Source of the DNA: Streptomyces mobaraensis NBRC 13819 = DSM 40847
GTDB taxonomy: Bacteria > Actinomycetota > Actinomycetes > Streptomycetales > Streptomycetaceae
Direction of reading: 5' to 3'
Length of the DNA stretch: 64,000 bases
NCBI RefSeq assembly: GCF_017916255.1
Contig: NZ_CP072827.1
Location: forward strand, 5,915,501 to 5,979,500
The translations under genes were made by a program, and so were the position numbers. Shown here in pieces: positions 1-64,000 of the stretch. Position 1 is the first letter of the stretch. Each line of letters opens with the position of its first letter. The notes below the pieces were generated by a model, which was not told the origin of the DNA, searched no databases, and saw nothing but the letters and a program-made list of their open reading frames with translations.

Positions 1-291
1 GGCGGAGCCTGGACCAACATCGGCCACCCGATGCACGACCTGACCGTGATGCACATCGGCGGCAGCGGCGGCGGGGACGTCCCCCTGAGGTACTGCGACA
101 AGGGCAAGGGCGCCGGCCAGGTCGTGGGCAACAACTCGGCGTCGGCGTACAACTGGTACCGCGGCTACTGCGCCACCGTCTTCTACAACTCCTGGTACCG
201 GGGCGCCAGCGACCGGATCGCCCCCAACAGCGGCATGAACCTCTCCGCCACGTACAACAACAACAAGTCCATCGACTTCAACGCCTGCTGA
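1..291 (+). CDS. C-terminal part of a probable secreted protein
   Basis: This frame is open from the first base and stops at 289-291, so the true start lies upstream of the window and only the last 96 residues are visible. The fragment is rich in Gly, Asn, Ser and Tyr, has three Cys (YCDKG, GYCATV and the terminal NAC) and very little charge, which is typical of small exported actinobacterial proteins stabilised by disulfides. No catalytic motif is recognisable. A lipoprotein gene follows 21 bp downstream on the same strand. The secreted location is inferred from composition, because the signal peptide is outside the window. Confidence 0.6.
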   Translation, partial: GGAWTNIGHPMHDLTVMHIGGSGGGDVPLRYCDKGKGAGQVVGNNSASAYNWYRGYCATVFYNSWYRGASDRIAPNSGMNLSATYNNNKSIDFNAC

Positions 292-312
292 CGACGGCGT
301 CCGGTACCCACC

Positions 313-1290
313 ATGCGACCGAGCCACCGCGGAGCCCTGCCGGCCACCCTCGCGGCCCTGATCCTGTCCGTCCTGGCCGGCTGCTCCGGCACGCACCACG
401 GGTCCGCGGTGGCCCCCGCGGCCCCCGCCGCCGCTCCCGGATCCCCCGACCGGCCGCCGGCGGACGACCCCGCCACCTGGACCCTGCCGCTGATGCGCTA
501 CCTGCCCACCGACGCCCAGGCACGCACCATCGGCCGGGCGCGCGAGACCCTCACCCGGGACTGCGCCCGCCGCTACGGCATCACCCTCACCCCCGAGCCC
601 GAACTGCCGCCGCTCGGGCCGAAGAACGTCATGGACTGGCGCTACGGCATCCACGACCGCGGACTCACCGCCCGCCGCGGCTACCAGGTCGACGACGCCC
701 AGCAGGCCCGCTACGACGCCGCGCTGCGGGCCCGGGGCAAGCTGCCGCGACCGTCCCCGGACACCCCCGTCGTCGTGTCCGGCACCCGCCTGCCCCCGGA
801 CGTGCTGGCCGCCGCCGGCCCCGAGGCCCGGAAGGGCGTGGTCGCCGGCAAGCCGGTGCCCGACGGCGGCTGCGCCGGCGAGGCGCAGCGCACGCTGGGC
901 ACCGCCACCCAGGGGGTGTCCCCCTTCGTGGCCCGGCTCATGACGGCCTCCTACCCCCGGTCCATGGAGGAACCCGACGTCCGGCGGGTCTTCGCCCGGT
1001 GGTCCGGCTGCATGCGCGAGCGCGGCTTCCGCTACGCCGCGCCGATGGACGCCAACGACGACCCCGCCTTCCGTCCCGGCCCCCGGGGCGTCACCCGCGA
1101 GGAGATCGCCACCGCCGTCGCCGATCTCGACTGCCGCGCGGCACACCGTGTCGCCGAGGTCTGGCACACCGCCGAGACCCGCCTCCAGAACGACGTCGTC
1201 GCCCGGGAGGCGGCCACCCTCGCCGCCGAACGGCGCGCCCTCGACCGCACGCTGGCCACCGCCCGGCGGGTGGTGGAGGGGAAGTCCTGA
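313..1290 (+). CDS. Hypothetical lipoprotein
   Basis: The 325-residue protein starts with a short basic n-region, a hydrophobic stretch (LAALILSVL) and a lipobox LAGC with Cys24, so it should be exported and lipidated. The mature part begins with a Pro/Ala-rich linker and then a mostly helical, charged domain. Conserved-looking Cys lie in TRDCARR, DGGCAGE, SGCMRERG and DLDCRAA, suggesting disulfides outside the membrane. No enzyme motif is visible. Proteins with this arrangement are common in Streptomyces and uncharacterised. It follows the partial secreted protein by 21 bp and precedes a PucR-like regulator, so co-transcription of the first two genes is likely. Confidence 0.75.
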   Translation: MRPSHRGALPATLAALILSVLAGCSGTHHGSAVAPAAPAAAPGSPDRPPADDPATWTLPLMRYLPTDAQARTIGRARETLTRDCARRYGITLTPEPELPPLGPKNVMDWRYGIHDRGLTARRGYQVDDAQQARYDAALRARGKLPRPSPDTPVVVSGTRLPPDVLAAAGPEARKGVVAGKPVPDGGCAGEAQRTLGTATQGVSPFVARLMTASYPRSMEEPDVRRVFARWSGCMRERGFRYAAPMDANDDPAFRPGPRGVTREEIATAVADLDCRAAHRVAEVWHTAETRLQNDVVAREAATLAAERRALDRTLATARRVVEGKS

Positions 1291-1360
1291 GGATGCGTCC
1301 GGAAAAACCGTTAGTGATCTCTATTCGGCGTTCGATGTACCCTTTGCCACCGGGGGTGGC

Positions 1361-2845
1361 ATGGACATGCGGGCGACGGTCGACGAGGGAGCGGTCCGGC
1401 GCGCACAGCGCGCGGAGGACGTGCTGGCCATGCAGCGCGCGGCCCGCAAGGGCGGCACCCGGTCGCTCCTGCGCTGGCTGGCCGACCGGACCGGCGCCCG
1501 GGTGCGGCTGGTCACCGGCGGGGCCCCGGCGCCGACCGCCGATCCGGCCGGTGCGGCCGACGAGGCCGACCGGCTCCTCCGGTGCGGCCTGGGCGAACTC
1601 GCCTCCAGAAACCTCCGTTCCATGGCCATCGACGGCGACGGGCACACGGTGCTGCTCGTCCTCCTGGACGGCCCGCGCGGCATCCGCCCGCCGGTCCTCG
1701 CCGCCGTCGCCCCCCGGCCGGTACCGGACCGCCTGCCCGCGCTGCTCGCCGACGCCGCGTCGGTCATGAGCCTGTGCTGGCAGGCCGAGCACGCCGAGCG
1801 GATGCGCCGCCGGCTCGCCTGCACCGAGGCGTTCAACCGGGAGGCGGTGCTGCACCTGCTGATGAACGGTCACATCACGGTCGCCCGGCAGGTCGCCGGG
1901 GCGCTCTCCCCGCAACTGCCCGCCACGATCCGCTTCTACGTGGTCGAATGCCCGCCCGGGGTCCGCGACGACCTCGCGCCGCGCTGCGCCGAGGCGGCCG
2001 AGAGCGCCTGGGTCGTCCGCTGCCCGGTCTACTCGGACCACATCCTCGTCATCGCGCCGGCCGCCGTTCCGGCGCTGGAGGAGACCTTCGCCGCGCTCCG
2101 GGACGACTGCCGGGTGGGCGCGAGCGAGGACCTGCCACTGAGCGACACCGCCACCGGCTACGCCCAGGCGTTCCACGCCCTCGCGGCCTCCCGCGACCAG
2201 CCCGCCCGGCACGCCCGGTTCGCCGGCCGGCCGGACCTGGCGCTGGCCATCGGCGCGACGGCGACGGCCTGGGCGCGGGAGGTGCTGGCGCCGCTGCACG
2301 CCTACTCGGCGAAGCGCGCCCAGGACCCCGACGGCGGGGCCCTGGTGGCGACGGCGGCGTCCTGGCTGGCCTTCTCCTCGCAGGCGATCGCCCACCTGAA
2401 GATCCACCGGAACACGCTGTCCGCTCGCCTCAAGCACATCGGAGAGCTGCTGGACCTGGACCTCGACCGGCTGGCCGACCAGTCCCTCCTGGCCCTCGCC
2501 CTCCGCGCGGACGCCCTGCCCTTCGACCACCGGGACGCCGGTGCCGCGCACTCCCTCGACGACCTCCTGGCGCGTCCGGCCGCGGTGGCCTGGGCCCACC
2601 AGCAGCTCCACCCGATCCGGACGAGACCCGCGGCGGACGAACTCGACCGGACCCTGGCCGCCTACCTGTGCAACGACGGACGGCTCGGCCCGACCGCCAC
2701 CACGCTCTCCCTCTCCACCACCGCCACCCGCAAACGGCTCGCCCGCATCGAGACGGTCCTCGGGCGGTCCCTGCTCCGCTCGCCCAGCGCGCGGTACGAC
2801 CTGTGGCTGGCACGCCGGGCGGTGACGCTCGCGGGCGGGGGGTGA
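1361..2845 (+). CDS. PucR/CdaR-like transcriptional regulator
   Basis: A 494-residue cytosolic regulator. The N-terminal half is a variable sensory region. The part around residues 330-370 (SSQAIAHLKIHRNTLSARL, then HIGELLDLDL) is the characteristic C-terminal PucR/CdaR helix-turn-helix (HTH_30). A second HTH-like segment (TATTLSLSTTATRKRLARI) sits near the C-terminus, so the DNA-binding unit may be duplicated. I chose ATG 1361 because GGGGGTGG lies just upstream; the frame is open further upstream, but that part overlaps the lipoprotein gene. The target is unknown. The nearest downstream gene is the convergent PKS. Confidence 0.75.
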   Translation: MDMRATVDEGAVRRAQRAEDVLAMQRAARKGGTRSLLRWLADRTGARVRLVTGGAPAPTADPAGAADEADRLLRCGLGELASRNLRSMAIDGDGHTVLLVLLDGPRGIRPPVLAAVAPRPVPDRLPALLADAASVMSLCWQAEHAERMRRRLACTEAFNREAVLHLLMNGHITVARQVAGALSPQLPATIRFYVVECPPGVRDDLAPRCAEAAESAWVVRCPVYSDHILVIAPAAVPALEETFAALRDDCRVGASEDLPLSDTATGYAQAFHALAASRDQPARHARFAGRPDLALAIGATATAWAREVLAPLHAYSAKRAQDPDGGALVATAASWLAFSSQAIAHLKIHRNTLSARLKHIGELLDLDLDRLADQSLLALALRADALPFDHRDAGAAHSLDDLLARPAAVAWAHQQLHPIRTRPAADELDRTLAAYLCNDGRLGPTATTLSLSTTATRKRLARIETVLGRSLLRSPSARYDLWLARRAVTLAGGG

Positions 2846-2846
2846 A

Positions 2847-2976
2847 CGGGGCTTGGGCCTGGACGGGGCTTGGGTCTGAACGGCCTTGGCCTTGAACGGC
2901 CTTGGCCTTGAACGGCCTTGGCCTTGAACGGCCTTGGCCTTGAACGGCCTTGGCCTTGAACGGCCTTGGGTCTGAA
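2847..2976. repeat. 16-bp tandem repeat array between convergent genes
   Basis: Five perfect head-to-tail copies of the 16-mer CGGCCTTGGCCTTGAA occupy 2881-2960. A degenerate 16-bp copy follows (2961-2976) and two 17-bp degenerate copies precede it (2847-2880). The array starts directly after the stop codon of the PucR-like gene and lies 170 bp from the end of the convergent PKS gene. Each unit contains two GGCC blocks, so the transcript can fold on itself. It could act as a terminator or be a neutral slippage product. Confidence 0.9.
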
Positions 2977-3144
2977 CGTCCGTGGGCTCAACGGGCCGGC
3001 CCGTCCGGCCGCCCGGGGGCGTACGACGTCCGGAAGCGGGAACGCACGTCGTCCGGCCCGTGTACGACGTCGAGTCGCACACGGACCGGACGTGTCACGT
3101 CCGTACCGCCCTCCCGCCCGCCCGCGGGCGCGGGGCGGAGCGCC

Positions 3145-6100
3145 CTACGCCGCGGGCGCGGCCGCCGTCTCGTCCGCGCCCAACTGCCCGGACACGTACG
3201 CCGCGAGGCCACCCGCCGTCGGGTGGTTCCACAGCACCGTCACCGGCAGCCGGATCCCGAGCAGCTTCTCCAACTGCCCGCAGACGACCATGGACATCAC
3301 CGAGTCCAGCCCGAGGTCGGTCAGCGGCCGGTCGCGGTCCAGCTCCGCCGCCGGGATCTTCATCTCGCGGGCCAGCCGTCCGCAGACCTCCTCGTCGATC
3401 CGGGCGGCCAGGACGTCGGCGGGCAGCGCGCGCCAGTCGACGGGGGCGGCGGCCTCGGGGGCCCCGGCGTCCGCCTCGGCCTCCGCCGCGCGCCCGGCCG
3501 GCGCCTCCGAGCGCAGGGCGCCGAACCGCGTCCCTGGCAGCCAGGCGCACAGCCGCCCGCTCTCGTCGCTGATGACGATGTCGACGGTGTCCGTCTCGGG
3601 ATCCACGAGCCGGATGTCCACCACACCCGTCTCGGGCGCCTCGCCCACCACGCGCACCTCGCGTATATGGGCGGGCATCCGGACGGTGGGCGGCCCGCCG
3701 TAGATGACGGGGACGACGCCGAGGGCCGCGTCCAGCAGCGGCGCCCAGGTGACCTGGTCGCCGGGCACGGCGGGAGCGTGGATCACGGCCCGCAGGACGT
3801 TCTCGCCCTTGAGGAGTTCGCGCACCTCCCACGGCCAGGCGATGCCCTCGACGCCGATCGCGTCCAGCCGGCCGATCACCACCGACGGGTCGGCGGTCTC
3901 CAGGTCCTCCGGGGCCCGTACGGTCAGGAAGGCGTCCGGGAACGGTACGGCGCTGTCCGCCATGGTCGAACCGGACGTGTGCGTCAGCCAGTTGCCGGGG
4001 CCGCCCTTCGCGCCCACGGCCCGGGTGCTGAGCCGCAGATTCAGCCCCTCCCGTACCACCTGCACCTCACGTGCCGAGGCGAGGGCGATGGGGAAGCGCA
4101 GCGAGAGGTCGAACAGCGCCTTGCTGCCGCCGACGCCCGGGGCGGCCTCCAGGAAGGTGTGGATGATCGAGGAGGCGGGGACGATCGAGGCGCCGTGCAG
4201 GGAGTGCCCGCCCGGGAAGGGCCGGCTGGCCTCGTCCAGGACGGTGTTCCACACCCGCAGCGCGGTGCCGTTGGCGGTGGCGAGGTCCACGGGGGCGCCG
4301 AGGAGCGTGTGGCCGCTGATGTCGTGCTGGTGGGAGACGACCGCGGCGGCCGGCAGCACGGCGTCGAGCCAGTGCCTGCGGTGCTGCCAGACGACCGGCG
4401 GCAGCTCCGCCGGGGGCGCGGCCGGGTGGTGGAGCGACCAGTCGATCTCCGCGCCGTGGGCGTGCAGCCCGCCCAACCCCGCCAGCAGCGTGCGCAGTTC
4501 GGGCTTGTCGCGGCGGAGACTGTGCCCGATGTGCGCGCCGGTGACGTCCAGGTGCGCCAGCGTCTCGCCGATCGAGTGGGAGACCACCGGGTGCGGCGAG
4601 ACCTCCAGGAAGCGGCGGTACCCGTCCTCGACGGCGGCGGTCACCGCCTGTGCGAGCCGGACCGGTTCGCGCAGGTTGGCCACCCAGTACGCGGCGTCGT
4701 GCGGGGCGTCGGAGCGGGGGTCGGCGAGGGCCGTGGTGTAGAGCGGCACCTCGGGGATACGCGGCGCGAGTTCGCGCAGGGCGTCGCGCAGGCCGTCCGT
4801 GAGCTCCAGCATGTGGCGGCTGTGGAAGGCGACGTCGGAGTTGACGTTGCGTACCGGCAGGCCCTCGGCCTGCCAGTCGCGGACCAGCGCCGCCACGGCC
4901 TCCGCGTCGCCGGAGACCACCGACGACAGCGGCGAGGACGCGATGGCCGCGGAGATCCGTTCGTCGCCGGCCAGCCGCGCCGCCACCTCGTCGAAGGGCA
5001 GTCCGACCATGGCCATCGCGCCCCTGCCCGCCACCCGGCGCAGCAGCGCCGAGCGACGGCCGCTGAGCCGGGCGCCGTCCTCCAGGCTCAGCGCCCCGGC
5101 CACCACGGCCGCGGCGATCTCGCCCACCGAGTGCCCGATGACGGCCGACGGCCGGTGCCCGTGCGCCCGCCAGACCTCGGCGAGGCCCACCTGCATCGCG
5201 AAGATCATGGACTGGGCGCGGTCGACCGCGTCGAAGTCGCCGTCCAGCAGCGCCTGCCGGGCCGAGAAGCCCAGCTCCTCCCGGAACACCGGTTCCAGAG
5301 CGTCGATGACGGCCGCGAACTCGGGCCGTTCGGCAAGCAGTTCGGCCCCCATGCCCGACCAGTGCGAGCCGTGCCCCGAGAACACCCAGACCGTCCCGGC
5401 GTCCGCCCCGCCGCCGGGTCGTACGGCGCCGGTGACGACGCCGTCCACCTGCCGTTCCGCACTGTCGTCGGCGGCCAGCTCCCGCAGCCGCGCGACGAGT
5501 TCGGCGCGGCCGTCGGCGACCACGGTCGCCCGGTGCTCCAGGTGGCTGCGGCGCGTGGCCAGGGTGTAACCGACGGCGGACAGCGGGGTGCCGGGGTGCT
5601 GTTCCAGCCAGTCGGCCAGGCGGCCCGCGTAGGCGGTGATCCCGGCGCGGGAGCGGTATGAGAGGGGGTACGCGCGGACGGCACCGCCCTCCGGTTCCGC
5701 GGCCGGCTCCTCGGCGGCGGGCGCCTCCTCCAGGACGATGTGCCCGATGGTGCCGCCGTACCCGTACCCGGAGACGCCGGCCCGGCGCGGGGTGTCGCCC
5801 TTCGGCCACGGCTGGTGCTCGGTGACCAGCCGCAGCCCCCAGTCGTCCCAGGGGATGTCGGGGCTCGGCTCGCTGGTCAGGACCGTCGCCGCCAGCTCCG
5901 CCTCGCGCAGCATCAGGGTGGCCTTGATGATCCCGGCGACGCCGGAAGCGGGTTCGGCGTGGCCGATGTTGGACTTCACCGAGCCGATCCAGCACGGCTT
6001 GCCGTCCGGCCGCCCGGCGCCGAACACCGCGTGCAGACCGGACGCCTCGACCGGATCGCCGAGCCGGGTGCCGGTGCCGTGGGCCTCGATGTAGCCGGCG

Positions 6101-7023
6101 GTGGCCGGGTCCAGGCCGGACCGTTCCCAGGCGAGGCGGAGCAGGTCGCGCTGGGCGTCGGGGTTGGGGGCCATGATGCCGTTGGTCGCGCCGTCCTGCG
6201 CGACGGCCGAGCCGCGGATCACGGCGAGGATCCGGTCGCCGTCCCGCTCGGCGTCCGCCAGCCGTTTGAGCACCAGGACGCCGCAGCCCTCGGCGCGCCC
6301 GTACCCGTCGCCCTCCGCGTCGAACGGCTTGCTGCGGCCGTCGGGGGAGAGGGCGCCGGCCGCCTCCAGGGTGAGCGTGTACGCGGGCGAGAGGATGATG
6401 TTGACGCCGCCGGCCAGGGCGAGGGACGTCTCGCCGGTGAGCAGCGACTGGCAGGCCAGGTGCACCGCCACCAGCGACGCCGAGCAGGCCGAGTCCAGGA
6501 CGAAGCTGGGGCCGTGCAGGTCGAGGACGTGCGAGACGCGGTTGGCGATGCCGGTGAGCTGGGCGCCGATGCCCGTCCACGGCTCGATCCGGGGCAGGTC
6601 CTCCAGCAGCCGCCGCCCGTAGTCGTCGGAGCAGGTGCCGATGTAGACGCCGGCGTCGGAGCCCGCCACGGAGCGCGGCGCCATGCCGGCGTGCTCCAGC
6701 GCCTCCCACGCCACTTCGAGGACGAGGCGCTGCTGCGGGTCCATGAACTCCGCCTCGCGCGGCGTGATTCCGAAGAACTCGGCGTCGAAACCGTCGACGT
6801 CACCGATGAAGTTGCCCGGCCGGTCGGCACGGCGCAAAGCCTCGGAGAACTCCGGGCTGATCTTCGTGTAGGGACGCCAGCGGTCCTCGGGAGTGGGTTC
6901 GACGGCCACCTGGCCGCCGGAGAGGAAATTCCAGAACGATTCCGGGGAGTCGATGCCGCCGGGGAACCGGCAGCCGATTCCGATGAGCGCGACCGATTCT
7001 CGCTGCTGAAGCATGCGCGTCAT
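3145..7023 (-). CDS. Iterative type I polyketide synthase, orsellinate-synthase type (KS-AT-DH-ACP)
   Basis: About 1,292 residues. The KS domain has Cys in DSACSAS (about residue 180), HGTGT (about 315) and NIGH (about 352). The AT domain has GHSVGE (about 630) and AFHS, the malonyl-CoA signature. The dehydratase-fold domain has HSLHGASIVP (HxxxGxxxxP) and LLDAAL. A C-terminal ACP carries GLDS as the phosphopantetheine site. No ketoreductase is present between DH and ACP and there is no thioesterase. This order and length match bacterial orsellinic acid synthases (AviM, CalO5) rather than 6-MSA synthases, which carry a KR, so an unreduced aromatic tetraketide is inferred. Start choice is uncertain: a TTG at 7044, ATG 7023 and ATG 7014 are in frame and none has a strong ribosome site. 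A TTA-containing regulator lies upstream on the same strand. Confidence 0.9.
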   Translation of the reverse strand: MTRMLQQRESVALIGIGCRFPGGIDSPESFWNFLSGGQVAVEPTPEDRWRPYTKISPEFSEALRRADRPGNFIGDVDGFDAEFFGITPREAEFMDPQQRLVLEVAWEALEHAGMAPRSVAGSDAGVYIGTCSDDYGRRLLEDLPRIEPWTGIGAQLTGIANRVSHVLDLHGPSFVLDSACSASLVAVHLACQSLLTGETSLALAGGVNIILSPAYTLTLEAAGALSPDGRSKPFDAEGDGYGRAEGCGVLVLKRLADAERDGDRILAVIRGSAVAQDGATNGIMAPNPDAQRDLLRLAWERSGLDPATAGYIEAHGTGTRLGDPVEASGLHAVFGAGRPDGKPCWIGSVKSNIGHAEPASGVAGIIKATLMLREAELAATVLTSEPSPDIPWDDWGLRLVTEHQPWPKGDTPRRAGVSGYGYGGTIGHIVLEEAPAAEEPAAEPEGGAVRAYPLSYRSRAGITAYAGRLADWLEQHPGTPLSAVGYTLATRRSHLEHRATVVADGRAELVARLRELAADDSAERQVDGVVTGAVRPGGGADAGTVWVFSGHGSHWSGMGAELLAERPEFAAVIDALEPVFREELGFSARQALLDGDFDAVDRAQSMIFAMQVGLAEVWRAHGHRPSAVIGHSVGEIAAAVVAGALSLEDGARLSGRRSALLRRVAGRGAMAMVGLPFDEVAARLAGDERISAAIASSPLSSVVSGDAEAVAALVRDWQAEGLPVRNVNSDVAFHSRHMLELTDGLRDALRELAPRIPEVPLYTTALADPRSDAPHDAAYWVANLREPVRLAQAVTAAVEDGYRRFLEVSPHPVVSHSIGETLAHLDVTGAHIGHSLRRDKPELRTLLAGLGGLHAHGAEIDWSLHHPAAPPAELPPVVWQHRRHWLDAVLPAAAVVSHQHDISGHTLLGAPVDLATANGTALRVWNTVLDEASRPFPGGHSLHGASIVPASSIIHTFLEAAPGVGGSKALFDLSLRFPIALASAREVQVVREGLNLRLSTRAVGAKGGPGNWLTHTSGSTMADSAVPFPDAFLTVRAPEDLETADPSVVIGRLDAIGVEGIAWPWEVRELLKGENVLRAVIHAPAVPGDQVTWAPLLDAALGVVPVIYGGPPTVRMPAHIREVRVVGEAPETGVVDIRLVDPETDTVDIVISDESGRLCAWLPGTRFGALRSEAPAGRAAEAEADAGAPEAAAPVDWRALPADVLAARIDEEVCGRLAREMKIPAAELDRDRPLTDLGLDSVMSMVVCGQLEKLLGIRLPVTVLWNHPTAGGLAAYVSGQLGADETAAAPAA

Positions 7024-7137
7024 TCCGTTCGTTTGGAAGGGCAAAGGGTGGGTGGGTGATGGGGGAGCGGGGCCGGAAACGGCACAGGTGTTTCCGGCGA
7101 GGGGGTTCGGCCCGAGTTCGGTCCGAGGGGGAACGGC

Positions 7138-7719
7138 TCAGCGGGCCGCGACGCCGACGGTGACGGGCACGCGCCGGAGGGCGTCCGGTGAGGGGCCGTC
7201 GGCAGGACGGACGGCCGGGCTCGCGGAAGCGGAGGAGACCCACGAGCTGGAGGAGCCGGGTGATCCGGGTGGTATGGGCGATCCGGAGGCGGCGGAGGAG
7301 GCGGCGCGGGCGCGGATGCGGCGGCAGACGGTGAGCGTCCAGTCGGTGCGCGCCCCGGCGGCGCGGTGTTCGGCGGCGGCGCACAGCAGGTCCCAGAGAC
7401 CGGCAGCGCTCCATTCGGTGAACCGGCGGTGCACGGTCTGCCAGGAGGCGCCGAACACCGGGGGCAGCCGGCGCCAACTGCAGCCGGATCCCGCCACGAA
7501 CACGATGGCGGCCAGCACCTCGCGGTCGTCGACCCGGCGCTGCCCGCCACCCTGTGGCCGTTTCGGCGTGGGCGGTATCGCCTCCTTCGCCAGGTGCCAG
7601 AGGTCGTCCGGGACGAGGCGTCCGGTGAGGACGGTCGGCGCGGGCGCGGGCAGGGAGAGGGCGAGGGGGCTCCGGAAGTCCGGCGCCGACGGGCGGGTGG
7701 ATAACGCGGGTGAGCTCAC
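7138..7719 (-). CDS. Putative regulator derived from an IS5-type transposase N-terminal domain (DUF4096-like)
   Basis: The 193-residue protein contains a segment around residues 35-110 (LVPDDLWHLAKEAIPP, RRVDDREVLAAIVFV, GCSWRRLPPVFGASWQTV) matching the DNA-binding DUF4096 domain that opens IS5-family transposases. The DDE catalytic part is absent and is replaced by a Ser/Ala/Pro-rich tail, and I see no flanking inverted repeats, so it is not a mobile element. Start GTG 7719 follows GGAG at a suitable distance. Codon 6 (7704-7702) is TTA, so translation should depend on the bldA tRNA. It sits 114 bp upstream of the PKS in the same orientation, which suggests pathway regulation; this is inference. 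Confidence 0.65.
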   Translation of the reverse strand: MSSPALSTRPSAPDFRSPLALSLPAPAPTVLTGRLVPDDLWHLAKEAIPPTPKRPQGGGQRRVDDREVLAAIVFVAGSGCSWRRLPPVFGASWQTVHRRFTEWSAAGLWDLLCAAAEHRAAGARTDWTLTVCRRIRARAASSAASGSPIPPGSPGSSSSWVSSASASPAVRPADGPSPDALRRVPVTVGVAAR

Positions 7720-8155
7720 TTCGTTTTCTCCGTAATCACGTGTGCACGCGGTAGGGGAAACGGGGGGTGCGCGTCGTTCTCCGGCCGGTGTCCACGGCGA
7801 TGGGGACCGGGCCGGCGTCTTTCGGCAACTGCCTTTTGCCTGCCGGGCATTCGGGACGTGTGGCCCGAGATCCCGAAAGAGTGCCCTTTAATCGTTGGCC
7901 AACACAATGATGGATGTACCATCACAGAAGCGGCAATGTGATCCACGTCACCAAATGTTTTTCATGTCTCACTTGGTGGCACGTCCGCCAGGGAGGTCGT
8001 GGAAACCGACGGGGAACTCCCACGCCCCGCCGTCCGACCCCGTCACCGAGCGTGGCGCCTGCGGCCGGTCGCCGCCGACGCAGAGTGAACCCTCTTCCGA
8101 ACGTACAAACTTGGACGGCGGCCAAGTGAGACGCCGGGCCGGATACCGTGGCGGC
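7720..8155. promoter_or_regulatory. Divergent intergenic region with two inverted repeats
   Basis: These 436 bp separate the leftward regulator/PKS genes from the rightward thiamine-binding-fold gene and are more AT-rich than their surroundings. I see an inverted repeat TGATGG-ATGTA-CCATCA at 7908-7924. A larger one has CACCAA and TTGGTG arms at about 7952-7979, spaced by an AT-rich stretch. Either could be an operator for the divergent promoters. No coding region is convincing here. Confidence 0.45.
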
Positions 8156-8428
8156 ATGGTGCGACTGAGAGTGGAATTCACCACGGAACCGTTCGACCTC
8201 GACCGCCCGCCCCCGCACGCCGTCGTCGCCCGCGACGTGGTCCAGACGGCCGGCCTCGACCACGTGGACGTCGGCCCCTTCGGCAACACGGCCGAGGGCG
8301 GCGCGGAAGCGGTCCTCGCCGCCGTGGGCGAGCTGCTGCGCCGCTCGATCAGCGCGGGCGCGACGCGCGTCTCGCTCCAGGTGAACGTCCTGGACGCACC
8401 CGACGCCACCCCGGGGACCGGCCGGTGA
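8156..8428 (+). CDS. Thiamine-binding-fold protein (MTH1187/YkoF-like, DUF77)
   Basis: A 90-residue protein of the small ferredoxin-like fold that binds thiamine or hydroxymethylpyrimidine. It has the N-terminal strand MVRLRVEFTTEP, then AGLDHVDVGPFGNTAEGG (family glycines and the xxExG turn) and a closing helix-strand ISAGATRVSLQVNVL. The start is ATG 8156, because the frame upstream lacks family similarity. Its stop overlaps the next gene's GTG (GTGA at 8425-8428), so the two are translationally coupled. The pairing suggests a ligand sensor working with a DNA-binding partner. The ligand is inferred from the family only. Confidence 0.65.
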   Translation: MVRLRVEFTTEPFDLDRPPPHAVVARDVVQTAGLDHVDVGPFGNTAEGGAEAVLAAVGELLRRSISAGATRVSLQVNVLDAPDATPGTGR

Positions 8429-8838
8429 CGACCCCTCCCCCCGGCCCCTCCCCGGACGCCGACCGCTTCCGCGCCGCGGTGACCCCCCTGGTGGAGGCGA
8501 TGGGCGGCCTCCTCCTCGACCCGGCCGAGGCCCTACCGGACGACGTGGTCCTCAGCTGGGAAGGCCACGAGGTCCTCGCCGTCCGCCTCCCCCACCTCGC
8601 CGACTCCCTCGACCGCATCCTCACCGACCTCGAACGCCGCCACGGCGCCCCCCTCGCCCGACTCGACCGCAAAACCAAGCAGTCCATCGTCCGCAACCTC
8701 GAAACCCGCGGCGCCTTCACCCTCCGCCACGGCGTGGAAAAGGTCGCGGCGGCGCTGGGGGTGAGCCGGTTCACCGTCTACAACTACCTGAATTCCCAAG
8801 ACGAGCGACGCGCCATGGAGCGCGGGGAGCAGCGCTGA
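8425..8838 (+). CDS. HTH protein with YheO/DauR-type C-terminal domain (HTH_22)
   Basis: A 137-residue protein. The C-terminal 50 residues (DRKTKQSIVRNLETRGAF, HGVEKVAAALGVSRFTVYNY) have the signature of the YheO-like HTH_22 domain, in which a short amphipathic helix precedes a Fis-like HTH. The N-terminal part (residues 10-75) is short, lacks the full PAS-like sensor of DauR and may be a reduced ligand or dimer module. GTG 8425 overlaps the stop of the upstream gene by 4 bp. It probably regulates transcription with the coupled 90-residue protein; no target is evident. Confidence 0.65.
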   Translation: MTTPPPGPSPDADRFRAAVTPLVEAMGGLLLDPAEALPDDVVLSWEGHEVLAVRLPHLADSLDRILTDLERRHGAPLARLDRKTKQSIVRNLETRGAFTLRHGVEKVAAALGVSRFTVYNYLNSQDERRAMERGEQR

Positions 8839-8998
8839 AGGTGGGTCCTTGAACCGCCCGGGCGCTCCGCGCGCGTCGTGGCGCGGCATGCTGCACCACG
8901 TTCACGGATAGATGAGGTGTGCAGAGCGCTCGGCCGGCAAACAGTCGGGGCGCTCGCGCCTCCTATCGGTTTGCTAAGGAGACGGGCAAGCTCCAGAC

Positions 8999-9109
8999 AT
9001 GCCCGTCTCGGAGGTAGACGGCCGGCCCACGGTGATCGACCTGTCGCCGATGGCCGTCCGAGCCGTCAGTAGTCTCCGCTTCGGCAGGTCGGGGCCGAAC
9101 GCAGGATGA
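8999..9109 (+). CDS. Possible 36-residue peptide gene
   Basis: A 36-codon ORF begins MPVSEVDGRPTVIDLSP, continues through AVRAVSSLRFG and ends GPNAG. A 10-bp hairpin (GAGACGGGCA at 8979-8988 with TGCCCGTCTC at 9000-9009) covers its start codon. A perfect 7-bp hairpin starts 2 bp after its stop. Composition is protein-like, with a hydrophobic middle and a Gly/Ser/Arg-rich end. It lies just beyond the convergent kinase/radical SAM operon. The ribosome site is poor (AAGGAG is 17 bp upstream), so it may be non-coding. Confidence 0.3.
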   Translation: MPVSEVDGRPTVIDLSPMAVRAVSSLRFGRSGPNAG

Positions 9110-9110
9110 C

Positions 9111-9130
9111 GCCCCGGTATGAGCCGGGGC
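9111..9130. terminator. Hairpin terminator serving convergent transcripts
   Basis: GCCCCGG-TATGAG-CCGGGGC forms a perfect 7-bp stem with a 6-nt loop. It lies 21 bp past the stop of the leftward kinase-fold gene and immediately after the stop of the rightward 36-codon ORF, so it could end transcription from both sides. There is no long T-run, as is usual in Streptomyces. Confidence 0.55.
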
Positions 9131-9151
9131 TTCAGTGCCTCACCGCCTGGC

Positions 9152-9952
9152 TCAGGAGACCCCTCGGTGTGCTGCCCACGCCTGGGCTGCGTCCGCGAGT
9201 GCCTGCAACCACTTCTCCTGGGGGTGCTGGGCGGCGATGGCCCGGTGCATGCGCAGGTCGGCTGCGGCAAACGCGTCAATCGCCTTCGTATCCGCGTGAG
9301 CGAACGCGGTGCAGCGGGCCGCCCATCCCTCCGCCGACCGCGGGCTGTGGCCGGCGGAGACCAGTTGCACGACGAAACAGGCCGGGTCGATAAACGGGGC
9401 CCCGCGAGTGGGCCATGACCAGTCGATCAGCCACGAACCAGCATCCCCGACCATCACGTTGGACGGGTTGATGTCGGTGTGCAGTAGAGCGTCACCGCGG
9501 AAGAACGCCAACTCGTCTTCGCTTCTCACGTAGGCGTCCCATCGTTCTTCCTTCCAGTTCCGCGCTGCGCTGGGTGGCGCCAGGCTCGCCGCACGGTTGA
9601 GGAGGTCCACGGCGATGGGTAGGTCCGCCGAACCGGGTTCGAAGTCCGCGTCACGTCCCTCGATGACTTCGAACCCAAGAATGATCCACCCGGCGTCATC
9701 CCCTACGACACTCCACAGCACCCGGGGTGAGAGGGATTGTACGTACGGGTTGACCGCCCACTCCCGGAGAATGGAGTCTCGTCGCCCTCCTGGCCTATTG
9801 ATCATGGCCTTGACGAAGAACGGCCCCATCTCGCTGTCGATGACCGCAGCGAAGTCGGTGGTGAAACCCTGCTTCGGGACATGGACTCGCCCGACTTCAC
9901 CCGTGTATGGGTGGATGAGTTGCCGGAAATGCCCGTCGGGCAGCTCAGTCAA
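9152..9952 (-). CDS. Aminoglycoside phosphotransferase/kinase-fold protein
   Basis: A 266-residue protein of the APH/choline-kinase fold. HTDINPSN (about residue 165) is the catalytic HxDxxxxN loop and IDWSWP (about 181) is the metal-binding DxD/DFG-equivalent. The N-terminal lobe has FFVKAM (probable ATP-anchoring Lys) and a Glu in REWAVN. It starts at TTG 9952 with a strong AAGGGG ribosome site 5 nt upstream, 21 bp after the radical SAM gene, so the two form an operon. The substrate is not predictable; cytosolic small-molecule or peptide phosphorylation is the family role. Codon use is less GC-extreme than the flanks, suggesting acquisition. Confidence 0.8.
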   Translation of the reverse strand: MTELPDGHFRQLIHPYTGEVGRVHVPKQGFTTDFAAVIDSEMGPFFVKAMINRPGGRRDSILREWAVNPYVQSLSPRVLWSVVGDDAGWIILGFEVIEGRDADFEPGSADLPIAVDLLNRAASLAPPSAARNWKEERWDAYVRSEDELAFFRGDALLHTDINPSNVMVGDAGSWLIDWSWPTRGAPFIDPACFVVQLVSAGHSPRSAEGWAARCTAFAHADTKAIDAFAAADLRMHRAIAAQHPQEKWLQALADAAQAWAAHRGVS

Positions 9953-9973
9953 AACGACCCCTTTTCGACCAGG

Positions 9974-10888
9974 TCAGAACCTAGGCCGGCATGTAGTCGG
10001 CGTTCCCAAGCGGCACGCCGAGTTTGGTTCGCACCTCGGGTCGCACGGGTTCTTCGGGACGCAGTCCGGTCGGCACTCCTGGTTGTCCTTGTCCTTGTCC
10101 TTGTTCCCCCACCCCCAGACCTCACGGAGGGAGGAAACGGCCTCGGACAGTTCGGGGCTGTTCAGGATAGAGGTCAGCGGGGCGTCGTGGACGTTGCCGA
10201 CACCCATCCAGGTCGAGAAGACGCAAGGGGCGACGGTGCCGGACGGGTCGACCACAGCCCGCCCGTCACCGCAACCGCCGCACAGGTTGGCTGCGTCCGG
10301 CTCCTGCTCCCCGCAGGCCCGTCCGAACTCGCGGATGCGGTCGGCTCCGATCCGGCTGACGCCGATCGACCTCAGGTCGGCCTTGGCCTCTTCGATGGCC
10401 TCCGAGTCGATTCCGACGATGCCCACTCGGATCGGGATGCCCAGGGCGAGCGCCTTGACGATGTTCGCGCGCGTCCTGGCGTGACTCGGGCGACCGGTGA
10501 CCTTGTCGTGGTCCGGCGCCTTGCGCGAGTAGTAGGACGTTGCGAGGGACAGCCTTTCGCGCTGGAACAGGCGCCAGTGGACCGGCGAGACGTGGACGAG
10601 GTTGCTGTACACCTCGACGGCCAGACCGATGGTCAGGGCGTGGTCCACCAGCTCCGCGAAGTGCGGGTGCATGGACGGCTCGCCGCCGATGAACTGGACG
10701 TCGCGGACGCCGCCGGCAGAGGCCTGGTCAAGGACGCCGAGCCAGTCTTCACGGGACATGTCCCCGTGCGAACCGTCCGGCCCCGACGCGTTGTAACAGT
10801 GCAAACAAGAGAGCTGGCACTTACGCGTCAGATCCAGCCACAGAAATTCTACGTTGGTTTGTTCGATCGCTAACGCTTCGGTGGTCAC
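9974..10888 (-). CDS. Radical SAM protein with SPASM-like region and Cys-Pro tail
   Basis: A 304-residue enzyme. CQLSCLHC (Cys24, 28, 31) is the CxxxCxxC motif for the SAM-binding [4Fe-4S] cluster, followed by FIGGEPSMHP (GGEP motif). A second Cys group, CGGCGDG plus APCVFS (about 210-230), resembles a SPASM/twitch auxiliary-cluster site. The last 35 residues carry six more Cys in CxP-like spacing (CRPDCVP, CDPRCEP, ACRLG, TCRPRF). GTG 10888 was chosen for the GGGCAGG site upstream; the longer open frame lacks similarity. Codon 6 (10873-10871) is TTA, implying bldA control. It is followed by the kinase-fold gene. RiPP maturation is the likeliest family role, but no certain precursor is seen. 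Confidence 0.8.
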   Translation of the reverse strand: MTTEALAIEQTNVEFLWLDLTRKCQLSCLHCYNASGPDGSHGDMSREDWLGVLDQASAGGVRDVQFIGGEPSMHPHFAELVDHALTIGLAVEVYSNLVHVSPVHWRLFQRERLSLATSYYSRKAPDHDKVTGRPSHARTRANIVKALALGIPIRVGIVGIDSEAIEEAKADLRSIGVSRIGADRIREFGRACGEQEPDAANLCGGCGDGRAVVDPSGTVAPCVFSTWMGVGNVHDAPLTSILNSPELSEAVSSLREVWGWGNKDKDKDNQECRPDCVPKNPCDPRCEPNSACRLGTPTTCRPRF

Positions 10889-11163
10889 TGACCTGCCCTT
10901 CCGCTCGTTGGTGTTTACGGCGCAGCCCTGGTTTTCTGCGCCGTTGCGCGATTGGACGGTGCACCGGTCGGGTTGGAGTTCAGCCACGAGCCAGCCGGAC
11001 GGGCAACGTGGCCCGCTCACGACGACGCCACGGCATTGCGCACCGTCAGTGCCGCCGTAGAGGCCATCGCGCCACCCCTTCCGCAGCCATCCGATCTCGT
11101 CCCGCTCCCGGAGGGAGCGGTGGCTTGTGCGGGCCCACACGATCGCCGCGACCAGTTTGAGCA

Positions 11164-11186
11164 AAACGGGAGGGCCCTTCCCGTTT
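11164..11186 (-). terminator. Hairpin with T-run
   Basis: AAACGGGA and TCCCGTTT arms form an 8-bp stem around a 7-nt GGGCCCT loop. Read on the minus strand it ends in CCCGTTTTGC, a short T-run. It lies about 105 bp past the micro-cassette and about 275 bp before the radical SAM start, so it could be a terminator or a leader attenuator. Confidence 0.5.
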
Positions 11187-11236
11187 CGGCAAGCCTGAGC
11201 TCTCGACGAAGCGGGGCCCCGCCTGCCGGGCGATCT

Positions 11237-11260
11237 CCAGCGGAGTGAGGAGACCGCTGG
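11237..11260 (-). terminator. Hairpin after the micro-cassette
   Basis: CCAGCGG (11237-11243) and CCGCTGG (11254-11260) form a 7-bp stem with a 10-nt loop, about 30 bp past the last gene of the leftward micro-cassette. It is probably that operon's terminator. Confidence 0.5.
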
Positions 11261-11291
11261 CGCTACCCGCGGCAGCCGGGAGCTCAAGGAC

Positions 11292-11516
11292 TTAGCGGCT
11301 CGTCAAGCCGCTCGGCCGGCAGTGGCTCCCCAGGCCCCGCAACAGCTCGTCGTGCTCGTTTCTGAGCGCCGAGAGGTGGAAGTTGTCCTCTGCCTTCTCG
11401 ACCGCGCACAACTCCACCTGCAACTCCCTGAGTTCGCTCCGTTTGAGGTCACAGGGGATGCAGGCGGAGCTGGGCGACGTCCAGGGGCCGCTGCTGTGCG
11501 GCATCGAACAGCTCAT
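11292..11516 (-). CDS. Small CxPC protein with predicted coiled coil (cassette gene C, copy 1)
   Basis: A 74-residue protein. An N-terminal Ser/Pro-rich stretch leads to CIPCDLKRSELRELQ and a charged helical segment (ELCAVEKAEDNFHLSALR) that looks like a coiled coil. Its ATG overlaps the stop of the upstream gene (ATGA at 11513-11516), showing translational coupling. A clear paralogue is at 21051-21296 in the same gene order, which is the main reason to believe this tiny gene is real. The CxPC pair could bind metal or form a disulfide. Function is unknown. Confidence 0.6.
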   Translation of the reverse strand: MSCSMPHSSGPWTSPSSACIPCDLKRSELRELQVELCAVEKAEDNFHLSALRNEHDELLRGLGSHCRPSGLTSR

Positions 11517-11683
11517 GCGTCCTTCTGCCGACCGGTGGGGCAGGAACAGGGCGGGAGCCGCAGAGGCGAGTCAGCCGGCCGGTCCATGCGGGGGACGTGC
11601 GTCACCGCCGGACCGTACGACCGCCCGCTGTCCCGCGAGACCCGCAGCGTCAGGCGGGAACGCGGTTTCGGGTCAGCGCTCAC
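11513..11683 (-). CDS. Small Arg-rich protein with CxCP motif (cassette gene B, copy 1)
   Basis: A 56-residue basic protein containing SRLTLRVSRDSGRSYGP and a C-terminal PPCSCPTG. The start is GTG 11683, which overlaps the TGA of the preceding gene by 4 bp (GTGA). The same overlap and a closely similar protein occur in the second cassette (21293-21466), where the motif is PPCSCPTC. The strand-rich LTLRVSRD segment followed by Cys residues suggests a small zinc-ribbon-like or disulfide-stabilised fold. Function is unknown. Confidence 0.6.
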   Translation of the reverse strand: MSADPKPRSRLTLRVSRDSGRSYGPAVTHVPRMDRPADSPLRLPPCSCPTGRQKDA

Positions 11684-11868
11684 GAACCCTCCGGGAGTAG
11701 GCCGGCGGCCCTCAACTCCGGTTTGGTGGCGATCCGGTGCTCGTCCTCCGGGCACGTCCACTCGACGCCGTCCGTCGAACACAGGATGACCTCACCCCAC
11801 TTCCGGCGAACCACCTGGCCCAGGCGGTTGCGGCCGGTGTCCATGGCCCAGTTGCCGTATCTGACCAC
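11680..11868 (-). CDS. Small protein with RYGNWAxDT motif (cassette gene A, copy 1)
   Basis: A 62-residue protein, same length as its paralogue at 21463-21651. It opens VRYGNWAMDTGRNRLGQVV, continues with a strand-rich WGEVILCSTDGVEWTCP and ends DEHRIATKPELRAAGL. The compact beta-rich pattern resembles small SH3-like folds. GTG 11868 was chosen because it aligns exactly with the ATG of the second copy. The gene upstream appears to end at or near this start. Function is unknown; conservation of the three-gene order in two places argues that the products act together. Confidence 0.65.
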   Translation of the reverse strand: MVRYGNWAMDTGRNRLGQVVRRKWGEVILCSTDGVEWTCPEDEHRIATKPELRAAGLLPEGS

Positions 11869-12094
11869 TACGCCCCGCCCCCCGACCGATCGCCGTGCTC
11901 GTCGCGTGCCATTTAGCCGCCTCCTCACCACTGCCGAGGACGCGGACGGCGGACCCGTCCCAGTCGATCAACAAGCCCCAATTCAGGCGCTCGATGAGGT
12001 GTGCCAGGCCGGGCGCCGACGGCGCCAGCTCGACCATGGAGTCGTACAGATCACGGCGTCGCCGGCGGTCCCCGGCGCTACGGTTCTCCGTCAT
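11792..12094 (-). CDS. Hypothetical protein, probably frameshifted at its 3' end
   Basis: A 100-codon ORF with a convincing first 70 residues (DLYDSMVELAPSAPGLAHLI, then WGLLIDWDGSAVRVLG and GEEAAKWHAT). Its last 25 codons overlap cassette gene A and look like a shadow frame. A run of six C at 11878-11883 (G on the coding strand) is where the frames diverge. One base more or less there could end this ORF at a TAG (11870-11868) overlapping gene A's GTG. So either the true gene is about 75 codons long with a sequencing or natural frameshift, or the overlap is real. ATG 12094 follows a G-rich site. Function is unknown. Confidence 0.4.
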   Translation of the reverse strand: MTENRSAGDRRRRRDLYDSMVELAPSAPGLAHLIERLNWGLLIDWDGSAVRVLGSGEEAAKWHATSTAIGRGAGRSGQIRQLGHGHRPQPPGPGGSPEVG

Positions 12095-12200
12095 AGCGCC
12101 CCCGGAGTCGTCCTCACGGTTTGTCGTCCATGACGGTAGGTGTGCGGTGTGACACTAACCATGGGCGTAAGAAGGGAGTTTGGAACGCGGCTGCATCGAG

Positions 12201-12219
12201 CTCCCATGTTCCATGGGAG
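12201..12219 (-). terminator. Hairpin directly after the XRE/TPR regulator
   Basis: CTCCCATG and CATGGGAG form a perfect 8-bp stem with a 3-nt loop, abutting the TAA stop (12220-12222) of the leftward regulator gene. It probably terminates that transcript and separates it from the downstream small genes. Confidence 0.6.
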
Positions 12220-13467
12220 TTACCCGGAAACGCCCAGGTGAGCGGCAACCTCCCGCATGTCCGCCGTGAGGGTGCGGCTACGTGTCTTCAGAATGTCGCC
12301 CATGACCTTGCGGGCCAGCGGCTGATGCCGCATCCATTCACCCCGTGTACGCCGTACGCGGATCAGCTCGTCCATCGCGTCTTGGTGAGCACCCAGCAGC
12401 GTGTGAGCGCTCGCCACAACAAGGCGATGCCGAACCCAGTTCGAGCCACTGGGCATTCCGATCTGCCTCCGGGCCCTGGCTGACAGGACGCCTTCGTCGG
12501 CTCGGTCCAGGACCTCCCGTGCGTCCGCGGAGTTTCGACTGACGAGGAGGATGTCCTCGACGCGCTTCAGCTCGGCCGTGATGGGGCCGACGCCGCCCCA
12601 GCTCCCCGGCCAGCTGTCGTCTTCACTTTCCATGCCGGCGACGGCCCTTGAGACCATCTTCCGAGCGTGCTTTGCTTCGTCGGGGCGGTTGTCGCGGACA
12701 GCCGCCGCGGCGGCGCGCATCCACAGTTCCGCCCAAACAGCCATTCGGGTCCGGCTCGCTTCAGAGATCTTGGGCTCTACCCGCTCGGCCGTGGCCACCG
12801 CCAGTGCGTAGCACTCTCCGAAACGATTTTGACGCAGCAGGAGCCACCCCATGCCCACGACGCCGATCGTCGCGAGATGCTGATGGCCGGCGGTCCTGGC
12901 CACCCGAATGCCCTCGGCTATGGCCATGTACGCGAGGTCGTACTGGCGCACCTGAGTGAGGTACTTGCCCGCGACGTACAGGGCTTCTGCGTGGATGGTC
13001 GCGGCTTGCCGCGCTTCCTCCCCCTCCGCTGTGGTCACAGCGGTCTGCGTCCGTTGGAGCAGCCCCGGGAGTGCTCGGGCAACCGAATCGAGTTCGCTGG
13101 CCCTGTAGAGGGACAGGGCGTGGGCGACCTGTTGACGCGCTCCGGCCGCCCCTCCATCCCCCGCAGGTGTCCCCACGGGCCCATCCAGGCCCAGCGGAGG
13201 CATCAGGATCGAGCGGAAGGCGACCAGGTTTCGGCGCGTAGCCTCATCACCCACGACCGGGGCCGGGCTGCCTGCGGCGAACAGCTCCGAGGTCGTTACC
13301 TTCAGCGCGCGGGCGAGGGTGTGCAGGGTCTCCGTCCGGGCGTCCCCGCCCTGCTCGACCTTCTGCACTGTCTTGACCGACAGCCCCGCCGCCTCCGCCA
13401 ATGACTCCTGGCTGAAGCCGGCTGCGAGCCGGTATCGCTTTACGTTCGAGGCCAGTTCACTGGACAT
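12220..13467 (-). CDS. XRE-family regulator with TPR-like C-terminal domain
   Basis: A 415-residue cytosolic protein. Residues 1-60 form a Cro/CI-type HTH (YRLAAGFSQESLAEAAGLSV, KTVQKVEQG). The rest is helical with repeated Ala-rich helix pairs (AEALYVAGKYL, DLAYMAIAEGIRVA, RFGECYALAVATAE), the TPR-like pattern of Streptomyces regulators that sense peptides or partner proteins. ATG 13467 has AGGTGAG upstream; the frame is open for 21 further codons without similarity. A hairpin follows the stop. The small genes and radical SAM operon lie downstream on the same strand, so it is a plausible local regulator, though this is not proven. Confidence 0.75.
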   Translation of the reverse strand: MSSELASNVKRYRLAAGFSQESLAEAAGLSVKTVQKVEQGGDARTETLHTLARALKVTTSELFAAGSPAPVVGDEATRRNLVAFRSILMPPLGLDGPVGTPAGDGGAAGARQQVAHALSLYRASELDSVARALPGLLQRTQTAVTTAEGEEARQAATIHAEALYVAGKYLTQVRQYDLAYMAIAEGIRVARTAGHQHLATIGVVGMGWLLLRQNRFGECYALAVATAERVEPKISEASRTRMAVWAELWMRAAAAAVRDNRPDEAKHARKMVSRAVAGMESEDDSWPGSWGGVGPITAELKRVEDILLVSRNSADAREVLDRADEGVLSARARRQIGMPSGSNWVRHRLVVASAHTLLGAHQDAMDELIRVRRTRGEWMRHQPLARKVMGDILKTRSRTLTADMREVAAHLGVSG

Positions 13468-13560
13468 ACGCTCACCTACTCTCTGAGCAGCCACGGTAGT
13501 ACGAGGCCGCGGGCACTCCGGCGTCCTCACTCGAACATCTACCCAACTGGGGGGAGGCGA

Positions 13561-13740
13561 TCAGCGGGCGGAGTGAGCCGGGTGGTCGGCGGTGTCGAGG
13601 TCGTCGGGGCGACCGTCGTCGCGTCCGGGTTCTCCCGGAGGACGGTGCCGGCCTACGCCGCCCGCCGCCCGCCGCCCGCGGACCCGGGGTGTCGGGGCGG
13701 CCTCGGCATCGGCCCCGTCCGGCTCCCGCCCCCGTGTCAT
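13561..13740 (-). CDS. Small hydrophilic protein at the end of the protease operon
   Basis: A 59-residue, highly charged protein rich in Arg, Asp, Gly and Pro (MTRGREPDGADAEAAP, then GRHRPPGEPGRDDGRPDD) and likely disordered. Its ATG overlaps the stop of the presenilin-like gene (ATGA at 13737-13740), so it would be translationally coupled as the fourth operon gene. Composition alone would not justify a call; the overlap and the 93-bp gap to the XRE regulator do. It may be an accessory tail or a chance ORF. Confidence 0.4.
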   Translation of the reverse strand: MTRGREPDGADAEAAPTPRVRGRRAAGGVGRHRPPGEPGRDDGRPDDLDTADHPAHSAR

Positions 13741-14654
13741 CGCGCCGCCTCGCCCAGGGCGCGGCCCGGGCCGGCCGCCGCTCTCGGGGCTCCGATCCGC
13801 TCGCGGTGGAAGGCGATGTCGGCCATTCGCCGTTCCGGGCCCCGGCGGCGCAGGAGCAGATGGCCGGCGAAGGCCGCCGGGCCGAAGAACACCTGGGCGG
13901 GGATCAGCGCCGCGGCGTGCCCGGTGACCGCGCCGACGATGTGCAGGGCGGCCACCGGGGCCACGCCGCCGAAGAGGGCGACCAGCACGAGCCCGGTGCG
14001 CAGTCCCGCCTTCCCGTACGCCTTGTAGGCGGCGGTGGTGAAGAGGGCGTAGGCCAGCAGGTCGCCCATGCCGAGCACGGCGCCGAGGCCCTCCCCGACG
14101 CGCAGCCCGGCCGCGGGGGCGAAGGGGTAGCCCTGGACCGCGTCGGACAGTTCCTCGGTCAGGGGGACGACCCAGGCGAAGAACGCGTCGTAGGCGGTGA
14201 GCGCGAGGAGGAACCACGCGACGTTCCTCAGCCGCATCCCGCCCTGGACGTTGATGTTGGTGGCGGAGATGACGACCAGGCCGACGACGCAGCTGTTGGC
14301 GATCCAGTACGGCGCGGCGGTGTCGCCGAAGGCGAGGTGGGCGCCGAGCACGGCCGCGATCAGCGCGGCGATCAGTGCCCAGCGCAGCCTTCCGTCGCCG
14401 ATGACGGGCTGGTAGCCGACGGACAGCCCGCCCGCGAAGGCCGCCGCGAGCACCGCCGGCAGGACCGGGCCGGGCAGCGTCAGGTAGAGGTACGGCAGCG
14501 CCAGGACGAAGCCCATCATCAGGAAGATGTCGGTGCCGTTGAAGACGCCGATCGGCGGCCTGGGGGTGCGGACGGTGCGGAAGTAGCCGACGGCGCCGAC
14601 GCACACCGCGCATGCCAGGGCGCAGCTGACCGCGAGTTGGAAGAAGACCGTCAT
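13737..14654 (-). CDS. Presenilin/signal-peptide-peptidase-like intramembrane aspartyl protease
   Basis: A 305-residue polytopic membrane protein with about eight or nine hydrophobic segments. The three marks of GxGD aspartyl proteases are present in order: YDAFFAW with Tyr155-Asp156, LGMGDLLAY with Asp198 in GxGD, and IPAQVFF (Pro252-Ala253) at the PAL position. The two Asp would form the intramembrane catalytic dyad that cleaves transmembrane or signal-like peptides. Its ATG overlaps the stop of the adenylating-enzyme gene (ATGA at 14651-14654). The operon also encodes a 29-residue signal-like peptide, a natural candidate substrate. The family call rests on motifs and topology; activity is inferred. 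Confidence 0.7.
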   Translation of the reverse strand: MTVFFQLAVSCALACAVCVGAVGYFRTVRTPRPPIGVFNGTDIFLMMGFVLALPYLYLTLPGPVLPAVLAAAFAGGLSVGYQPVIGDGRLRWALIAALIAAVLGAHLAFGDTAAPYWIANSCVVGLVVISATNINVQGGMRLRNVAWFLLALTAYDAFFAWVVPLTEELSDAVQGYPFAPAAGLRVGEGLGAVLGMGDLLAYALFTTAAYKAYGKAGLRTGLVLVALFGGVAPVAALHIVGAVTGHAAALIPAQVFFGPAAFAGHLLLRRRGPERRMADIAFHRERIGAPRAAAGPGRALGEAAR

Positions 14655-16063
14655 GCGTGGCTCCGGGTGAAGGTGTGCTCCAGCAGGTCGCAGCGGAGCG
14701 GAAAGCGCAGCGCCGCTTTCGTGTCGGCCAGCGGCAGGACGGTGACGTCGGCGTCGATGCCCTCGGCCCGCAGCCGTTCGGTCACGTCGGCCGCGCCGAT
14801 TTCCCTGGAGGCGACCTCCACGCGCAGCCGGCCTTGGGCGGTGACCTCGGCCCGGTGGCGCAGCGGCCAGGGCAGGCCGGGGGTGCCGTCCAGCGCCTCC
14901 ACGATGTCGCGCGGGGTGACGACGGCGTCGGCGGTGCGGTACAGCTGTCCGGCCTTGCCGAGGATGTGGGAGACCGCGGGGACCGAGGCGAGTTCGCAGG
15001 CGGGTTCGCCGTCCAGGGTGCGGACCACGTCACCGGTGTTGTACCGCAGGACGGGCATGCACTCCCGGTAGGGGAAGTACGGGGTGACCGTCAGCTCGCC
15101 GAGGCGGCCGGGCCCGGCGGGCTCGCCCGTCTCCAGGTCGAGGACCTCGGTGTACCCCATGTTGGGGTCGATGTGCAGGTGACGGTGGCTACAGGTCCGG
15201 CCGCTGACGGGCAGCAGCTCGGTCATCCCGAAGGAGTCACCGACGGTGCGTGCGCCGAAGGTCTCGCGGAAGGCGGCCTCCAGGTTGCGCGACAGCATCT
15301 CCCCTCCCGCGTAGACCGCGCGCAGCCCGAAGTCCCGTGGCCCGTAACCGCGTTCGCGGACGACGGTCACCATGCGGGCGAGGTAGCTGGGATTGCCGGT
15401 GAGCACCGTCGGCCGGGGGCCGGAGCGGCCGAGCAGGTGCTCGACGGACTCCTCGGGCGGGACCTGTCCCACGACGTGACAGGCGGCGTTGGCGAGGCGG
15501 CACACCTCGACGTCCTCCTGCACGGCGGCGGTCGCCCGCGAGCTGAGGTTGATCTGCATCCGGTCGCCGGGCCCGAGGTCGCCGCGGAGTACCAGGGACA
15601 GCGCGATCAGAGCGGGCCACAGCTCCATCTCGTAGCGGGAGAGCCAGACCTGGACCGGCGCGCCGGTGGTCCCGGTGGTCTGTGTCACCAGGTACGGGGC
15701 GCTGCAGAGGAAGTCGGCGGGGCGGGCGATCAGATCGGCCTTGCGCGTCACCGGGATGCGGGTGAGCGTCTCGGTCGTGATACCGGCCGGGTCCGTCCCG
15801 GCGAGCCGTTCCCGGTAGAAGGGCGAGCGCGTGGCGAGCCTGCGCACGGTGCGCTGGAGCGCCCGGTTCTGCAGGTCGCGGCGCTCGGCCGGATCGGTGA
15901 ACGGTCCGTCGGCCAGCTCGTCGACGTCGTCGCCGAGCGAGCCGAACTCCTCCAGCGTGACGAGCGCGTCGGCGACCAGCCGTTCCACGGCCCGTACGTT
16001 CAGCCGCCGGCCGAACACCATGGCCATGGCCACCCGCACCTGCCGGACAGCCGTCTCCAGCAC
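14651..16063 (-). CDS. Phenylacetate-CoA ligase/LuxE-like adenylate-forming enzyme
   Basis: A 470-residue member of the PaaK/LuxE branch of adenylating enzymes. It has the phosphate-binding loop TTGTTGAPVQV (about residues 130-140), GNPSYLARM, YAGGEMLS, DSFGMTELLP (the A5-like ATP motif) and LRYNTGDVV (the Asp that binds ribose). A short C-terminal domain follows. Such enzymes activate a carboxylate as acyl-AMP and pass it to CoA, a protein Cys or an amine. GTG 16063 has GAGGGAGG upstream. It is the second gene after the 29-residue peptide and overlaps the presenilin-like gene by 4 bp. The acyl or peptide substrate is unknown; the peptide's C-terminus or Cys is an attractive guess. Confidence 0.8.
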   Translation of the reverse strand: MLETAVRQVRVAMAMVFGRRLNVRAVERLVADALVTLEEFGSLGDDVDELADGPFTDPAERRDLQNRALQRTVRRLATRSPFYRERLAGTDPAGITTETLTRIPVTRKADLIARPADFLCSAPYLVTQTTGTTGAPVQVWLSRYEMELWPALIALSLVLRGDLGPGDRMQINLSSRATAAVQEDVEVCRLANAACHVVGQVPPEESVEHLLGRSGPRPTVLTGNPSYLARMVTVVRERGYGPRDFGLRAVYAGGEMLSRNLEAAFRETFGARTVGDSFGMTELLPVSGRTCSHRHLHIDPNMGYTEVLDLETGEPAGPGRLGELTVTPYFPYRECMPVLRYNTGDVVRTLDGEPACELASVPAVSHILGKAGQLYRTADAVVTPRDIVEALDGTPGLPWPLRHRAEVTAQGRLRVEVASREIGAADVTERLRAEGIDADVTVLPLADTKAALRFPLRCDLLEHTFTRSHA

Positions 16064-16095
16064 TGATGCCTCCCTCGCACCTCGAACAGGACGAA

Positions 16096-16125
16096 GGGGT
16101 GGGGGCGGCGGACCGCCCCCACCCC
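16096..16125 (-). terminator. Strong hairpin between peptide gene and ligase gene
   Basis: Perfect 13-bp stem: GGGGTGGGGGCGG (16096-16108) and CCGCCCCCACCCC (16113-16125) with a 4-nt loop. It lies 11 bp past the peptide stop and 32 bp before the ligase start. A partial terminator or 3'-stabiliser here would make peptide mRNA exceed enzyme mRNA, as in many precursor-peptide operons. Confidence 0.7.
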
Positions 16126-16136
16126 CGTGATGTACG

Positions 16137-16226
16137 TCAGCTGGCGGAACAAGTGCTGAAGAAGACGGCCGTCATCGCGCCCACGACGTACTTGAACTGC
16201 TTCGCGCTCGACTTGATGGCGCTCAT
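16137..16226 (-). CDS. 29-residue signal-like peptide, candidate precursor
   Basis: A very short gene with an excellent ribosome site (AGGGGAGG, 5 nt before ATG 16226). The product starts MSAIKSSAKQFK (four basic residues), continues with the hydrophobic core YVVGAMTAVFF and ends STCSAS with one Cys four residues from the C-terminus. It thus looks like a bare signal peptide or pheromone/RiPP precursor. It heads an operon with an adenylating enzyme and a presenilin-like protease, and a 13-bp hairpin follows directly. Possible roles are a secreted signal released by intramembrane cleavage, or a modified peptide. I do not recognise a described family. Confidence 0.65.
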   Translation of the reverse strand: MSAIKSSAKQFKYVVGAMTAVFFSTCSAS

Positions 16227-16643
16227 AAGTGCCTCCCCTGTTTGCTGCGAGTGGACGTCCGCTCGACTCCCGCGGGAGTACCGGCGTTCCGCCCCTTGAC
16301 GACAGACACAGTGGCGCGACCACCGCGCACGGGCAATGATCGGGTCCATTCAGCGGACCGCGGACCGAGGGGGAAACGCGACCGGGGGAGGGCCGTGGGC
16401 CTGCTGTGCACTTCGTCACCGGCGGAGGGCGTCACTGTGCAGACGTTTACTGTTCATCGAGCGGAGGCTGAAGTAGGTTCACCGCTGCCGGTGTTCGAGA
16501 ACAAGGCGACGCAGCGCTGGCATTGGGCCCGTTCGCCGAGCCGGACGGGCGGCGTGCCGCGTCGACGACCACCAGGCGAAGGGTTCGAACGGGGGAGTTG
16601 TGGGGCCGTCCGATCGACGGCCCGGCATGAGAGGGGGACCCTC
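16227..16643. promoter_or_regulatory. Divergent control region with 14-bp palindrome
   Basis: A 417-bp region between the leftward peptide operon and the rightward IclR gene. A perfect palindrome, ACTCCCGCGGGAGT (16266-16279), lies 40 bp upstream of the peptide start and is a good operator candidate for the neighbouring IclR protein. No consensus promoter is obvious for either gene. Confidence 0.5.
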
Positions 16644-17438
16644 ATGGCGAGATCCGGCGCTGAGGGACGCGGCGTGCTGGAAGGCGCGTTCGCACTCATG
16701 GAGGTACTCGCGCACGACGACGAGGTGGGGCTGACCCGGCTGGCGAGCGACGCCGCGCTGCCGAAGGCCACCGCCCACCGGCTGCTCGGGCAGTTGGTCG
16801 CGCTGGGCGCGGTGCAGAGTCACGAAGGCCGCTACCGGCTGGGCCCGCGGACGTTTCGGCTCGGGCAGTCCTGGCATCCGGCGCGCGCGCTGCGCGCCGC
16901 CTCGGCCCGGCCGTTGCGGGAACTCGCGGCGCTCAACGGTGAGGTGAGCCTGAGCCTGTCGGTGCCCGAAGGCGGACACATCATCGTCGTCGGGGGCATG
17001 CGGGGCGAGGTGGGCGAGGTCTTCCCGCTGCGCTCCGGGGCCGTCCTGCCGCCCGGCAGCGCGGCCGAACTGGTCCTGGCGGCGGCCGGCCCGGTGCCGG
17101 GGCGGCCCGCGGGGTGGACGGAGGCCGCCTGGGCGCGTGAGGTCGCGCGGATTCGGGAGCGGGGGCTCGCGTTCGACTACGAGCAGTGCGTGGAGTCGCT
17201 GTCGTGCGTGGCGGCTCCGGTGCACTCGGCGTCCGGCCAGGTGGTGGCCGCCGTCGCGGTGACCGCCCTGGACGCGAAGCTGATCCCTCCGCTGTGCGAC
17301 GCCGTGAGCCGTGCGGCGTCGGTGATCAGCGGCAGGCTGGCCCGCCTGCCGGAGCCCGCACCCAGGCCCCGCAGGGCCGGGCCGGCCCCGAACCGGGCCG
17401 TGAAGAGCTTAGCGGGCGCGGCCGGTCGAGGCCGCTGA
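16644..17438 (+). CDS. IclR-family transcriptional regulator
   Basis: A 264-residue protein. The N-terminal winged HTH (VGLTRLASDAALPKATAHRL) and the C-terminal IclR effector domain (about residues 85-240: GMRGEVGEVFPLRSGAVLP, CVESLSCVAAPVHS) are both present. It ends in a basic Pro/Arg-rich tail. ATG 16644 follows GAGGGGG. Codon 256 (17409-17411) is TTA, so full-length synthesis should need the bldA tRNA. It is divergent from the peptide/ligase/protease operon across a palindrome-containing region, making it the likely regulator of that operon. Confidence 0.85.
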   Translation: MARSGAEGRGVLEGAFALMEVLAHDDEVGLTRLASDAALPKATAHRLLGQLVALGAVQSHEGRYRLGPRTFRLGQSWHPARALRAASARPLRELAALNGEVSLSLSVPEGGHIIVVGGMRGEVGEVFPLRSGAVLPPGSAAELVLAAAGPVPGRPAGWTEAAWAREVARIRERGLAFDYEQCVESLSCVAAPVHSASGQVVAAVAVTALDAKLIPPLCDAVSRAASVISGRLARLPEPAPRPRRAGPAPNRAVKSLAGAAGRGR

Positions 17439-17496
17439 GCCGGCGGCCGGACTGTCCCGTGTGCGGTCGCCCCCGGGGTCCGCACCTCCACATCGC

Positions 17497-18294
17497 TCAA
17501 GTCGACTGCGAAAGCTCCCGCGGTGGCTGGGCCGCGGTGCCCGCCAGCAGTGCGTGGACGCGCCGCCACGCGTCGGCGGACGTGGTGCGATCGGTGCGGA
17601 GGAAGCCGTGTCCGACGCCGGGGTAGACGACCGTCTCGTGCGGTGTGCCGGCCTCGCGCAGTGCGTCCGCGATCTCGCGTCGCTGTGCGGGCGGGATGAG
17701 GTGGTCCTCCTCGCCGACGAGGAAGAGGACGCGTCCGGTGATCTTCGGGGTGAGCGACAGCGTCGGTTCGGGGCGGCTGATCGGGATGTCGGTGGTCGGC
17801 AGCCAGCCGCCGTAGAAGACGGCCACCGCGGCGAGGTCGAACTCGGTGGCCGCGAGGTAGGCGATGTGACCGCCCACGCTCAGCCCGACCATGCCGACGC
17901 GCTCGCTGCCGGTCGCGCGCAGGTGGTCGACGGCGGCGCCGACGTCACTGAGCACCTGGGCGCGCGTCATCAGCTCCAGCAGTTCGAAGCCCCGCTTCCG
18001 GCCCTCGGGGTCGCGGGGCAGTTCGCTTCCGGGAGCGGTCCTGTGGTGGAAGTCCGGCGCGAGGGCCACGAACCCGAGTGCCGCGAGCCGGTCGCAGACC
18101 TCGCGGACACCGGCGTCGACACCGAAGAGCTCCATGCCCACCAGGACGCCCGGGAACGGGCCGGGAGCCGACGGCCGGGCGACGTAGGCCCCCATCGCGG
18201 GACCGTCGCCCACCGGGATGTCCCGGCGTTCCGTACGGATGGGGTAGGACCCGGTCGTGCCGGAGTCCGTACTCGTGACGTTCATGCTGTTCAT
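17497..18294 (-). CDS. Dienelactone hydrolase family protein
   Basis: A 265-residue alpha/beta hydrolase. GLSVGG (about residue 150) is the nucleophile elbow and has Ser where classical dienelactone hydrolases have Cys. EEDHLIPP supplies the Asp and GVGHGFL the His of the triad. Substrate is unknown; a small lactone or ester hydrolase of the cytosol is the family expectation. ATG 18294 is used, with ATG 18285 as alternative. It is divergent from an MmyB-type regulator with only 68 bp between starts, so that regulator may control it. Confidence 0.8.
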   Translation of the reverse strand: MNSMNVTSTDSGTTGSYPIRTERRDIPVGDGPAMGAYVARPSAPGPFPGVLVGMELFGVDAGVREVCDRLAALGFVALAPDFHHRTAPGSELPRDPEGRKRGFELLELMTRAQVLSDVGAAVDHLRATGSERVGMVGLSVGGHIAYLAATEFDLAAVAVFYGGWLPTTDIPISRPEPTLSLTPKITGRVLFLVGEEDHLIPPAQRREIADALREAGTPHETVVYPGVGHGFLRTDRTTSADAWRRVHALLAGTAAQPPRELSQST

Positions 18295-18362
18295 GGCGCC
18301 AACGTAGCCACGCCCTAGACTGGTATCCACAGGACGTTTTTCCTAGTAACGGAAGTACCAGG

Positions 18363-19208
18363 ATGCCTCAGTCCACCTCCCGTGCAAGGGAGTTGGGAGA
18401 GCTGCTCCGCTCCCGCCGCGAGCGGCTCCGGCCGGCCGACGTCGGTCTGCCCGCAGGGACTCGACGCCGGACCCGCGGCCTGCGCCGTGAGGAGGTGGCC
18501 CAGCTCGCGGCTATCTCCTCGACGTACTACACCTACCTGGAGCAGGGCCGCGAGGTACGTCCCTCCCGGCAGGTGCTCGACGCGCTCTCGGCGGCCCTAC
18601 GGCTCGACGCCGCCGAGCGGAGGCATGTCCACGAACTCGTCCACGGTGCCCCACCCGCCGAGACCCCCGCCGTCGCCGAAGCGCCGCCACCCGCCCTGGC
18701 CTCCCTCGTCGACCGGCTCGACCCCTGCCCGGCCTATGTCACCGGCCGGTGCTGGGACGTGCTGGCCTCCAACCGGGCCGCCCGAACCCTGTGGACCGAC
18801 TGGCCGGCCCGGCCGCCGGAAGCCCGCAACCTGCTCTGGTGGATGTTCTCCGACCCCGCCGCCCGCCAGGTGATGGTGGATTGGCCCGCCGAAGCGTCCG
18901 CGCTGCTCGGCCGGTTCCGCACCGCCGCCGCTCGGCACCCGGGCGACCCCGGCTTCGGATCGCTGCTCGAACGCCTCCACGCGGTGAGCCCCGAGGTCAG
19001 GGAATGGTGGCCACAGCACCGGGTCATGCCGCTGAGCTCCGGCACCAAACGGCTGCGCCACCCTGCCCTCGGCGAGATCGAGTTGGAGCACGTCGTGCTC
19101 CGACTCGCCGACGACCCCGAGCAGAAACTGGTCACCTTCACCGCCTCGGACCGGGTCCAGGCCCGGATCTCCCGGCTGCTGGAGACGGACCGGGCCGAAG
19201 GCCCCTGA
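18363..19208 (+). CDS. XRE-family regulator with MmyB-like ligand-binding domain
   Basis: A 281-residue regulator. The N-terminal HTH contains the hallmark RRTRGLRREEVAQLAAIS and YYTYLEQGRE; the C-terminal half (about 105-270) is the MmyB-like domain (VTGRCWDVLASNRAA, WWMFSDPAARQVMVDW, KRLRHPALGEIELEHVVL), a PAS-like pocket reported to bind fatty-acid-type ligands. It is divergent from the dienelactone hydrolase gene and resembles the next gene (19318-20187), so the pair may be a duplication. Confidence 0.85.
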   Translation: MPQSTSRARELGELLRSRRERLRPADVGLPAGTRRRTRGLRREEVAQLAAISSTYYTYLEQGREVRPSRQVLDALSAALRLDAAERRHVHELVHGAPPAETPAVAEAPPPALASLVDRLDPCPAYVTGRCWDVLASNRAARTLWTDWPARPPEARNLLWWMFSDPAARQVMVDWPAEASALLGRFRTAAARHPGDPGFGSLLERLHAVSPEVREWWPQHRVMPLSSGTKRLRHPALGEIELEHVVLRLADDPEQKLVTFTASDRVQARISRLLETDRAEGP

Positions 19209-19317
19209 CGACGCGCGGAGCCAGTAGGCCGGAGGCGAAGCCGCGCCGAGGTCCGTCCCCCTGGGTGGGTGCGGCAGGGCCACCCTCTTCACGGTGCCGG
19301 ACCGTACGTTGGACGGC

Positions 19318-20187
19318 ATGGACGACAACCGGTTGAGCGAATTCCTCCGCGCCCGTCGCGCGTTGGTGCGCCCTGAGGACCACGGGATGCCCGCGGGCGC
19401 GCGTCGTACCCCCGGTCTGCGCCGGGAGGAGGTGGCCGTTCTCGCCGGGGTGAGCACCGACTACTACGTGCGGTTGGAACAGGGACGCGAACGCAATCCC
19501 TCGTCCCAGGTCCTGCGGGCCCTGGCGGCGGCGCTCCTGCTGAAGGACGAGGAGGCCGCCTACCTGCGCGCCACGGTCGATCCGCCGCCGCGCCCACGCC
19601 CCCGGCCCGCCCGGGAGTGCGCCGGTCCGCAACTGGTGTCCTTGCTGGACGCCTGGGCGGGCACCCCGGCCCTGGTCTACGGCCGGTACCTCGACCTGCT
19701 GGCCGTCAACCCCCTCGGCGAAGCGCTGTTCTCCTGGCTCGGCGGCGAGAACAGCCTGATCACCGCCATGTTCCTGAACCCGGCCGCGCGGGACTTCTAC
19801 CGTGACTGGTCCGTGGTGGCGCAGGGGTGCGTGGCCGCGCTGCGAGCCGCCAACCCCACCCAGGACGATCGGCGGCTGCGCGAACTCGTCGGCGAACTGT
19901 CCGTGTGCAGCGACGATTTCGCCCGCATGTGGGCGCGCCACGAGGTACGGGCCAAGACGGCCTCCGCCAAGCGGTTCCGGCACCCGACGGTCGGCGACCT
20001 CACCCTGGACTTCGAGACCTTCTCCGTCAACAGCGCCCCCGGCCAGCACCTGGTGGTCTACCGGGCCGAGCCCGGCAGCACCGCCGAGCGGTCGCTGACC
20101 CTGCTGGGCGACCTCACCGCCATCGATCCCCAGAGCGTTCGAATCACTCCCCAAAACGAAGGACACATCCCACATGAGCACCTCTGA
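19318..20187 (+). CDS. XRE-family regulator with MmyB-like domain (second copy)
   Basis: A 289-residue paralogue of the preceding regulator: HTH with RRTPGLRREEVAVLAGVS and YYVRLEQGRE, then an MmyB-like domain (YGRYLDLLAVNPLGEALFS, KRFRHPTVGDLTLDFE). Start ATG 19318 is 109 bp after the previous stop. Its 3' end overlaps the SDR gene by 14 bp, so the two form an operon, a common arrangement in which the regulator controls the attached dehydrogenase. The effector is unknown. Confidence 0.85.
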   Translation: MDDNRLSEFLRARRALVRPEDHGMPAGARRTPGLRREEVAVLAGVSTDYYVRLEQGRERNPSSQVLRALAAALLLKDEEAAYLRATVDPPPRPRPRPARECAGPQLVSLLDAWAGTPALVYGRYLDLLAVNPLGEALFSWLGGENSLITAMFLNPAARDFYRDWSVVAQGCVAALRAANPTQDDRRLRELVGELSVCSDDFARMWARHEVRAKTASAKRFRHPTVGDLTLDFETFSVNSAPGQHLVVYRAEPGSTAERSLTLLGDLTAIDPQSVRITPQNEGHIPHEHL

Positions 20188-21046
20188 CACGTCCATCGAC
20201 CGTCCCGTGTGGTTCATCACCGGCTGCTCCTCCGGCCTGGGCCGGGCCCTCGCCCATGCGGTGCTGGAACGGGGCTGGCGCGCCGTGGTCACCGCTCGGG
20301 ACCCCGGCACGGTCGCCGACCTGGTCGCCGGGCACGGGGAACGCGCCCTCGCCCTGCCGCTGGACGTCACCGACGCGGACCGGATCGCGCAGGCGGTCGC
20401 CCGGGCGGAGGCGGCCTTCGGGCGGATCGACGTCCTGGTCAACAACGCCGGTTACGGGTACCTCGCCGCCGTCGAGGAGGGCGAGGACGACGAGGTGCGC
20501 GCCCTGTTCGACACCAACGTCTTCGGTCTGATCGACACCACCAAGGCCGTCCTGCCCGGCATGCGAGCCCGTCGCTCGGGCCACATCGTCAACATGTCGT
20601 CCCTCGGCGGCCTCGCCGGCTTCGGCGCCACCGGCTACTACCACGCCACGAAGTTCGCGGTGGAAGGTCTCTCCGAGTCCCTCGCCGCCGAGGTCGCCCC
20701 CCTGGGCATCAACGTGACGATCGTCGAACCCGCCGCGTTCCGCACCAACTGGTCCGGACCCTCCATGCGCCAGTCCGCCGTGGTCATCGACGACTACGCC
20801 CCCACCGCCGGCACCCGGCGCACCAGCACCTTCGCCACCTACGGCCACCAGCCCGGGGACCCCGCACGCGCCGCCCGGGCCGTCCTCGACGCCGTCACGG
20901 CCGAACGGCCGCCGCTGCGCCTGCTGCTCGGCAAGGCGGCGTACGACATCGCCACCGCCAGGCTCGACTCCCTCCGGACGGCCTTCGACGGCTGGCGCGA
21001 GGTGACGCTCGGCGCCGACTTTCCCGCGGAACGCGCGGCCGGCTGA
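20174..21046 (+). CDS. Short-chain dehydrogenase/reductase
   Basis: A 290-residue classical SDR. ITGCSSGLGRALA (residues 14-26) is the NAD(P)-binding TGxxxGxG loop, NNAGYG the structural motif, MSSLGG carries the catalytic Ser and YYHATK the YxxxK pair. The basic residue after the first strand (TARD) suggests NADPH preference. It overlaps the MmyB-type regulator by 14 bp. Substrate is not predictable. The gene ends 5 bp before the convergent micro-cassette. Confidence 0.88.
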   Translation: MSTSDTSIDRPVWFITGCSSGLGRALAHAVLERGWRAVVTARDPGTVADLVAGHGERALALPLDVTDADRIAQAVARAEAAFGRIDVLVNNAGYGYLAAVEEGEDDEVRALFDTNVFGLIDTTKAVLPGMRARRSGHIVNMSSLGGLAGFGATGYYHATKFAVEGLSESLAAEVAPLGINVTIVEPAAFRTNWSGPSMRQSAVVIDDYAPTAGTRRTSTFATYGHQPGDPARAARAVLDAVTAERPPLRLLLGKAAYDIATARLDSLRTAFDGWREVTLGADFPAERAAG

Positions 21047-21050
21047 CCGC

Positions 21051-21296
21051 TCAGGGCGCGGCCCGTCGCGCGTGACCGTCGCGGTGGCGGCGCAGGGCTT
21101 CGAGCCGCTCGTCGTGCTCGTGCCGCAGGAGCGCGACACGGCTGCCGTCCTCTCGGCGCTCGGCGGCCCGCAACTCCACTTCCAGGGCGCGGAGCTCGCC
21201 CTCGTGGATCTCGCAGGGCGGGCACGGCGTCGGTGTGCGCGACGCGCGGGGTCCGCCGCTGTGCGGCAAGAGGATCGGGAGTGAGGGGTGGTTCAT
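21051..21296 (-). CDS. Small CxPC protein with predicted coiled coil (cassette gene C, copy 2)
   Basis: An 81-residue paralogue of the protein at 11292-11516. Both share LPHS/MPHS, a CxPC pair (here CPPCEIHEGELRALEVEL) and a charged helix (RVALLRHEHDERLEALRR). ATG 21296 overlaps the previous stop (ATGA). The conserved part is helical and acidic-basic alternating, suggesting a coiled coil. It ends 5 bp from the convergent SDR gene. Function is unknown. Confidence 0.6.
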   Translation of the reverse strand: MNHPSLPILLPHSGGPRASRTPTPCPPCEIHEGELRALEVELRAAERREDGSRVALLRHEHDERLEALRRHRDGHARRAAP

Positions 21297-21466
21297 CGGG
21301 TCCTCGGGTGACAGGTGGGACAGGAACACGGCGGAAAGCGGAGCGGCGAGTCCGGCGGGCGGTCGGCGCGGGGGAGGTGCGTGACCGTGCTCCCGTACGT
21401 CCGGCCGCCGTCCCTGGAGACGCGCAGCGTCAGCCGGGAACGCGGCTCCTTCCGCCCGGCGCTCAC
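21293..21466 (-). CDS. Small Arg-rich protein with CxCPxC motif (cassette gene B, copy 2)
   Basis: A 57-residue paralogue of the protein at 11513-11683: SRLTLRVSRDGGRTYGS, THLPRADRPPDSPLR and PPCSCPTCHP. The C-terminal CxCPxC could hold a metal. GTG 21466 overlaps the preceding TGA (GTGA at 21463-21466), exactly as in copy 1. Function is unknown. Confidence 0.6.
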   Translation of the reverse strand: MSAGRKEPRSRLTLRVSRDGGRTYGSTVTHLPRADRPPDSPLRFPPCSCPTCHPRTR

Positions 21467-21651
21467 CGCCGCTCCCAGAGCCCGGCGTCCTTGAGCTCCC
21501 GCACGGTCGCGATGCGGTGGTCGTCGAACGGGCAGTCCCATTCACTTCGGCCGTCCGGTGCGCGCAGCACGATGTGCGTGTACTTCTGGCGCACCACCTG
21601 GCCGAGCCGGCCGTCCCGGGTGTCGGTGGCCCAGTTTCCGTATCTCACCAT
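21463..21651 (-). CDS. Small protein with RYGNWAxDT motif (cassette gene A, copy 2)
   Basis: A 62-residue paralogue of the protein at 11680-11868, with VRYGNWATDTRDGRLGQVV, IVLRAPDGRSEWDCP and DDHRIATVRELKDAGL. ATG 21651 heads the leftward three-gene cassette. It is divergent from an XRE-SLOG operon, with GCATAC inverted repeats between them. Function is unknown; both copies lie next to XRE regulators. Confidence 0.65.
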   Translation of the reverse strand: MVRYGNWATDTRDGRLGQVVRQKYTHIVLRAPDGRSEWDCPFDDHRIATVRELKDAGLWERR

Positions 21652-21861
21652 CGGACACACCCCCCTGCCGTGGCCCGACTCGGAGTTCGCCTGCAGAGTT
21701 CCATGTGAACCACGGGCGTATCCGGGTGGAGCCGAGACACCTGGATCCAGTCCGATGTGATCGACGGCTCTCTGAGTCCTCGCACCGTCCACCTCCATCT
21801 GTCGTTGGGGGATGAGGAAACCGTTGCAGGGGCTCGACGGGCCAGGCGTCATGCGGACAGG

Positions 21862-21888
21862 GCATACGGGTATGCGCCCAACGCATAC
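21862..21888. promoter_or_regulatory. GCATAC/GTATGC inverted repeat plus third half-site
   Basis: In the 289-bp divergent region, GCATAC (21862-21867) and GTATGC (21870-21875) form an inverted repeat with a 2-bp spacer, and another GCATAC follows at 21883-21888. It lies 53 bp before the XRE regulator start, so it is a candidate operator controlling the regulator and the divergent cassette. Confidence 0.5.
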
Positions 21889-21940
21889 GGCGGCTCGCGG
21901 GTGCGGTCACTCGCAGTTACCGTGAGGGGAGCAGGCGCAA

Positions 21941-23200
21941 ATGCAGTGGTCCGACGCCAGGTTGCGGGAAGCGGCCGCGGAAGGCGACTACGGACGAGTC
22001 ATCAAACTGGCGCGTGAAAACGCCCGTATGACTCAGGGCCAACTCGGTGACGCCTGCGGACTCTCTCAGTCCGCTGTCTCACGCCTGGAGAAGCGCGGCA
22101 GAGGCGAGTACCACATGGCAATGCTCGCGAGGGCGGCAAGTCATCTCGGCATCCCACCGCATTTGGTCGGACTGGCCGACAGCGGTGCGAGCCCGCCCGG
22201 GGATGGGAATGATCCAATGGAACGGCGTAAATTTCTGACCGGCGTGGCGATAACCGCCTCCGTGCCAGTCCTCGGTGTGCCGACTCCCGCCCCGCAAGAG
22301 AGGGAGACCGGGCAAGCAGCCGTCTTGCGTATGGCTACGACCGCATATCGCCGAATGGACGCCACCGCCCCGGCCCGCGTGCTCGCCGAGGCGGTGCAGG
22401 GACATATGCGTCTCATCCAAGCAGTGACGTCGCAGGCGCGGGATCGTTCGACGCGGTCCAGGCTGGCGTCGGTGGGGAGCGAAGTGGCCGGCCTGGCCGG
22501 CTGGTTGAGCTGGGACATGGGCGATCACGGCTCGGCGCGAACATGGTACGGAGCCGCGATCAAGGCTGCCCGCCAGTCGGCCGACCCCCTGCTGCTCGCC
22601 TACCAGCAGGGCAGCTTGGCAAGTTTCGAAGTGGACGCGGGCAATGTGGCGCAGGGCCTGAGTCTCATCCACGGCGCACGCCGACTGCTGGGCCGTGACA
22701 GGCCCGCCATCGCCGCGGCATGGCTCTCTTCGTTGGAAGCGGTCGCGCACGCGACAGCAGGCGATGAACGTGCGGCCGAGCGCGCGCTCGTGGCGAGTGC
22801 TTCGGAGGTAGAGCGGCTGCACAGCGCGGATCCGCCGCCGTGGCCGTGGGTGTTCGTATTCGATGAGCGCAAGGTCGCCGCGGCTCGCATTACGTGTGGC
22901 GCCCGGCTGGCACGTCCGCGGTGGGTGCATTCGTCTGTGGAAGACGCCTCCGCGGCCCTATCATCGGGGCATGAGAAACAGCGGGCCCTCCTAGCGCTGG
23001 ACGTGGCCAGTGGACATATGGCCTCCGGGCACTTGGACGCGGCGTTCACCCTCGCGACACAAGCATTGGACGTCGGCTTGAAGTTGCGCTCGGGACGCGT
23101 GGTCGAGCGGGCGCGCCAGTTCCGACGAGGTCTCTCCACGGGGAACCCGCCTGTCATCGTCCGCGACTTCGATGAGCGAATGCACGATGTATACCTGTGA
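21941..23200 (+). CDS. XRE-family regulator with helical-repeat C-terminal domain
   Basis: A 419-residue protein. The HTH lies at about residues 20-75 (LARENARMTQGQLGDACGLS, QSAVSRLEKRG). A segment at about 92-112 (MERRKFLTGVAITASVPVLG) looks like a twin-arginine signal but is internal; this is common in this Streptomyces regulator family and probably not an export signal. The rest is TPR-like (WLSWDMGDHGSARTWYGAA, LASFEVDAGNVAQGLSLIH). A SLOG-domain protein follows after 12 bp, forming an operon. Base composition is lower in GC than the flanks. Confidence 0.8.
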   Translation: MQWSDARLREAAAEGDYGRVIKLARENARMTQGQLGDACGLSQSAVSRLEKRGRGEYHMAMLARAASHLGIPPHLVGLADSGASPPGDGNDPMERRKFLTGVAITASVPVLGVPTPAPQERETGQAAVLRMATTAYRRMDATAPARVLAEAVQGHMRLIQAVTSQARDRSTRSRLASVGSEVAGLAGWLSWDMGDHGSARTWYGAAIKAARQSADPLLLAYQQGSLASFEVDAGNVAQGLSLIHGARRLLGRDRPAIAAAWLSSLEAVAHATAGDERAAERALVASASEVERLHSADPPPWPWVFVFDERKVAAARITCGARLARPRWVHSSVEDASAALSSGHEKQRALLALDVASGHMASGHLDAAFTLATQALDVGLKLRSGRVVERARQFRRGLSTGNPPVIVRDFDERMHDVYL

Positions 23201-23212
23201 CGAGAGGGTCGC

Positions 23213-23686
23213 ATGAGGATTGGTATCACGGGCCATCGCGGACTTTCGTCCGAAGTCGAGAGGCGTGTTCGCTTGGAGCTGGCCGCTCTTGTCGCGTCGC
23301 TGGAGGCGGCGGACCTGGTCGTCGTGAGCTGCATCGCGGACGGGCCGGATGCGTGGTTGGCGCAGGAAGTTCTCGCCCGGGGCGGGCGGCTTGAAGTCGT
23401 GGTTCCTGCCGAGAGCTACCGAGAGGGGCTGCCGCTCTCGCATCACGCGGAGTACGACGAGCTCATGCGCCGAGCTGTCGACGTGCACGCGACGGGACTG
23501 CGGCACTCCGACTCACACGCTCACATGGCGGGCAGCGAGCTGATGGTGGGGCTCGTCGACCGGCTGGTCGCCGTTTGGGATGGTGAGCCGGCGCGCGGCT
23601 ATGGCGGCACCGCCGACGTCGTGGCCTACGCCGAGCGTAACGGCGTTCCCACTCAGGTTGTCTGGCCCGACGGAGCCTCCCGGTAG
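23213..23686 (+). CDS. SLOG-superfamily (Smf/DprA-LOG-like) nucleotide-binding-fold protein
   Basis: A 157-residue Rossmann-like protein. MRIGITGHRGLS, VVSCIADGPDAWLA and the late Gly-rich GYGGTADVVAYA fit the SLOG fold, whose members bind or hydrolyse nucleotides and occur in cytokinin enzymes and immune systems. ATG 23213 has GAGAGGG upstream. It is coupled to an XRE/TPR regulator. Such pairs recur in Streptomyces; the ligand and role are not known to me. The gene ends 32 bp from the convergent glycosyltransferase. Confidence 0.65.
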   Translation: MRIGITGHRGLSSEVERRVRLELAALVASLEAADLVVVSCIADGPDAWLAQEVLARGGRLEVVVPAESYREGLPLSHHAEYDELMRRAVDVHATGLRHSDSHAHMAGSELMVGLVDRLVAVWDGEPARGYGGTADVVAYAERNGVPTQVVWPDGASR

Positions 23687-23718
23687 CAGGTCGCGACGGC
23701 CTCGGTCCGGCCCGCACG

Positions 23719-24999
23719 TCACCTCTTCAGCGCGCGCCGCGCGCGCGACCGCAGCGCGTGGGCCGTGTCGATGGCGGCGGTGCGCGATCGGTGGGCGGCC
23801 TCGCGCAGGGGGCCGAGGGCGCGCTTGCCCGGGCCGCGGCTCAGCAACTCCTCGTACAGCGCGAGGTGTTGGGCGGCGATGTGGGACGGGGTGAAGCGGG
23901 CCGAGTTCCGGTGGGCCGCTTCGCCCATGCGCCGGCGCGTCGCGTCGTCGCGGATCAGGTCGCACAGCGCGGCGGTGACGCCCGCCGTGTCGCCCGGGCG
24001 GACCAGGCGGCCGTCGACGCCGTCGGTGATGATCTCGCGCGGGCCGTTCGGGCAGTCGGTCGCGACGACCGGGAGGCCGCAGCGCATGGCCTCCACGATG
24101 GTCATGCCGAAGGACTCCCGGTCGGAGGTGGAGACGGCTATGGACGCCTTCGCCAGTTCCGCCTCCAGGTTGTCCACGTGGTCGTCGAGGGAGACGTGGT
24201 CGTGCAGGCCGAGGGCGTCGATGAGGGCGGTCAGGGCGCGGCGCTCGTCGCCGGTGGTGTCGCCCCTGCCGAAGATCCGCAGCCGCCAGTCCGGGTGGGA
24301 GGCGACGACGCCGGCGAAGGCCCTGATGAGGAGGTCGTAGCGCTTCACCGGGATGAGGCGCCCGGCGGCCACGACGACCTTGCGGTCGGGGTGCTCGGCC
24401 GGGCCGGCGGCCGGAGCCGCGGCGGGGACACTGTTCGCGATCGCCCGTATCCGTACGCCCGGCAGGGCGAGCCCCCGGTAGGCGTGCGCGTCGGCCTCGG
24501 TCACGGTGGTGAGCGCGTCCAGCAGGGGGTAGCGGTGGCGTATCTCGTGCCGCAGGCGCAGGCCGTGGCCGGAGAGGGTGAGGTGTTCCTGGCCCACTCG
24601 GATGGCGTCGGGGTGGGCCTGCCGGGCGATGTGCACGTTCAGGCCCGGCCGGGTGCCGACGATCACGTCCGTCTCCAACCCGGACAGATACCGGCCGATG
24701 CGCTCGTCCGTGAGGCGGCTGTACTGCCGGTGCCGGCCGTCCGCGCGGGGGAAGACGCGGGCGGGCCGGGCGTGGCGGGGGTCGTCGCCGTCGTAGTGCG
24801 GGGAGTCGCGGCACAGGTCCACCAGATGGGTCAGCCGGACGCCCGGCGGGGCGCCCATGACCGGCGTCTCGCGGTAGCGGATGGCCGAGATGATCTCCAC
24901 GTCGTGCTGGGCGGCGGCCAGCGCGGCGGCGAGGTTGAACGTCGACCTGATCGTGCCGCCGACGGTGTAGGCGTTGTGGAGGAGGAAGGAAATACGCAT
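23719..24999 (-). CDS. Glycosyltransferase family 4
   Basis: A 426-residue GT-B enzyme. The N-terminal Gly-rich loop YTVGGTIRST binds the acceptor side; VVVAAGRLIPVKRYDLLI and the ESFGMTIVEAMRCGLPVVAT block (E-x7-E motif of retaining GT4 enzymes) bind the nucleotide sugar. A basic tail (RSRARRALKR) may touch the membrane. It would transfer a sugar from an NDP-donor in cell-envelope or exopolysaccharide synthesis; donor and acceptor are unknown. It is divergent from a two-component system 139 bp away. Confidence 0.85.
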   Translation of the reverse strand: MRISFLLHNAYTVGGTIRSTFNLAAALAAAQHDVEIISAIRYRETPVMGAPPGVRLTHLVDLCRDSPHYDGDDPRHARPARVFPRADGRHRQYSRLTDERIGRYLSGLETDVIVGTRPGLNVHIARQAHPDAIRVGQEHLTLSGHGLRLRHEIRHRYPLLDALTTVTEADAHAYRGLALPGVRIRAIANSVPAAAPAAGPAEHPDRKVVVAAGRLIPVKRYDLLIRAFAGVVASHPDWRLRIFGRGDTTGDERRALTALIDALGLHDHVSLDDHVDNLEAELAKASIAVSTSDRESFGMTIVEAMRCGLPVVATDCPNGPREIITDGVDGRLVRPGDTAGVTAALCDLIRDDATRRRMGEAAHRNSARFTPSHIAAQHLALYEELLSRGPGKRALGPLREAAHRSRTAAIDTAHALRSRARRALKR

Positions 25000-25138
25000 G
25001 GGTGCACGCCTCCGGCCGGCGGCTGGTGGGGTCGGTCACGGTGTGGGACACAGCATGCGGCGATCCACCCAAAGATGATCTAAAGAACCCAAAGGCCGTC
25101 TTAAGGGAGGAGTCTGCCGACATGGCAGGCTTCATCCC

Positions 25139-25828
25139 GTGACAGGCATCCTGGTCGTCGAGGACGACCCGCAGCTCGGCCCCGCCCTCCGGCGCGGCCT
25201 GACGGCGGAGGGCTACCGCGTCGAACTCGTCCGCGACGGCACCACCGGGCTGGAGCGGGCCCTGACCGGCGGCCACGCGGTCATCGTGCTGGACATCATG
25301 CTCCCCGGTCTGAACGGTTACCGCATCTGCTCCGCGCTCCGCGCCGCGGGCCTCACCACGCCCGTGCTGATGCTCACCGCGAAAGGCGGCGAGTACGACG
25401 AGGCGGAGGGCCTGGACACCGGCGCCGACGACTACCTCGTCAAGCCGTTCTCCTCGGTCGTCCTCCTCGCCCGGCTGCGGGCCCTGCTGCGCCGGAGCGC
25501 CACCGGCACGGCCGACCGGTCCGTGCTGCGGGTCGGCGACCTGTGGGCGGACGTGACCTCCCGCCGCGCGGGCCGGGGCGACGTGGAGTTCGCGCTGACG
25601 CCGAAGGAGTTCGCGATCCTCACCTGCCTGCTGCGCACACCGGACCGCCCGGTGCCGAAGGAGGAGATCCTCGACGAGGTCTGGGACCCGGCCTATACCG
25701 GCGGCACCGCCATCGTGGAGGTCTACATCTCGACGCTCCGCAAGAAGGCCGACGCCCCCTTCGCCACCCACAGCATCGAGACCGTCCGCGGGTACGGGTA
25801 CCGCCTCACGCCCCGCGAACGGCCGTGA
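25139..25828 (+). CDS. OmpR/PhoB-family response regulator
   Basis: A 229-residue protein. The receiver domain has the acidic pair EDD near residue 9, phospho-acceptor Asp51 in VLDIMLPG, Thr in LTAK and Lys101 in LVKPFS. The winged-helix domain (about 125-225) has LTPKEFAILTCLLR and VEVYISTLRKKADAP. Start GTG 25139. Its stop overlaps the sensor kinase start (GTGA), so the pair is translationally coupled. Signal and targets are unknown; the divergent glycosyltransferase is a candidate target. Confidence 0.92.
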   Translation: MTGILVVEDDPQLGPALRRGLTAEGYRVELVRDGTTGLERALTGGHAVIVLDIMLPGLNGYRICSALRAAGLTTPVLMLTAKGGEYDEAEGLDTGADDYLVKPFSSVVLLARLRALLRRSATGTADRSVLRVGDLWADVTSRRAGRGDVEFALTPKEFAILTCLLRTPDRPVPKEEILDEVWDPAYTGGTAIVEVYISTLRKKADAPFATHSIETVRGYGYRLTPRERP

Positions 25829-27405
25829 CGACCGCCCGCCGGAGGCCGTGGCGCCGCCGTACGCCCGCTCCGCCGGCCCTGCTCCGCCGGCTGTCCGGAC
25901 TGCCCGGACACGTCCGCATCGCGCTCGTGGCGGGGATCACCGCCCTCGTGCTGTCCGGCACCGGGGCGTGGTGGTTGTTCCAGCACGTGCGGGAGAACGC
26001 CTACCGGGCGACGGACAACCGGGCGTTCGAACTGTCCATCCAGCTCGCCGCCCAGGCGGCAGCGGGCGGGGAGGGGCTCAGCGACCCCCTGCGCGGCTGG
26101 CCCCTCATCCAGATCGACCGGGCCGGCCGTACCGTCGCCGCGGCCGGCGGCACCGAGGACCTCACCGGTCTGGCCGGCCGGCTCCCGCCGCCGCCCGAAG
26201 GGCCTCCCCGCCGGGCGACCGGCGGCCCGCAGCGGGGCACGGTCCGCGTCGGCGGGGTCGACGAACGCGACCACGACCGTTTCCACCGTCCCGACGGAAC
26301 GCTGAAGCCGCCGCCCGTCACCAACACCTCCGCCGAGCAGAAGGCGCTCCTCGACCACCGGCAGGCGCACGTCCTCGCCCACCGCACCATGACCGTCTTC
26401 GCCACCGCCGTGCACACCCCCGCGCACGCGTGCCGCCGGCCCACCGAGGCCGACGGCTCATGCCGCTCCACCCTCTACGTCCTCGTGCCCCCCGACGACT
26501 CCGAGCGGGCCGCCGACCCTCTGCGCGTCCCGCTCCTGGCGGGCGTCCCACTGGCCGCGCTGCTGGTCGCCGCCCTCGCCTGGACGGCCGCGCGCCGCTC
26601 GCTGCGTCCGGTCGAGGCGATCAGGCGGGAGGTCGCCGAGATCACCGACACCAGCCTCGACCGCCGCGTCCCCGTCCCGGACGCCCGCGACCCCGTCCGC
26701 CGCCTGGCCCTGACCACCAACACCACGCTGGACCGGCTGGAGGCCGCCGTGGAAGCCCGGCGCCGCTTCGTCGCGGACGCCTCGCACGAACTGCGTTCCC
26801 CCGTCGCCGCGTTGCGCTACGAACTAGAGACCGCCCTCGCCCACCCCGACACCGTCGACGCGCACGAGACGCTGCGGCACGCCCTCACGGCCACGCGGCG
26901 CGTCCACGCCCTCACCGAGGACCTGCTCCTGCTGGCCCGCCCCGACCGGCCCGCTGCCCGTTCCCTGGTCGACCTGGCGGGCCTCGCCGCGGAGCTCGTC
27001 CACGAGTACCGCCACCGCGGCCACCCCGTCTCGCTGCGCGCCGGCCCCGACCGGGCACCCGTCCGCGGCGACGGCGCGCAACTCCACCGCCTGCTGCGCA
27101 ACCTCCTCGACAACGCCGTACGGCACGCGCGTACCGCCGTCGTCCTGGACGTCACCACCGACGGCCGGACGCACACGGTCACCGTCCACAACGACGGCAC
27201 GCCCCTGGCCCCGGACGAGTACGAGCTGGTCTTCGAGCGGTTCACCCGGCTCGACGAGGCCCGCGCCCGCGACGCGGGCGGCAGCGGCCTCGGGCTCGCC
27301 ATCGCCCGCGACATCGCCGAGCGCCACGGCGGCACCCTCACCGCCGGCTCCGACCACCCGCGCCCCGGGACCACCTTCACCCTCGTCCTGCCCGGGTCGG
27401 CGTGA
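25825..27405 (+). CDS. Membrane sensor histidine kinase
   Basis: A 526-residue kinase. A basic N-terminus and first TM (IALVAGITALVLSGTGAWW), a roughly 190-residue extracytoplasmic domain and a second TM (LAGVPLAALLVAALAW) precede HAMP. The dimerisation domain has the phospho-acceptor His in FVADASHELRSPVAAL (about 320), then the N box RNLLDNAVRHA and G box GGSGLGLAIARDIA. GTG 25825 overlaps the response regulator stop. The sensory domain has Pro- and Arg-rich segments and two Cys (HACRR, GSCRS). The signal is unknown. Confidence 0.9.
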   Translation: MTTARRRPWRRRTPAPPALLRRLSGLPGHVRIALVAGITALVLSGTGAWWLFQHVRENAYRATDNRAFELSIQLAAQAAAGGEGLSDPLRGWPLIQIDRAGRTVAAAGGTEDLTGLAGRLPPPPEGPPRRATGGPQRGTVRVGGVDERDHDRFHRPDGTLKPPPVTNTSAEQKALLDHRQAHVLAHRTMTVFATAVHTPAHACRRPTEADGSCRSTLYVLVPPDDSERAADPLRVPLLAGVPLAALLVAALAWTAARRSLRPVEAIRREVAEITDTSLDRRVPVPDARDPVRRLALTTNTTLDRLEAAVEARRRFVADASHELRSPVAALRYELETALAHPDTVDAHETLRHALTATRRVHALTEDLLLLARPDRPAARSLVDLAGLAAELVHEYRHRGHPVSLRAGPDRAPVRGDGAQLHRLLRNLLDNAVRHARTAVVLDVTTDGRTHTVTVHNDGTPLAPDEYELVFERFTRLDEARARDAGGSGLGLAIARDIAERHGGTLTAGSDHPRPGTTFTLVLPGSA

Positions 27406-27406
27406 A

Positions 27407-28123
27407 CTACCAGGGCACGGCCTTCCCCTCGTAGTCGACGAAGTGCAGGCCCCGCTTCCCCCGATGCGCTTCCATCGTCTCCACCACCCCCGGAACGCTC
27501 TCCTCCACGCTGAGGTCCGCCTCCGGGCCGCCGAGTCCGGTGCGGACCCAGCCGGGGTCCATCAGGAGCAGGGTCCGGGTGTCCGAGGCGTGCCGGGCGG
27601 CGTGGCAGCGCATCAGCTGGTTGAGGGCGGACTTGCTCGCCCGGTAGAGGTCCTGGCCGCCCCGCGTGTTCAGCGAGACGCTGCCCTGGTCGGAGGACAT
27701 GACGCCGATGGTGCCGGCCGGGGCGACCAGCGGGCGGAGGGTCTCCACGACGCGCATCGGGCTCAGCGCGTTGGTGACCATGACCTCCGTGAACATGTCC
27801 GTCGGCACCTCGCCGATCGGGAGATCGCCGCGCGTTATCGCGGCGTTGACGAAGAGGAGGTCGAGCGTCCGCGACGCCAGCCGGTCGCGGAGCGCCGCGA
27901 TCCGGTACGGGTCTGTCATCTCCAGTGACTCGACGGTCAGTCGGCCCCCGGAGGTGTCGGTGTCGGACGTGAGGGTGGCGGCCAGGTCGTGCAGGCCCGT
28001 ACGTCCGGTGCCGCGGACGGTGCCGATGACGTCCCAGCCGCGCCGGAGGTACTCGGCGGCGATCCCGAGGCCCAGGGTCCGGGAGGCCCCGACGATGAGA
28101 GCGGTTCTACGGGTCTCGGACAT
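27407..28123 (-). CDS. Short-chain dehydrogenase/reductase
   Basis: A 238-residue SDR. IVGASRTLGLGIAAEYL is the TGxxxGxG-type cofactor loop, MSSDQGS carries the Ser, and LYRASKSALN the YxxxK catalytic pair. The NNAG motif is replaced by VNAAIT, as in CsgA-type SDRs. Start ATG 28123, preceded by AGGAA. It ends 1 bp from the convergent sensor kinase stop and is divergent from a LysR regulator (134 bp), which probably controls it. Confidence 0.85.
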   Translation of the reverse strand: MSETRRTALIVGASRTLGLGIAAEYLRRGWDVIGTVRGTGRTGLHDLAATLTSDTDTSGGRLTVESLEMTDPYRIAALRDRLASRTLDLLFVNAAITRGDLPIGEVPTDMFTEVMVTNALSPMRVVETLRPLVAPAGTIGVMSSDQGSVSLNTRGGQDLYRASKSALNQLMRCHAARHASDTRTLLLMDPGWVRTGLGGPEADLSVEESVPGVVETMEAHRGKRGLHFVDYEGKAVPW

Positions 28124-28257
28124 GCTGATTCCTGTTCTGGATACGGGCCGGCGGCGGGCGGATTCCGCGGACACGGGCCGGCGGGCAGGGCCCCAGTCTC
28201 CGAGCGGGCCCCGCCGGGCGTCCAATACCCTTCCCTCCGCATTGATACCGTTCGGGC

Positions 28258-29211
28258 ATGGATCTGGACCTGCGCAAGCTCCGCTACTTCGTCGCGGTCG
28301 CCGAGCACCGGCACTTCGGCCGGGCGGCCCAGGCCCTGTTCATCGCCCAGCCGGTCCTCAGCCGGCAGATCCGGGCCTTCGAGGACGAGTTGGGGTACCG
28401 GCTGCTCGACCGCACCACCCGCAGCGTCGAACTCACCGCCGCCGGACGGCAGCTGTACGACGAGGCGCGCCGGATCACCGCCGTCGTCGACGCCGCGCTG
28501 CGGCGGGTGCGCGAGGCCGACCGCGGCGAGCAGCGGCTCGTCGTCGCCTTCTCGCCCGGCCTCCAGGTGTCCGACGCCATCCGGGAGTTCACGGCGCGCC
28601 ACCCCGAGGTCGCGGTCGACGTGTTCCCGTTGCGCTGGTGGGAGCAGGACGCGCCGCTGCGCGACGGCCGCGCCCACGTCGGCTTCCTCCGGCGCCCCTT
28701 CGACGACGCCGGGCTGCGCACCGTCCCCATCGGCCGCGAGCGCAAGGTCCTCTGCCTGCCCGCCGCCCACCCGCTGGCCGGTCGTCCCGCTCTCACGGTC
28801 GCCGACCTCGACGCCGAGCCGATCCTCGACGTCAGGACGCGGCGGACGTCCTCACTGGAAGAGAAGTTCGAGCTCATCGCCTCCGGGCAGGGTGTCGCCC
28901 TCGTCCCGCTCAGCGTCGCGGGCAGGTACTCCCGCCCCGACCTGGTCTACCTCCCCGTCACCGACGCCCTGCCTGTCGAGACCTGCCTCGCCGTCCCGGA
29001 GGGCGACTCCTCCGGGCCCGCGTCCGCCTTCCTCGACATCGCCACCGCGACGCTGCGGCGGCGCTCCGGACACGGTGATGGCGAGGCCGGCGGTGAGGGC
29101 AAGGCTCACGGCGAGGGTGAGGCCCGCGGCGAGGGTGAGGCCGACGGTGGCCGCGGCTGGTTCGACGAGGTCCACGACCGCCGCCGGTCGGCGTCGCGGG
29201 GGCGATCCTGA
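28258..29211 (+). CDS. LysR-family regulator with low-complexity tail
   Basis: A 317-residue regulator with a typical HTH (LRYFVAVAEHRHFGRAAQAL, QPVLSRQIRAFE) and periplasmic-binding-protein-like effector domain (about 90-270). The last 45 residues are an unusual Gly/Glu-rich tail with repeated GEG-xA units, produced by imperfect repeats of GGCGAGGGTGAGGCC-like DNA at about 29070-29150. It is divergent from the SDR, the usual arrangement for a LysR regulator and its target. Confidence 0.88.
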   Translation: MDLDLRKLRYFVAVAEHRHFGRAAQALFIAQPVLSRQIRAFEDELGYRLLDRTTRSVELTAAGRQLYDEARRITAVVDAALRRVREADRGEQRLVVAFSPGLQVSDAIREFTARHPEVAVDVFPLRWWEQDAPLRDGRAHVGFLRRPFDDAGLRTVPIGRERKVLCLPAAHPLAGRPALTVADLDAEPILDVRTRRTSSLEEKFELIASGQGVALVPLSVAGRYSRPDLVYLPVTDALPVETCLAVPEGDSSGPASAFLDIATATLRRRSGHGDGEAGGEGKAHGEGEARGEGEADGGRGWFDEVHDRRRSASRGRS

Positions 29212-29271
29212 TCGGCGGCGGCGGGCCCGCATGAGCGCGGTCGCGCCCGGGTATCCCGCCAAGCGTGGTTT

Positions 29272-29288
29272 TTCAACAAAGTGTTGAC
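29272..29288 (+). promoter_or_regulatory. Candidate AllR-type operator upstream of urate operon
   Basis: TTCAAC-AAAGT-GTTGAC is a 6-5-6 inverted repeat (one mismatch) 70 bp upstream of the OHCU decarboxylase start. The same architecture, TTCAAC-N5-GTTGAA, precedes the allantoinase gene at 51132-51148. Because an AllR-like IclR regulator lies between these loci, the repeat is a plausible shared operator. Confidence 0.55.
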
Positions 29289-29358
29289 GCCGAGGTGTCC
29301 AGGGCGTTAGCTGTGCGCAGCGCGTCCGAGTGCGGCGAGAAGCGCCACGGAGGTTCCC

Positions 29359-30210
29359 GTGACTTCGAGTTCGGTGCCGGGGCTCACCCGGTTCAACGCG
29401 GCGGACGACGGTGCGGCCCGCGCCGCGCTGTCGGAGGTGTGCGCGAGTACGGCGTGGGTCGAGGAGCTGCTGCGCGGCCGTCCGTACCCCGACGTCCGGG
29501 CGCTGCTCGCCGCCTCCGACGCGGCGGTGGCGCGGCTGGACGCGGCGGGGCTCGACGAGGCGCTCGCCGGGCACCCGCCCATCGGGCGGCCCACCCCGGG
29601 GGACGCCGTCTCGGCCGGTGAACAGCGCGGCATGACCGGCGCGCCGCCCGCGCTCGCCGCCGAGGTACGCGAACTGAACCTCGCCTACCGGGAGCGGTTC
29701 GGCCACGTCTTCCTCGTCTGCGCCACCGGCCTGACCGCCGAGGAGCTGCGCGACGCCCTCCGGCGCCGGATCGGCAACCCGCCCGACCGCGAACGCGAGG
29801 TCACCAGAGCCGAGTTGGGGCGCATCAACCGGCTGCGGCTGACCCGGCTCACGGAATCCACCCCCACGGAAACCGCCACCGTCTCCACCCACGTCCTCGA
29901 CACCGCCGCCGGGCGCCCCGCCGCCGGGGTGACCGTGGCCCTCACCGCCCGTACCCGGGGCGCCTGGTCGGCGGTCGGCACCGCCGAGACCGACGGCGAC
30001 GGCCGGTGCGGCGGCCTTCCGGCGCTGCCCGGGGAAGCGACCCACGCGCGGCTGCGGTTCGACGTCGGGCCCCACCTGTCCCGTGAACGAGCCGGGGGCG
30101 CAGCGTTCTTCCCCGAGGTCACCGCGGTCTTCGCCGTGGCGCCGGGGGAGCACTACCACGTACCGCTGCTGCTCAGCCCCTTCGGCTACTCCGTCTACCG
30201 AGGGAGCTAG
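29359..30210 (+). CDS. Fused OHCU decarboxylase / 5-hydroxyisourate hydrolase
   Basis: A 283-residue two-domain protein. Residues 1-165 are OHCU decarboxylase: GHPPIGRP (His of the xHPxIG motif), SAGEQRGM (SxxEQ) and FGHVFLVCATG. Residues 170-283 are the transthyretin-like HIU hydrolase: STHVLDTAAGRPAAGV with catalytic His, and the C-terminal SPFGYSVYRGS signature. Together they perform the two steps after urate oxidase, giving S-allantoin. The domain order is the reverse of the reaction order. Start GTG 29359. Urate oxidase follows after 6 bp. Confidence 0.92.
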   Translation: MTSSSVPGLTRFNAADDGAARAALSEVCASTAWVEELLRGRPYPDVRALLAASDAAVARLDAAGLDEALAGHPPIGRPTPGDAVSAGEQRGMTGAPPALAAEVRELNLAYRERFGHVFLVCATGLTAEELRDALRRRIGNPPDREREVTRAELGRINRLRLTRLTESTPTETATVSTHVLDTAAGRPAAGVTVALTARTRGAWSAVGTAETDGDGRCGGLPALPGEATHARLRFDVGPHLSRERAGGAAFFPEVTAVFAVAPGEHYHVPLLLSPFGYSVYRGS

Positions 30211-30216
30211 CACGCG

Positions 30217-31176
30217 ATGACCGAAGCCCCCATGACCGAAGGCCCCACGACCGAAGCCTCCAGCCGTCCCGCCGCCACCCGTCCCGTCCTCGGCCAGAAC
30301 CAGTACGGCAAGGCCGAGTGCCACGTCGTCCGCGTCACCCGCGACGGCGCGACCCACCACATCAAGGACCTCGTCGTCTCCGTCGCCCTCTCCGGTGACA
30401 TGGAGGACGTCCACCTCTCCGGCTCCAACGCCAACGTCCTCACCACCGACGCCACCAAGAACACCGTCTTCGCCTTCGCCAAGGAGCGCGGCATCGCCTC
30501 GGCCGAGGAGTTCGGCATCCACCTCGCCCGGCACTTCGTCACCAGTCAGCGGGCCATCCACCGGGCGCGCATCCGGATCGAGGAGCACGCCTGGGACCGG
30601 ATCGACGCGCCCGGCGGCGACGCCCGGCACTCCTTCGTCCGGGCCGGCCGCGAGACCCGTACCGCGCAGATCACCTACGACGGGACGGCCTGGGAGGTGA
30701 TCTCCGGCCTCAAGGACCTCGTGGTCCTCAACTCCACCGGCTCCGAGTTCCGCGGCTTCGTCAAGGACCACTACACCACCCTTGAGGAGACCGACGACCG
30801 CGTCCTCGCCACCGAGGTCAACTCCCGCTGGCGGTACGGCTGGACGGACGACGCCCGGCCCGCGCCGGACTGGGACGGGTCCTGGGCCGCCGTCCGCGGC
30901 CACCTGCTGCACGCCTTCGCGGACACGTACTCGTACTCCCTCCAGCAGACGCTGCACGCGATGGGCGGCCGGGTCGTCGAGCACCGTCCCGAGATCGAGG
31001 AGATCCGCCTCTCCCTCCCCAACAAGCACCACTTCCTCGTGGACCTGGCGCCCTTCGGCCTCAAGAACGACCACGAGGTCTACTACGCCGCCGACCGCCC
31101 GTACGGCCTGATCGAGGCCACCGTCCTGCGCCCGGGGGCGGAACCCGGCATCCCCGTGGACCTCACCTGTCTCTAG
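30217..31176 (+). CDS. Urate oxidase (factor-independent urate hydroxylase)
   Basis: A 319-residue cofactor-free uricase with its T-fold repeats: QNQYGKAECHVV near the N-terminus, VLTTDATKNTVFAFAK (the Thr/Lys relay region), LNSTGSEFRGFVKD and NKHHFLVDLAPFGLKND near the C-terminus. It oxidises urate to 5-hydroxyisourate, feeding the upstream fused protein. An extra N-terminal stretch of about 20 residues rich in Thr/Glu/Pro means ATG 30232 is an alternative start. It is second in the purine operon. Confidence 0.95.
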   Translation: MTEAPMTEGPTTEASSRPAATRPVLGQNQYGKAECHVVRVTRDGATHHIKDLVVSVALSGDMEDVHLSGSNANVLTTDATKNTVFAFAKERGIASAEEFGIHLARHFVTSQRAIHRARIRIEEHAWDRIDAPGGDARHSFVRAGRETRTAQITYDGTAWEVISGLKDLVVLNSTGSEFRGFVKDHYTTLEETDDRVLATEVNSRWRYGWTDDARPAPDWDGSWAAVRGHLLHAFADTYSYSLQQTLHAMGGRVVEHRPEIEEIRLSLPNKHHFLVDLAPFGLKNDHEVYYAADRPYGLIEATVLRPGAEPGIPVDLTCL

Positions 31177-31211
31177 GGCTCCGCCCGCGGTACTTCCGGA
31201 GGAACAGCACT

Positions 31212-32594
31212 GTGACAGCAGCACAACCGCGGCGCACCGTCATCGAGAACTGCGCCCTCGCGACCGTGGACGCGCACGACACCGAACACCCCACCGGCCA
31301 CCTCGTCATCGCGGACGAGCGGATCGAGTCCGTCGGCCCCGGGCCCGCCCCCGCCGGGCTCACCGGCGTCGTCCGCCGGGTGGAGGCCGGCGGCCACCTG
31401 GCGACCCCCGGGCTGGTCAACACCCACCACCACTTCTACCAGTGGCTCACCCGCGGCCTCGCCCAGGAGGCCGTCCTCTTCGACTGGCTGAAGGCGCTCT
31501 ACCCGATATGGGCGCGCATCGACGAGCCCATGGTGTACGAGGCGGCCCGCGCCTCGCTCGCCATGATGGTGCGCGGCGGGGTGACCACCGCCGCCGACCA
31601 CCACTACGTCTTCCCGCGCGGCAGCGGCGACCTGCTCGGCGCCGAGATCCGCGCCGCCCGCGAGCTGGGGGTGCGGTTCCACCCCACCCGCGGCTCGATG
31701 GACCTCGGCGAGTCCGCCGGCGGGCTGCCGCCGGACTTCGCCGTCGAGACGATCGACGCCGCGCTCGCCGCCACCGAGGAGGCGATCGACACCCACCACG
31801 ATCCGTCCCCCGGCTCGATGCTGCGCGTCGGCGTCGCGCCCTGCTCGCCGTTCTCCGTCACCACCGACCTGCTGCGGGAGGCCGCCGCGCTCGCCCGCCG
31901 CAAGGGCGTCCGGCTGCACACGCACGGCTCGGAGACGGTCGAGGAGGAGCGGTTCTGCAAGGAGCGGTTCGGGATGGGCCCGACCGACTACCTGGACTCC
32001 ACCGGCTGGCTCGGCGACGACGTGTGGATGGCCCACTGCGTGCACATGAACGACGCCGACATCGCCGCCTTCGCCCGCACCGGCACCGGCGTCGCCCACT
32101 GCCCGTCCTCCAACGCCCGCCTCGCCGCCGGCACCGCCCCCGTCCCCGCCCTCCTCGCGGCCGGCGTCCCGGTCGGGCTCGGCGTGGACGGCACCGCCTC
32201 CAACGAGTCCGGCGAACTCCACACCGAGCTGCGCAACTCCCTCCTCGTCCACCGGCTTTCCTCCGGCGCAGGTGCGTTGACGGCCCGTCAGTCCCTGCGC
32301 ATGGCGACGTACGGTGGCGCGCGGGTGCTCGGGCGGGCGGACGAACTGGGCTCGCTCGAACCCGGCAAGCTCGCCGACCTCGTCCTCTGGCGCCTCGACG
32401 GGCTCGGCCACTCCACCGTCGCCGACCCGGTGGCCGCCCTCGTCCTGGGCCCGCCGGCGCCCGTCACCCTCTCCCTCGTCCACGGGCGGCCGGTCGTCGA
32501 GAACGGCCGGCTGGTCACCGCCGACGAGGACGGGATCGCCCGCGCCGCCCGCACCGAATCCCGCCGCCTGGCCCGCATCGCGGCGGGGGAGTGA
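31212..32594 (+). CDS. 8-oxoguanine deaminase-like amidohydrolase
   Basis: A 460-residue metal-dependent deaminase of the amidohydrolase superfamily. NTHHHFYQWLTRG has the HxH metal pair and the substrate-binding motif typical of 8-oxoguanine deaminases; LHTHGSE and AHCVHM give further His ligands and LGVDGTASNESG the catalytic Asp. It would convert 8-oxoguanine (or guanine-like bases) to a urate-type product, feeding the urate oxidase upstream. Start GTG 31212, 35 bp after uricase. Guanine or another purine is the alternative substrate. Confidence 0.8.
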   Translation: MTAAQPRRTVIENCALATVDAHDTEHPTGHLVIADERIESVGPGPAPAGLTGVVRRVEAGGHLATPGLVNTHHHFYQWLTRGLAQEAVLFDWLKALYPIWARIDEPMVYEAARASLAMMVRGGVTTAADHHYVFPRGSGDLLGAEIRAARELGVRFHPTRGSMDLGESAGGLPPDFAVETIDAALAATEEAIDTHHDPSPGSMLRVGVAPCSPFSVTTDLLREAAALARRKGVRLHTHGSETVEEERFCKERFGMGPTDYLDSTGWLGDDVWMAHCVHMNDADIAAFARTGTGVAHCPSSNARLAAGTAPVPALLAAGVPVGLGVDGTASNESGELHTELRNSLLVHRLSSGAGALTARQSLRMATYGGARVLGRADELGSLEPGKLADLVLWRLDGLGHSTVADPVAALVLGPPAPVTLSLVHGRPVVENGRLVTADEDGIARAARTESRRLARIAAGE

Positions 32595-32674
32595 GGGAAC
32601 TCCCCATCCCGCGACGCCTCCGGAAACCGTGCTGCCCCATCGGCGGTACGCACAACGACAGGAGGAACGCCCCC

Positions 32675-34222
32675 GTGACCGTGCCCAGCCCGTCCGCCGA
32701 CGCCGCCGCCGAACCACCCGAATCGGGGCCGCCCCCGGCGGGCGGCGGGCAGATCCCCGGCCCGGAGGCGTCGTCACCACCGGACGCACCCCCACCCGCG
32801 GACGCGCCCCCGCCACCGGAGCCATCCCCGCCACCGAAGTCGTCCCCGCCGCCGGAGGCACCCCCGTCCGTCCACCCCGTCGACGAACTCCCGCGCCCCG
32901 CCCGCCTGCTGGCGACCGGACTGCAACACGTCGCCGCCAGCTACGCCGGTGTCGTCGCCCCGCCGCTCGTGATCGGGGCCGCCGTCGGGCTGTCCACGCG
33001 GGAGGTCACCTTCCTCGTCGGGGCCGCCCTGTTCACGGCCGGGCTGGCCACGCTGCTCCAGACCATCGGGTTCCGCGGTGTCGGGGCGCGGCTGCCGTTC
33101 GTCAACGGCGTCTCGTTCGCGGGCGTCGCGCCCGTCCTCGCCATCGCCGACGGGCAGGCGGACCGGCGGGACGCGCTGCCGGTGGTCTTCGGGGCCGTGA
33201 TGGTCGCCGGGGCGCTGGGTTTCGTCCTGGCCCCCTACTTCTGCCGACTGGTCCGCTTCTTCCCGCCGGTCGTCAGCGGCACGGTCATCACCCTCATCGG
33301 CCTCACCCTGCTCCCCGTCGCCTTCGGCTGGATCCAGGACGGCCACCCGGAGCGGCCCGCGACCGGGACCGGCCTCGGGCTGGCCGGGGCGACGCTGCTC
33401 ATCGTGCTGGTGCTGCGCCGGCTGCTCCAGGGGTTCCTGCGGCAGATCGCCGTGCTGCTCGGCCTGGTCGCCGGAACGCTGCTGGCCGTGCCCCTGGGGG
33501 CGGTGGACGGCTCCGCCACCCGGCACGCGGCGCTCGTCGGCTTCCCCGAGCCGTTCCACTTCGGCACCCCGCACGTCCAGGTGTCGGCCGTGGTGAGCAT
33601 GTCCATCCTGATGCTGGTGTGCATGACGGAGAGCACGGCGGACATGCTCGCGCTCGGCGAGATCGTCGGGCGGCCGGCGGACGAGACGACGATCGCGGCC
33701 GGGCTGCGGGCAGATACCCTCGGCAGCGCCGTCGCACCCGTGTTCAACGGCTTCACCAACAGCGCGTTCGCGCAGAACATCGGACTCGTCGCCATCACCG
33801 GCGTGCGCAGCCGCTTCACCGTCGCCGTGTGCGGGCTGGTCTTCGTCGTCCTCGGGCTCAGTCCGGCGTTCGCCTCGCTGGTCGCGCTGGTGCCGCGGCC
33901 GGTGCTGGGCGGGGCCGGCCTGGTGCTGTTCGGGACGGTCGCGGCGAGCGGCATCGGCGTCCTGGTCAAGGCGGGGCTCGACCGGGGCGACAACGTGCTC
34001 GTCGCCGCCGTCTCGCTTGGCATGGGCATGATCCCCGTCGTCTCCAAGACCTTCTACGCCGGGCATGCCGTCCCGGAGGCGGTGCGGACCGTCCTCGGTT
34101 CGGGCGTCAGTGCCGGCTGCCTGACGGCCGTCCTGCTCAACCTCGCCTTCCGGGGAGTGGGGCGCGCCCGGCGGGCCGCCGGACCACCCCGCGTGGCGGA
34201 AGGGGAGAAACCGCTGATCTAG
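32675..34222 (+). CDS. NCS2-family nucleobase (xanthine/uracil-type) permease
   Basis: A 515-residue transporter with 12-14 TM segments. GLQHVAASYAG carries the QH motif of TM1, TESTADMLALGE is the TM8 motif with the conserved Glu, and NGFTNSAFAQNIGL is the NAT signature region. A Pro/Ala/Ser-rich cytosolic extension of about 65 residues precedes TM1. GTG 32675 has a perfect AGGAGG 8 nt upstream. Position in the urate operon suggests uptake of urate, xanthine or related purine by proton symport. Confidence 0.88.
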   Translation: MTVPSPSADAAAEPPESGPPPAGGGQIPGPEASSPPDAPPPADAPPPPEPSPPPKSSPPPEAPPSVHPVDELPRPARLLATGLQHVAASYAGVVAPPLVIGAAVGLSTREVTFLVGAALFTAGLATLLQTIGFRGVGARLPFVNGVSFAGVAPVLAIADGQADRRDALPVVFGAVMVAGALGFVLAPYFCRLVRFFPPVVSGTVITLIGLTLLPVAFGWIQDGHPERPATGTGLGLAGATLLIVLVLRRLLQGFLRQIAVLLGLVAGTLLAVPLGAVDGSATRHAALVGFPEPFHFGTPHVQVSAVVSMSILMLVCMTESTADMLALGEIVGRPADETTIAAGLRADTLGSAVAPVFNGFTNSAFAQNIGLVAITGVRSRFTVAVCGLVFVVLGLSPAFASLVALVPRPVLGGAGLVLFGTVAASGIGVLVKAGLDRGDNVLVAAVSLGMGMIPVVSKTFYAGHAVPEAVRTVLGSGVSAGCLTAVLLNLAFRGVGRARRAAGPPRVAEGEKPLI

Positions 34223-34270
34223 TGATAATCGGGGCACACCGACTGCATCCGCCGTGCGGAGAGGGGCCCC

Positions 34271-35818
34271 ATGGACGACCGGCCGCCGCCAGACGACGAC
34301 GCCTCCGGCGCCTCCGAGACCTCCGAGAGCGAGCCCGGCCGCCGCCGCTTCGTCTTCCCCAGCGCCCTCACCGTGCTCGTCGCCGTCACCGTCGTCGTCT
34401 GGGCCCTCGCCTTCGTCATCCCCTCCGGCAGCTACCGGCGGACCCCGGACGGCAACCCCGTCCAGGGCACGTACCACCGCGAGGCGGCGCCCGGCGACTT
34501 CGTCCACCGGCTGGGCGAGCTGTTCCTCGCCCCCGTCAACGGCCTCTACGGCATCCGGGACCCGCGCACCGGCCAGGTCGCCCCCGACGCCGCCGGCACC
34601 CTCTACGGCAGCGCCGGCGTCTTCCTGTTCGTCCTCGCCATCGGCGCGTTCATCACCGTCGTCTTCGCCACCGGCGCCCTCGACCGCGGCATCGAACGCC
34701 TCGCCCACCGGCTGCGCGCCCGCGGCGCCCTGCTGATCGCCGGCGTGATGACCGTCTTCTCGCTGCTCGGCACGGTGGAGGGCTTCGCCGAGGAGACGCT
34801 CGGCTTCTACGGTTTGATCGTCCCGCTGATGCTCGCCCTGGGGTACGACCGGATGGTCGCCACCGGCGCCATCATCCTGGGCGCGGGCGTCGGCGTGCTC
34901 GCCTCCACCGTCAATCCCTTCGCGACGGGCGTCGCGTCGTCCGCCGCCGACGTCTCGCTCGGCGACGGGATCGCGCTGCGCTTCGCGATGTGGCTGGTCC
35001 TCACCGGCGTCACCATCGCCTACGTCCTCTGGTACGCCCACCGGGTGCGCGCCCACCCCGACCGGTCCCTCGTCGGCTTCCTGCCCGGCGACCGGGAACT
35101 GGCCGCCGCCTCCGCCGAACCGCCCGCCCTCACCGGGCTGCACCGGACCGTGCTCGCCCTGGTCACCGCCGTCTTCCTCTTCATGATCTTCTCGGTGATC
35201 CCCTGGGCGAGCGCCCTCACCGGGCGCGCCGACGCGAAGCCCTACGGCTGGGAACTCGGCTGGTCCTTCGCCCAGTTGGCGGCCCTCTTCCTCACGGCCG
35301 CGCTGCTGGTGGGGATCGTGGCGCGGCTGGGGGAGCGGCGGCTGAGCGCGGTCGTCGTCCAGGGCGCGGCCGACTTCCTCGCGCCCGCCCTGACGATCGT
35401 CCTCGCCCGCGGTGTCACGGTCATCATGAACAACGCCCGCATCACGGACACCGTGCTGCACTCGATCGAGAGCGCCGTCACCGGCACCGCCGCCTCCGTC
35501 TTCGGCGTGATGGTCTTCGTCGTCAACCTCCCCCTCGCCTTCCTCATCCCCTCCACCTCCGGCCACGCCACCCTCGCCATGCCCATCCTCGCCCCGCTCG
35601 CCGACTTCGCGGGCGTCTCGCGGGCCGTGGTGGTGACGGCCTGGCAGGCGGCCAGCGGCTGGATGAACCTGTGGGTGCCGACGACGGCCGTGGTGGTCGG
35701 CGGGGTGTCGCTGGCGAAGGTGGGCTACGACCGGTACCTGCGCTTCGTCTGGCCGCTGCTGGCCGTGCTGGCGGTGCTGATCTGCGGGTTCGTGGCGTTC
35801 GGGGCGGTCGCTACCTGA
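34271..35818 (+). CDS. YfcC/DcuC-superfamily membrane transporter
   Basis: A 515-residue polytopic protein of the YfcC family. Features are a first TM (ALTVLVAVTVVVWALAFVIP), FSLLGTVEGFAEETLGFY, the STVNPFATG re-entrant motif, and the late IPSTSGHATLAMPIL and WMNLWVPTTAVVVGG motifs. Family members are annotated as C4-dicarboxylate or basic amino-acid transporters, but the substrate is not established. It follows the permease by 48 bp on the same strand; ureido or carboxylate products of purine breakdown are conceivable substrates. Confidence 0.75.
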   Translation: MDDRPPPDDDASGASETSESEPGRRRFVFPSALTVLVAVTVVVWALAFVIPSGSYRRTPDGNPVQGTYHREAAPGDFVHRLGELFLAPVNGLYGIRDPRTGQVAPDAAGTLYGSAGVFLFVLAIGAFITVVFATGALDRGIERLAHRLRARGALLIAGVMTVFSLLGTVEGFAEETLGFYGLIVPLMLALGYDRMVATGAIILGAGVGVLASTVNPFATGVASSAADVSLGDGIALRFAMWLVLTGVTIAYVLWYAHRVRAHPDRSLVGFLPGDRELAAASAEPPALTGLHRTVLALVTAVFLFMIFSVIPWASALTGRADAKPYGWELGWSFAQLAALFLTAALLVGIVARLGERRLSAVVVQGAADFLAPALTIVLARGVTVIMNNARITDTVLHSIESAVTGTAASVFGVMVFVVNLPLAFLIPSTSGHATLAMPILAPLADFAGVSRAVVVTAWQAASGWMNLWVPTTAVVVGGVSLAKVGYDRYLRFVWPLLAVLAVLICGFVAFGAVAT

Positions 35819-35891
35819 GGCGGGCGGCTCGGGCCGTGTGGGGACGGGCCCGCCCCGGCGGCCGTCGCGTCCCCGCCGCCCGTCCGGTCCC

Positions 35892-37829
35892 TTACGGCGC
35901 CGCGACCTCCGGCGTCGGCAGCCCCCGCTCGTCGTCCCGGGCGGCCTCGGCCGGTCCTGCCCCTCCGTTCACGGCCGCGAACTGCGTGCGGTACAGCTCC
36001 GCGTACCGCCCGCCGAGCGTGAGGAGCTCGTCGTGCGTGCCGCGTTCGACGACCCGGCCGGCCTCGACGACGAGGATCCGGTCGGCGGCCCGGACCGTCG
36101 ACAGCCGGTGGGCGATCACCACCGCCGTGCGGCCCTCCAGCGCCTCCGCCAGGGCCTCCTGCACGGCGGCCTCGGAGGTGTTGTCGAGGTGGGCGGTGGC
36201 CTCGTCCAGGATGACGACGCGCTGCCGGGCCAGCAGCAGCCGGGCGATGGTCATCCGCTGCCGCTCGCCGCCGGAGAGCCGGTAGCCGCGCTCGCCGACG
36301 ACCGTGTCGAGCCCGTCCGGCAGCGCGCGCACCAGGTCGTCGAGGCGGGCCCGGCGCAGCGCGTCCCACAGCTCGTCGTCCGTCGCGCCCGGCCGGGCGA
36401 GGGCGAGGTTGGCGCGGACGGTGTCGTGGAAGAGGTGGCCGTCCTGGGTGACCATGCCGAGCGTGGCCCGCAGCGAAGCGGCCGTCAGGTCGCGGACGTC
36501 GACACCGCCGAGGCGCACGCTGCCCGCGTCCACGTCGTACAGCCGGGGCAGCAGCTGCGCGATGGTGGACTTGCCGGCGCCCGACGAGCCGACGAGGGCG
36601 ATGGTCTGCCCGGGCTCGGCGCGGAACGAGACGCCGTGCAGCACCTCGGCGCCGCCGCGCGTGTCCAGCGCGGCGACCTCCTCCAGGGAGGCGAGGGAGA
36701 CCTTGTCGGCCGACGGGTAGCCGAAGCGGACGTCCTCGAACTCGACCGAGACCGGCCCGTCCGGCACCGGCCGGGCGTCCGGCCGCTCCGCGATCAGCGG
36801 CTTGAGGTCCAGCACCTCGAAGACCCGCTCGAAGGAGACGAGGGCGCTCATGATCTCGACACGGGCACCGGCCAGCGCGGTCAGCGGCGCGTACAGCCGG
36901 GTGAGCAGCAGCGCGAGGGAGACGATGGCGCCCGGTTCGAGGGAGCCGCGCAGCGCGAACCAGCCGCCGAGGCCGTACACCAGGGCCAGCGCGAGGGCCG
37001 AGACGAGGGTGAGGGCGGTGATGAACGCCGACTGGGCCATCGCCGTCCGCACCCCGATGTCCCGCACCCGGCGCGCCCGGGCGGCGAACTCCGCCGACTC
37101 GTCGTCCGGCCGCCCGAACAGCTTCACCAGCGTGGCGCCCGGCGCCGAGAACCGCTCGGTCATCCGGGTGCCCATCGCGGCGTTGAGGTCGGCGGCCTCC
37201 CGCTGGAGCCGGGCCATCCGGGCGCCCACCCGGCGGGCGGGCACCACGAACACCGGCAGCAGCACCAGCGCGAGCAGGGTGATCCGCCAGGACAGGGTCA
37301 GCATCACGGCGAGGGTGAGCAGCAGCGTCACCAGGTTTCCGACGACGCCCGACAGCGAGTTGCTGAACGCCCGCTGCGCGCCGATCACGTCGTTGTTCAG
37401 CCGGCTGACCAGCGCGCCGGTGCGGGTGCGGGTGAAGAACGCGACCGGCATCCGCTGGACGTGGTCGAAGACCGCCGTCCGCAGGTCGAGGATCAGCCCC
37501 TCGCCGAGCGTCGCCGACAGCCAGCGGTTGAGCAGGCCGAGCGCCGCCTCGCCCAGGGCGATGGCGGCGATCAGCAGCGCGAGCCGGACGACCGTGCCCG
37601 GCTCGTCGCCGTGCACGATCGCGTTCACGACCCGCCCGGCGAGCACCGGCGTCGCCACGGCGAGCAGCGCGCCCGCGACGCTCAGCAGGACGAAGAGGAC
37701 GATGTGGCGGCGGTGCGGCCGGGCGAAGGCGGCGACGCGGCGCAGGGTGGCCCGGGCGAAGGGGCGCCGGTCGCGCTGCGCGTTGATCAGCCCGTGCAGC
37801 TGCATCCAGGCGGTGGTCTCCATGCTCAT
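35892..37829 (-). CDS. ABC exporter, fused membrane and ATPase domains
   Basis: A 645-residue half-exporter. The first 320 residues form the six-TM domain; the C-terminal ATPase has Walker A GSSGAGKST, signature LSGGERQRM, Walker B VVILDEATAHLD and the switch His in VIAHRLSTV. It would work as a homodimer exporting drugs, lipids or peptides. ATG 37829 (or 37823) has no ribosome site; a MerR-type promoter places the transcription start at or next to the ATG, implying a leaderless mRNA. The gene is unrelated to the flanking purine genes. Confidence 0.9.
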   Translation of the reverse strand: MSMETTAWMQLHGLINAQRDRRPFARATLRRVAAFARPHRRHIVLFVLLSVAGALLAVATPVLAGRVVNAIVHGDEPGTVVRLALLIAAIALGEAALGLLNRWLSATLGEGLILDLRTAVFDHVQRMPVAFFTRTRTGALVSRLNNDVIGAQRAFSNSLSGVVGNLVTLLLTLAVMLTLSWRITLLALVLLPVFVVPARRVGARMARLQREAADLNAAMGTRMTERFSAPGATLVKLFGRPDDESAEFAARARRVRDIGVRTAMAQSAFITALTLVSALALALVYGLGGWFALRGSLEPGAIVSLALLLTRLYAPLTALAGARVEIMSALVSFERVFEVLDLKPLIAERPDARPVPDGPVSVEFEDVRFGYPSADKVSLASLEEVAALDTRGGAEVLHGVSFRAEPGQTIALVGSSGAGKSTIAQLLPRLYDVDAGSVRLGGVDVRDLTAASLRATLGMVTQDGHLFHDTVRANLALARPGATDDELWDALRRARLDDLVRALPDGLDTVVGERGYRLSGGERQRMTIARLLLARQRVVILDEATAHLDNTSEAAVQEALAEALEGRTAVVIAHRLSTVRAADRILVVEAGRVVERGTHDELLTLGGRYAELYRTQFAAVNGGAGPAEAARDDERGLPTPEVAAP

Positions 37830-37844
37830 GGGAGGAACCGTAGA

Positions 37845-37864
37845 ACCTCAACCTCCGTCGAGGT
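37845..37864 (-). promoter_or_regulatory. MerR/SoxR-type operator-promoter of the ABC exporter
   Basis: The 20-bp near-palindrome ACCTCAACCTCCGTCGAGGT lies just upstream of the exporter. On the minus strand TTTACC and TACGGT are spaced by 19 bp with the dyad between them. That over-long spacer is the hallmark of MerR-activated promoters. TACGGT ends 7 bp before ATG 37829, predicting a leaderless transcript. Confidence 0.6.
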
Positions 37865-38191
37865 AAAGCGGCGATCGCACCGGAGCGCGCACCACCGCCC
37901 GGATCGCGGCCCCGGCCATGGCCCGGAGCGCCGCTCGGTCCGGCCGCCGGAATCCGCCGGCCGGACCAGAGGAGGGACGAGACGGCGTGGACGACCGGGC
38001 TCAACGCAGTGGCGAGGGCGCCCAGCGCGAGGGCGAGTGCGGGGGTGACGAGCAGCATGGCGTCTCCTTACCGGGGGCGGGTTCCGGTTCCGGCGAGAAC
38101 TGCCCGGAGCCCCGTCGTCCCAGTCGCGGTCTCCCCCGTGTGGGCTGCGCTGTATCGATCCCTCGCCGCCTTGTTCGGGGGCGGCGCGGTC
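37865..38191. other. Intergenic region between ABC exporter and malate synthase
   Basis: A 327-bp gap. A leftward frame opens at ATG 38058 with a good AAGGAG site and a hydrophobic start (MLLVTPALALALGALATA), but it runs without a stop into the shadow of the ABC gene, so I do not call it. A GCCGCC/GGCGGC hairpin near 38165-38185 may terminate malate synthase. Confidence 0.4.
38165..38185 (-). terminator. Possible malate synthase terminator
   Basis: GCCGCC (38165-38170) and GGCGGC (38180-38185) form a short 6-bp stem with a 9-nt loop, 7 bp past the malate synthase stop on the minus strand. Confidence 0.35.
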
Positions 38192-39808
<1,617 letters not shown>

Positions 39809-39913
39809 GGGCGGTCACTCCTCGCTCGGGGGGATCGGGGGGTGCGGGGGGTGCGGCGGTGCGGGGCCGTGCGGCACGGGGTGCCGCACGGTGACGATCT
39901 CTTTGGAGGTTAG

Positions 39914-39930
39914 TTTCCGCATGCTGGAAA
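39914..39930 (-). promoter_or_regulatory. Inverted repeat upstream of malate synthase
   Basis: TTTCC-GCATGCT-GGAAA lies 106 bp upstream of the malate synthase ATG. The arms resemble IclR-family operators of the TGGAAA/TTTCCA type, so it may be a divergent AllR site, though it differs from the TTCAAC boxes elsewhere in the window. Confidence 0.4.
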
Positions 39931-40020
39931 TTCAATCCGGTGAGATGGGGGAAGGGCGCTTTCCGGCCGCCGGACGGGCGGTCGCCCATGGCCCGAAGTG
40001 CCATCCCGGGGCGGTGACGC

Positions 40021-40060
40021 GAGGCCGGTGGGTGGGGGACGCCCCCCATCCACCGGCCTC
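40021..40060 (-). terminator. Strong terminator of the NRPS operon
   Basis: GAGGCCGGTGGGTGGGGG pairs with CCCCCATCCACCGGCCTC (allowing one G-U and one unpaired C) to give an approximately 18-bp stem. It starts 13 bp past the formyltransferase-like stop on the minus strand. It is the most stable terminator seen in the window and insulates the NRPS operon from malate synthase. Confidence 0.8.
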
Positions 40061-40072
40061 GGCGAGCGGGAC

Positions 40073-40927
40073 TCAGCGCACCGTGAGCGGATCCGCGGCG
40101 GTGACCCACACGGGCCCGTCGGCGCACTCGACCCGGCGCCCGACGCCATGGCCGGGTGCGGTCAGAGAGGTGCGGCGGACCTTCCAGGGACGGCCCTCGA
40201 TGACGCCGACCGGGCCGTCGAGACGCGGGTGGTGACCCGCGATGTTCCAGGCCCGGACCTGGTCGTGGACCTGGTGCGCGGGGCGGGTCCAGTCGATGGT
40301 GGCGTAATCGGCCTCGAAGAAGCCGGCCCAGCTCGGCGGTCCGCCCGTCTGGGCGTCACCGGGATCGTCCGCGGCCAGCCGGTCGAGCACGGTGGGGAGC
40401 AGGGGCAGGGCCACGCTCAGGACGCGGTCGTTGACGTGGGTGAACGACCAGTCCTCGGAGAGCAGGGGCATGCCGGCCGCGGCCAGGACGGTTCCGTTGT
40501 CGAGTTCCTCGTCCATGCGGTGCCAGGTCACGCCGATCGCCTCGCGCCCGTCCCGGACGGCCCAGCCCACGGGGTTGGGGCCCCGGTAGGCGGGCAGCGC
40601 GGAGGGGTGGCAGTTGGCGATGCCGTGCCGGGGCGCGTGCACGGCGTCGGCCGGCAGCCGGCGCGGATAGCCGTAGCTGACGGCCATGTCCACGGCGTAC
40701 GCCCGCAGGAGGCCGCCCACCGCGGCGGTGGTGTGGGGCAGGACGAGATCGACGCCGGAGGGGAGGTCGTGTTCGCCGAGGAGGTGGCCGGGCCAGGCGC
40801 GGGGGCGGCGCCACCCGATCACCACGGGCACGGTGTGTCCCAGCCGGCGCACTGCTTCGACCAGGGGCGGGGCCGTCTGCGGCAGGGCCGCCACGACGGC
40901 CACGCGCCAGGCGGGTGCGGGACTCAT
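40073..40927 (-). CDS. Formyltransferase-like protein (Fmt/ArnA family)
   Basis: A 284-residue protein. NCHPSALPAYRGPNPVGWAV contains the catalytic Asn-His and the LPxYRG loop of 10-formyltetrahydrofolate-dependent formyltransferases, and ELDNGTVLA the catalytic Asp of the LDxG motif. A C-terminal OB-like formyl_trans_C region follows (WNIAGHHPRLDGP). It is too divergent and misplaced to be the housekeeping fmt. Its ATG overlaps the MbtH stop (ATGA), so it belongs to the NRPS operon and probably formylates the amino acid, the peptide product or a side-chain amine. Confidence 0.75.
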   Translation of the reverse strand: MSPAPAWRVAVVAALPQTAPPLVEAVRRLGHTVPVVIGWRRPRAWPGHLLGEHDLPSGVDLVLPHTTAAVGGLLRAYAVDMAVSYGYPRRLPADAVHAPRHGIANCHPSALPAYRGPNPVGWAVRDGREAIGVTWHRMDEELDNGTVLAAAGMPLLSEDWSFTHVNDRVLSVALPLLPTVLDRLAADDPGDAQTGGPPSWAGFFEADYATIDWTRPAHQVHDQVRAWNIAGHHPRLDGPVGVIEGRPWKVRRTSLTAPGHGVGRRVECADGPVWVTAADPLTVR

Positions 40928-41175
40928 GACGCCACCGTCGCCGGGCCGGCCGGCTCCTGGGCCGGCGTGCCGGTGGCGGCCCGCAGGCTCGCGGGACGCA
41001 GGTCCGTCCAGACCCGGTCGATGTGGTCGAGGCAGGTCTGCCGGGGCGCGGCCGGGTGCTCGACCGTCCAGCCGGCGGGGACGGCGATGTGCGCGGGCCA
41101 CAGGCTGCGCTGCTCCTCGGCGTTGACGAGGACGAGGAAGTCGGTGTCGGCGCGGTCGAAGGGGTTGTCGCTCAC
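40924..41175 (-). CDS. MbtH-like protein
   Basis: An 83-residue MbtH family protein: [33 protein letters not shown], then the family C-terminal block with Cys and Asp ([17 protein letters not shown]). It binds the NRPS adenylation domains and supports their folding and activity. The C-terminus has about 17 extra residues. GTG 41175 overlaps the NRPS stop (GTGA) and its own stop overlaps the formyltransferase start, so the three genes are translationally coupled. Confidence 0.92.
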
Positions 41176-44100
41176 GGGGTCTTCTCCAGGGCGTCGGCCG
41201 GGGTGTCGGTCGGGGCGTCGGGCGTCGGGGCGTCGGACAGGGCGTCGGTCAGCGCGGCCGGGGTCGGCAGGCTGCGGATCAGGTTGAGGTCGAGGACGTC
41301 GGCGAGGCGGGCGTCGAGAGCGGACCGCAGCCGGTGCAGGAGGCGGGCGGCCAGCAGGGAGTGCCCGCCGAGCAGGAAGAAGTCGTCGTCCGGCCCCACC
41401 GCCGGCTGCCCCAGGATCTCCGCGAAGACCCCGGTGACCAGCGCCTCGGTGGCGCCGCGCGGAGCACGGGCGGCGCCGGGCCGGGGCGCGGGCGGGGCGG
41501 GGAGGGCGCGGCGGTCGACCTTTCCGTTGGTGGTCAGCGGGAGTTCGTCGAGGACGACGAACGCACCGGGAAGCATGTGGTCGGGCAACCGCCGCGCGAG
41601 CAGTTCCCGGAGCCGGGCGGGGGCGGTGTCGGGGCTGAGGGCCGCCGGGGCGTGGTCTGTCGTGTCGAGGTCCGTCGGCTCGTACCCCGTCGGATCGGAT
41701 CCCGTCCGGTCGAGAGCGACGTAAGCCGTCAGAGCCGGGCGGCCCCGGGTGTCCTCGCGGGCGATGACCGCGGCCTGCCGGACGCCGGGGAGGGCCGCGA
41801 CGGCGGCCTGTACCTCGGCGGGTTCGACGCGGTGGCCGCGGATCTTGACCTGGTCGTCGTTGCGGCCCACGAACTCGTAGGAGCCGTCGGCCCGCCGCCG
41901 GGCCAGGTCGCCCGTGCGGTAGAGGCGGGTGCCGGGCGGCCCGTAGGGGTCGGCGACGAATCGGGCGGCCGTCGCGGCGGGCCGGCCGAGGTAGCCGCGG
42001 GCGAGTTGGTCGCCGGCGATGTACACCTCGCCCGCGATGCCGTCGGGGACGGGGACGAGCCCCTCGTCGAGGAGGCGGACGCGGGTGCCGGGCACGGCGG
42101 TGCCGATGGGCGGCAGGGCCGGCCAGTCCCGGGGCGCCCCGGCGAGGGTGGTGGCCGTGGCGACGTGGGTCTCGGCCGGCCCGTAGTGGTTGTGGAGGGT
42201 CTTGCCGGTGGCGGCGCACAGGGCGCGCAGCGGGGGAGTGGGCACCAGGGCCTCGCCGGCCTGGACGAGGTGGGCCAGGTCGGGAAGGGTCTCCCCGGCC
42301 TCGACGGCGAACTCCGCGAGCGCGGCGAGGACGGGGTCGGGGGCGTACAGCTCGGTGACGCGGTGTTCCTTGAGCCACGCGGTCCACGCGGCGGCGTCGG
42401 CGCGGGTGCCGGCGTCGGGTACGGCCAGGAGGCGGCCGTCGGCGAGGGCGGTGAGGATCTCCTGGCTGGCGACGTCGAAGGCGAGGGAGGTGAACTGGGC
42501 GGTGACGGAGCCGGGTTGGGCGGGGAAGCGGTCGAGGTGCCAGTCGACGAGCCGGTCGACGGCTCCCGACGGCATGACCACCGCCTTGGGGACGCCCTGG
42601 GTGCCGCTGGTGTGGACGACGTAGGCGGGGTGGCCGGGCAGCCGGGGGCCGCCGCGTTCGGCGTCGGTGAGGCCGACGGGCGGGGCGGCGGCGAGGGCGG
42701 CCCGCGCGGCGGCTCCGTCCAGCACCAGCAGCGGGGTGTCACCGGCGGGGCCGGTCAGGGCCGGGGCGAACTCCCGGTGGGTCACCAGCAGTTCCGGGCG
42801 GACGCCGGTGAGCAGGGTGGCCAGGCGTTCGGCGGGGTGGCGGGGGTCGATGTGCAGGTAGGCGGCGCCGGCTTCGAGGGCGGCGAGCATCCCGGTGATC
42901 GCGTCCCGGCCGCGCCGCAGGCAGAGCGCGACCACGGACTCGTGGCCCAGTCCCCGGGCGCGCAGGACCCGGGCCAGCCGGTGGGCGGCAGCGGCCAGTT
43001 CGCCTCGGGTCACGGTCCCTTCCGCGTCGGTCAGCGCGGGCGCGTCGGGGTCCCCGGCGGCCCGCGCGGCCACCCGTTCCAGGACCGGACGCGGTCGGCC
43101 GGGCCCGTCGGCGGAGGGCGCGGTCGCCTCTTCCGGCACCGGCTCGGCCGTCAGGAAGGGGAGCCGGCAGGGCCGGTCGAGGCCCTCGTCGGCGAGGGCG
43201 CGCAGGGCGTCGAGGAAGCGTTCGCCCAGCTCCCCGGCTCCCTTCGCGGTGAGCCAGTCGGGCCGGTACTGGACCGTGAGGGTCAGACCGGTGCCGGCGC
43301 CCGTGCCGCCGGGGTTGACCAGGAGGCAGAGCGGATAGTGGGTGCCGTTGCGCACCTCGGCGGAGGTGACGGTCAGCCCGGGCGCCAGGCTGGTGACGAA
43401 GGCGTCGGTGTAGCTCTCCAGGACGACGACGGTGTCGAACAGCTCCCGGAGGCCCGTCACACGGGTGATCTCGGCGAGCCCCAGGTGCTGGTGGGGCATC
43501 AGCTCGGTGCGCTGGGACTGGAGGGCGTCCAGCACGGATGCCGCGTCGTGGGCGGTGCGCAGGTCGACGCGGACGGCGGCGGCGTTGTTCATGAGCCCGA
43601 CCGTCGTGTCCACGCCGGGCAGATGGGGTGGCCGGTCGGCGACGACGGTCCCGAACAGGACGTCCGCCCGGCCGGTGAGCTGGGCCAGGGTCAGCCCCCA
43701 GGCGCCCAGGACGAGGGTGCCGAGGGACAGCCCGGCGGCCCGGGCCCGGTCGGCCAGGGCCCGGGTGTGCCGTGGCGACAGACCGAGCCGGACGGTGTCC
43801 GGCAGGAGCGGACCGCCGGTCCGGGCGGGTGCCAGGAGGGTGGGCTCGTCGACGCCGGCGAGCACCCCGCGCCACGCCGCGCGGGCGTCGGCGGTGTCCT
43901 GGCCGGCGAGGTGGCACAGATAGGCCCGCGCGGAGTGCCGGGTCGGGGTGTGGCCGGGGTCGGCGTACAGGGCCGCGAGGTCGTCCAGCATGACCCGCAT
44001 GGACCAGCCGTCCATGAGGATGTGGTGGTAGCTCAGCAGCAGCCGGTGCCGGGCCGGGGCGAGACGGACCAGGACGGCCCGCAGCAGCGGCGGCCGGCCG

Positions 44101-47100
44101 AGGTCGAAGGGACGGGCCCGGTCGGCGGCCGTCAGATCGGCCAGGGCGGCCTCCCGGTCGGCCGGGGCGAGGCCGGTGAGATCCTCTTCGCGCCACCGGA
44201 CCGGAACCCGGTGGGCCACGGTCTGCCGTCCACGGCCGGACGAGTCGTGCGAGAACCCGGCACGCAGGGCCGGGTGCAGGTCGAGCAGCCGGTCGAAGGC
44301 CGCGCGGAGGGCGGTCGCGTCGAGGGGACCGTCGAGGTCGAGACGGGTCTGGACGTGGTACGGGTCCTGGCCGCCGCCCTCGTACTGCAGGGCGTGGTAG
44401 AGCATGCCCTCCTGAAGCGGCGAGAGCGGCCACTCCTCGGCGCCGTCGCCGGGCCGGGGGCGGGGCGGCGCGGGGGGTTCGGAGGGGACGGCGTCGGTTG
44501 TGGGGGTGCGGGCCGGCTGGGTGCCGGTCGTCGCGGTTCCGGACGGCGCGGGGGCGCCGGAGGATGTGGCGCCGGTTGCGGGGGCGCAGGGTGTCGCGGC
44601 GATGGCTGTCGTGGTGCGGGCCGGCGGGGTGCCGGTCGCGGAGGTGCCGGTCGTCGAAGTGCCGGTCGTCGAAGCGCTGGTTGCCGGGGCGCCGGCCGTT
44701 CGGGTCCGGGCCGTGGTGGTGCCCGTCGTGGTGGTGTCCGCCGCCGCGACGGCCGTCGCGGCGGCGGTCTGCGTGGCGTCTGCCGTGGCGGCCTCTGCCG
44801 TCGTGGCGTCGGCCTGCGTGGACGCTGCCACCGTGGCGTCCGCCGTCGTGACGCCGGTACCGGTTGAGCCGTGATGTGCCCCGGCCGGGTGGGGCACCGA
44901 GGCCGTCGGGACGTCGGTCAGCAGGGTGGTCAGGGCCCGTTCCCACAGCGCGGCGAGGGTGCGGGTGCCGGGCTCGTCGAGGAGGTCGGCGGCCCAGCGC
45001 CACTCGGCGCGGAACCGGGGCGTGCCGGTGCGTTCGTCGACCAGGCCGTTGATCTCCAGCGGGTGGGAGAGGGGCATCTCGGCGGCGCGGTGGATGCCCA
45101 GCGGCTCGGCCTCGGCCGCGTGCGGCCAGGAGTCCGGTGCGGGTGCGGCGAACCGGCCGAGGTAGTTGACGAGGACGGGTCGTCCCGGGTACGCGGCGAG
45201 GACGCCGGCGGTCTGCGGGTTGAGGTGACGCAGCAGACCCCAGTCGGCCGGGTCCGGGCCGGTGGCGCGCCGGGCGCGGCGGACGGCGGCCAGCAGCTCG
45301 CGCAGCCGGGCGGGCGAGACGCAGTCCTCGGGCCGGGCACCGCCCGGAACCGGCAACCGCACGGGGTACATGCTGGTGAACCAGCCGACGGTGCCGGTGA
45401 CATCCACTCCGGGAGCGTCGGCCGCGTCCCGGCCGGGCCGGGGGGAACGGCCGTGGCTCTCGGTGTCGAGGACGAGGTGGTCCTGACCCCGGTGGGCGGC
45501 GACGGCCGCCGCCAGGGCGGTGAGGAGGATCTCCTCGGTGGTGGCGTCGAGCCGGGCGGGCGCGTCGGCCAGCAGCCGGCCGGTGCGTTCGGGGTCCAGC
45601 TCGACGCTCAGGGTGCGGGAGGTGGCGATGGTGTCGCGGGCCGGATCGAGGGGGCGGCCGCCCCAGGGGGCCGGGGCGCCGTCGAGGACGCGGGTCCAGT
45701 GCGGCAGACCGGCCATGACCTCGGCCGAGCCGGCGCGGGCCACCTGCTCGCCCGCCCACTGGCGGTAGGAGCCGGTCGCCTCCCAGGCGGTGAGGGCCGC
45801 CGCGCCGCCGGTGTGGGCGGCGGCGAGGTCGGGCAGCAGGATCCGCCAGGAGACCCCGTCGACGACCAGGTGGTGGAGCAGCAGCAGGAGCCGTCCCGGA
45901 CGGTCGCGGCCCGCGTCGAAGAAGACGGCGCGGACCATGATCCCGGCCTGGGGCGCGAGTTCGGCCCCGGCCCGCCGGCGGTGGGCCTCGACGGTGTCGG
46001 CGAGCCGCGGTGGCGGCAGGTCGGCGGTGGGGACGACGGTGAGCAGCCCGCCGGCGTCGACCTCGCCGGGAGGCGGGATCTCCGGTGTCCAGACCGCTCC
46101 GCCCGCGTGCGTGGCGACGCGCATGCGCAGGGCGTCGTGCCGGTCGAGCAGGACCTGGAGGGCGGCGGTCAGGCTGCCCGCGTCGGCTCCGGCCGGGGTC
46201 TCCAGCAGGACGCTCTGGTGGAAGGCGTCGGTGCCGGTACGGACCTCCCGCAGCCAGTGCATGATCGGCGGCATCGGCACCGGCCCGGTGGCGTTCGCGT
46301 GGAACAGGTCGGCCGCGGGGGCGGCCGTCCGGTCGCAGACGGCGGCGAGGCCGGCGGGGGTGCGGTGCCGGAAGACGTCCTGGGTGGTCAGGGAGAGGCC
46401 GTCCCGGCGGGCGCGGCTGACCACGCGCATGGCGGTGATGCTGTCCCCGCCGAGCCGGAAGAAGTCGGCATCGGCGTCGACTTCGGGCGTGCCGAGGATC
46501 TCGGCGTAGACGGCCGCGAGGATCCGCTCGGCCCGGGTGGCCGGCCGTCGGCGCACGGGCGTCCCGGCCCGGCGGCCGGGGGCCGATGGCAGACCGGCGG
46601 CCGACGGCAGGTCGGGGGCCGGCGGCAGGGCGGCCAGGGCGGTGCGGTCGACCTTCCCGTGTGCGGTGAGGGGCAGTTCGGCCACGAGGGTCACGCCGCT
46701 CGGGACCATGTACTCGGGCAGAGCGGCGGCGAGACCGGCGAGGATCGCCTCCCGGACGTCACCGGGCGCCTCGCCGGAGGCGGCGGTTCCGCCCGGCCCG
46801 CCCGGCCCGTCCGGCCCGCCCGGCCCGTCCGGCCCGCCCGGCCCGTCCTGGCCGGCGGGACGGGACGGCACCACGTACGCGTGCAGCCGCTTGCGCCCCT
46901 GGGCGTCCTCGCCGACGGTGACGGCCGCGCGGGCGACCTGGGGGAGGGCGGCCAGCGCGGCCCGCACCTCGCCCGGTTCGACGCGGTGCCCCCGGATCTT
47001 GACCTGGTCGTCACCGCGTCCGACGAACTCCAGCGTGCCGTCGGGACGGCGGCGTACCAGGTCGCCGGTCCGGTACATGCGCGTGCCCGGCGGCCCGTAC

Positions 47101-48287
47101 GGGTCGGCGACGAACCGGGTGCCCGTCAGGCCGGGACGGCCGAGGTAACCGGCCGCCACCTGGTCGCCGGCGACGTACAGCTCCCCGACCCGCCCGTCGG
47201 CGACGGCGGCCAGGGAATCGTCGAGGACGTGGGCGCGCAGCCCGGGCAGCGGGACGCCGATGGGCGGCACCGGTCCGGCGAGGTCGGCGGCGGTCACGTC
47301 GTGCAGGGTGGTGAAGGTCGTGCACTCGGTGGGTCCGTAGGCGACCACGAGGCGTGTGTCGGGGCACGCCGCCCGTACCCGGGCCAGGGCGCGCGCCGGG
47401 ACCGCCTCCCCTCCGGTGATGACGGCGCGCAGCCCGGCCAGGGCCTCGGGCTCGTCGGTGGCGATCTGGTCGAACCAGGCGGTGGTCAGGAAGACGGAGG
47501 TCACGCCGTGCGCCCGGACCTGGCCGGCCAGGACGTGCGCGTCGAGCCGGTCGACGGCGGGGACGACGACCCGGCCGCCGCGGGTCAGGGCGGGCCACAC
47601 GTCGTGGGTGAGGGCGTCGAAGCCGAGCGCCGACGTGAGCATCGTCATCCGGTGGGCGGGGTCGTCCCAGCGCTCCTGGCCGACGAACGCGGCGAGGTTC
47701 CCGTGCGTGACCAGGACGCCCTTGGGGCGCCCGGTGGAGCCGGAGGTGTGGAACACGCAGGCGGGCCGGTGGGCGCCGGAACCGGGCTGGGACGAGGTCT
47801 GGTGAGCGGGGCGCGGGTGGGCGCGGACGGCCAGGTCGGTCGGGTCGCCGCCCGGCTCCCCGCCTGCCCTCGCACGCTCGGCGAGCACGACGGTCGCCGA
47901 GCAACCGGCGTCCTGGACAAGGGAGTCGAGCCGGGCCGCGGGCTGCCGGGGATCGAGCGCCAGATAGGCGGCACCGGCGCGCAGGACAGCCAGCAACGCG
48001 ATGACGAGCGCGGGGGAGCGGGGGACGCGGACCGCCACGAAGTCGCCGTCGGCCACCCCGACTTCGGCCAGCCTGGCGGCCAGTGCCCGCGATGCCGCGT
48101 CGACCTGACCGTAGGTCAGCGTCGTACCGTCCGTGATCAGGGCCGGGGCGTCGGGGTCGGCCGCCGCCCGGGCGGCGAACCGCTCGTGCACGGGCCGGAG
48201 TACGGGATCGGGGTGGGGGAGCGCTCCGCCGTCCGTCGAGTGCGGCTGGGCCGGAGTGTCCCGTGAGGACAGATCAGTGATCAACAC
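41172..48287 (-). CDS. Bimodular non-ribosomal peptide synthetase A-T-E-C-A-T
   Basis: 2,371 residues. Module 1: adenylation ([13 protein letters not shown] about 186, AYGPTE, YRTGDL), carrier LGGDSIT (about 613), epimerisation domain ([15 protein letters not shown] about 807, ESHGR, NYLGRF). A Thr/Ala-rich linker (about 1130-1280) follows. Module 2: condensation ([20 protein letters not shown] about 1422), adenylation ([12 protein letters not shown] about 1894, NHYGPAE) and carrier LGGHSLL (about 2306). There is no thioesterase or reductase. By manual alignment to GrsA, the A2 pocket reads D-V-Q-Y-V-A-H-V-A-K, close to proline codes; A1 reads D-A-H-F-I-G-A-T-F-K, of hydrophobic type. A D-X-L-Pro-like dipeptide is inferred. 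GTG 48287 lacks a ribosome site; TACTTA 8 nt upstream suggests a leaderless mRNA. Confidence 0.9.
44440..44890 (-). repeat. Low-complexity coding repeat in the NRPS (Thr/Ala-rich linker)
   Basis: About 150 codons between the epimerisation and condensation domains consist almost wholly of Thr, Ala, Ser, Gly and Pro in short iterations ([26 protein letters not shown]). It is far longer than ordinary inter-domain linkers and should be disordered. The DNA shows matching short direct repeats, so slippage probably built it. Confidence 0.75.
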
Positions 48288-48850
48288 GAGGGTATTAAGT
48301 AGCCGTGCCCACCGGGCCCGGTTCCCGCCTGCTCCTCGGGCGGCGCACACACCACACGAAAGAAGGAGGGAGGCCCGGTATTTGGTGAACTGCAATTCGT
48401 GCCAATTCGACGGCGAGGCGCCGGAGGCGAACGCGCACCCGGGGAAGCGGAGTTCGTGTGCGGAACGCTCCCGGTGCCACCGGGCCTGTTCCGTCGCCGC
48501 CGCGCCCGGCGCGGGTGAGCGGGCGCGACCGCTCCGGACGTTGCCCGCCGGGAGCCCGGCGGAGCCCCCGGCGTCCGTGCCGGTCGCGGGCAGCCCCCCG
48601 GCCTCGTCGGCGGGCCGTCGCGCAGCCGGCGGCCGGAGGGGAGGCGGCCGGGCTCGCCCGAGCGGGGTCGGGGGCCACCCGGAGGAGATCGGAAGGCTCG
48701 GCCGAGCGGCCGGAGGGGTCCGCCGGTTCGTCGCGGATCTCCGGCGGGCCGTCGCGCAGCCGGTGGCCGAAGAGGAGGCGGCCGGGCTCGCCCGAGTGGG
48801 GCCGGGCTCGCCCAGGCGACGCCGGGGGCCGCCCGCAGAAGGCCAGATGC
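48288..48850. other. Intergenic region between NRPS and nucleotidyltransferase
   Basis: 563 bp without a convincing gene. The NRPS promoter should lie at the left edge (TACTTA at about 48301-48296, minus strand). The right part is a degenerate duplication of the 3' end and downstream flank of the neighbouring nucleotidyltransferase gene, listed separately. Long frames through here are GC-shadow ORFs. Confidence 0.6.
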
Positions 48851-48880
48851 TCAGCCGAGCAGCCGGAGGAGGTCCGCCGG
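48609..48880. repeat. Degenerate tandem duplication at the NRPS-island edge
   Basis: Copy 1 (48609-48726) and copy 2 (48743-48880) align along their length, including exact 20-plus-base blocks (GGCGGGCC... at 48609 and 48743; GAGGCGGCC... at 48640 and 48775). Copy 2 runs into the last codons of the nucleotidyltransferase gene, so copy 1 holds a decayed version of that gene's end. It may be a recombination or insertion scar. Confidence 0.75.
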
Positions 48881-49465
48881 GGTGTCGATGTCGTCCGGGT
48901 CGGCGACGTCGTCGCACGCGACGGCGGTCACCGCCGCCGCGTGCGCGCGGAGGTACGCACGCGCGCCCCGGTCGCCCTCGGCCGATGCGGCGACGCCCGC
49001 CCAGTGCGGGCGGGCGAAGAGGACCGGGTGGCCGCGCCGGCCCGCGTACGACGCGGCCACCAGGCCGGCCCCCGCGCGGTGCGCCGCCACCACCCGGGCC
49101 ACCGCCGCCGCGCCGATCCCCGGCTGGTCCACCAGCATCACCAGGACCGCCGACGCGCCGGTCCCGGCGAGCGACGCCAGACCGCTCCGGAGGGACGAGC
49201 CCATGCCGTCCGCCCAGCCGGGGTTCTCCACCACCGTGCACCCCGCCCCCGCGAGCCGCCGCCGCACCTCCTCCGCCGCGGCGCCCGCGACGACGTGCAC
49301 CGGCCCGCAGCCGCCCGCCGTGAGCTCCGCGACCGCGCGCTCGGCCAGGGTGCGGCCCCGGTGCTCCAGCAGCGCCTTGGGCCGCCCGCCGAGCCGGCGT
49401 CCCCCGCCCGCCGCCAGCAGCAGCCCGGCGACGGGCGGAAGGCTGTCGTCCTTCGTCAGCGTCAT
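48851..49465 (-). CDS. MobA/MocA-like molybdenum-cofactor nucleotidyltransferase
   Basis: A 204-residue nucleotidyltransferase: [20 protein letters not shown] is the LxAGxxxRxGxxK nucleotide-binding loop, MLVDQPGI carries the metal-binding Asp, and GHPVLF is the late family motif. MocA-type enzymes attach CMP to molybdopterin for xanthine dehydrogenase-class enzymes, which fits the purine-degradation neighbourhood, although no xanthine dehydrogenase gene is in the window. ATG 49465 has AAGGGG upstream. Its 3' end is part of the tandem duplication described separately. Confidence 0.82.
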
Positions 49466-49618
49466 GCCCCTTGCATAGCGCAATCGCGGCTGTCCGCGCG
49501 CCGTACGGGAGTTCGCCGGTCGCTCAGGAAGACGCGGCCTGAATTTCGCTTTCCGTGTGGCGCGGCCCGCGGAAAGTGGCGTTAACTGATCGCGCGTGGC
49601 GTGGGCAGGGGGAGATTC

Positions 49619-49933
49619 GTGGCGGAAGGCGCCGTGGTGGTGGAACAGGAGCCGGCGGGCCGGGCCGGCGAGCGGGACCCGAGGGTGGACGAGCTGGGCG
49701 CCGCGGTCTCCCGGCTCCGCAGGGCGCTGGCCGCGCACCCCGCCCGGTTACCCGACCGGGACACCGCCGAGGACGAGCTCGCCGCCCTCGACGCGATGAC
49801 CCGTACGGGCACCCCGGAGGTGTCGCGCCTGCGCAGTTCCCTGCTCCTCGTGGCGGGGGCCGTCGGGTCGGTGAGCGCTCTGGCCCCGGCCCTGAACGAC
49901 GTGCGCGAGGCGGTCGACCGCTTCGCGGGGTAG
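49619..49933 (+). CDS. Small conserved actinobacterial protein (DUF5955-like)
   Basis: A 104-residue soluble protein with helical segments (RVDELGAAVSRLRRALAAHP, EDELAALDAM, VSALAPALNDVREAVDRFA). The pattern matches what I recall as DUF5955, of unknown function. GTG 49619 is chosen over GTG 49601 because GGGGGAGA sits at proper distance before it. It stands alone between the nucleotidyltransferase (leftward) and the AllR-like gene (leftward). The following 246 bp hold nothing recognisable. Confidence 0.55.
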   Translation: MAEGAVVVEQEPAGRAGERDPRVDELGAAVSRLRRALAAHPARLPDRDTAEDELAALDAMTRTGTPEVSRLRSSLLLVAGAVGSVSALAPALNDVREAVDRFAG

Positions 49934-50179
49934 GGGCGCCCGGCCCGGCCTCCCACCACCCCTGCGAAGCCCTTGCCACCGGCGTCGCGGGCCGGCGCGC
50001 TCGACCCGTCCGGGGTTCGGGGACAACCGCGTGGAGCGTGGTCGGTCCCGGGGCCCGGGGCGGCGTCCCGGACACAGCTGAGGCGGTGTCCCGAAACGCC
50101 CGAGCGAGAGGGACCGCGGCGCGGGGCCGTAATCCGCGGTAACCCGCCGCCGGGCGCCGTCCGCCCCGGAACCCGGCCG

Positions 50180-50962
50180 TCAGGCCGGCGAGGTGTTCGC
50201 CAGCGTCGCCGCCAGCTCCGCCGCGACCTGCTTGAGCAGCGGGACGATGCGTTCCGTCGCCTCCTCCGTGACGCGGCCCGCCGGGCCCGAGATGGAGATG
50301 GCCGCGGCCGTGGGGGAGTCGGGGACCGGGACGGCCAGGCAGCGGACGCCGATCTCCTGCTCGTTGTCGTCGACGGCGAAGCCGGAGTCCCGCACCCGGG
50401 CCAGGGCGTCGACGAAGACGTCGGGGGACGTGATGGTCTTCTCGGTGGCGGCGGGCATGCCCGTGCGGCCGAGGATCGCGCGGACCTCGTCGTCGGGCGC
50501 CTGGGCGAGGAGGGCCTTGCCGACGCCGGTGGTGTGCGGCAGGACACGCCGGCCGACCTCGGTGAACATGCGGACCGAGTGGCGCGAGGGCACCTGGGCG
50601 ACGTAGACGACCTCGTCGCCGTCGAGCAGGGCCATGTTGGCCGTCTCGCCCGTCTCGTCGACCAGCCGGGTCAGGTGCGGCCGGGCCCAGGTGCCGAGCA
50701 GGCGGGCGGAGCTCTCGCCGAGGCGGATCAGCCGCGGGCCGAGGGCGTAGCGGCGGTTGGGCTGCTGGCGGACGTAGCCGGTGGCGACGAGGGTGCGCAT
50801 CAGCCGGTGGATGGTGGGCAGCGGCAGGCCGCTGGCCGTGGCCAGTTCGCTCAGCCCGACCTCGCCGCCGGCGTCGGCCATGCGCTCCAGGAGGACGAAG
50901 GCGCGCTCGAGGGACTGCACGCCCCCGGTGGCTGACGGGGTTCTGGGCTCGGACGAGGGCAC
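50180..50962 (-). CDS. allR: IclR-family repressor, AllR-like
   Basis: A 260-residue IclR protein: winged HTH (GLSELATASGLPLPTIHRLM) and effector domain with YVAQVPSRHSVRMFTEVGR, LPHTTGVGKALLAQ and the late VRCLAVPVPD block. It is divergent from allantoinase-allantoicase, the position of AllR in Streptomyces, where it represses allantoin genes and responds to pathway intermediates such as allantoic acid or glyoxylate (family knowledge). TTCAAC-N5-GTTGAA repeats precede the allantoinase and urate operons. Start GTG 50962. Confidence 0.85.
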   Translation of the reverse strand: MPSSEPRTPSATGGVQSLERAFVLLERMADAGGEVGLSELATASGLPLPTIHRLMRTLVATGYVRQQPNRRYALGPRLIRLGESSARLLGTWARPHLTRLVDETGETANMALLDGDEVVYVAQVPSRHSVRMFTEVGRRVLPHTTGVGKALLAQAPDDEVRAILGRTGMPAATEKTITSPDVFVDALARVRDSGFAVDDNEQEIGVRCLAVPVPDSPTAAAISISGPAGRVTEEATERIVPLLKQVAAELAATLANTSPA

Positions 50963-51131
50963 TGGTCGGGGTCCTTCCGGGGTGGGGTGAGAGCAGCCTA
51001 CCGGGCCGTGGCCGGTGGCTCACCCTCGGTTCTGGGGCGTGGAAGTGCCATCCCGGTGGGCGGAAACGACCTGGTGGGGGCGGAGGGGTTGACGGGACTC
51101 CGTCAGGGCTGAAAACTGCGGGCCAGCGCTG

Positions 51132-51148
51132 TTCAACAGAACGTTGAA
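51132..51148 (+). promoter_or_regulatory. Candidate AllR operator upstream of allantoinase
   Basis: TTCAAC-AGAAC-GTTGAA is a perfect 6-bp inverted repeat with a 5-bp spacer, 28 bp upstream of the allantoinase GTG, with an additional GTTGAC half-site at about 51157. Its location between allR and allB suits repression of both. Confidence 0.6.
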
Positions 51149-51176
51149 ATCCGCCTGTTGACCCTCGGGGGGCCTG

Positions 51177-52511
51177 GTGTCCGACCGGCAGTTCGTCCTG
51201 CGTTCCCGGCGCGTGGTGACGCCCGACGGCACCCGCCCCGCCTCCGTCGTCGTCGAGGACGGCCGCATCACCGCCGTCACCGGCCACGCCGCCCCGCCCG
51301 GCCCCGGCGTTCCGGTCGAGGACCTCGGCGACGACGTCCTCCTCCCCGGGCTCGTCGACACGCATGTACACATCAATGATCCGGGCCGAACGGAGTGGGA
51401 GGGCTTCGCCACCGCCACCCGCGCCGCCGCGGCCGGCGGCGTCACCACCCTCGTCGACATGCCGCTCAACAGCGTCCCGCCCACCACCACCGTCGAGCAC
51501 CTGCGGGTCAAGCGGGACACGGCCCGGCCCGCCGTCCACGTCGACGTCGGGTTCTGGGGCGGCGCGGTGCCGGACAACCGGGCCGACCTGCGCCCGCTGC
51601 ACGACGCCGGCGTCCTCGGCTTCAAGGCGTTCCTCTCGCCGTCCGGTGTCGACGAGTTCCCGCCCCTGGACGCCGCCGCCCTGGAGGCCGTCGCCGCCGA
51701 GCTCGCCGCCTTCGACGGGCTGCTGATCGTGCACGCCGAGGACCCGGAGCGGCTGGACGGCGCGCCCGGCCCGGACGGCCCCCGCTACGCCGGTTTCCTC
51801 GCCTCCCGTCCGCGCGACGCCGAGAACGCGGCGGTCGAACGGCTCGTCGACGTCGCCCGCCGGCACGGCACCCGCGTCCACGTCCTGCACCTGTCCTCCG
51901 CCGACGCGCTCGGCACGCTCGCCGCCGCCCGCGCGGCCGGCGTCCGGATCACCGCCGAGACCTGCCCGCACTTCCTGACCCTCACGGCCGAGGAAGTCCC
52001 GGACGGCGCCACCGAGTTCAAGTGCTGTCCGCCCATCCGCGAGGCCGCCAACCGGGACGCGCTGTGGGCCGGACTGGCCGCCGGCACCGTCCAGTGCGTG
52101 GTCTCCGACCACTCCCCGTGCACCGCCGACCTCAAGGTCCCCGACTTCGGCCGCGCCTGGGGCGGCATCGCCTCCCTCCAACTCGGCCTGCCCGCCGTCT
52201 GGACCGAGGCCCGCCGGCGCGGCCACACCCTGGACGACGTGGCCCGCTGGATGGCCACCGCCCCCGCCGCCCTCGCCGGACTCGCCGCCAAGGGCGCCGT
52301 CGAGCCCGGCCGCGACGCGGACTTCGCGGTCCTCGCCCCCGACGAGACGTTCACCGTCGACCCGGCCGCCCTGTACCACCGCAACCCGGTGACCGCCTAC
52401 GCCGGCCGCACCCTGAGCGGCGTCGTCCGGTCCACCTGGCTGCGCGGCCGGCGGATCCACCACCGCGGCGCCCTCACCGAACCCACCGGCCGACTCCTGG
52501 AGCGCGCATGA
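51177..52511 (+). CDS. allB: Allantoinase
   Basis: A 444-residue cyclic amidohydrolase. [15 protein letters not shown] has the HxH metal pair and the family substrate motif, LGFKAFLSP the carboxylated Lys, IVHAEDPE and VHVLHLSSA further His ligands, and [12 protein letters not shown] the catalytic Asp. It opens the allantoin ring to allantoate. GTG 51177 begins the operon, and the stop overlaps allantoicase (ATGA). Confidence 0.95.
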
Positions 52512-53674
52512 CCACCAGCGGGACAACCAACGGGACCGTCGACGGGATATCCGGCGCCCCTGCCGCCGCCCTCACCACGTTCACCGGGTCCGCGCGGCCC
52601 TACCGGGGCGGCGACCCGTACGCCGACTACCGGGCCGCCGCCGAGCCGCCGTTCGGCCACCTGCCCGACCTCGCCGACCGCCGCCTCGGCGGCTCCGTCA
52701 TCGCCGCCAACGACGAGTTCTTCGCCGAGCGCGAGAACCTCCTCGTCCCCGGCCCCGCCCGGTTCGACCCCGAGCACTTCGGCCACAAGGGCAAGGTCAT
52801 GGACGGCTGGGAGACCCGCCGCCGGCGCGGCCCGTCCGCCGCCCACCCGTACCCCGCCGACGGCGACCACGACTGGGCACTGGTCCGGCTCGGCGTGCCG
52901 GGCGTCGTCCGCGGCCTCGTCGTCGACACCGCGCACTTCCGCGGCAACCACCCGCAGGCTGTCGGCGTCGAGGCCACCGCCGTGCCCGGCACGCCGTCCC
53001 CCGAGGAGCTGTCGGCGGACGGCGTCGGGTGGACCGTCCTCGTCCCGCGCACCCCGGTCGGCGGCCACGCCGCCAACGCCTTCGCCGTCGGCCACCCCGG
53101 CCGCTGGACCCACCTGCGCCTCAAGCAGTACCCCGACGGCGGCATCGCCCGCTTCCGCGTCCACGGCGAGCCCGTCCCGGACCCGGCCTGGCTCACCGCG
53201 CTGGGGACGGTGGACGTGGCCGCGCTGGAGAACGGCGGCCTGGTCGAGGACGCCTCCGACCGCTTCTACTCCGCGCCGTCCGGCACCATCCTGCCGGGCC
53301 GCTCCCGGCGCATGGACGACGGCTGGGAGACCCGCCGCCGGCGCGACCGGGGCCACGACTGGGTGCGCTACCGGCTGGCCGGGCAGTCGCTGCTGCGCGC
53401 CGTCGAGATCGACACCGGCTGCCTCAAGGGCAACGCGGCGGGCTGGGCCGCGCTCTCGGCGCGCGACGCGGCGGCCGGCGGCGACTGGACGGAGATCCTC
53501 CCGCGCACCCGACTCCGGCCCGACTCCGTCCACCGCATCCCGCTGCCCGGCCACCCGGTCGCCACCCACCTGCGGCTCGACATCCACCCCGACGGCGGGA
53601 TCGCCCGGCTGCGGGTGCACGGGACGCTGACGGGGGACGGGGTGCGGGGGCTGGAGGAACGGTTCGGGGGGTGA
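52508..53674 (+). CDS. alc: Allantoicase
   Basis: A 388-residue protein with the typical internal duplication: two jelly-roll repeats, each with a [13 protein letters not shown] or [13 protein letters not shown] block (about residues 95 and 265) and a DGGIARxRVHG block (about 215 and 360). It hydrolyses allantoate to ureidoglycolate and urea. ATG 52508 overlaps the allantoinase stop by 4 bp. An N-terminal extension of about 20 Thr/Gly-rich residues precedes the first domain. Confidence 0.95.
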
Positions 53675-53711
53675 GGCCGGGTGCACTGCCGTTCGCGGTT
53701 TCGGGGGTCCG

Positions 53712-54371
53712 TCACGTCTCCGCGAGCGCGTTCCAGAACATCGTCTCGTAGCTCTGGAGCAGCCGGCCGTACCGGTGGGCCAGGCCCTCGGTGAGGAGCC
53801 CGTCCGCCAGTCCGGCCGCGACCGCCGCCAGGGCCGCGTCGGCGGCGTCCGGCGCGGGCCGGGCGAACAGGTCGAAGAAGCCGCAGGCCGTGTCGTCGAA
53901 CCCGTAGTGCGCGCGCAGCGCCCGGCCCAGGGCGGCGCAGTAGCCGCTCCACGTCGCGAAGTTGACGGTCAGGGCCACCGCCACGTCCACCGGCTCGGCC
54001 TGCAGCGCCAGCCACGACGTGTACGCGGGGTACGCCTGGCAGCCCGGCGTCGGCTCGTACGCCCGGACCGCCCGCTCGTCCAGGCCGCAGGCCGCCGCGA
54101 GCGGTCCCAGCAGCTCCAGGGCGGTGGTCTCGCCGTCGGCGAGCGGCGCGAAGAACGCCTCGACGGCGGGGCGGCCCGCCGAACGTTCCGCCAGATGGCG
54201 GTAGGAGGTCCGGTCGGACGCGATGACGTGGTGCTGCTCCAGGGCGAACGCGGCGATCACCGAACGCGGTGCCGAACCGTCGGCGATCAGGGGGACGAGC
54301 CGGTTGGCACCGGTGTCCGGGGCCAGCTCGCGCACCGCGTCGGCGAGGACGTCCTGGGCCGTGCGCGCCAT
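53712..54371 (-). CDS. TenA/PqqC-superfamily protein
   Basis: A 219-residue all-helical protein with the TenA/heme-oxygenase-like pattern: RLVPLIADGSAPRSVIAAFA, EQHHVIASDRTSYRHLAER, TPGCQAYPAYTSWLALQA and a late acidic helix. The spacing of aromatic and His residues fits TenA-like hydrolases, but the canonical thiaminase Cys context is not clear, so I do not claim thiaminase II. ATG 54371 follows GGCGGA. It is third on the strand after a cupin-XRE regulator and a small membrane protein. Confidence 0.6.
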   Translation of the reverse strand: MARTAQDVLADAVRELAPDTGANRLVPLIADGSAPRSVIAAFALEQHHVIASDRTSYRHLAERSAGRPAVEAFFAPLADGETTALELLGPLAAACGLDERAVRAYEPTPGCQAYPAYTSWLALQAEPVDVAVALTVNFATWSGYCAALGRALRAHYGFDDTACGFFDLFARPAPDAADAALAAVAAGLADGLLTEGLAHRYGRLLQSYETMFWNALAET

Positions 54372-54440
54372 CGGCGTTCCGCCTTCCTGGGGGTGGGCCC
54401 GGTGCGGGGACGGGCCGCCAGGATAGCGGCCGGGCACCGC

Positions 54441-54480
54441 CCGGAGCGGTCACTCGCCCGGCCGGAGCGGTCACTTGCCC
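54441..54480. repeat. Short direct repeat spanning a stop codon
   Basis: CCGGAGCGGTCACTCGCCC (54441-54459) and CCGGAGCGGTCACTTGCCC (54462-54480) differ by one base, period 21 bp. The second copy contains the stop of the small membrane-protein gene. Confidence 0.75.
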
Positions 54481-54692
54481 AGGTAGAAGAGGAGGAAGAA
54501 GAAGGCGGAGATGAAGTGGACGGCGACCAGGTAGATGAAGACCCGCACCGCCATGCCCATGGGCGCGCGGTCCTCCACCTGCGCCGCCTCCCTGAGGGGG
54601 GCCGGATCCGGGCTCACGGCCCGCGGCGCGGGGGCCGTCGCGGCCTCGTCCGCGGCCGGTCCCGCCGGCCGACGGTGCGCGGTGTCACTCAT
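54471..54692 (-). CDS. Small single-TM membrane protein (DUF6126-like)
   Basis: A 73-residue protein: a hydrophilic Ala/Pro-rich N-terminus, then RAPMGMAVRVFIYLVAVHFI and a hydrophobic end (SAFFFLLFYLGK), giving one transmembrane helix at the C-terminus. The MGMAVRVFIYL block matches what I recall as DUF6126, often found beside XRE-cupin regulators. Its start overlaps the regulator's stop by 8 bp. Function is unknown. Confidence 0.7.
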   Translation of the reverse strand: MSDTAHRRPAGPAADEAATAPAPRAVSPDPAPLREAAQVEDRAPMGMAVRVFIYLVAVHFISAFFFLLFYLGK

Positions 54693-55329
54693 GGTGTCCC
54701 CTCCGGTTGGGTCCGGCGTCGCCGAGGCACAGCCCGGCCGCGCCGCTCTGCATCAGCGTGTGCATGAACAGCAGGTCCGCCCCGCCGGGCGTGGCGGACG
54801 CGATGCGGTGCGGGGTGAGCGAGTCGAAGTGGGCCGCGTCGCCCGGCTCCAGCAGGTGCGTCGTCCCGCCGAGGGACAGCCGGAGCCGGCCGCCGGTGAC
54901 GTACAGCCACTCCTCGCCCGGGTGCACCCGCACCAGGTCCTCCTGGCCCGCCGCGTCGTGGCCGTGCGGCACGTGCAGCCGCAGGGCCTGCATGGCGCGG
55001 CCGGAGCCGCCGGCGCGCCAGTACGTCCAGCCGCCCGCGCGCTGGGGTTCCATCCGGTCCCCGCGCACGATCGGATCCGCCGTCTGGGGCACTTCGCCCA
55101 GGAGGTCGGATACCGTCGTCCCATAGGTGCGCGCGAGCGCCAGCAGCATGGGGAGGGACGGCGTCCGGCGGCCGGTCTCCAGCCGGGACAGGTGAGCGGG
55201 CGACAGTCCGGCCCGGGCCGCCGCCGCCTCCAGCGTCAGCGCGCTGCGCGTGCGCAGCGCGCGCAACTGCGGGGCGACGGCGGGGAGATCCTCGGTCTCG
55301 GGGGCGTCCGTGCCGGTGTTTGGGCTCAT
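54685..55329 (-). CDS. XRE-family regulator with C-terminal cupin domain
   Basis: A 214-residue regulator: HTH at about 20-75 (LRALRTRSALTLEAAAARAG, SPAHLSRLETGRRTPSL) and a cupin at about 110-195 (VHPGEEWLYVTGGRLRLSLG, LEPGDAAHFDSLTPHRI). Such proteins bind small ligands in the cupin and usually autoregulate. Nested inverted repeats upstream (55353-55403) are likely operators. It is first in an operon with the membrane protein and probably the TenA-like gene. Confidence 0.85.
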   Translation of the reverse strand: MSPNTGTDAPETEDLPAVAPQLRALRTRSALTLEAAAARAGLSPAHLSRLETGRRTPSLPMLLALARTYGTTVSDLLGEVPQTADPIVRGDRMEPQRAGGWTYWRAGGSGRAMQALRLHVPHGHDAAGQEDLVRVHPGEEWLYVTGGRLRLSLGGTTHLLEPGDAAHFDSLTPHRIASATPGGADLLFMHTLMQSGAAGLCLGDAGPNRRGHHE

Positions 55330-55352
55330 GCTCCCGGTATAGCCCTGTCATG

Positions 55353-55403
55353 CCCCAAAGGCAAAAGTTGTTGCCTCAGAGGCAAATCATCCTCTCTTTG
55401 GGG
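55353..55403 (-). promoter_or_regulatory. Nested inverted repeats upstream of the cupin regulator
   Basis: TTGCCTC-A-GAGGCAA (55371-55385) is a perfect dyad. It overlaps GGCAA/TTGCC (55360-55375) and lies inside wide CCCCAAAG (55353-55360) and CTTTGGGG (55396-55403) arms. The regulator start is 24 bp away, so autoregulation is likely. Confidence 0.6.
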
Positions 55404-55486
55404 ACTCCCCGGATTCGGTGAACGGTGAGCAAACATCAGCCGTTTGTCGTTGACATGACATGTGCTACGCGCGTCATCCTGGGCGC

Positions 55487-55933
55487 ATGAACATCCCCCA
55501 CCGTTTCGCGCGCCTCGGCGTGCCGGCCGCGCTGGCCTCCTTCCTCTTCCTCGGCGCCCCCGCCGCCGCCATGGCGGCTCCCGCCACCTCCACCCCCACC
55601 GTCTCCTCCGGCTCCTCGGTCACGGCCGTCTCGCTCGCCGTGAAGGGCGTCGGCCACGTCTGTCAGTCCGCCCTGCCGTCGCAGGCCCACGACACCCTGG
55701 ACCTGATCGACGAGGGCGGCCCCTTCCCGTACCCCAAGGACGGCACCGTCTTCTCCAACCGCGAGGGCGTGCTGCCCAAGCAGAGCAGCGGCTACTACCA
55801 CGAGTACACGGTGGTCACGCCGGGCTCGCCCGACCGCGGCGCGCGCCGGATCGTCGCCGGCCGGGCCGACCACGAGGACTACTACAGCGCGGACCACTAC
55901 CAGTCGTTCGCCCGGATCGACTTCTCCTGCTGA
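55487..55933 (+). CDS. Secreted guanyl-specific ribonuclease, RNase Sa-like
   Basis: A 148-residue exported protein. A signal peptide (basic n-region, AALASFLFLGAPAAAMA core, cleavage near residue 30) and a short linker precede a mature domain that matches RNase Sa throughout: VCQSALPSQAHDTLDLI, GPFPYPKDGTVFSNRE, YYHEYTVVTPG (catalytic Glu), GARRIVAG (Arg) and DHYQSFARIDFSC (His). Two Cys would form the single disulfide. It cleaves RNA after G. TTGACA at 55450 is a possible -35. No barstar-like inhibitor gene is adjacent. The 302 bp after the stop show nothing recognisable. Confidence 0.93.
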   Translation: MNIPHRFARLGVPAALASFLFLGAPAAAMAAPATSTPTVSSGSSVTAVSLAVKGVGHVCQSALPSQAHDTLDLIDEGGPFPYPKDGTVFSNREGVLPKQSSGYYHEYTVVTPGSPDRGARRIVAGRADHEDYYSADHYQSFARIDFSC

Positions 55934-56235
55934 GTCCCGTCGACCCGTACTCCCGCCGGCCGGCGCCGCGTTGACCGCGGCGTCGGCCGGAACCGGGTGT
56001 TCCGCCGGTGGTGCGGCCCGGCGGCCCAAGCTGACGGAGCGTCATATCCCGCACACAACCGGGCAGGTGCCGTCACACCCGGCCGCACCCTCGCACGCTC
56101 CGGCGGGCCCCGTCGGGCATCCGGGGAACCGCGAGACTGGGTCGGATGTCAGTCCCTGCCGTTACCGTTCTTCTCGTTCCGCGAACCGCGACCACGGGAT
56201 CCGTGAACGCACGACGAGAAGGGCGGCGAACTGTC

Positions 56236-56901
56236 GTGTACCGCTGGGAGATCACCCGGGCAGCGCTGGGGCAACGCGTCCTCGCCATGGTGCGCGGTGA
56301 CAGCTACGACCAGGCGACGCTGACGTCCGGCACGCTGCTCTCGGCCGGCCTCACCAGCCTGGAGATATCCCTCGCCACACCCTTCGCGCTCGACGCCGTC
56401 GCCACCCTGGCCCGGGAGGTCGGCGACGAGGCGCTCATCGGGGCCGGCACGGTCCTGGACGCGGCCTCCGCGCGGATGGCCGTCGAGGCCGGCGCCCGCT
56501 TCCTGGCCTCGCCGGCCCTCGACCCCGAGGTGCTGCGCACCGGCCACCGCTACGGCGTCCCGGTGTTCGCCGGGGTCTCGACGCCCGCCGAGATCGTCCG
56601 CGCCCTGGAGCTGGGCGCCGACGCCCTGAAGCTGTTCCCGGCCGCCGGCCATCACCCCGGGCGCGTCCGCGAGATCCGCTCCGAACTGCCCCAGGCGGCC
56701 CTGGTCCCCAGCGGTGGCGTCGGCGTCGACACCGCACCCGAGTGGATCGCGGCCGGAGCTGTCGCCTGCGGCATCGGCGGCGCCCTGGCGGAGGGCGACC
56801 GCGACGCGGTGGCCAAGCGGGTGGAGGACCTGATCGCCCGGCTGGCGGAGGCGGACGGGGGCGAGGCCGCAAGTGCCGGGGGCGCCGGGGAAACGGAATA
56901 G
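56236..56901 (+). CDS. KDPG/KHG aldolase family protein
   Basis: A 221-residue class I aldolase of the Eda family. SLEISLATP holds the catalytic Glu, LIGAGTVLD and RFLASPALDP are barrel motifs, and ALKLFPA carries the Schiff-base Lys. It would split 2-keto-3-deoxy-6-phosphogluconate or a related sugar acid. GTG 56236 is preferred because the upstream extension (to GTG or ATG at 56146) lacks family similarity. It stands alone, so its physiological substrate is uncertain. The C-terminus is Gly/Glu-rich. Confidence 0.85.
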   Translation: MYRWEITRAALGQRVLAMVRGDSYDQATLTSGTLLSAGLTSLEISLATPFALDAVATLAREVGDEALIGAGTVLDAASARMAVEAGARFLASPALDPEVLRTGHRYGVPVFAGVSTPAEIVRALELGADALKLFPAAGHHPGRVREIRSELPQAALVPSGGVGVDTAPEWIAAGAVACGIGGALAEGDRDAVAKRVEDLIARLAEADGGEAASAGGAGETE

Positions 56902-57250
56902 GCGCGGGCGAGCGCGGACCGGCGGGCGGCGCGCTCCCCTGGCCACGGGCCCGCACGCGGCAACGCCCCGGCGCCCGCCCGCGCCCCGCCGGGGGAATCG
57001 TGCCCGCCTGTCGCGGAGGCGCCTGCCGCGGCGCCGCCCGACCGCGCCCCGGCCCGGGGCATCGCCGCGCGCCGCTCCACCGGCTCGTACCCCCGCGCCG
57101 GCCCCGCGGCCCCTGGCCTTGGCCCCCGGCCGTCCTCCCGCGTCGGTCTCTCGCCTGGGGCCCCAGGGCGTCCACCCGCGTCGGCTCCTCGCCTTGGGCC
57201 CCGCGCGTCGTCCGTCCACGTCCCCCGTCGTCCCCGCGCCAGACCGGGCC
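56902..57250. other. Intergenic GC-rich region with a short degenerate repeat
   Basis: 349 bp between convergent genes. A degenerate direct repeat (CCCGCGTCGGTCTCTCGCC near 57138 and CCCGCGTCGGCTCCTCGCC near 57175, each followed by a GGGCCCC-like block) is the only structure seen. No gene or clear terminator. Confidence 0.5.
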
Positions 57251-58039
57251 TCACCCGAGCGCCCGCGCGCCGAAGCTCGCCAGCAGCAGCGCGGAGGCGG
57301 CCAGCAGCAACAGGCCCGACCCGGCGAGCAGCAGCCGGAAGACCCGGGTGTTCATCCGGTGCCGGGTGCGGGCCACGACCAGGGCGAGGAGCGCCTTGCT
57401 GCCCACCAGCAGCGCGTAGAAGGCGACGAGGAAGCCGACCGCGCCCCCCGGGCGCTCCCGCCACGCGTCGACGAGGAGGGGCGATCCGGTCGTCAGCCAG
57501 AACAGCCACGGGTGCGGGCTGAGGAGGTTGACCACCACGCCCTGCCGGACGGTCCGCCGGCCGGCGGCGGTACGAACGGAGGCGCCCGGCCCCGAGCCGG
57601 GACCCGGCTCTGATCCGGCGCCCGGCCCTGAGCCCTGCCCCGGCCCCAAGCCCTGCCCCAGCCCCGAGCCGAGGCCAGACCCCGAGCCCGCGCCCGGCCC
57701 GGGCAAGGCGCCCGGCCCGGGCAAGGCGCCCGGCGCGGCCGGGTCCTCCGGCCGTGGCAGTGTGGCCGTCCGCGCGTCCCGGAGCGTGGTGCAGGCCGGC
57801 CACAGCAGGAACAGGCCGCCGACGAGGCCGCCCGCCGCGACCGCCCGGTCCGGCAGCGCGGAGAGCACCGTCACCGACAGCACGATCACCGGTAAGTCGG
57901 TCAGCAGCGGCACGGCGGCCACCCGCAGCCCGACCCCCAGCCCGCCGCGCAGCGTGCCCGACAGCACCAGTGCCAGCAGCGGCCCGGGGCTGATCCCCGC
58001 GCTCAGGCCGAGCGCCACCCCGAGGGCCAGAACCTTCAT
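57251..58039 (-). CDS. LysE-family exporter with Gly/Pro-rich loop
   Basis: A 262-residue membrane protein with about six TM segments. It opens GVALGLSAGISPGPLLALVL, the LysE signature (GxxPGP), and has VVNLLSPHPWLFWLTTG, the conserved second motif. Between TM3 and TM4 is a loop of about 60 residues made of Gly-Pro-Ser repeats (GPGALPGPGAGSGSG), unusual for the family. Expected role: export of amino acids or small metabolites. ATG 58039 follows GAGGAGCGG. It is divergent from a GntR regulator. Confidence 0.82.
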   Translation of the reverse strand: MKVLALGVALGLSAGISPGPLLALVLSGTLRGGLGVGLRVAAVPLLTDLPVIVLSVTVLSALPDRAVAAGGLVGGLFLLWPACTTLRDARTATLPRPEDPAAPGALPGPGALPGPGAGSGSGLGSGLGQGLGPGQGSGPGAGSEPGPGSGPGASVRTAAGRRTVRQGVVVNLLSPHPWLFWLTTGSPLLVDAWRERPGGAVGFLVAFYALLVGSKALLALVVARTRHRMNTRVFRLLLAGSGLLLLAASALLLASFGARALG

Positions 58040-58175
58040 CACCGCTCCTCTGCCGAGCCGTAGCTGTCGGCGCCCCCGGCGAGGCCATGGGCCCGCACGC
58101 CGGAGCGATCCTCGCGCGCTCCCGGGACGCGCGCCAGAGCGCCCGTCCGCTGCCGGCGCCCGCCACCGGCCGCGT

Positions 58176-58198
58176 AGGTCCGGACCTATATGTCCGGA
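58176..58198. promoter_or_regulatory. GTCCGGAC operator cluster upstream of the GntR gene
   Basis: AGGTCCGGACCT (58176-58187) is a perfect 12-bp palindrome, and TCCGGAC-CTATAT-GTCCGGA (58179-58198) forms a larger dyad. Further TCCGGA-like sites follow to 58215. It lies 55-75 bp before the GntR start, typical for autoregulation, and could also affect the divergent LysE gene. Confidence 0.65.
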
Positions 58199-58251
58199 CA
58201 ACCGGACCTCCGGACTTCCCGTCATCAGGTCCCCCCGCTACCCTCCACGGC

Positions 58252-59061
58252 GTGGCGAAGCACCGACCCCCGCAGCACCAGGCCCCCCAGTCCGATGCCT
58301 CCCAGCCCGATGCCCCCCGGCACCGGCCCCTCCAGTTCTCCCTCGACCGCGGCAGCCCCGTCCCGCTCTACTACCAGCTGGCCCAGCAGCTCGAAGCCGC
58401 CATCGAGCAGGGCGGGCTCGCCCCCGGCAGCCTGCTCGGGAACGAGATCGACCTGGCCGCGCGGCTGGGGCTGTCGCGGCCGACCGTGCGGCAGGCGATC
58501 CAGTCGCTCGTCGACAAGGGCCTGCTGGTGCGCCGCCGCGGCGTCGGCACCCAGGTCGTGCACAGTCAGGTGAAGCGCCCCCTGGAGCTCAGCAGCCTCT
58601 ACGACGACCTGGAGGCCGCCGGCCAGCAGCCCGCCACCCTGCTCCTGGGCCGCGCGACCGAGCCGGCCACCGCCCGTGTCGCCGCCGCCCTCGGGGTGCC
58701 CGAGGGGGCGGACGTCGTCCGCGTCGAGCGGCTGCGGCTGGCGCACGGCGAGCCGGTGGCCCACCTGTGCAACCACCTCCCCGTCGGCCTGCTCGACCTG
58801 GACGGCGACGTCCTGGCCGAGACCGGCCTCTACCGGCTGATGCGCTCCGCCGGCATCACCCTGCACAGCGCCCGGCAGACCATCGGCGCGCGCGCCGCCA
58901 CCGCGGAGGAGGCCGAGCGGCTCGCGGAGCCGGCCGGGGCACCGCTGCTGACCATGGAGCGGACGACGTTCGACGACACGGGACGGGCCGTGGAGCTCGG
59001 TTCGCACCTCTACCGCGCCTCCCGCTACTCCTTCGATTTCCAGCTCCTGGCCCGGCCGTGA
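58252..59061 (+). CDS. GntR/HutC-family regulator
   Basis: A 269-residue regulator. After a His/Pro/Gln-rich N-terminus of about 30 residues come the GntR winged HTH (PGSLLGNEIDLAARLGLSRP, TVRQAIQSLVDKGLL) and the UTRA effector domain (about 120-260: RVERLRLAHGEPVAHLCNHL, ASRYSFDFQLL). It probably controls the downstream sugar ABC operon in response to a sugar phosphate. GTG 58252 is the first start past the operator cluster. The next gene starts about 220 bp downstream. Confidence 0.85.
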   Translation: MAKHRPPQHQAPQSDASQPDAPRHRPLQFSLDRGSPVPLYYQLAQQLEAAIEQGGLAPGSLLGNEIDLAARLGLSRPTVRQAIQSLVDKGLLVRRRGVGTQVVHSQVKRPLELSSLYDDLEAAGQQPATLLLGRATEPATARVAAALGVPEGADVVRVERLRLAHGEPVAHLCNHLPVGLLDLDGDVLAETGLYRLMRSAGITLHSARQTIGARAATAEEAERLAEPAGAPLLTMERTTFDDTGRAVELGSHLYRASRYSFDFQLLARP

Positions 59062-59098
59062 GACGGTCCCCTCGGGCCGTCCGCGATCGTTCGGTCGA

Positions 59099-59123
59099 CA
59101 GAATGTTCTGACAAAGTATTGAC
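59099..59123 (+). promoter_or_regulatory. Inverted repeat and TTGACG element before the sugar ABC operon
   Basis: CAGAA-TG-TTCTG (59099-59110) is an inverted repeat, immediately followed by ACAAAGTATTGACGC. The latter nearly matches ACAAAGTGTTGACGC before the urate operon and contains a TTGACG -35-like hexamer. It lies 160-185 bp upstream of the binding-protein gene. Confidence 0.4.
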
Positions 59124-59284
59124 GCGGTGTGGCGCACACCACTAGAACACCTGCACACCCCGTCGGGGTGCCGGGGAAAACCCCGCCGGACGGCCGTGAC
59201 GGATCGTGACGGATACTTGGGCGGTTGGGCCCGCTGGACCGGGGCCCGGCCGCACCGTGACAGACAGTGGAAGGGCAAGTCCTC

Positions 59285-60295
59285 GTGGCAAGGGTTCGGA
59301 CAGGCGTACGTGCGGTGAGCGCCGTGCTGGCAGCGGTGCTCGGCGCCACACTGGCGGGGTGCAGCAGTACGGGCGGCAAGCGCGCCGAGGAGCGGGCCGC
59401 CAAGGCCGCCCAGGGGCGTTCCGCGGTCGACACGCCCCGGTGGACCTTCGCGATGGTCACCCACTCGGGCGATGGCGACACCTTCTGGGACATCGTGCAG
59501 AGCGGTGCCAAGCAGGCGGCCGTGAAGGACAACATCAAGTTCCTCTACGCGCATGACGTGGAGGGGAACAAGCAGGCCCAGAGCGTCCAGGCGATGATCG
59601 ACCAGAAGGTCGACGGCCTGATCGTCTCCCTCGCCAAGCCGGACGCGATGAAGGACGTCGTGGCCAAGGCGGTGAAGGCCGGCATTCCGGTGATCACGGT
59701 GAACTCGGGCTCGGACAAGTCCAAGGAGTTCGGCGCCCTCACCCACATCGGGCAGGACGAGGTGATCGCGGGCGAGGCCGTCGGCGAGCAGCTCAACCAG
59801 CGCGGGAAGAAGAAGGCCGTCTGCGTGCTGCACGAGCAGGGCAACGTCGGCCACGAGCAGCGCTGCGAGGGCGTGAAGAAAGCGTTCAAGGGCGAGGTGG
59901 TGAACCTCTACGTCGAGGGCACCAACATGCCCAACGTCCAGTCCTCCATCGAGGCCAAGCTCCAGTCCGACAAGGACGTGGACGCCGTCGTCACGCTCGG
60001 CGCCCCCTTCGCGCCGACCGCCGTCAAGGCCGCCCAGCAGGCCGGCAGCAAGGCCGAGGTGGACACCTTCGACCTCAACGCCAAGGTCGCCGACTCCCTC
60101 AAGGACGGCTCCCTCGGCTTCGCCGTCGACCAGGACCCGTACCTCCAGGGCTACGAGGCCGTCGACCTGCTCTGGCTCTACCGCTACAACCGCGACATGC
60201 TCGGCGGCGGCCGCCCGGTCCTCACCGGCCCGCAGATCGTCACCAAGGACGACGCCAAGGTGCTGGCCGAGTACACCAAGCGGGGGACGCGATGA
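59285..60295 (+). CDS. Sugar ABC transporter substrate-binding lipoprotein
   Basis: A 336-residue periplasmic-binding-protein of the ribose/fructose type (PBP type I). It has a signal with lipobox LAGC (about residue 26) and then FAMVTHSGDGDTFWDIVQSG, QAMIDQKVDGLIVSLA and GIPVITVNSGSD (sugar-pocket motifs). Start is GTG 59285; GTG 59267 is also in frame. It overlaps the permease start (ATGA). Similar in order to FrcB of the FrcBCA fructose/ribose system; the actual sugar is unknown. Confidence 0.88.
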   Translation: MARVRTGVRAVSAVLAAVLGATLAGCSSTGGKRAEERAAKAAQGRSAVDTPRWTFAMVTHSGDGDTFWDIVQSGAKQAAVKDNIKFLYAHDVEGNKQAQSVQAMIDQKVDGLIVSLAKPDAMKDVVAKAVKAGIPVITVNSGSDKSKEFGALTHIGQDEVIAGEAVGEQLNQRGKKKAVCVLHEQGNVGHEQRCEGVKKAFKGEVVNLYVEGTNMPNVQSSIEAKLQSDKDVDAVVTLGAPFAPTAVKAAQQAGSKAEVDTFDLNAKVADSLKDGSLGFAVDQDPYLQGYEAVDLLWLYRYNRDMLGGGRPVLTGPQIVTKDDAKVLAEYTKRGTR

Positions 60296-61332
60296 GCAGC
60301 ACCACCGCCACCGTCCCCGAGGCGGGCCCGCGGACCAGGAGCCTGCCGCGCCGCCTGCTCGGCCGCCCCGAGCTGGGCTCGGTCGTCGGCGCCGCCGCGG
60401 TCTTCGTCTTCTTCGCGATCGTCGCCGACTCCTTCCTGTCCGCGTCGAGCCTCTCCACCGTGCTCTACGCGTCGTCGACCATCGGCATCATGGCCGTCCC
60501 GGTGGCGCTGCTGATGATCGGCGGCGAGTTCGACCTGTCGGCCGGTGTGATGGTGACCAGCTCGGCGCTGGTCTCCTCGATGTTCAGCTACCAGATGACG
60601 GCCAACGTCTGGGTGGGCGTCGGCGTCTCGCTGCTCGTCACCCTGGCGATCGGCTTCTTCAACGGCTTCGTCCTCACCCGCACCAAGCTGCCCAGCTTCA
60701 TCATCACGCTCGGCACGTTCCTGATGCTCACGGGCCTCAACCTCGGCTTCACCAAGCTCATCAGCGGCACCGTCTCCACCAAGACCATCGGGGACATGGA
60801 GGGCATCGAGTCCGCCCGCGCCCTCTTCGCCTCCCACTTCACCCTGGGTGACGTGGACCTCCAGGTCACCGTCCTGTGGTGGATCGGCCTGGTCGCCGTC
60901 GCCACCTGGGTGCTGCTGCGCACCCGCGCCGGCAACTGGGTCTTCGCGGTCGGCGGCGGCGTGGACGCGGCCCGCGCGGTCGGCGTCCCGGTCCGGCGCA
61001 CCAAGATCGGCCTGTACATGGCGGTCGCGTTCTGCGCCTGGGTCTCCGGCCAGCACCTGCTGATGTCCTACGACGTGGTGCAGTCGGGCGAGGGCGTCGG
61101 CAACGAGCTGCTCTACATCATCGCGGCGGTCATCGGCGGCTGCCTGATGACCGGCGGCTACGGGTCGGCCATCGGCTCGGCGGTCGGCGCGTTCATCTTC
61201 GGCATGACGAGCAAGGGCATCGTGTACGCGCAGTGGAACCCGGACTGGTTCAAGTTCTTCCTCGGCGCGATGCTGCTGCTGGCGACCCTGCTCAACGCCT
61301 GGGTCCGGAAGCGCGCGGAGGCCAGCAAATGA
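60292..61332 (+). CDS. Sugar ABC transporter permease
   Basis: A 346-residue membrane protein of the RbsC/FrcC family with about ten TM helices. MALLMIGGEFDLSAGV-like sequence (LLMIGGEFDLSAGVMV) near residue 80 and the coupling region (VGGGVDAARAVGVPVRRTKI) near 220 are typical, as is the late GGCLMTGGYGSAIGSAVGA. It forms the channel, probably as a homodimer, and overlaps both neighbours by 4 bp (ATGA), giving a tightly coupled operon. Confidence 0.92.
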   Translation: MSSTTATVPEAGPRTRSLPRRLLGRPELGSVVGAAAVFVFFAIVADSFLSASSLSTVLYASSTIGIMAVPVALLMIGGEFDLSAGVMVTSSALVSSMFSYQMTANVWVGVGVSLLVTLAIGFFNGFVLTRTKLPSFIITLGTFLMLTGLNLGFTKLISGTVSTKTIGDMEGIESARALFASHFTLGDVDLQVTVLWWIGLVAVATWVLLRTRAGNWVFAVGGGVDAARAVGVPVRRTKIGLYMAVAFCAWVSGQHLLMSYDVVQSGEGVGNELLYIIAAVIGGCLMTGGYGSAIGSAVGAFIFGMTSKGIVYAQWNPDWFKFFLGAMLLLATLLNAWVRKRAEASK

Positions 61333-62165
61333 CGGCTCTGATCAGGCTGGCCGGCGTCGGCAAGGACTACGGCAACATCCGCGCCCTGGAGGACGTCTCC
61401 CTGGAGGTCCACCCGGGCGAGATCACCTGTGTGCTGGGCGACAACGGCGCCGGCAAGTCCACCCTCATCAAGATCATCGCGGGGCTGCACCGGCACGACG
61501 CCGGCACCTTCGAGATCGAGGGCGAGGAGGTCCGCCTCGGCTCCCCCCGGGACGCCCTGGACCGGGGCATCGCCACGGTCTACCAGGACCTCGCGGTCGT
61601 GCCCCTGATGCCGGTGTGGCGGAACTTCTTCCTGGGCTCGGAGCCGACCAGGGGCCGCGGCCCGTTCAAGCGCCTCGACGTCGCCGCCATGCGCGAGACC
61701 ACCCGCACCGAGCTGGCCCGGATGGGCATCGAGCTGCACGACGTCGACCAGCCCATCGGCACCCTCTCCGGCGGCCAGCGGCAGTGCGTGGCCATCGCCC
61801 GCGCCGTCCACTTCGGCGCGAAGATCCTCGTCCTGGACGAGCCGACGGCCGCGCTCGGCGTCAAGCAGTCCGGCGTCGTCCTCAAGTACGTGGCCGCCGC
61901 GCGCGACGCGGGCCTCGGTGTGGTGCTGATCACCCACAACCCGCACCACGCGTACCTGGTCGGCGACCGGTTCGTGCTGCTCAAGCGGGGCGCGATGGCC
62001 GGCAGCCACGCCAAGGCCGACATCGGCCTGGACGAGCTCACCCGGCAGATGGCGGGCGGCAGCGAGCTGGAGCAGCTCAGCCACGAGCTGGAGCGGGCCC
62101 CCGCCCCCGACCTGGCGGCGCGGGAACCGGACGGCGGCCCGGGAAAGCCGGACGACGACGCATGA
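61329..62165 (+). CDS. Sugar ABC transporter ATP-binding protein (single-domain)
   Basis: A 278-residue ATPase: Walker A GDNGAGKST, Q-loop TVYQDLAVV, signature LSGGQRQ, Walker B ILVLDEPTAALG and switch ITHNPHHA. Unlike RbsA/MglA it has one nucleotide-binding domain, as in FrcA-type systems. ATG 61329 overlaps the permease stop. An acidic Pro-rich tail ends the protein. The 227 bp to the kinase gene have no clear signal. Confidence 0.92.
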   Translation: MTALIRLAGVGKDYGNIRALEDVSLEVHPGEITCVLGDNGAGKSTLIKIIAGLHRHDAGTFEIEGEEVRLGSPRDALDRGIATVYQDLAVVPLMPVWRNFFLGSEPTRGRGPFKRLDVAAMRETTRTELARMGIELHDVDQPIGTLSGGQRQCVAIARAVHFGAKILVLDEPTAALGVKQSGVVLKYVAAARDAGLGVVLITHNPHHAYLVGDRFVLLKRGAMAGSHAKADIGLDELTRQMAGGSELEQLSHELERAPAPDLAAREPDGGPGKPDDDA

Positions 62166-62392
62166 CCACCCCGCGGGGCCCGGCACCGGAAGCGGTGCGG
62201 GCCCCGCCGCCCGTCGTCCGCCCGTTGTGCGGCGGACACCGCCGGTGAGGCACAATCGGCGACGCGGGCAGCACCCGCACCGACCGCATCCGCGAGGCCC
62301 AGGGCCTCCCGAGACCACCGCAGGGACGACGACCTCGTGCGAGCACGCCCCCGATCTGCCGCCGGAGCCCACCGAGGCGCGGAGGTGCCGCG

Positions 62393-63514
62393 ATGAGCAT
62401 CTACCGCGAGCGGGTCCACCGGGGCTCCGCACGGGCCACCGTCCTCCGGACCACCGGATCGCGCGAACGCCGTTCCCACCTCACCGCGCCCCGGGTGCCC
62501 ACGGTCGGCATCGACATCGGCGGCACCAAGGTCATGGCCGGCGTCGTGGACGCCGACGGCACGATCCTGGAGAAGGTGCGCACCGAGACCCCGGACAAGT
62601 CCAAGAGCCCCAAGGTCGTCGAGGACACCATCGTCGAGCTGGTCCTCGACCTCTCCGACCGGCACGACGTGCACGCCGTCGGCATCGGGGCGGCGGGCTG
62701 GGTGGACGCCGACCGCAACCGCGTCCTGTTCGCCCCGCACCTGTCCTGGCGCAACGAGCCGCTGCGCGACCGGCTGGCCGGCCGGCTGGCCGTCCCCGTC
62801 ATGGTCGACAACGACGCCAACACCGCCGCCTGGGCCGAGTGGCGCTTCGGCGCCGGCCGGGGCGAGGACCACCTGGTGATGATCACCCTGGGCACCGGCA
62901 TCGGCGGCGCCATCCTGGAGGACGGGCAGGTCAAGCGCGGCAAGTACGGCGTCGCCGGCGAGTTCGGGCATATGCAGGTCGTCCCCGGCGGCCACCGCTG
63001 CCCGTGCGGCAACCGCGGCTGCTGGGAGCAGTACAGCTCCGGCAACGCCCTCGTCCGCGAGGCCCGCGAGCTGGCCGCCGCCGAGTCCCCGGTGGCGTAC
63101 GGGATCATCGACCGCGTCGGCGGCAACATCCCCGAGATCACCGGCCCGCTCATCACCGAGCTGGCCCGCGGCGGCGACGCCATGTGCGTCGAGCTGCTCC
63201 AGGACATCGGCCAGTGGCTGGGCGTCGGCATCGCCAACCTCGCCGCCGCCCTCGACCCGTCCTGCTTCGTCATCGGCGGTGGCGTCAGCGCCGCCGACGA
63301 CCTGCTGATCGGCCCCGCCCGGGACGCCTTCCGCCGCCACCTGACCGGCCGCGGCTACCGCCCCGAGGCCCGCATCGTCCGCGCCCAGCTCGGCCCCGAG
63401 GCCGGCATGGTCGGCGCCGCCGACCTCGCCCGGCTGGTCGCCCGCCGCTTCCGGCGCGCCAACCGGCGCCGTGTCGAACGGTACGAGCGCTACGCACGGG
63501 CCGGCCGCGGGTGA
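62393..63514 (+). CDS. ROK-family sugar kinase
   Basis: A 373-residue ROK kinase. DIGGTKVMAGVVD binds ATP, VDNDANTAAWAEW contains the catalytic Asp, GEFGHMQVVPGGHRCPCGNR and GCWEQYSSG form the zinc-binding ROK signature (His plus Cys). An N-terminal stretch of about 35 basic residues precedes the fold. The resemblance to actinobacterial glucokinase is strong, but the adjacent FrcBCA-like importer makes phosphorylation of that imported hexose equally likely. It overlaps the next gene by 4 bp (GTGA). Confidence 0.9.
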   Translation: MSIYRERVHRGSARATVLRTTGSRERRSHLTAPRVPTVGIDIGGTKVMAGVVDADGTILEKVRTETPDKSKSPKVVEDTIVELVLDLSDRHDVHAVGIGAAGWVDADRNRVLFAPHLSWRNEPLRDRLAGRLAVPVMVDNDANTAAWAEWRFGAGRGEDHLVMITLGTGIGGAILEDGQVKRGKYGVAGEFGHMQVVPGGHRCPCGNRGCWEQYSSGNALVREARELAAAESPVAYGIIDRVGGNIPEITGPLITELARGGDAMCVELLQDIGQWLGVGIANLAAALDPSCFVIGGGVSAADDLLIGPARDAFRRHLTGRGYRPEARIVRAQLGPEAGMVGAADLARLVARRFRRANRRRVERYERYARAGRG

Positions 63515-64000
63515 TCACCATGGAGCACACGGACCGCCAGGAGGCCGCGGAGACGCCCGGGAGCACCCCGGGCGGCCCCCGCCCGCGCCGCTGGCTCAAA
63601 CCGCTGGTCGTCTTCCTGCTCGTCGCCATCCCGGCCGGCTACCTCTACATCTCCGCGCTGCAGAGCCGGAACGGCAACGGCGACAAGCAGGAGGAGCACA
63701 CCATCACCGGCCTGGAGGAGGGCTGGCCCTCCCGGCTCCAGCGGCGCATCTACGAGGTGACCGTCCCGGCGGACGCCGAGGACGTCGCCCATTTCGAGAC
63801 CAACTCCTGGAAGTCCAGCTCCCTCTTCCTCCAGTTCACCACCACCCAGGACAAGTTCGGCCAGTGGCTGAACGGCCACGGGATGAAGCCCTCCGACCTG
63901 GAAGAGGGCGATGTGACCATCGACGAGGGCGAGGCCGACACCGTCGGCTGGAAGTTCACCGGCAAGCACCACTGGGCGGGCACGGTCCGCGAGGAGGACA
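63511..64000 (+). CDS. Membrane-anchored hypothetical protein (truncated by window end)
   Basis: The frame starts at GTG 63511 (overlapping the kinase stop) or ATG 63520 and is open to the window edge, 160-plus residues. A basic Pro-rich start (PRPRRWLKPL) is followed by one TM helix (VVFLLVAIPAGYLYISAL) and an extracytoplasmic part (EEGWPSRLQRRIYEVTVPAD, SSSLFLQFTTTQDKFG). It resembles small anchored proteins found next to Streptomyces sugar kinases. Function is unknown. Confidence 0.75.
   Translation, partial: MITMEHTDRQEAAETPGSTPGGPRPRRWLKPLVVFLLVAIPAGYLYISALQSRNGNGDKQEEHTITGLEEGWPSRLQRRIYEVTVPADAEDVAHFETNSWKSSSLFLQFTTTQDKFGQWLNGHGMKPSDLEEGDVTIDEGEADTVGWKFTGKHHWAGTVREED

Follow-up and report, generated by a model that had tools for sequence, protein, structure and literature searches.

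A short peptide gene, a gene for a PaaK-type ligase and a gene for a predicted intramembrane aspartyl protease form a compact three-gene unit in some soil actinobacteria. The unit was analyzed in a stretch of 64,000 nucleotides from Streptomyces mobaraensis (the window) and in homologous loci of other genomes. We give about even chances to the proposal that it encodes a self-contained pathway, in which a membrane-inserted peptide is cut by the protease and modified by the ligase to yield a signal or an antimicrobial. A literature search revealed no description of an equivalent operon among its best-ranked matches. The features of the operon region are:

16644..17438, plus strand: divergent gene for an IclR-type regulator (neighbourhood clustering)
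16227..16242, minus strand: ribosome-binding region AACAGGGGAGGCACTT, directly 5' of the peptide ATG (sequence)
16137..16226, minus strand: precursor-like peptide gene, 29 aa (ORF, orthologues and codon-level selection)
16096..16125, minus strand: stem-loop in the gap between peptide and ligase genes, 13-bp stem and 4-nt loop (z -4.3 when folded)
14651..16063, minus strand: gene for the PaaK-type AMP-forming ligase, GTG start, 470 aa (Pfam AMP-binding)
13737..14654, minus strand: gene for the predicted nine-TM intramembrane aspartyl protease with presenilin/SPP fold, 305 aa (YD, GxGD, PAQ)
13561..13740, minus strand: 59-aa ORF, ATGA overlap with the protease stop (ORF alone; not conserved)

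Peptide, ligase, protease and a small ORF had all been reported by a first-pass annotation of the sequence, and all four were found on the minus strand in the layout it gave. The ribosome site that it described for the 29-residue peptide gene is the region directly before the ATG, and the ATGA overlaps that it noted are real, both between ligase and protease and between protease and the 59-aa ORF. A part for the small ORF was not supported: tblastn against the collected loci returned only the window's own copies and a weak match at locus L010 (E 0.006), and the ORF is probably not a member of the peptide-ligase-protease system. The cluster of the IclR-type regulator had members in 14 loci, and at 11 of these, with the window among them, the gene was divergent and adjoining the operon. 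It is a possible local regulator of the operon, outside of the conserved core.

The evidence for a functional unit comes first from the linkage of the three genes. When the GTDB species genomes were scanned with an alignment of the protease, 46 loci were obtained, and in 43 of them the ligase gene was directly upstream of the protease gene. Of 62 locus entries (counted with duplicates), 47 had a 4-nt overlap between the ligase stop and the protease start. A scan upstream of the ligase detected the peptide in 53 locus entries and, in addition, at L010, the peptide of which (RQFKY) was missed by the scan pattern and was added separately. Four entries (L071, L072, L074 and L075) are second copies of the same genomes, leaving 50 distinct loci, window included; L008, L029 and L047, which are at contig ends, are excluded from this count. 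A peptide orthologue was present in 50/50 assessable distinct loci, i.e., this ligase type and the peptide co-occurred in every case. The coupling that the first-pass annotation had assumed was thus borne out, as protease homologues mostly come with both partners.

Three loci (L045, L049 and L052), all from Geodermatophilaceae MAGs, contained the protease without the ligase. L052 is cut by a contig end; at L045 and L049, the ligase is absent from some 8 kb of available upstream sequence. The three assemblies, MAGs with unstated completeness, had no ligase match above 26% identity, and the small-ORF motif scan found no peptide at the three loci. The protease can thus exist alone. By eye, it is located beside housekeeping-type genes at these loci, and at L049 the reading frame, which may be a chimera of the assembly, opens like a multicopper oxidase and passes into the protease at HGGMR.

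Next, the distribution within the genus was analyzed in 199 genomes. Thirteen of them gave a protease match and 12 a ligase match (E 4.7e-66 or better), and all 12 were within the 13 protease-positive genomes. The next-best ligase match in any of the 199 genomes had an E value of 8.9e-24 and 29% identity, and among the matches listed (eight candidates scored per genome) none of the weaker ones aligned before residue 24. The thirteenth genome, G019, had only a partial protease match (residues 97-302, E 4.7e-12) and no ligase nearby; this match, at G019:C1:949093-949677, is perhaps a remnant. Of nine divergent hits that were examined with their flanks, eight showed the ligase (35-38% identity) followed by the protease, and the ninth was that of G019. 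Across the phylum, a single clade B query was positive in 1 of 296 genomes, the window genome alone, indicating a rare unit with a patchy distribution. Transporter, receptor and immunity genes were not conserved in the operon neighbourhoods, no exporter was conserved in the neighbourhoods clustered, and no further biosynthetic gene was common to all clades (by clustering, with clade C neighbours inspected by eye). By eye, genes of the rpsL-rpsG-fusA-tuf type precede the clade C operon of L064 by about 1 kb.

The window peptide, MSAIKSSAKQFKYVVGAMTAVFFSTCSAS, consists of a basic, acid-free N-region, a [KR]Y pair, a hydrophobic stretch up to F23 and a variable tail. It had no Pfam match up to E 1 and no NCBIfam match, and the peptides of the other groups likewise matched neither collection. 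Group A comprises 26 peptides of 28-29 residues from Streptomyces, Actinomadura, Actinoallomurus and Dactylosporangium, group B 16 peptides of 27-31 residues from Nonomuraea, Labedaea, Actinocrispum, Virgisporangium, Rugosimonospora, Cellulomonas and MAGs of several families, and group C eight peptides of 22-26 residues (type MVKHYVKYAFSTLTAAMFASMV) from same-genus and same-order genomes. Common to the groups are K/R12 (50/50), Y13 (49/50), A20 (46/50) and F23 (50/50). The Cys ending that the first-pass annotation took as a trait of the peptide is confined largely to group A: a tail Cys was present in 26/26 peptides of group A, in 1/16 of group B and in 0/8 of group C. A bacterial lipoprotein, which has a lipobox with an invariant Cys, was rejected on the basis of the group B and C counts.

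All 50 peptides have at least two K/R residues before Y13 (mean 2.6), no acidic residue in this region and no K/R after Y13. An orientation with the N-terminus inside is therefore expected. The part from Y13 to the end comprises 15-19 residues with a mean hydropathy of 1.26, which is short and marginal for a membrane span. A scan of 1.76 Mb (strands summed, some stretches twice) for small ORFs with a ribosome-site-like stretch yielded 1844 ORFs. Fifty fitted the peptide motif, one of them read from its second start codon, and all 50 were the peptide upstream of the ligase; this is a measure of background and not a discovery, because the motif was written from these very peptides.

The peptide ORF is conserved at the codon level, in agreement with its prediction as a gene, with a pN/pS of 0.23 for 13 close sequences. 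The values differed between the front and the tail when the peptide was split at F23. They were 0.13 versus 0.44 in the close subset of group A, 0.29 versus 0.66 in group A (18 peptides of 29 residues), 0.38 versus 0.79 in group B (ten peptides of 31 residues) and 0.41 versus 1.49 in group C (seven peptides of 22 residues). The tail thus evolves 2-4 times faster than the remainder, with the same direction in every set, although the tail figures are rough, because the tails have 4-8 codons and the sequences are related. The layout is of the RiPP type, i.e., a short precursor gene with a conserved front and a variable tail lies beside genes for a possible modifying enzyme and a protease. The stem-loop between the peptide and the ligase genes had a mean z of -3.5 and a z below -2 in 42 of the 49 loci folded. 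It is probably an attenuator or a processing site that would keep the peptide mRNA in excess.

The ligase matches Pfam AMP-binding (E 3.3e-11), and its NCBIfam matches were PaaK-like models including BagE/FevW, all below the cut-offs. An AMP-binding core and the ANL/PaaK fold are present, and the fold is that of PaaK-type CoA ligases and of the small-acid ligases NatL2, AjiA1 and ClxA. The assignment as a PaaK/LuxE adenylating enzyme held for PaaK, to which the best matches point, but not for LuxE, since the LuxE Pfam family was not among the families found in the 34 members scanned. The aligned clade has 34-94% identity to the window ligase. Its N-terminal 40 or so residues form a conserved segment, which is modelled as helices 2-17 and 23-40 and contains the invariant residues Q8, R10, D32 and E39-F40-G41. 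Adenylate-forming enzymes have a C-terminal catalytic lysine. After residue 108, none of the alignment columns that are invariant or conserved at the 90% level holds a Lys; R402 and R457 are invariant, and adenylation by this ligase is therefore only putative.

The YD, GxGD and PAQ motifs that had been claimed for the protease were all located, as Y155-D156, G195-x-G197-D198 and P252-A253-Q254. Y155, D156, G195, G197, D198 and P252 were invariant in 220/220 homologues, and both aspartates thus proved to be conserved. The second residue at the PAL position is A in 142/220 homologues and the third is Q in 169, L in 45, M in 5 and E in 1. The structure model predicts a nine-TM presenilin/SPP fold and places D156 in helix 142-161 and D198 in helix 196-213, i.e., in adjacent TM helices. 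The protease had no Pfam family up to E 1 and a single, chance-level NCBIfam match (E 0.13), and the curated profiles gave no match above cut-off for the proteases scanned (one, then two, then five proteins). The profile PF06550 detected nothing in the window genome and was positive in 2 of 14 controls, both archaea. The protease was not filed as an A22 member, because its PAL position departs from this motif despite the invariant proline. It shares the predicted presenilin/SPP fold and probably the mechanism.

Loops 1, 3, 5 and 7 and the C-terminus carry net positive charges of +1.2 to +3.3, and the N-terminus and loops 2, 4, 6 and 8 have net charges of -0.8 to +0.2 (35 and 19 sequences). By the positive-inside rule, an N-out/C-in orientation is predicted, as in SPP/SPPL and opposite to presenilin. 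SPP/SPPL proteases have been described to have an extracytosolic N-terminus and to take as substrates only segments of type II topology, the N-terminus of which is cytosolic; some tail-anchored segments with very short outer parts are among these (PMC7366577). The modelled fold and the predicted orientation would fit the cutting of an N-in membrane peptide.

Clade B loci contain an additional gene. Neighbourhood clustering revealed a gene for a plastocyanin-like protein upstream in 14 of them, and its C-terminal pattern was found in 9/16 clade B loci, with the stop 38-98 nt before the peptide. The genes at L040 and L046 were found by the pattern and missed by clustering, and the L046 protein lacks the motif His. 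The L035 protein matches Pfam Copper-bind just at the cut-off, and in the survey of clade B loci L033-L051 a CGCCSxGSC tail was observed at L033 and L035. This copper protein gene before the peptide hints at a clade B product that may act as a metal ligand or as a redox partner.

The window also contains a gene for a Radical SAM/SPASM protein (9974-11287, minus strand; Pfam E 8e-15 and 8e-9), with a 74-codon ORF without Pfam match just upstream (11292-11516) and a 266-aa ORF downstream (9152-9952). These genes are possibly another peptide-modifying cluster. The ORFs 11292-11516 and 21051-21545, both on the minus strand, share a similar stretch by eye, LRELQVELCAVEKAEDNFHLSALRNEHDELL and LRALEVELRAAERREDGSRVALLRHEHDERL, and apparently encode paralogous small proteins 10 kb apart.

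Taken together, the following mechanism is proposed. The short peptide would be made in excess over the enzymes by means of the stem-loop after its gene, and would insert with the N-terminus inside and the short tail outside. The nine-TM protease in its SPP-like orientation would then cut within the hydrophobic stretch, freeing the variable tail peptide outward, for which an exporter would be unnecessary, and the conserved N-terminal fragment inward. The cytosolic ligase would activate a carboxylate and modify the peptide, either by acylation of the N-terminus or by activation of a C-terminal carboxylate, whether in the precursor or in the inward fragment. A main-chain end is the likelier site than one fixed side chain, because there is no universal nucleophilic side chain. 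The product would probably be an extracellular signal or an antimicrobial. We infer this order of events, and with it the cleavage and its site, the peptide excess, the ligase substrate, the product and its role, from the strict triad, the SPP-type fold and orientation, the N-in peptide, the fast tail, the stem-loop and the lack of a conserved exporter.

Four other explanations were considered. The peptide might serve the protease as an activator or small membrane subunit, or might anchor the ligase to the membrane, with the true substrate elsewhere. It is short, hydrophobic and strictly linked to the operon, its residues 1-23 are strongly conserved, and its distances track those of the ligase (r 0.94) and of the protease (r 0.91), correlations that are confounded by shared descent. 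This explanation is nevertheless unlikely, because the tail evolves 2-4 times faster than the remaining peptide, the stem-loop suggests a peptide excess over the enzymes, and SPP has been reported to need no partner proteins (PMC2947513). Similarly improbable is that the ligase product is a small molecule or CoA thioester formed independently of the peptide, and that peptide and protease regulate the ligase or the release. The fold shared with CoA and small-acid ligases would agree with this, but the invariable company of ligase type and peptide and the lack of a further biosynthetic gene in all clades argue against it.

Slightly more doubtful still is a membrane-active toxin or bacteriocin with protease and ligase as maturation or immunity factors. 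The basic N-region followed by a hydrophobic stretch, the fast-evolving tail and the patchy spread (13/199 and, with one query, 1/296 genomes) are in accord with a toxin, but neither an exporter nor an immunity protein is conserved, and columns 12, 13 and 23 are kept to a degree that would be unusual for a bacteriocin. Finally, the ORF might be a leader that regulates the two enzymes through an attenuator hairpin, without a further role of the peptide. This is very improbable in spite of the classic layout of short ORF, stem-loop and enzyme genes, because residues 1-23 are the best conserved and the C-terminal codons the most variable, the reverse of the pattern of arrest peptides, the length ranges from 22 to 31, and the charge pattern suits a membrane peptide matched to the protease orientation.

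The favored pathway of insertion, cut and modification was compared with known systems. Presenilin/SPP-type proteases are intensely studied in eukaryotes, and a protease of the presenilin fold is involved in Alzheimer's disease. The operon protease differs from SPP/SPPL, presenilin and archaeal PSH in that it belongs to no Pfam/NCBIfam family, has PAQ, PxL or PxM instead of PAL, is bacterial, and is linked to a peptide and a ligase. The physiological substrates of the archaeal homologue were reported to be unknown (PMC2947513). A 2020 review lists aspartyl enzymes among the bacterial intramembrane proteases with eukaryotic presenilin as example (PMC7593790), and a 2025 review names LspA as a bacterial aspartyl enzyme (PMC12067869). 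In comparison with the PaaK-type ligases NatL2, AjiA1, ClxA and BagE/FevW, the operon ligase forms its own clade, has the extra conserved N-terminal segment, stays below all NCBIfam cut-offs, shows no conserved C-terminal Lys in the alignment and occurs together with a peptide and a membrane protease.

TMcin, a membrane-made RiPP, is similar in that a membrane peptide precursor is processed by an intramembrane protease from the same cluster (PMC13252029). In contrast, its protease TmcP is described as a site-2 metalloprotease with an HEYMH motif, TMcin has a conserved Cys pair, a disulfide, and escort and secretion proteins, and the passages on TMcin in this source mention no adenylating ligase (PMC13252029). 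Identity with TMcin was rejected, since the operon protease is not of the S2P type and has the presenilin/SPP fold with invariant YD/GxGD. In the case of the Eep/RseP pheromones, cleavage of a signal-peptide-like segment inside the membrane likewise releases a short hydrophobic peptide, but the protease is an S2P metalloprotease, the peptides reside inside lipoprotein signal peptides, and the proposed model includes export by an ABC transporter (PMC10202637). In the operon, by contrast, the peptide has its own stand-alone ORF, the protease has an aspartyl-protease fold, and a ligase is present.

The literature search did not find, among its best-ranked matches, a pairing of an aspartyl-protease fold with an adenylating-type ligase in peptide maturation. 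We tentatively suggest, at somewhat less than even chances, a membrane-born class of bacterial peptides that are freed by a presenilin-fold protease and capped or activated at a main-chain end by a PaaK-type ligase, with the natural substrate of the protease encoded just upstream in the operon. The peptide of 22-31 residues is a candidate for the dedicated substrate of this bacterial presenilin/SPP-fold family. If true, this would provide intramembrane aspartyl proteolysis with a minimal natural pair of enzyme and substrate, and the aspartyl-protease fold would join the maturation of peptide signals and RiPPs, for which the intramembrane examples compared here are metalloproteases (PMC13252029, PMC10202637).
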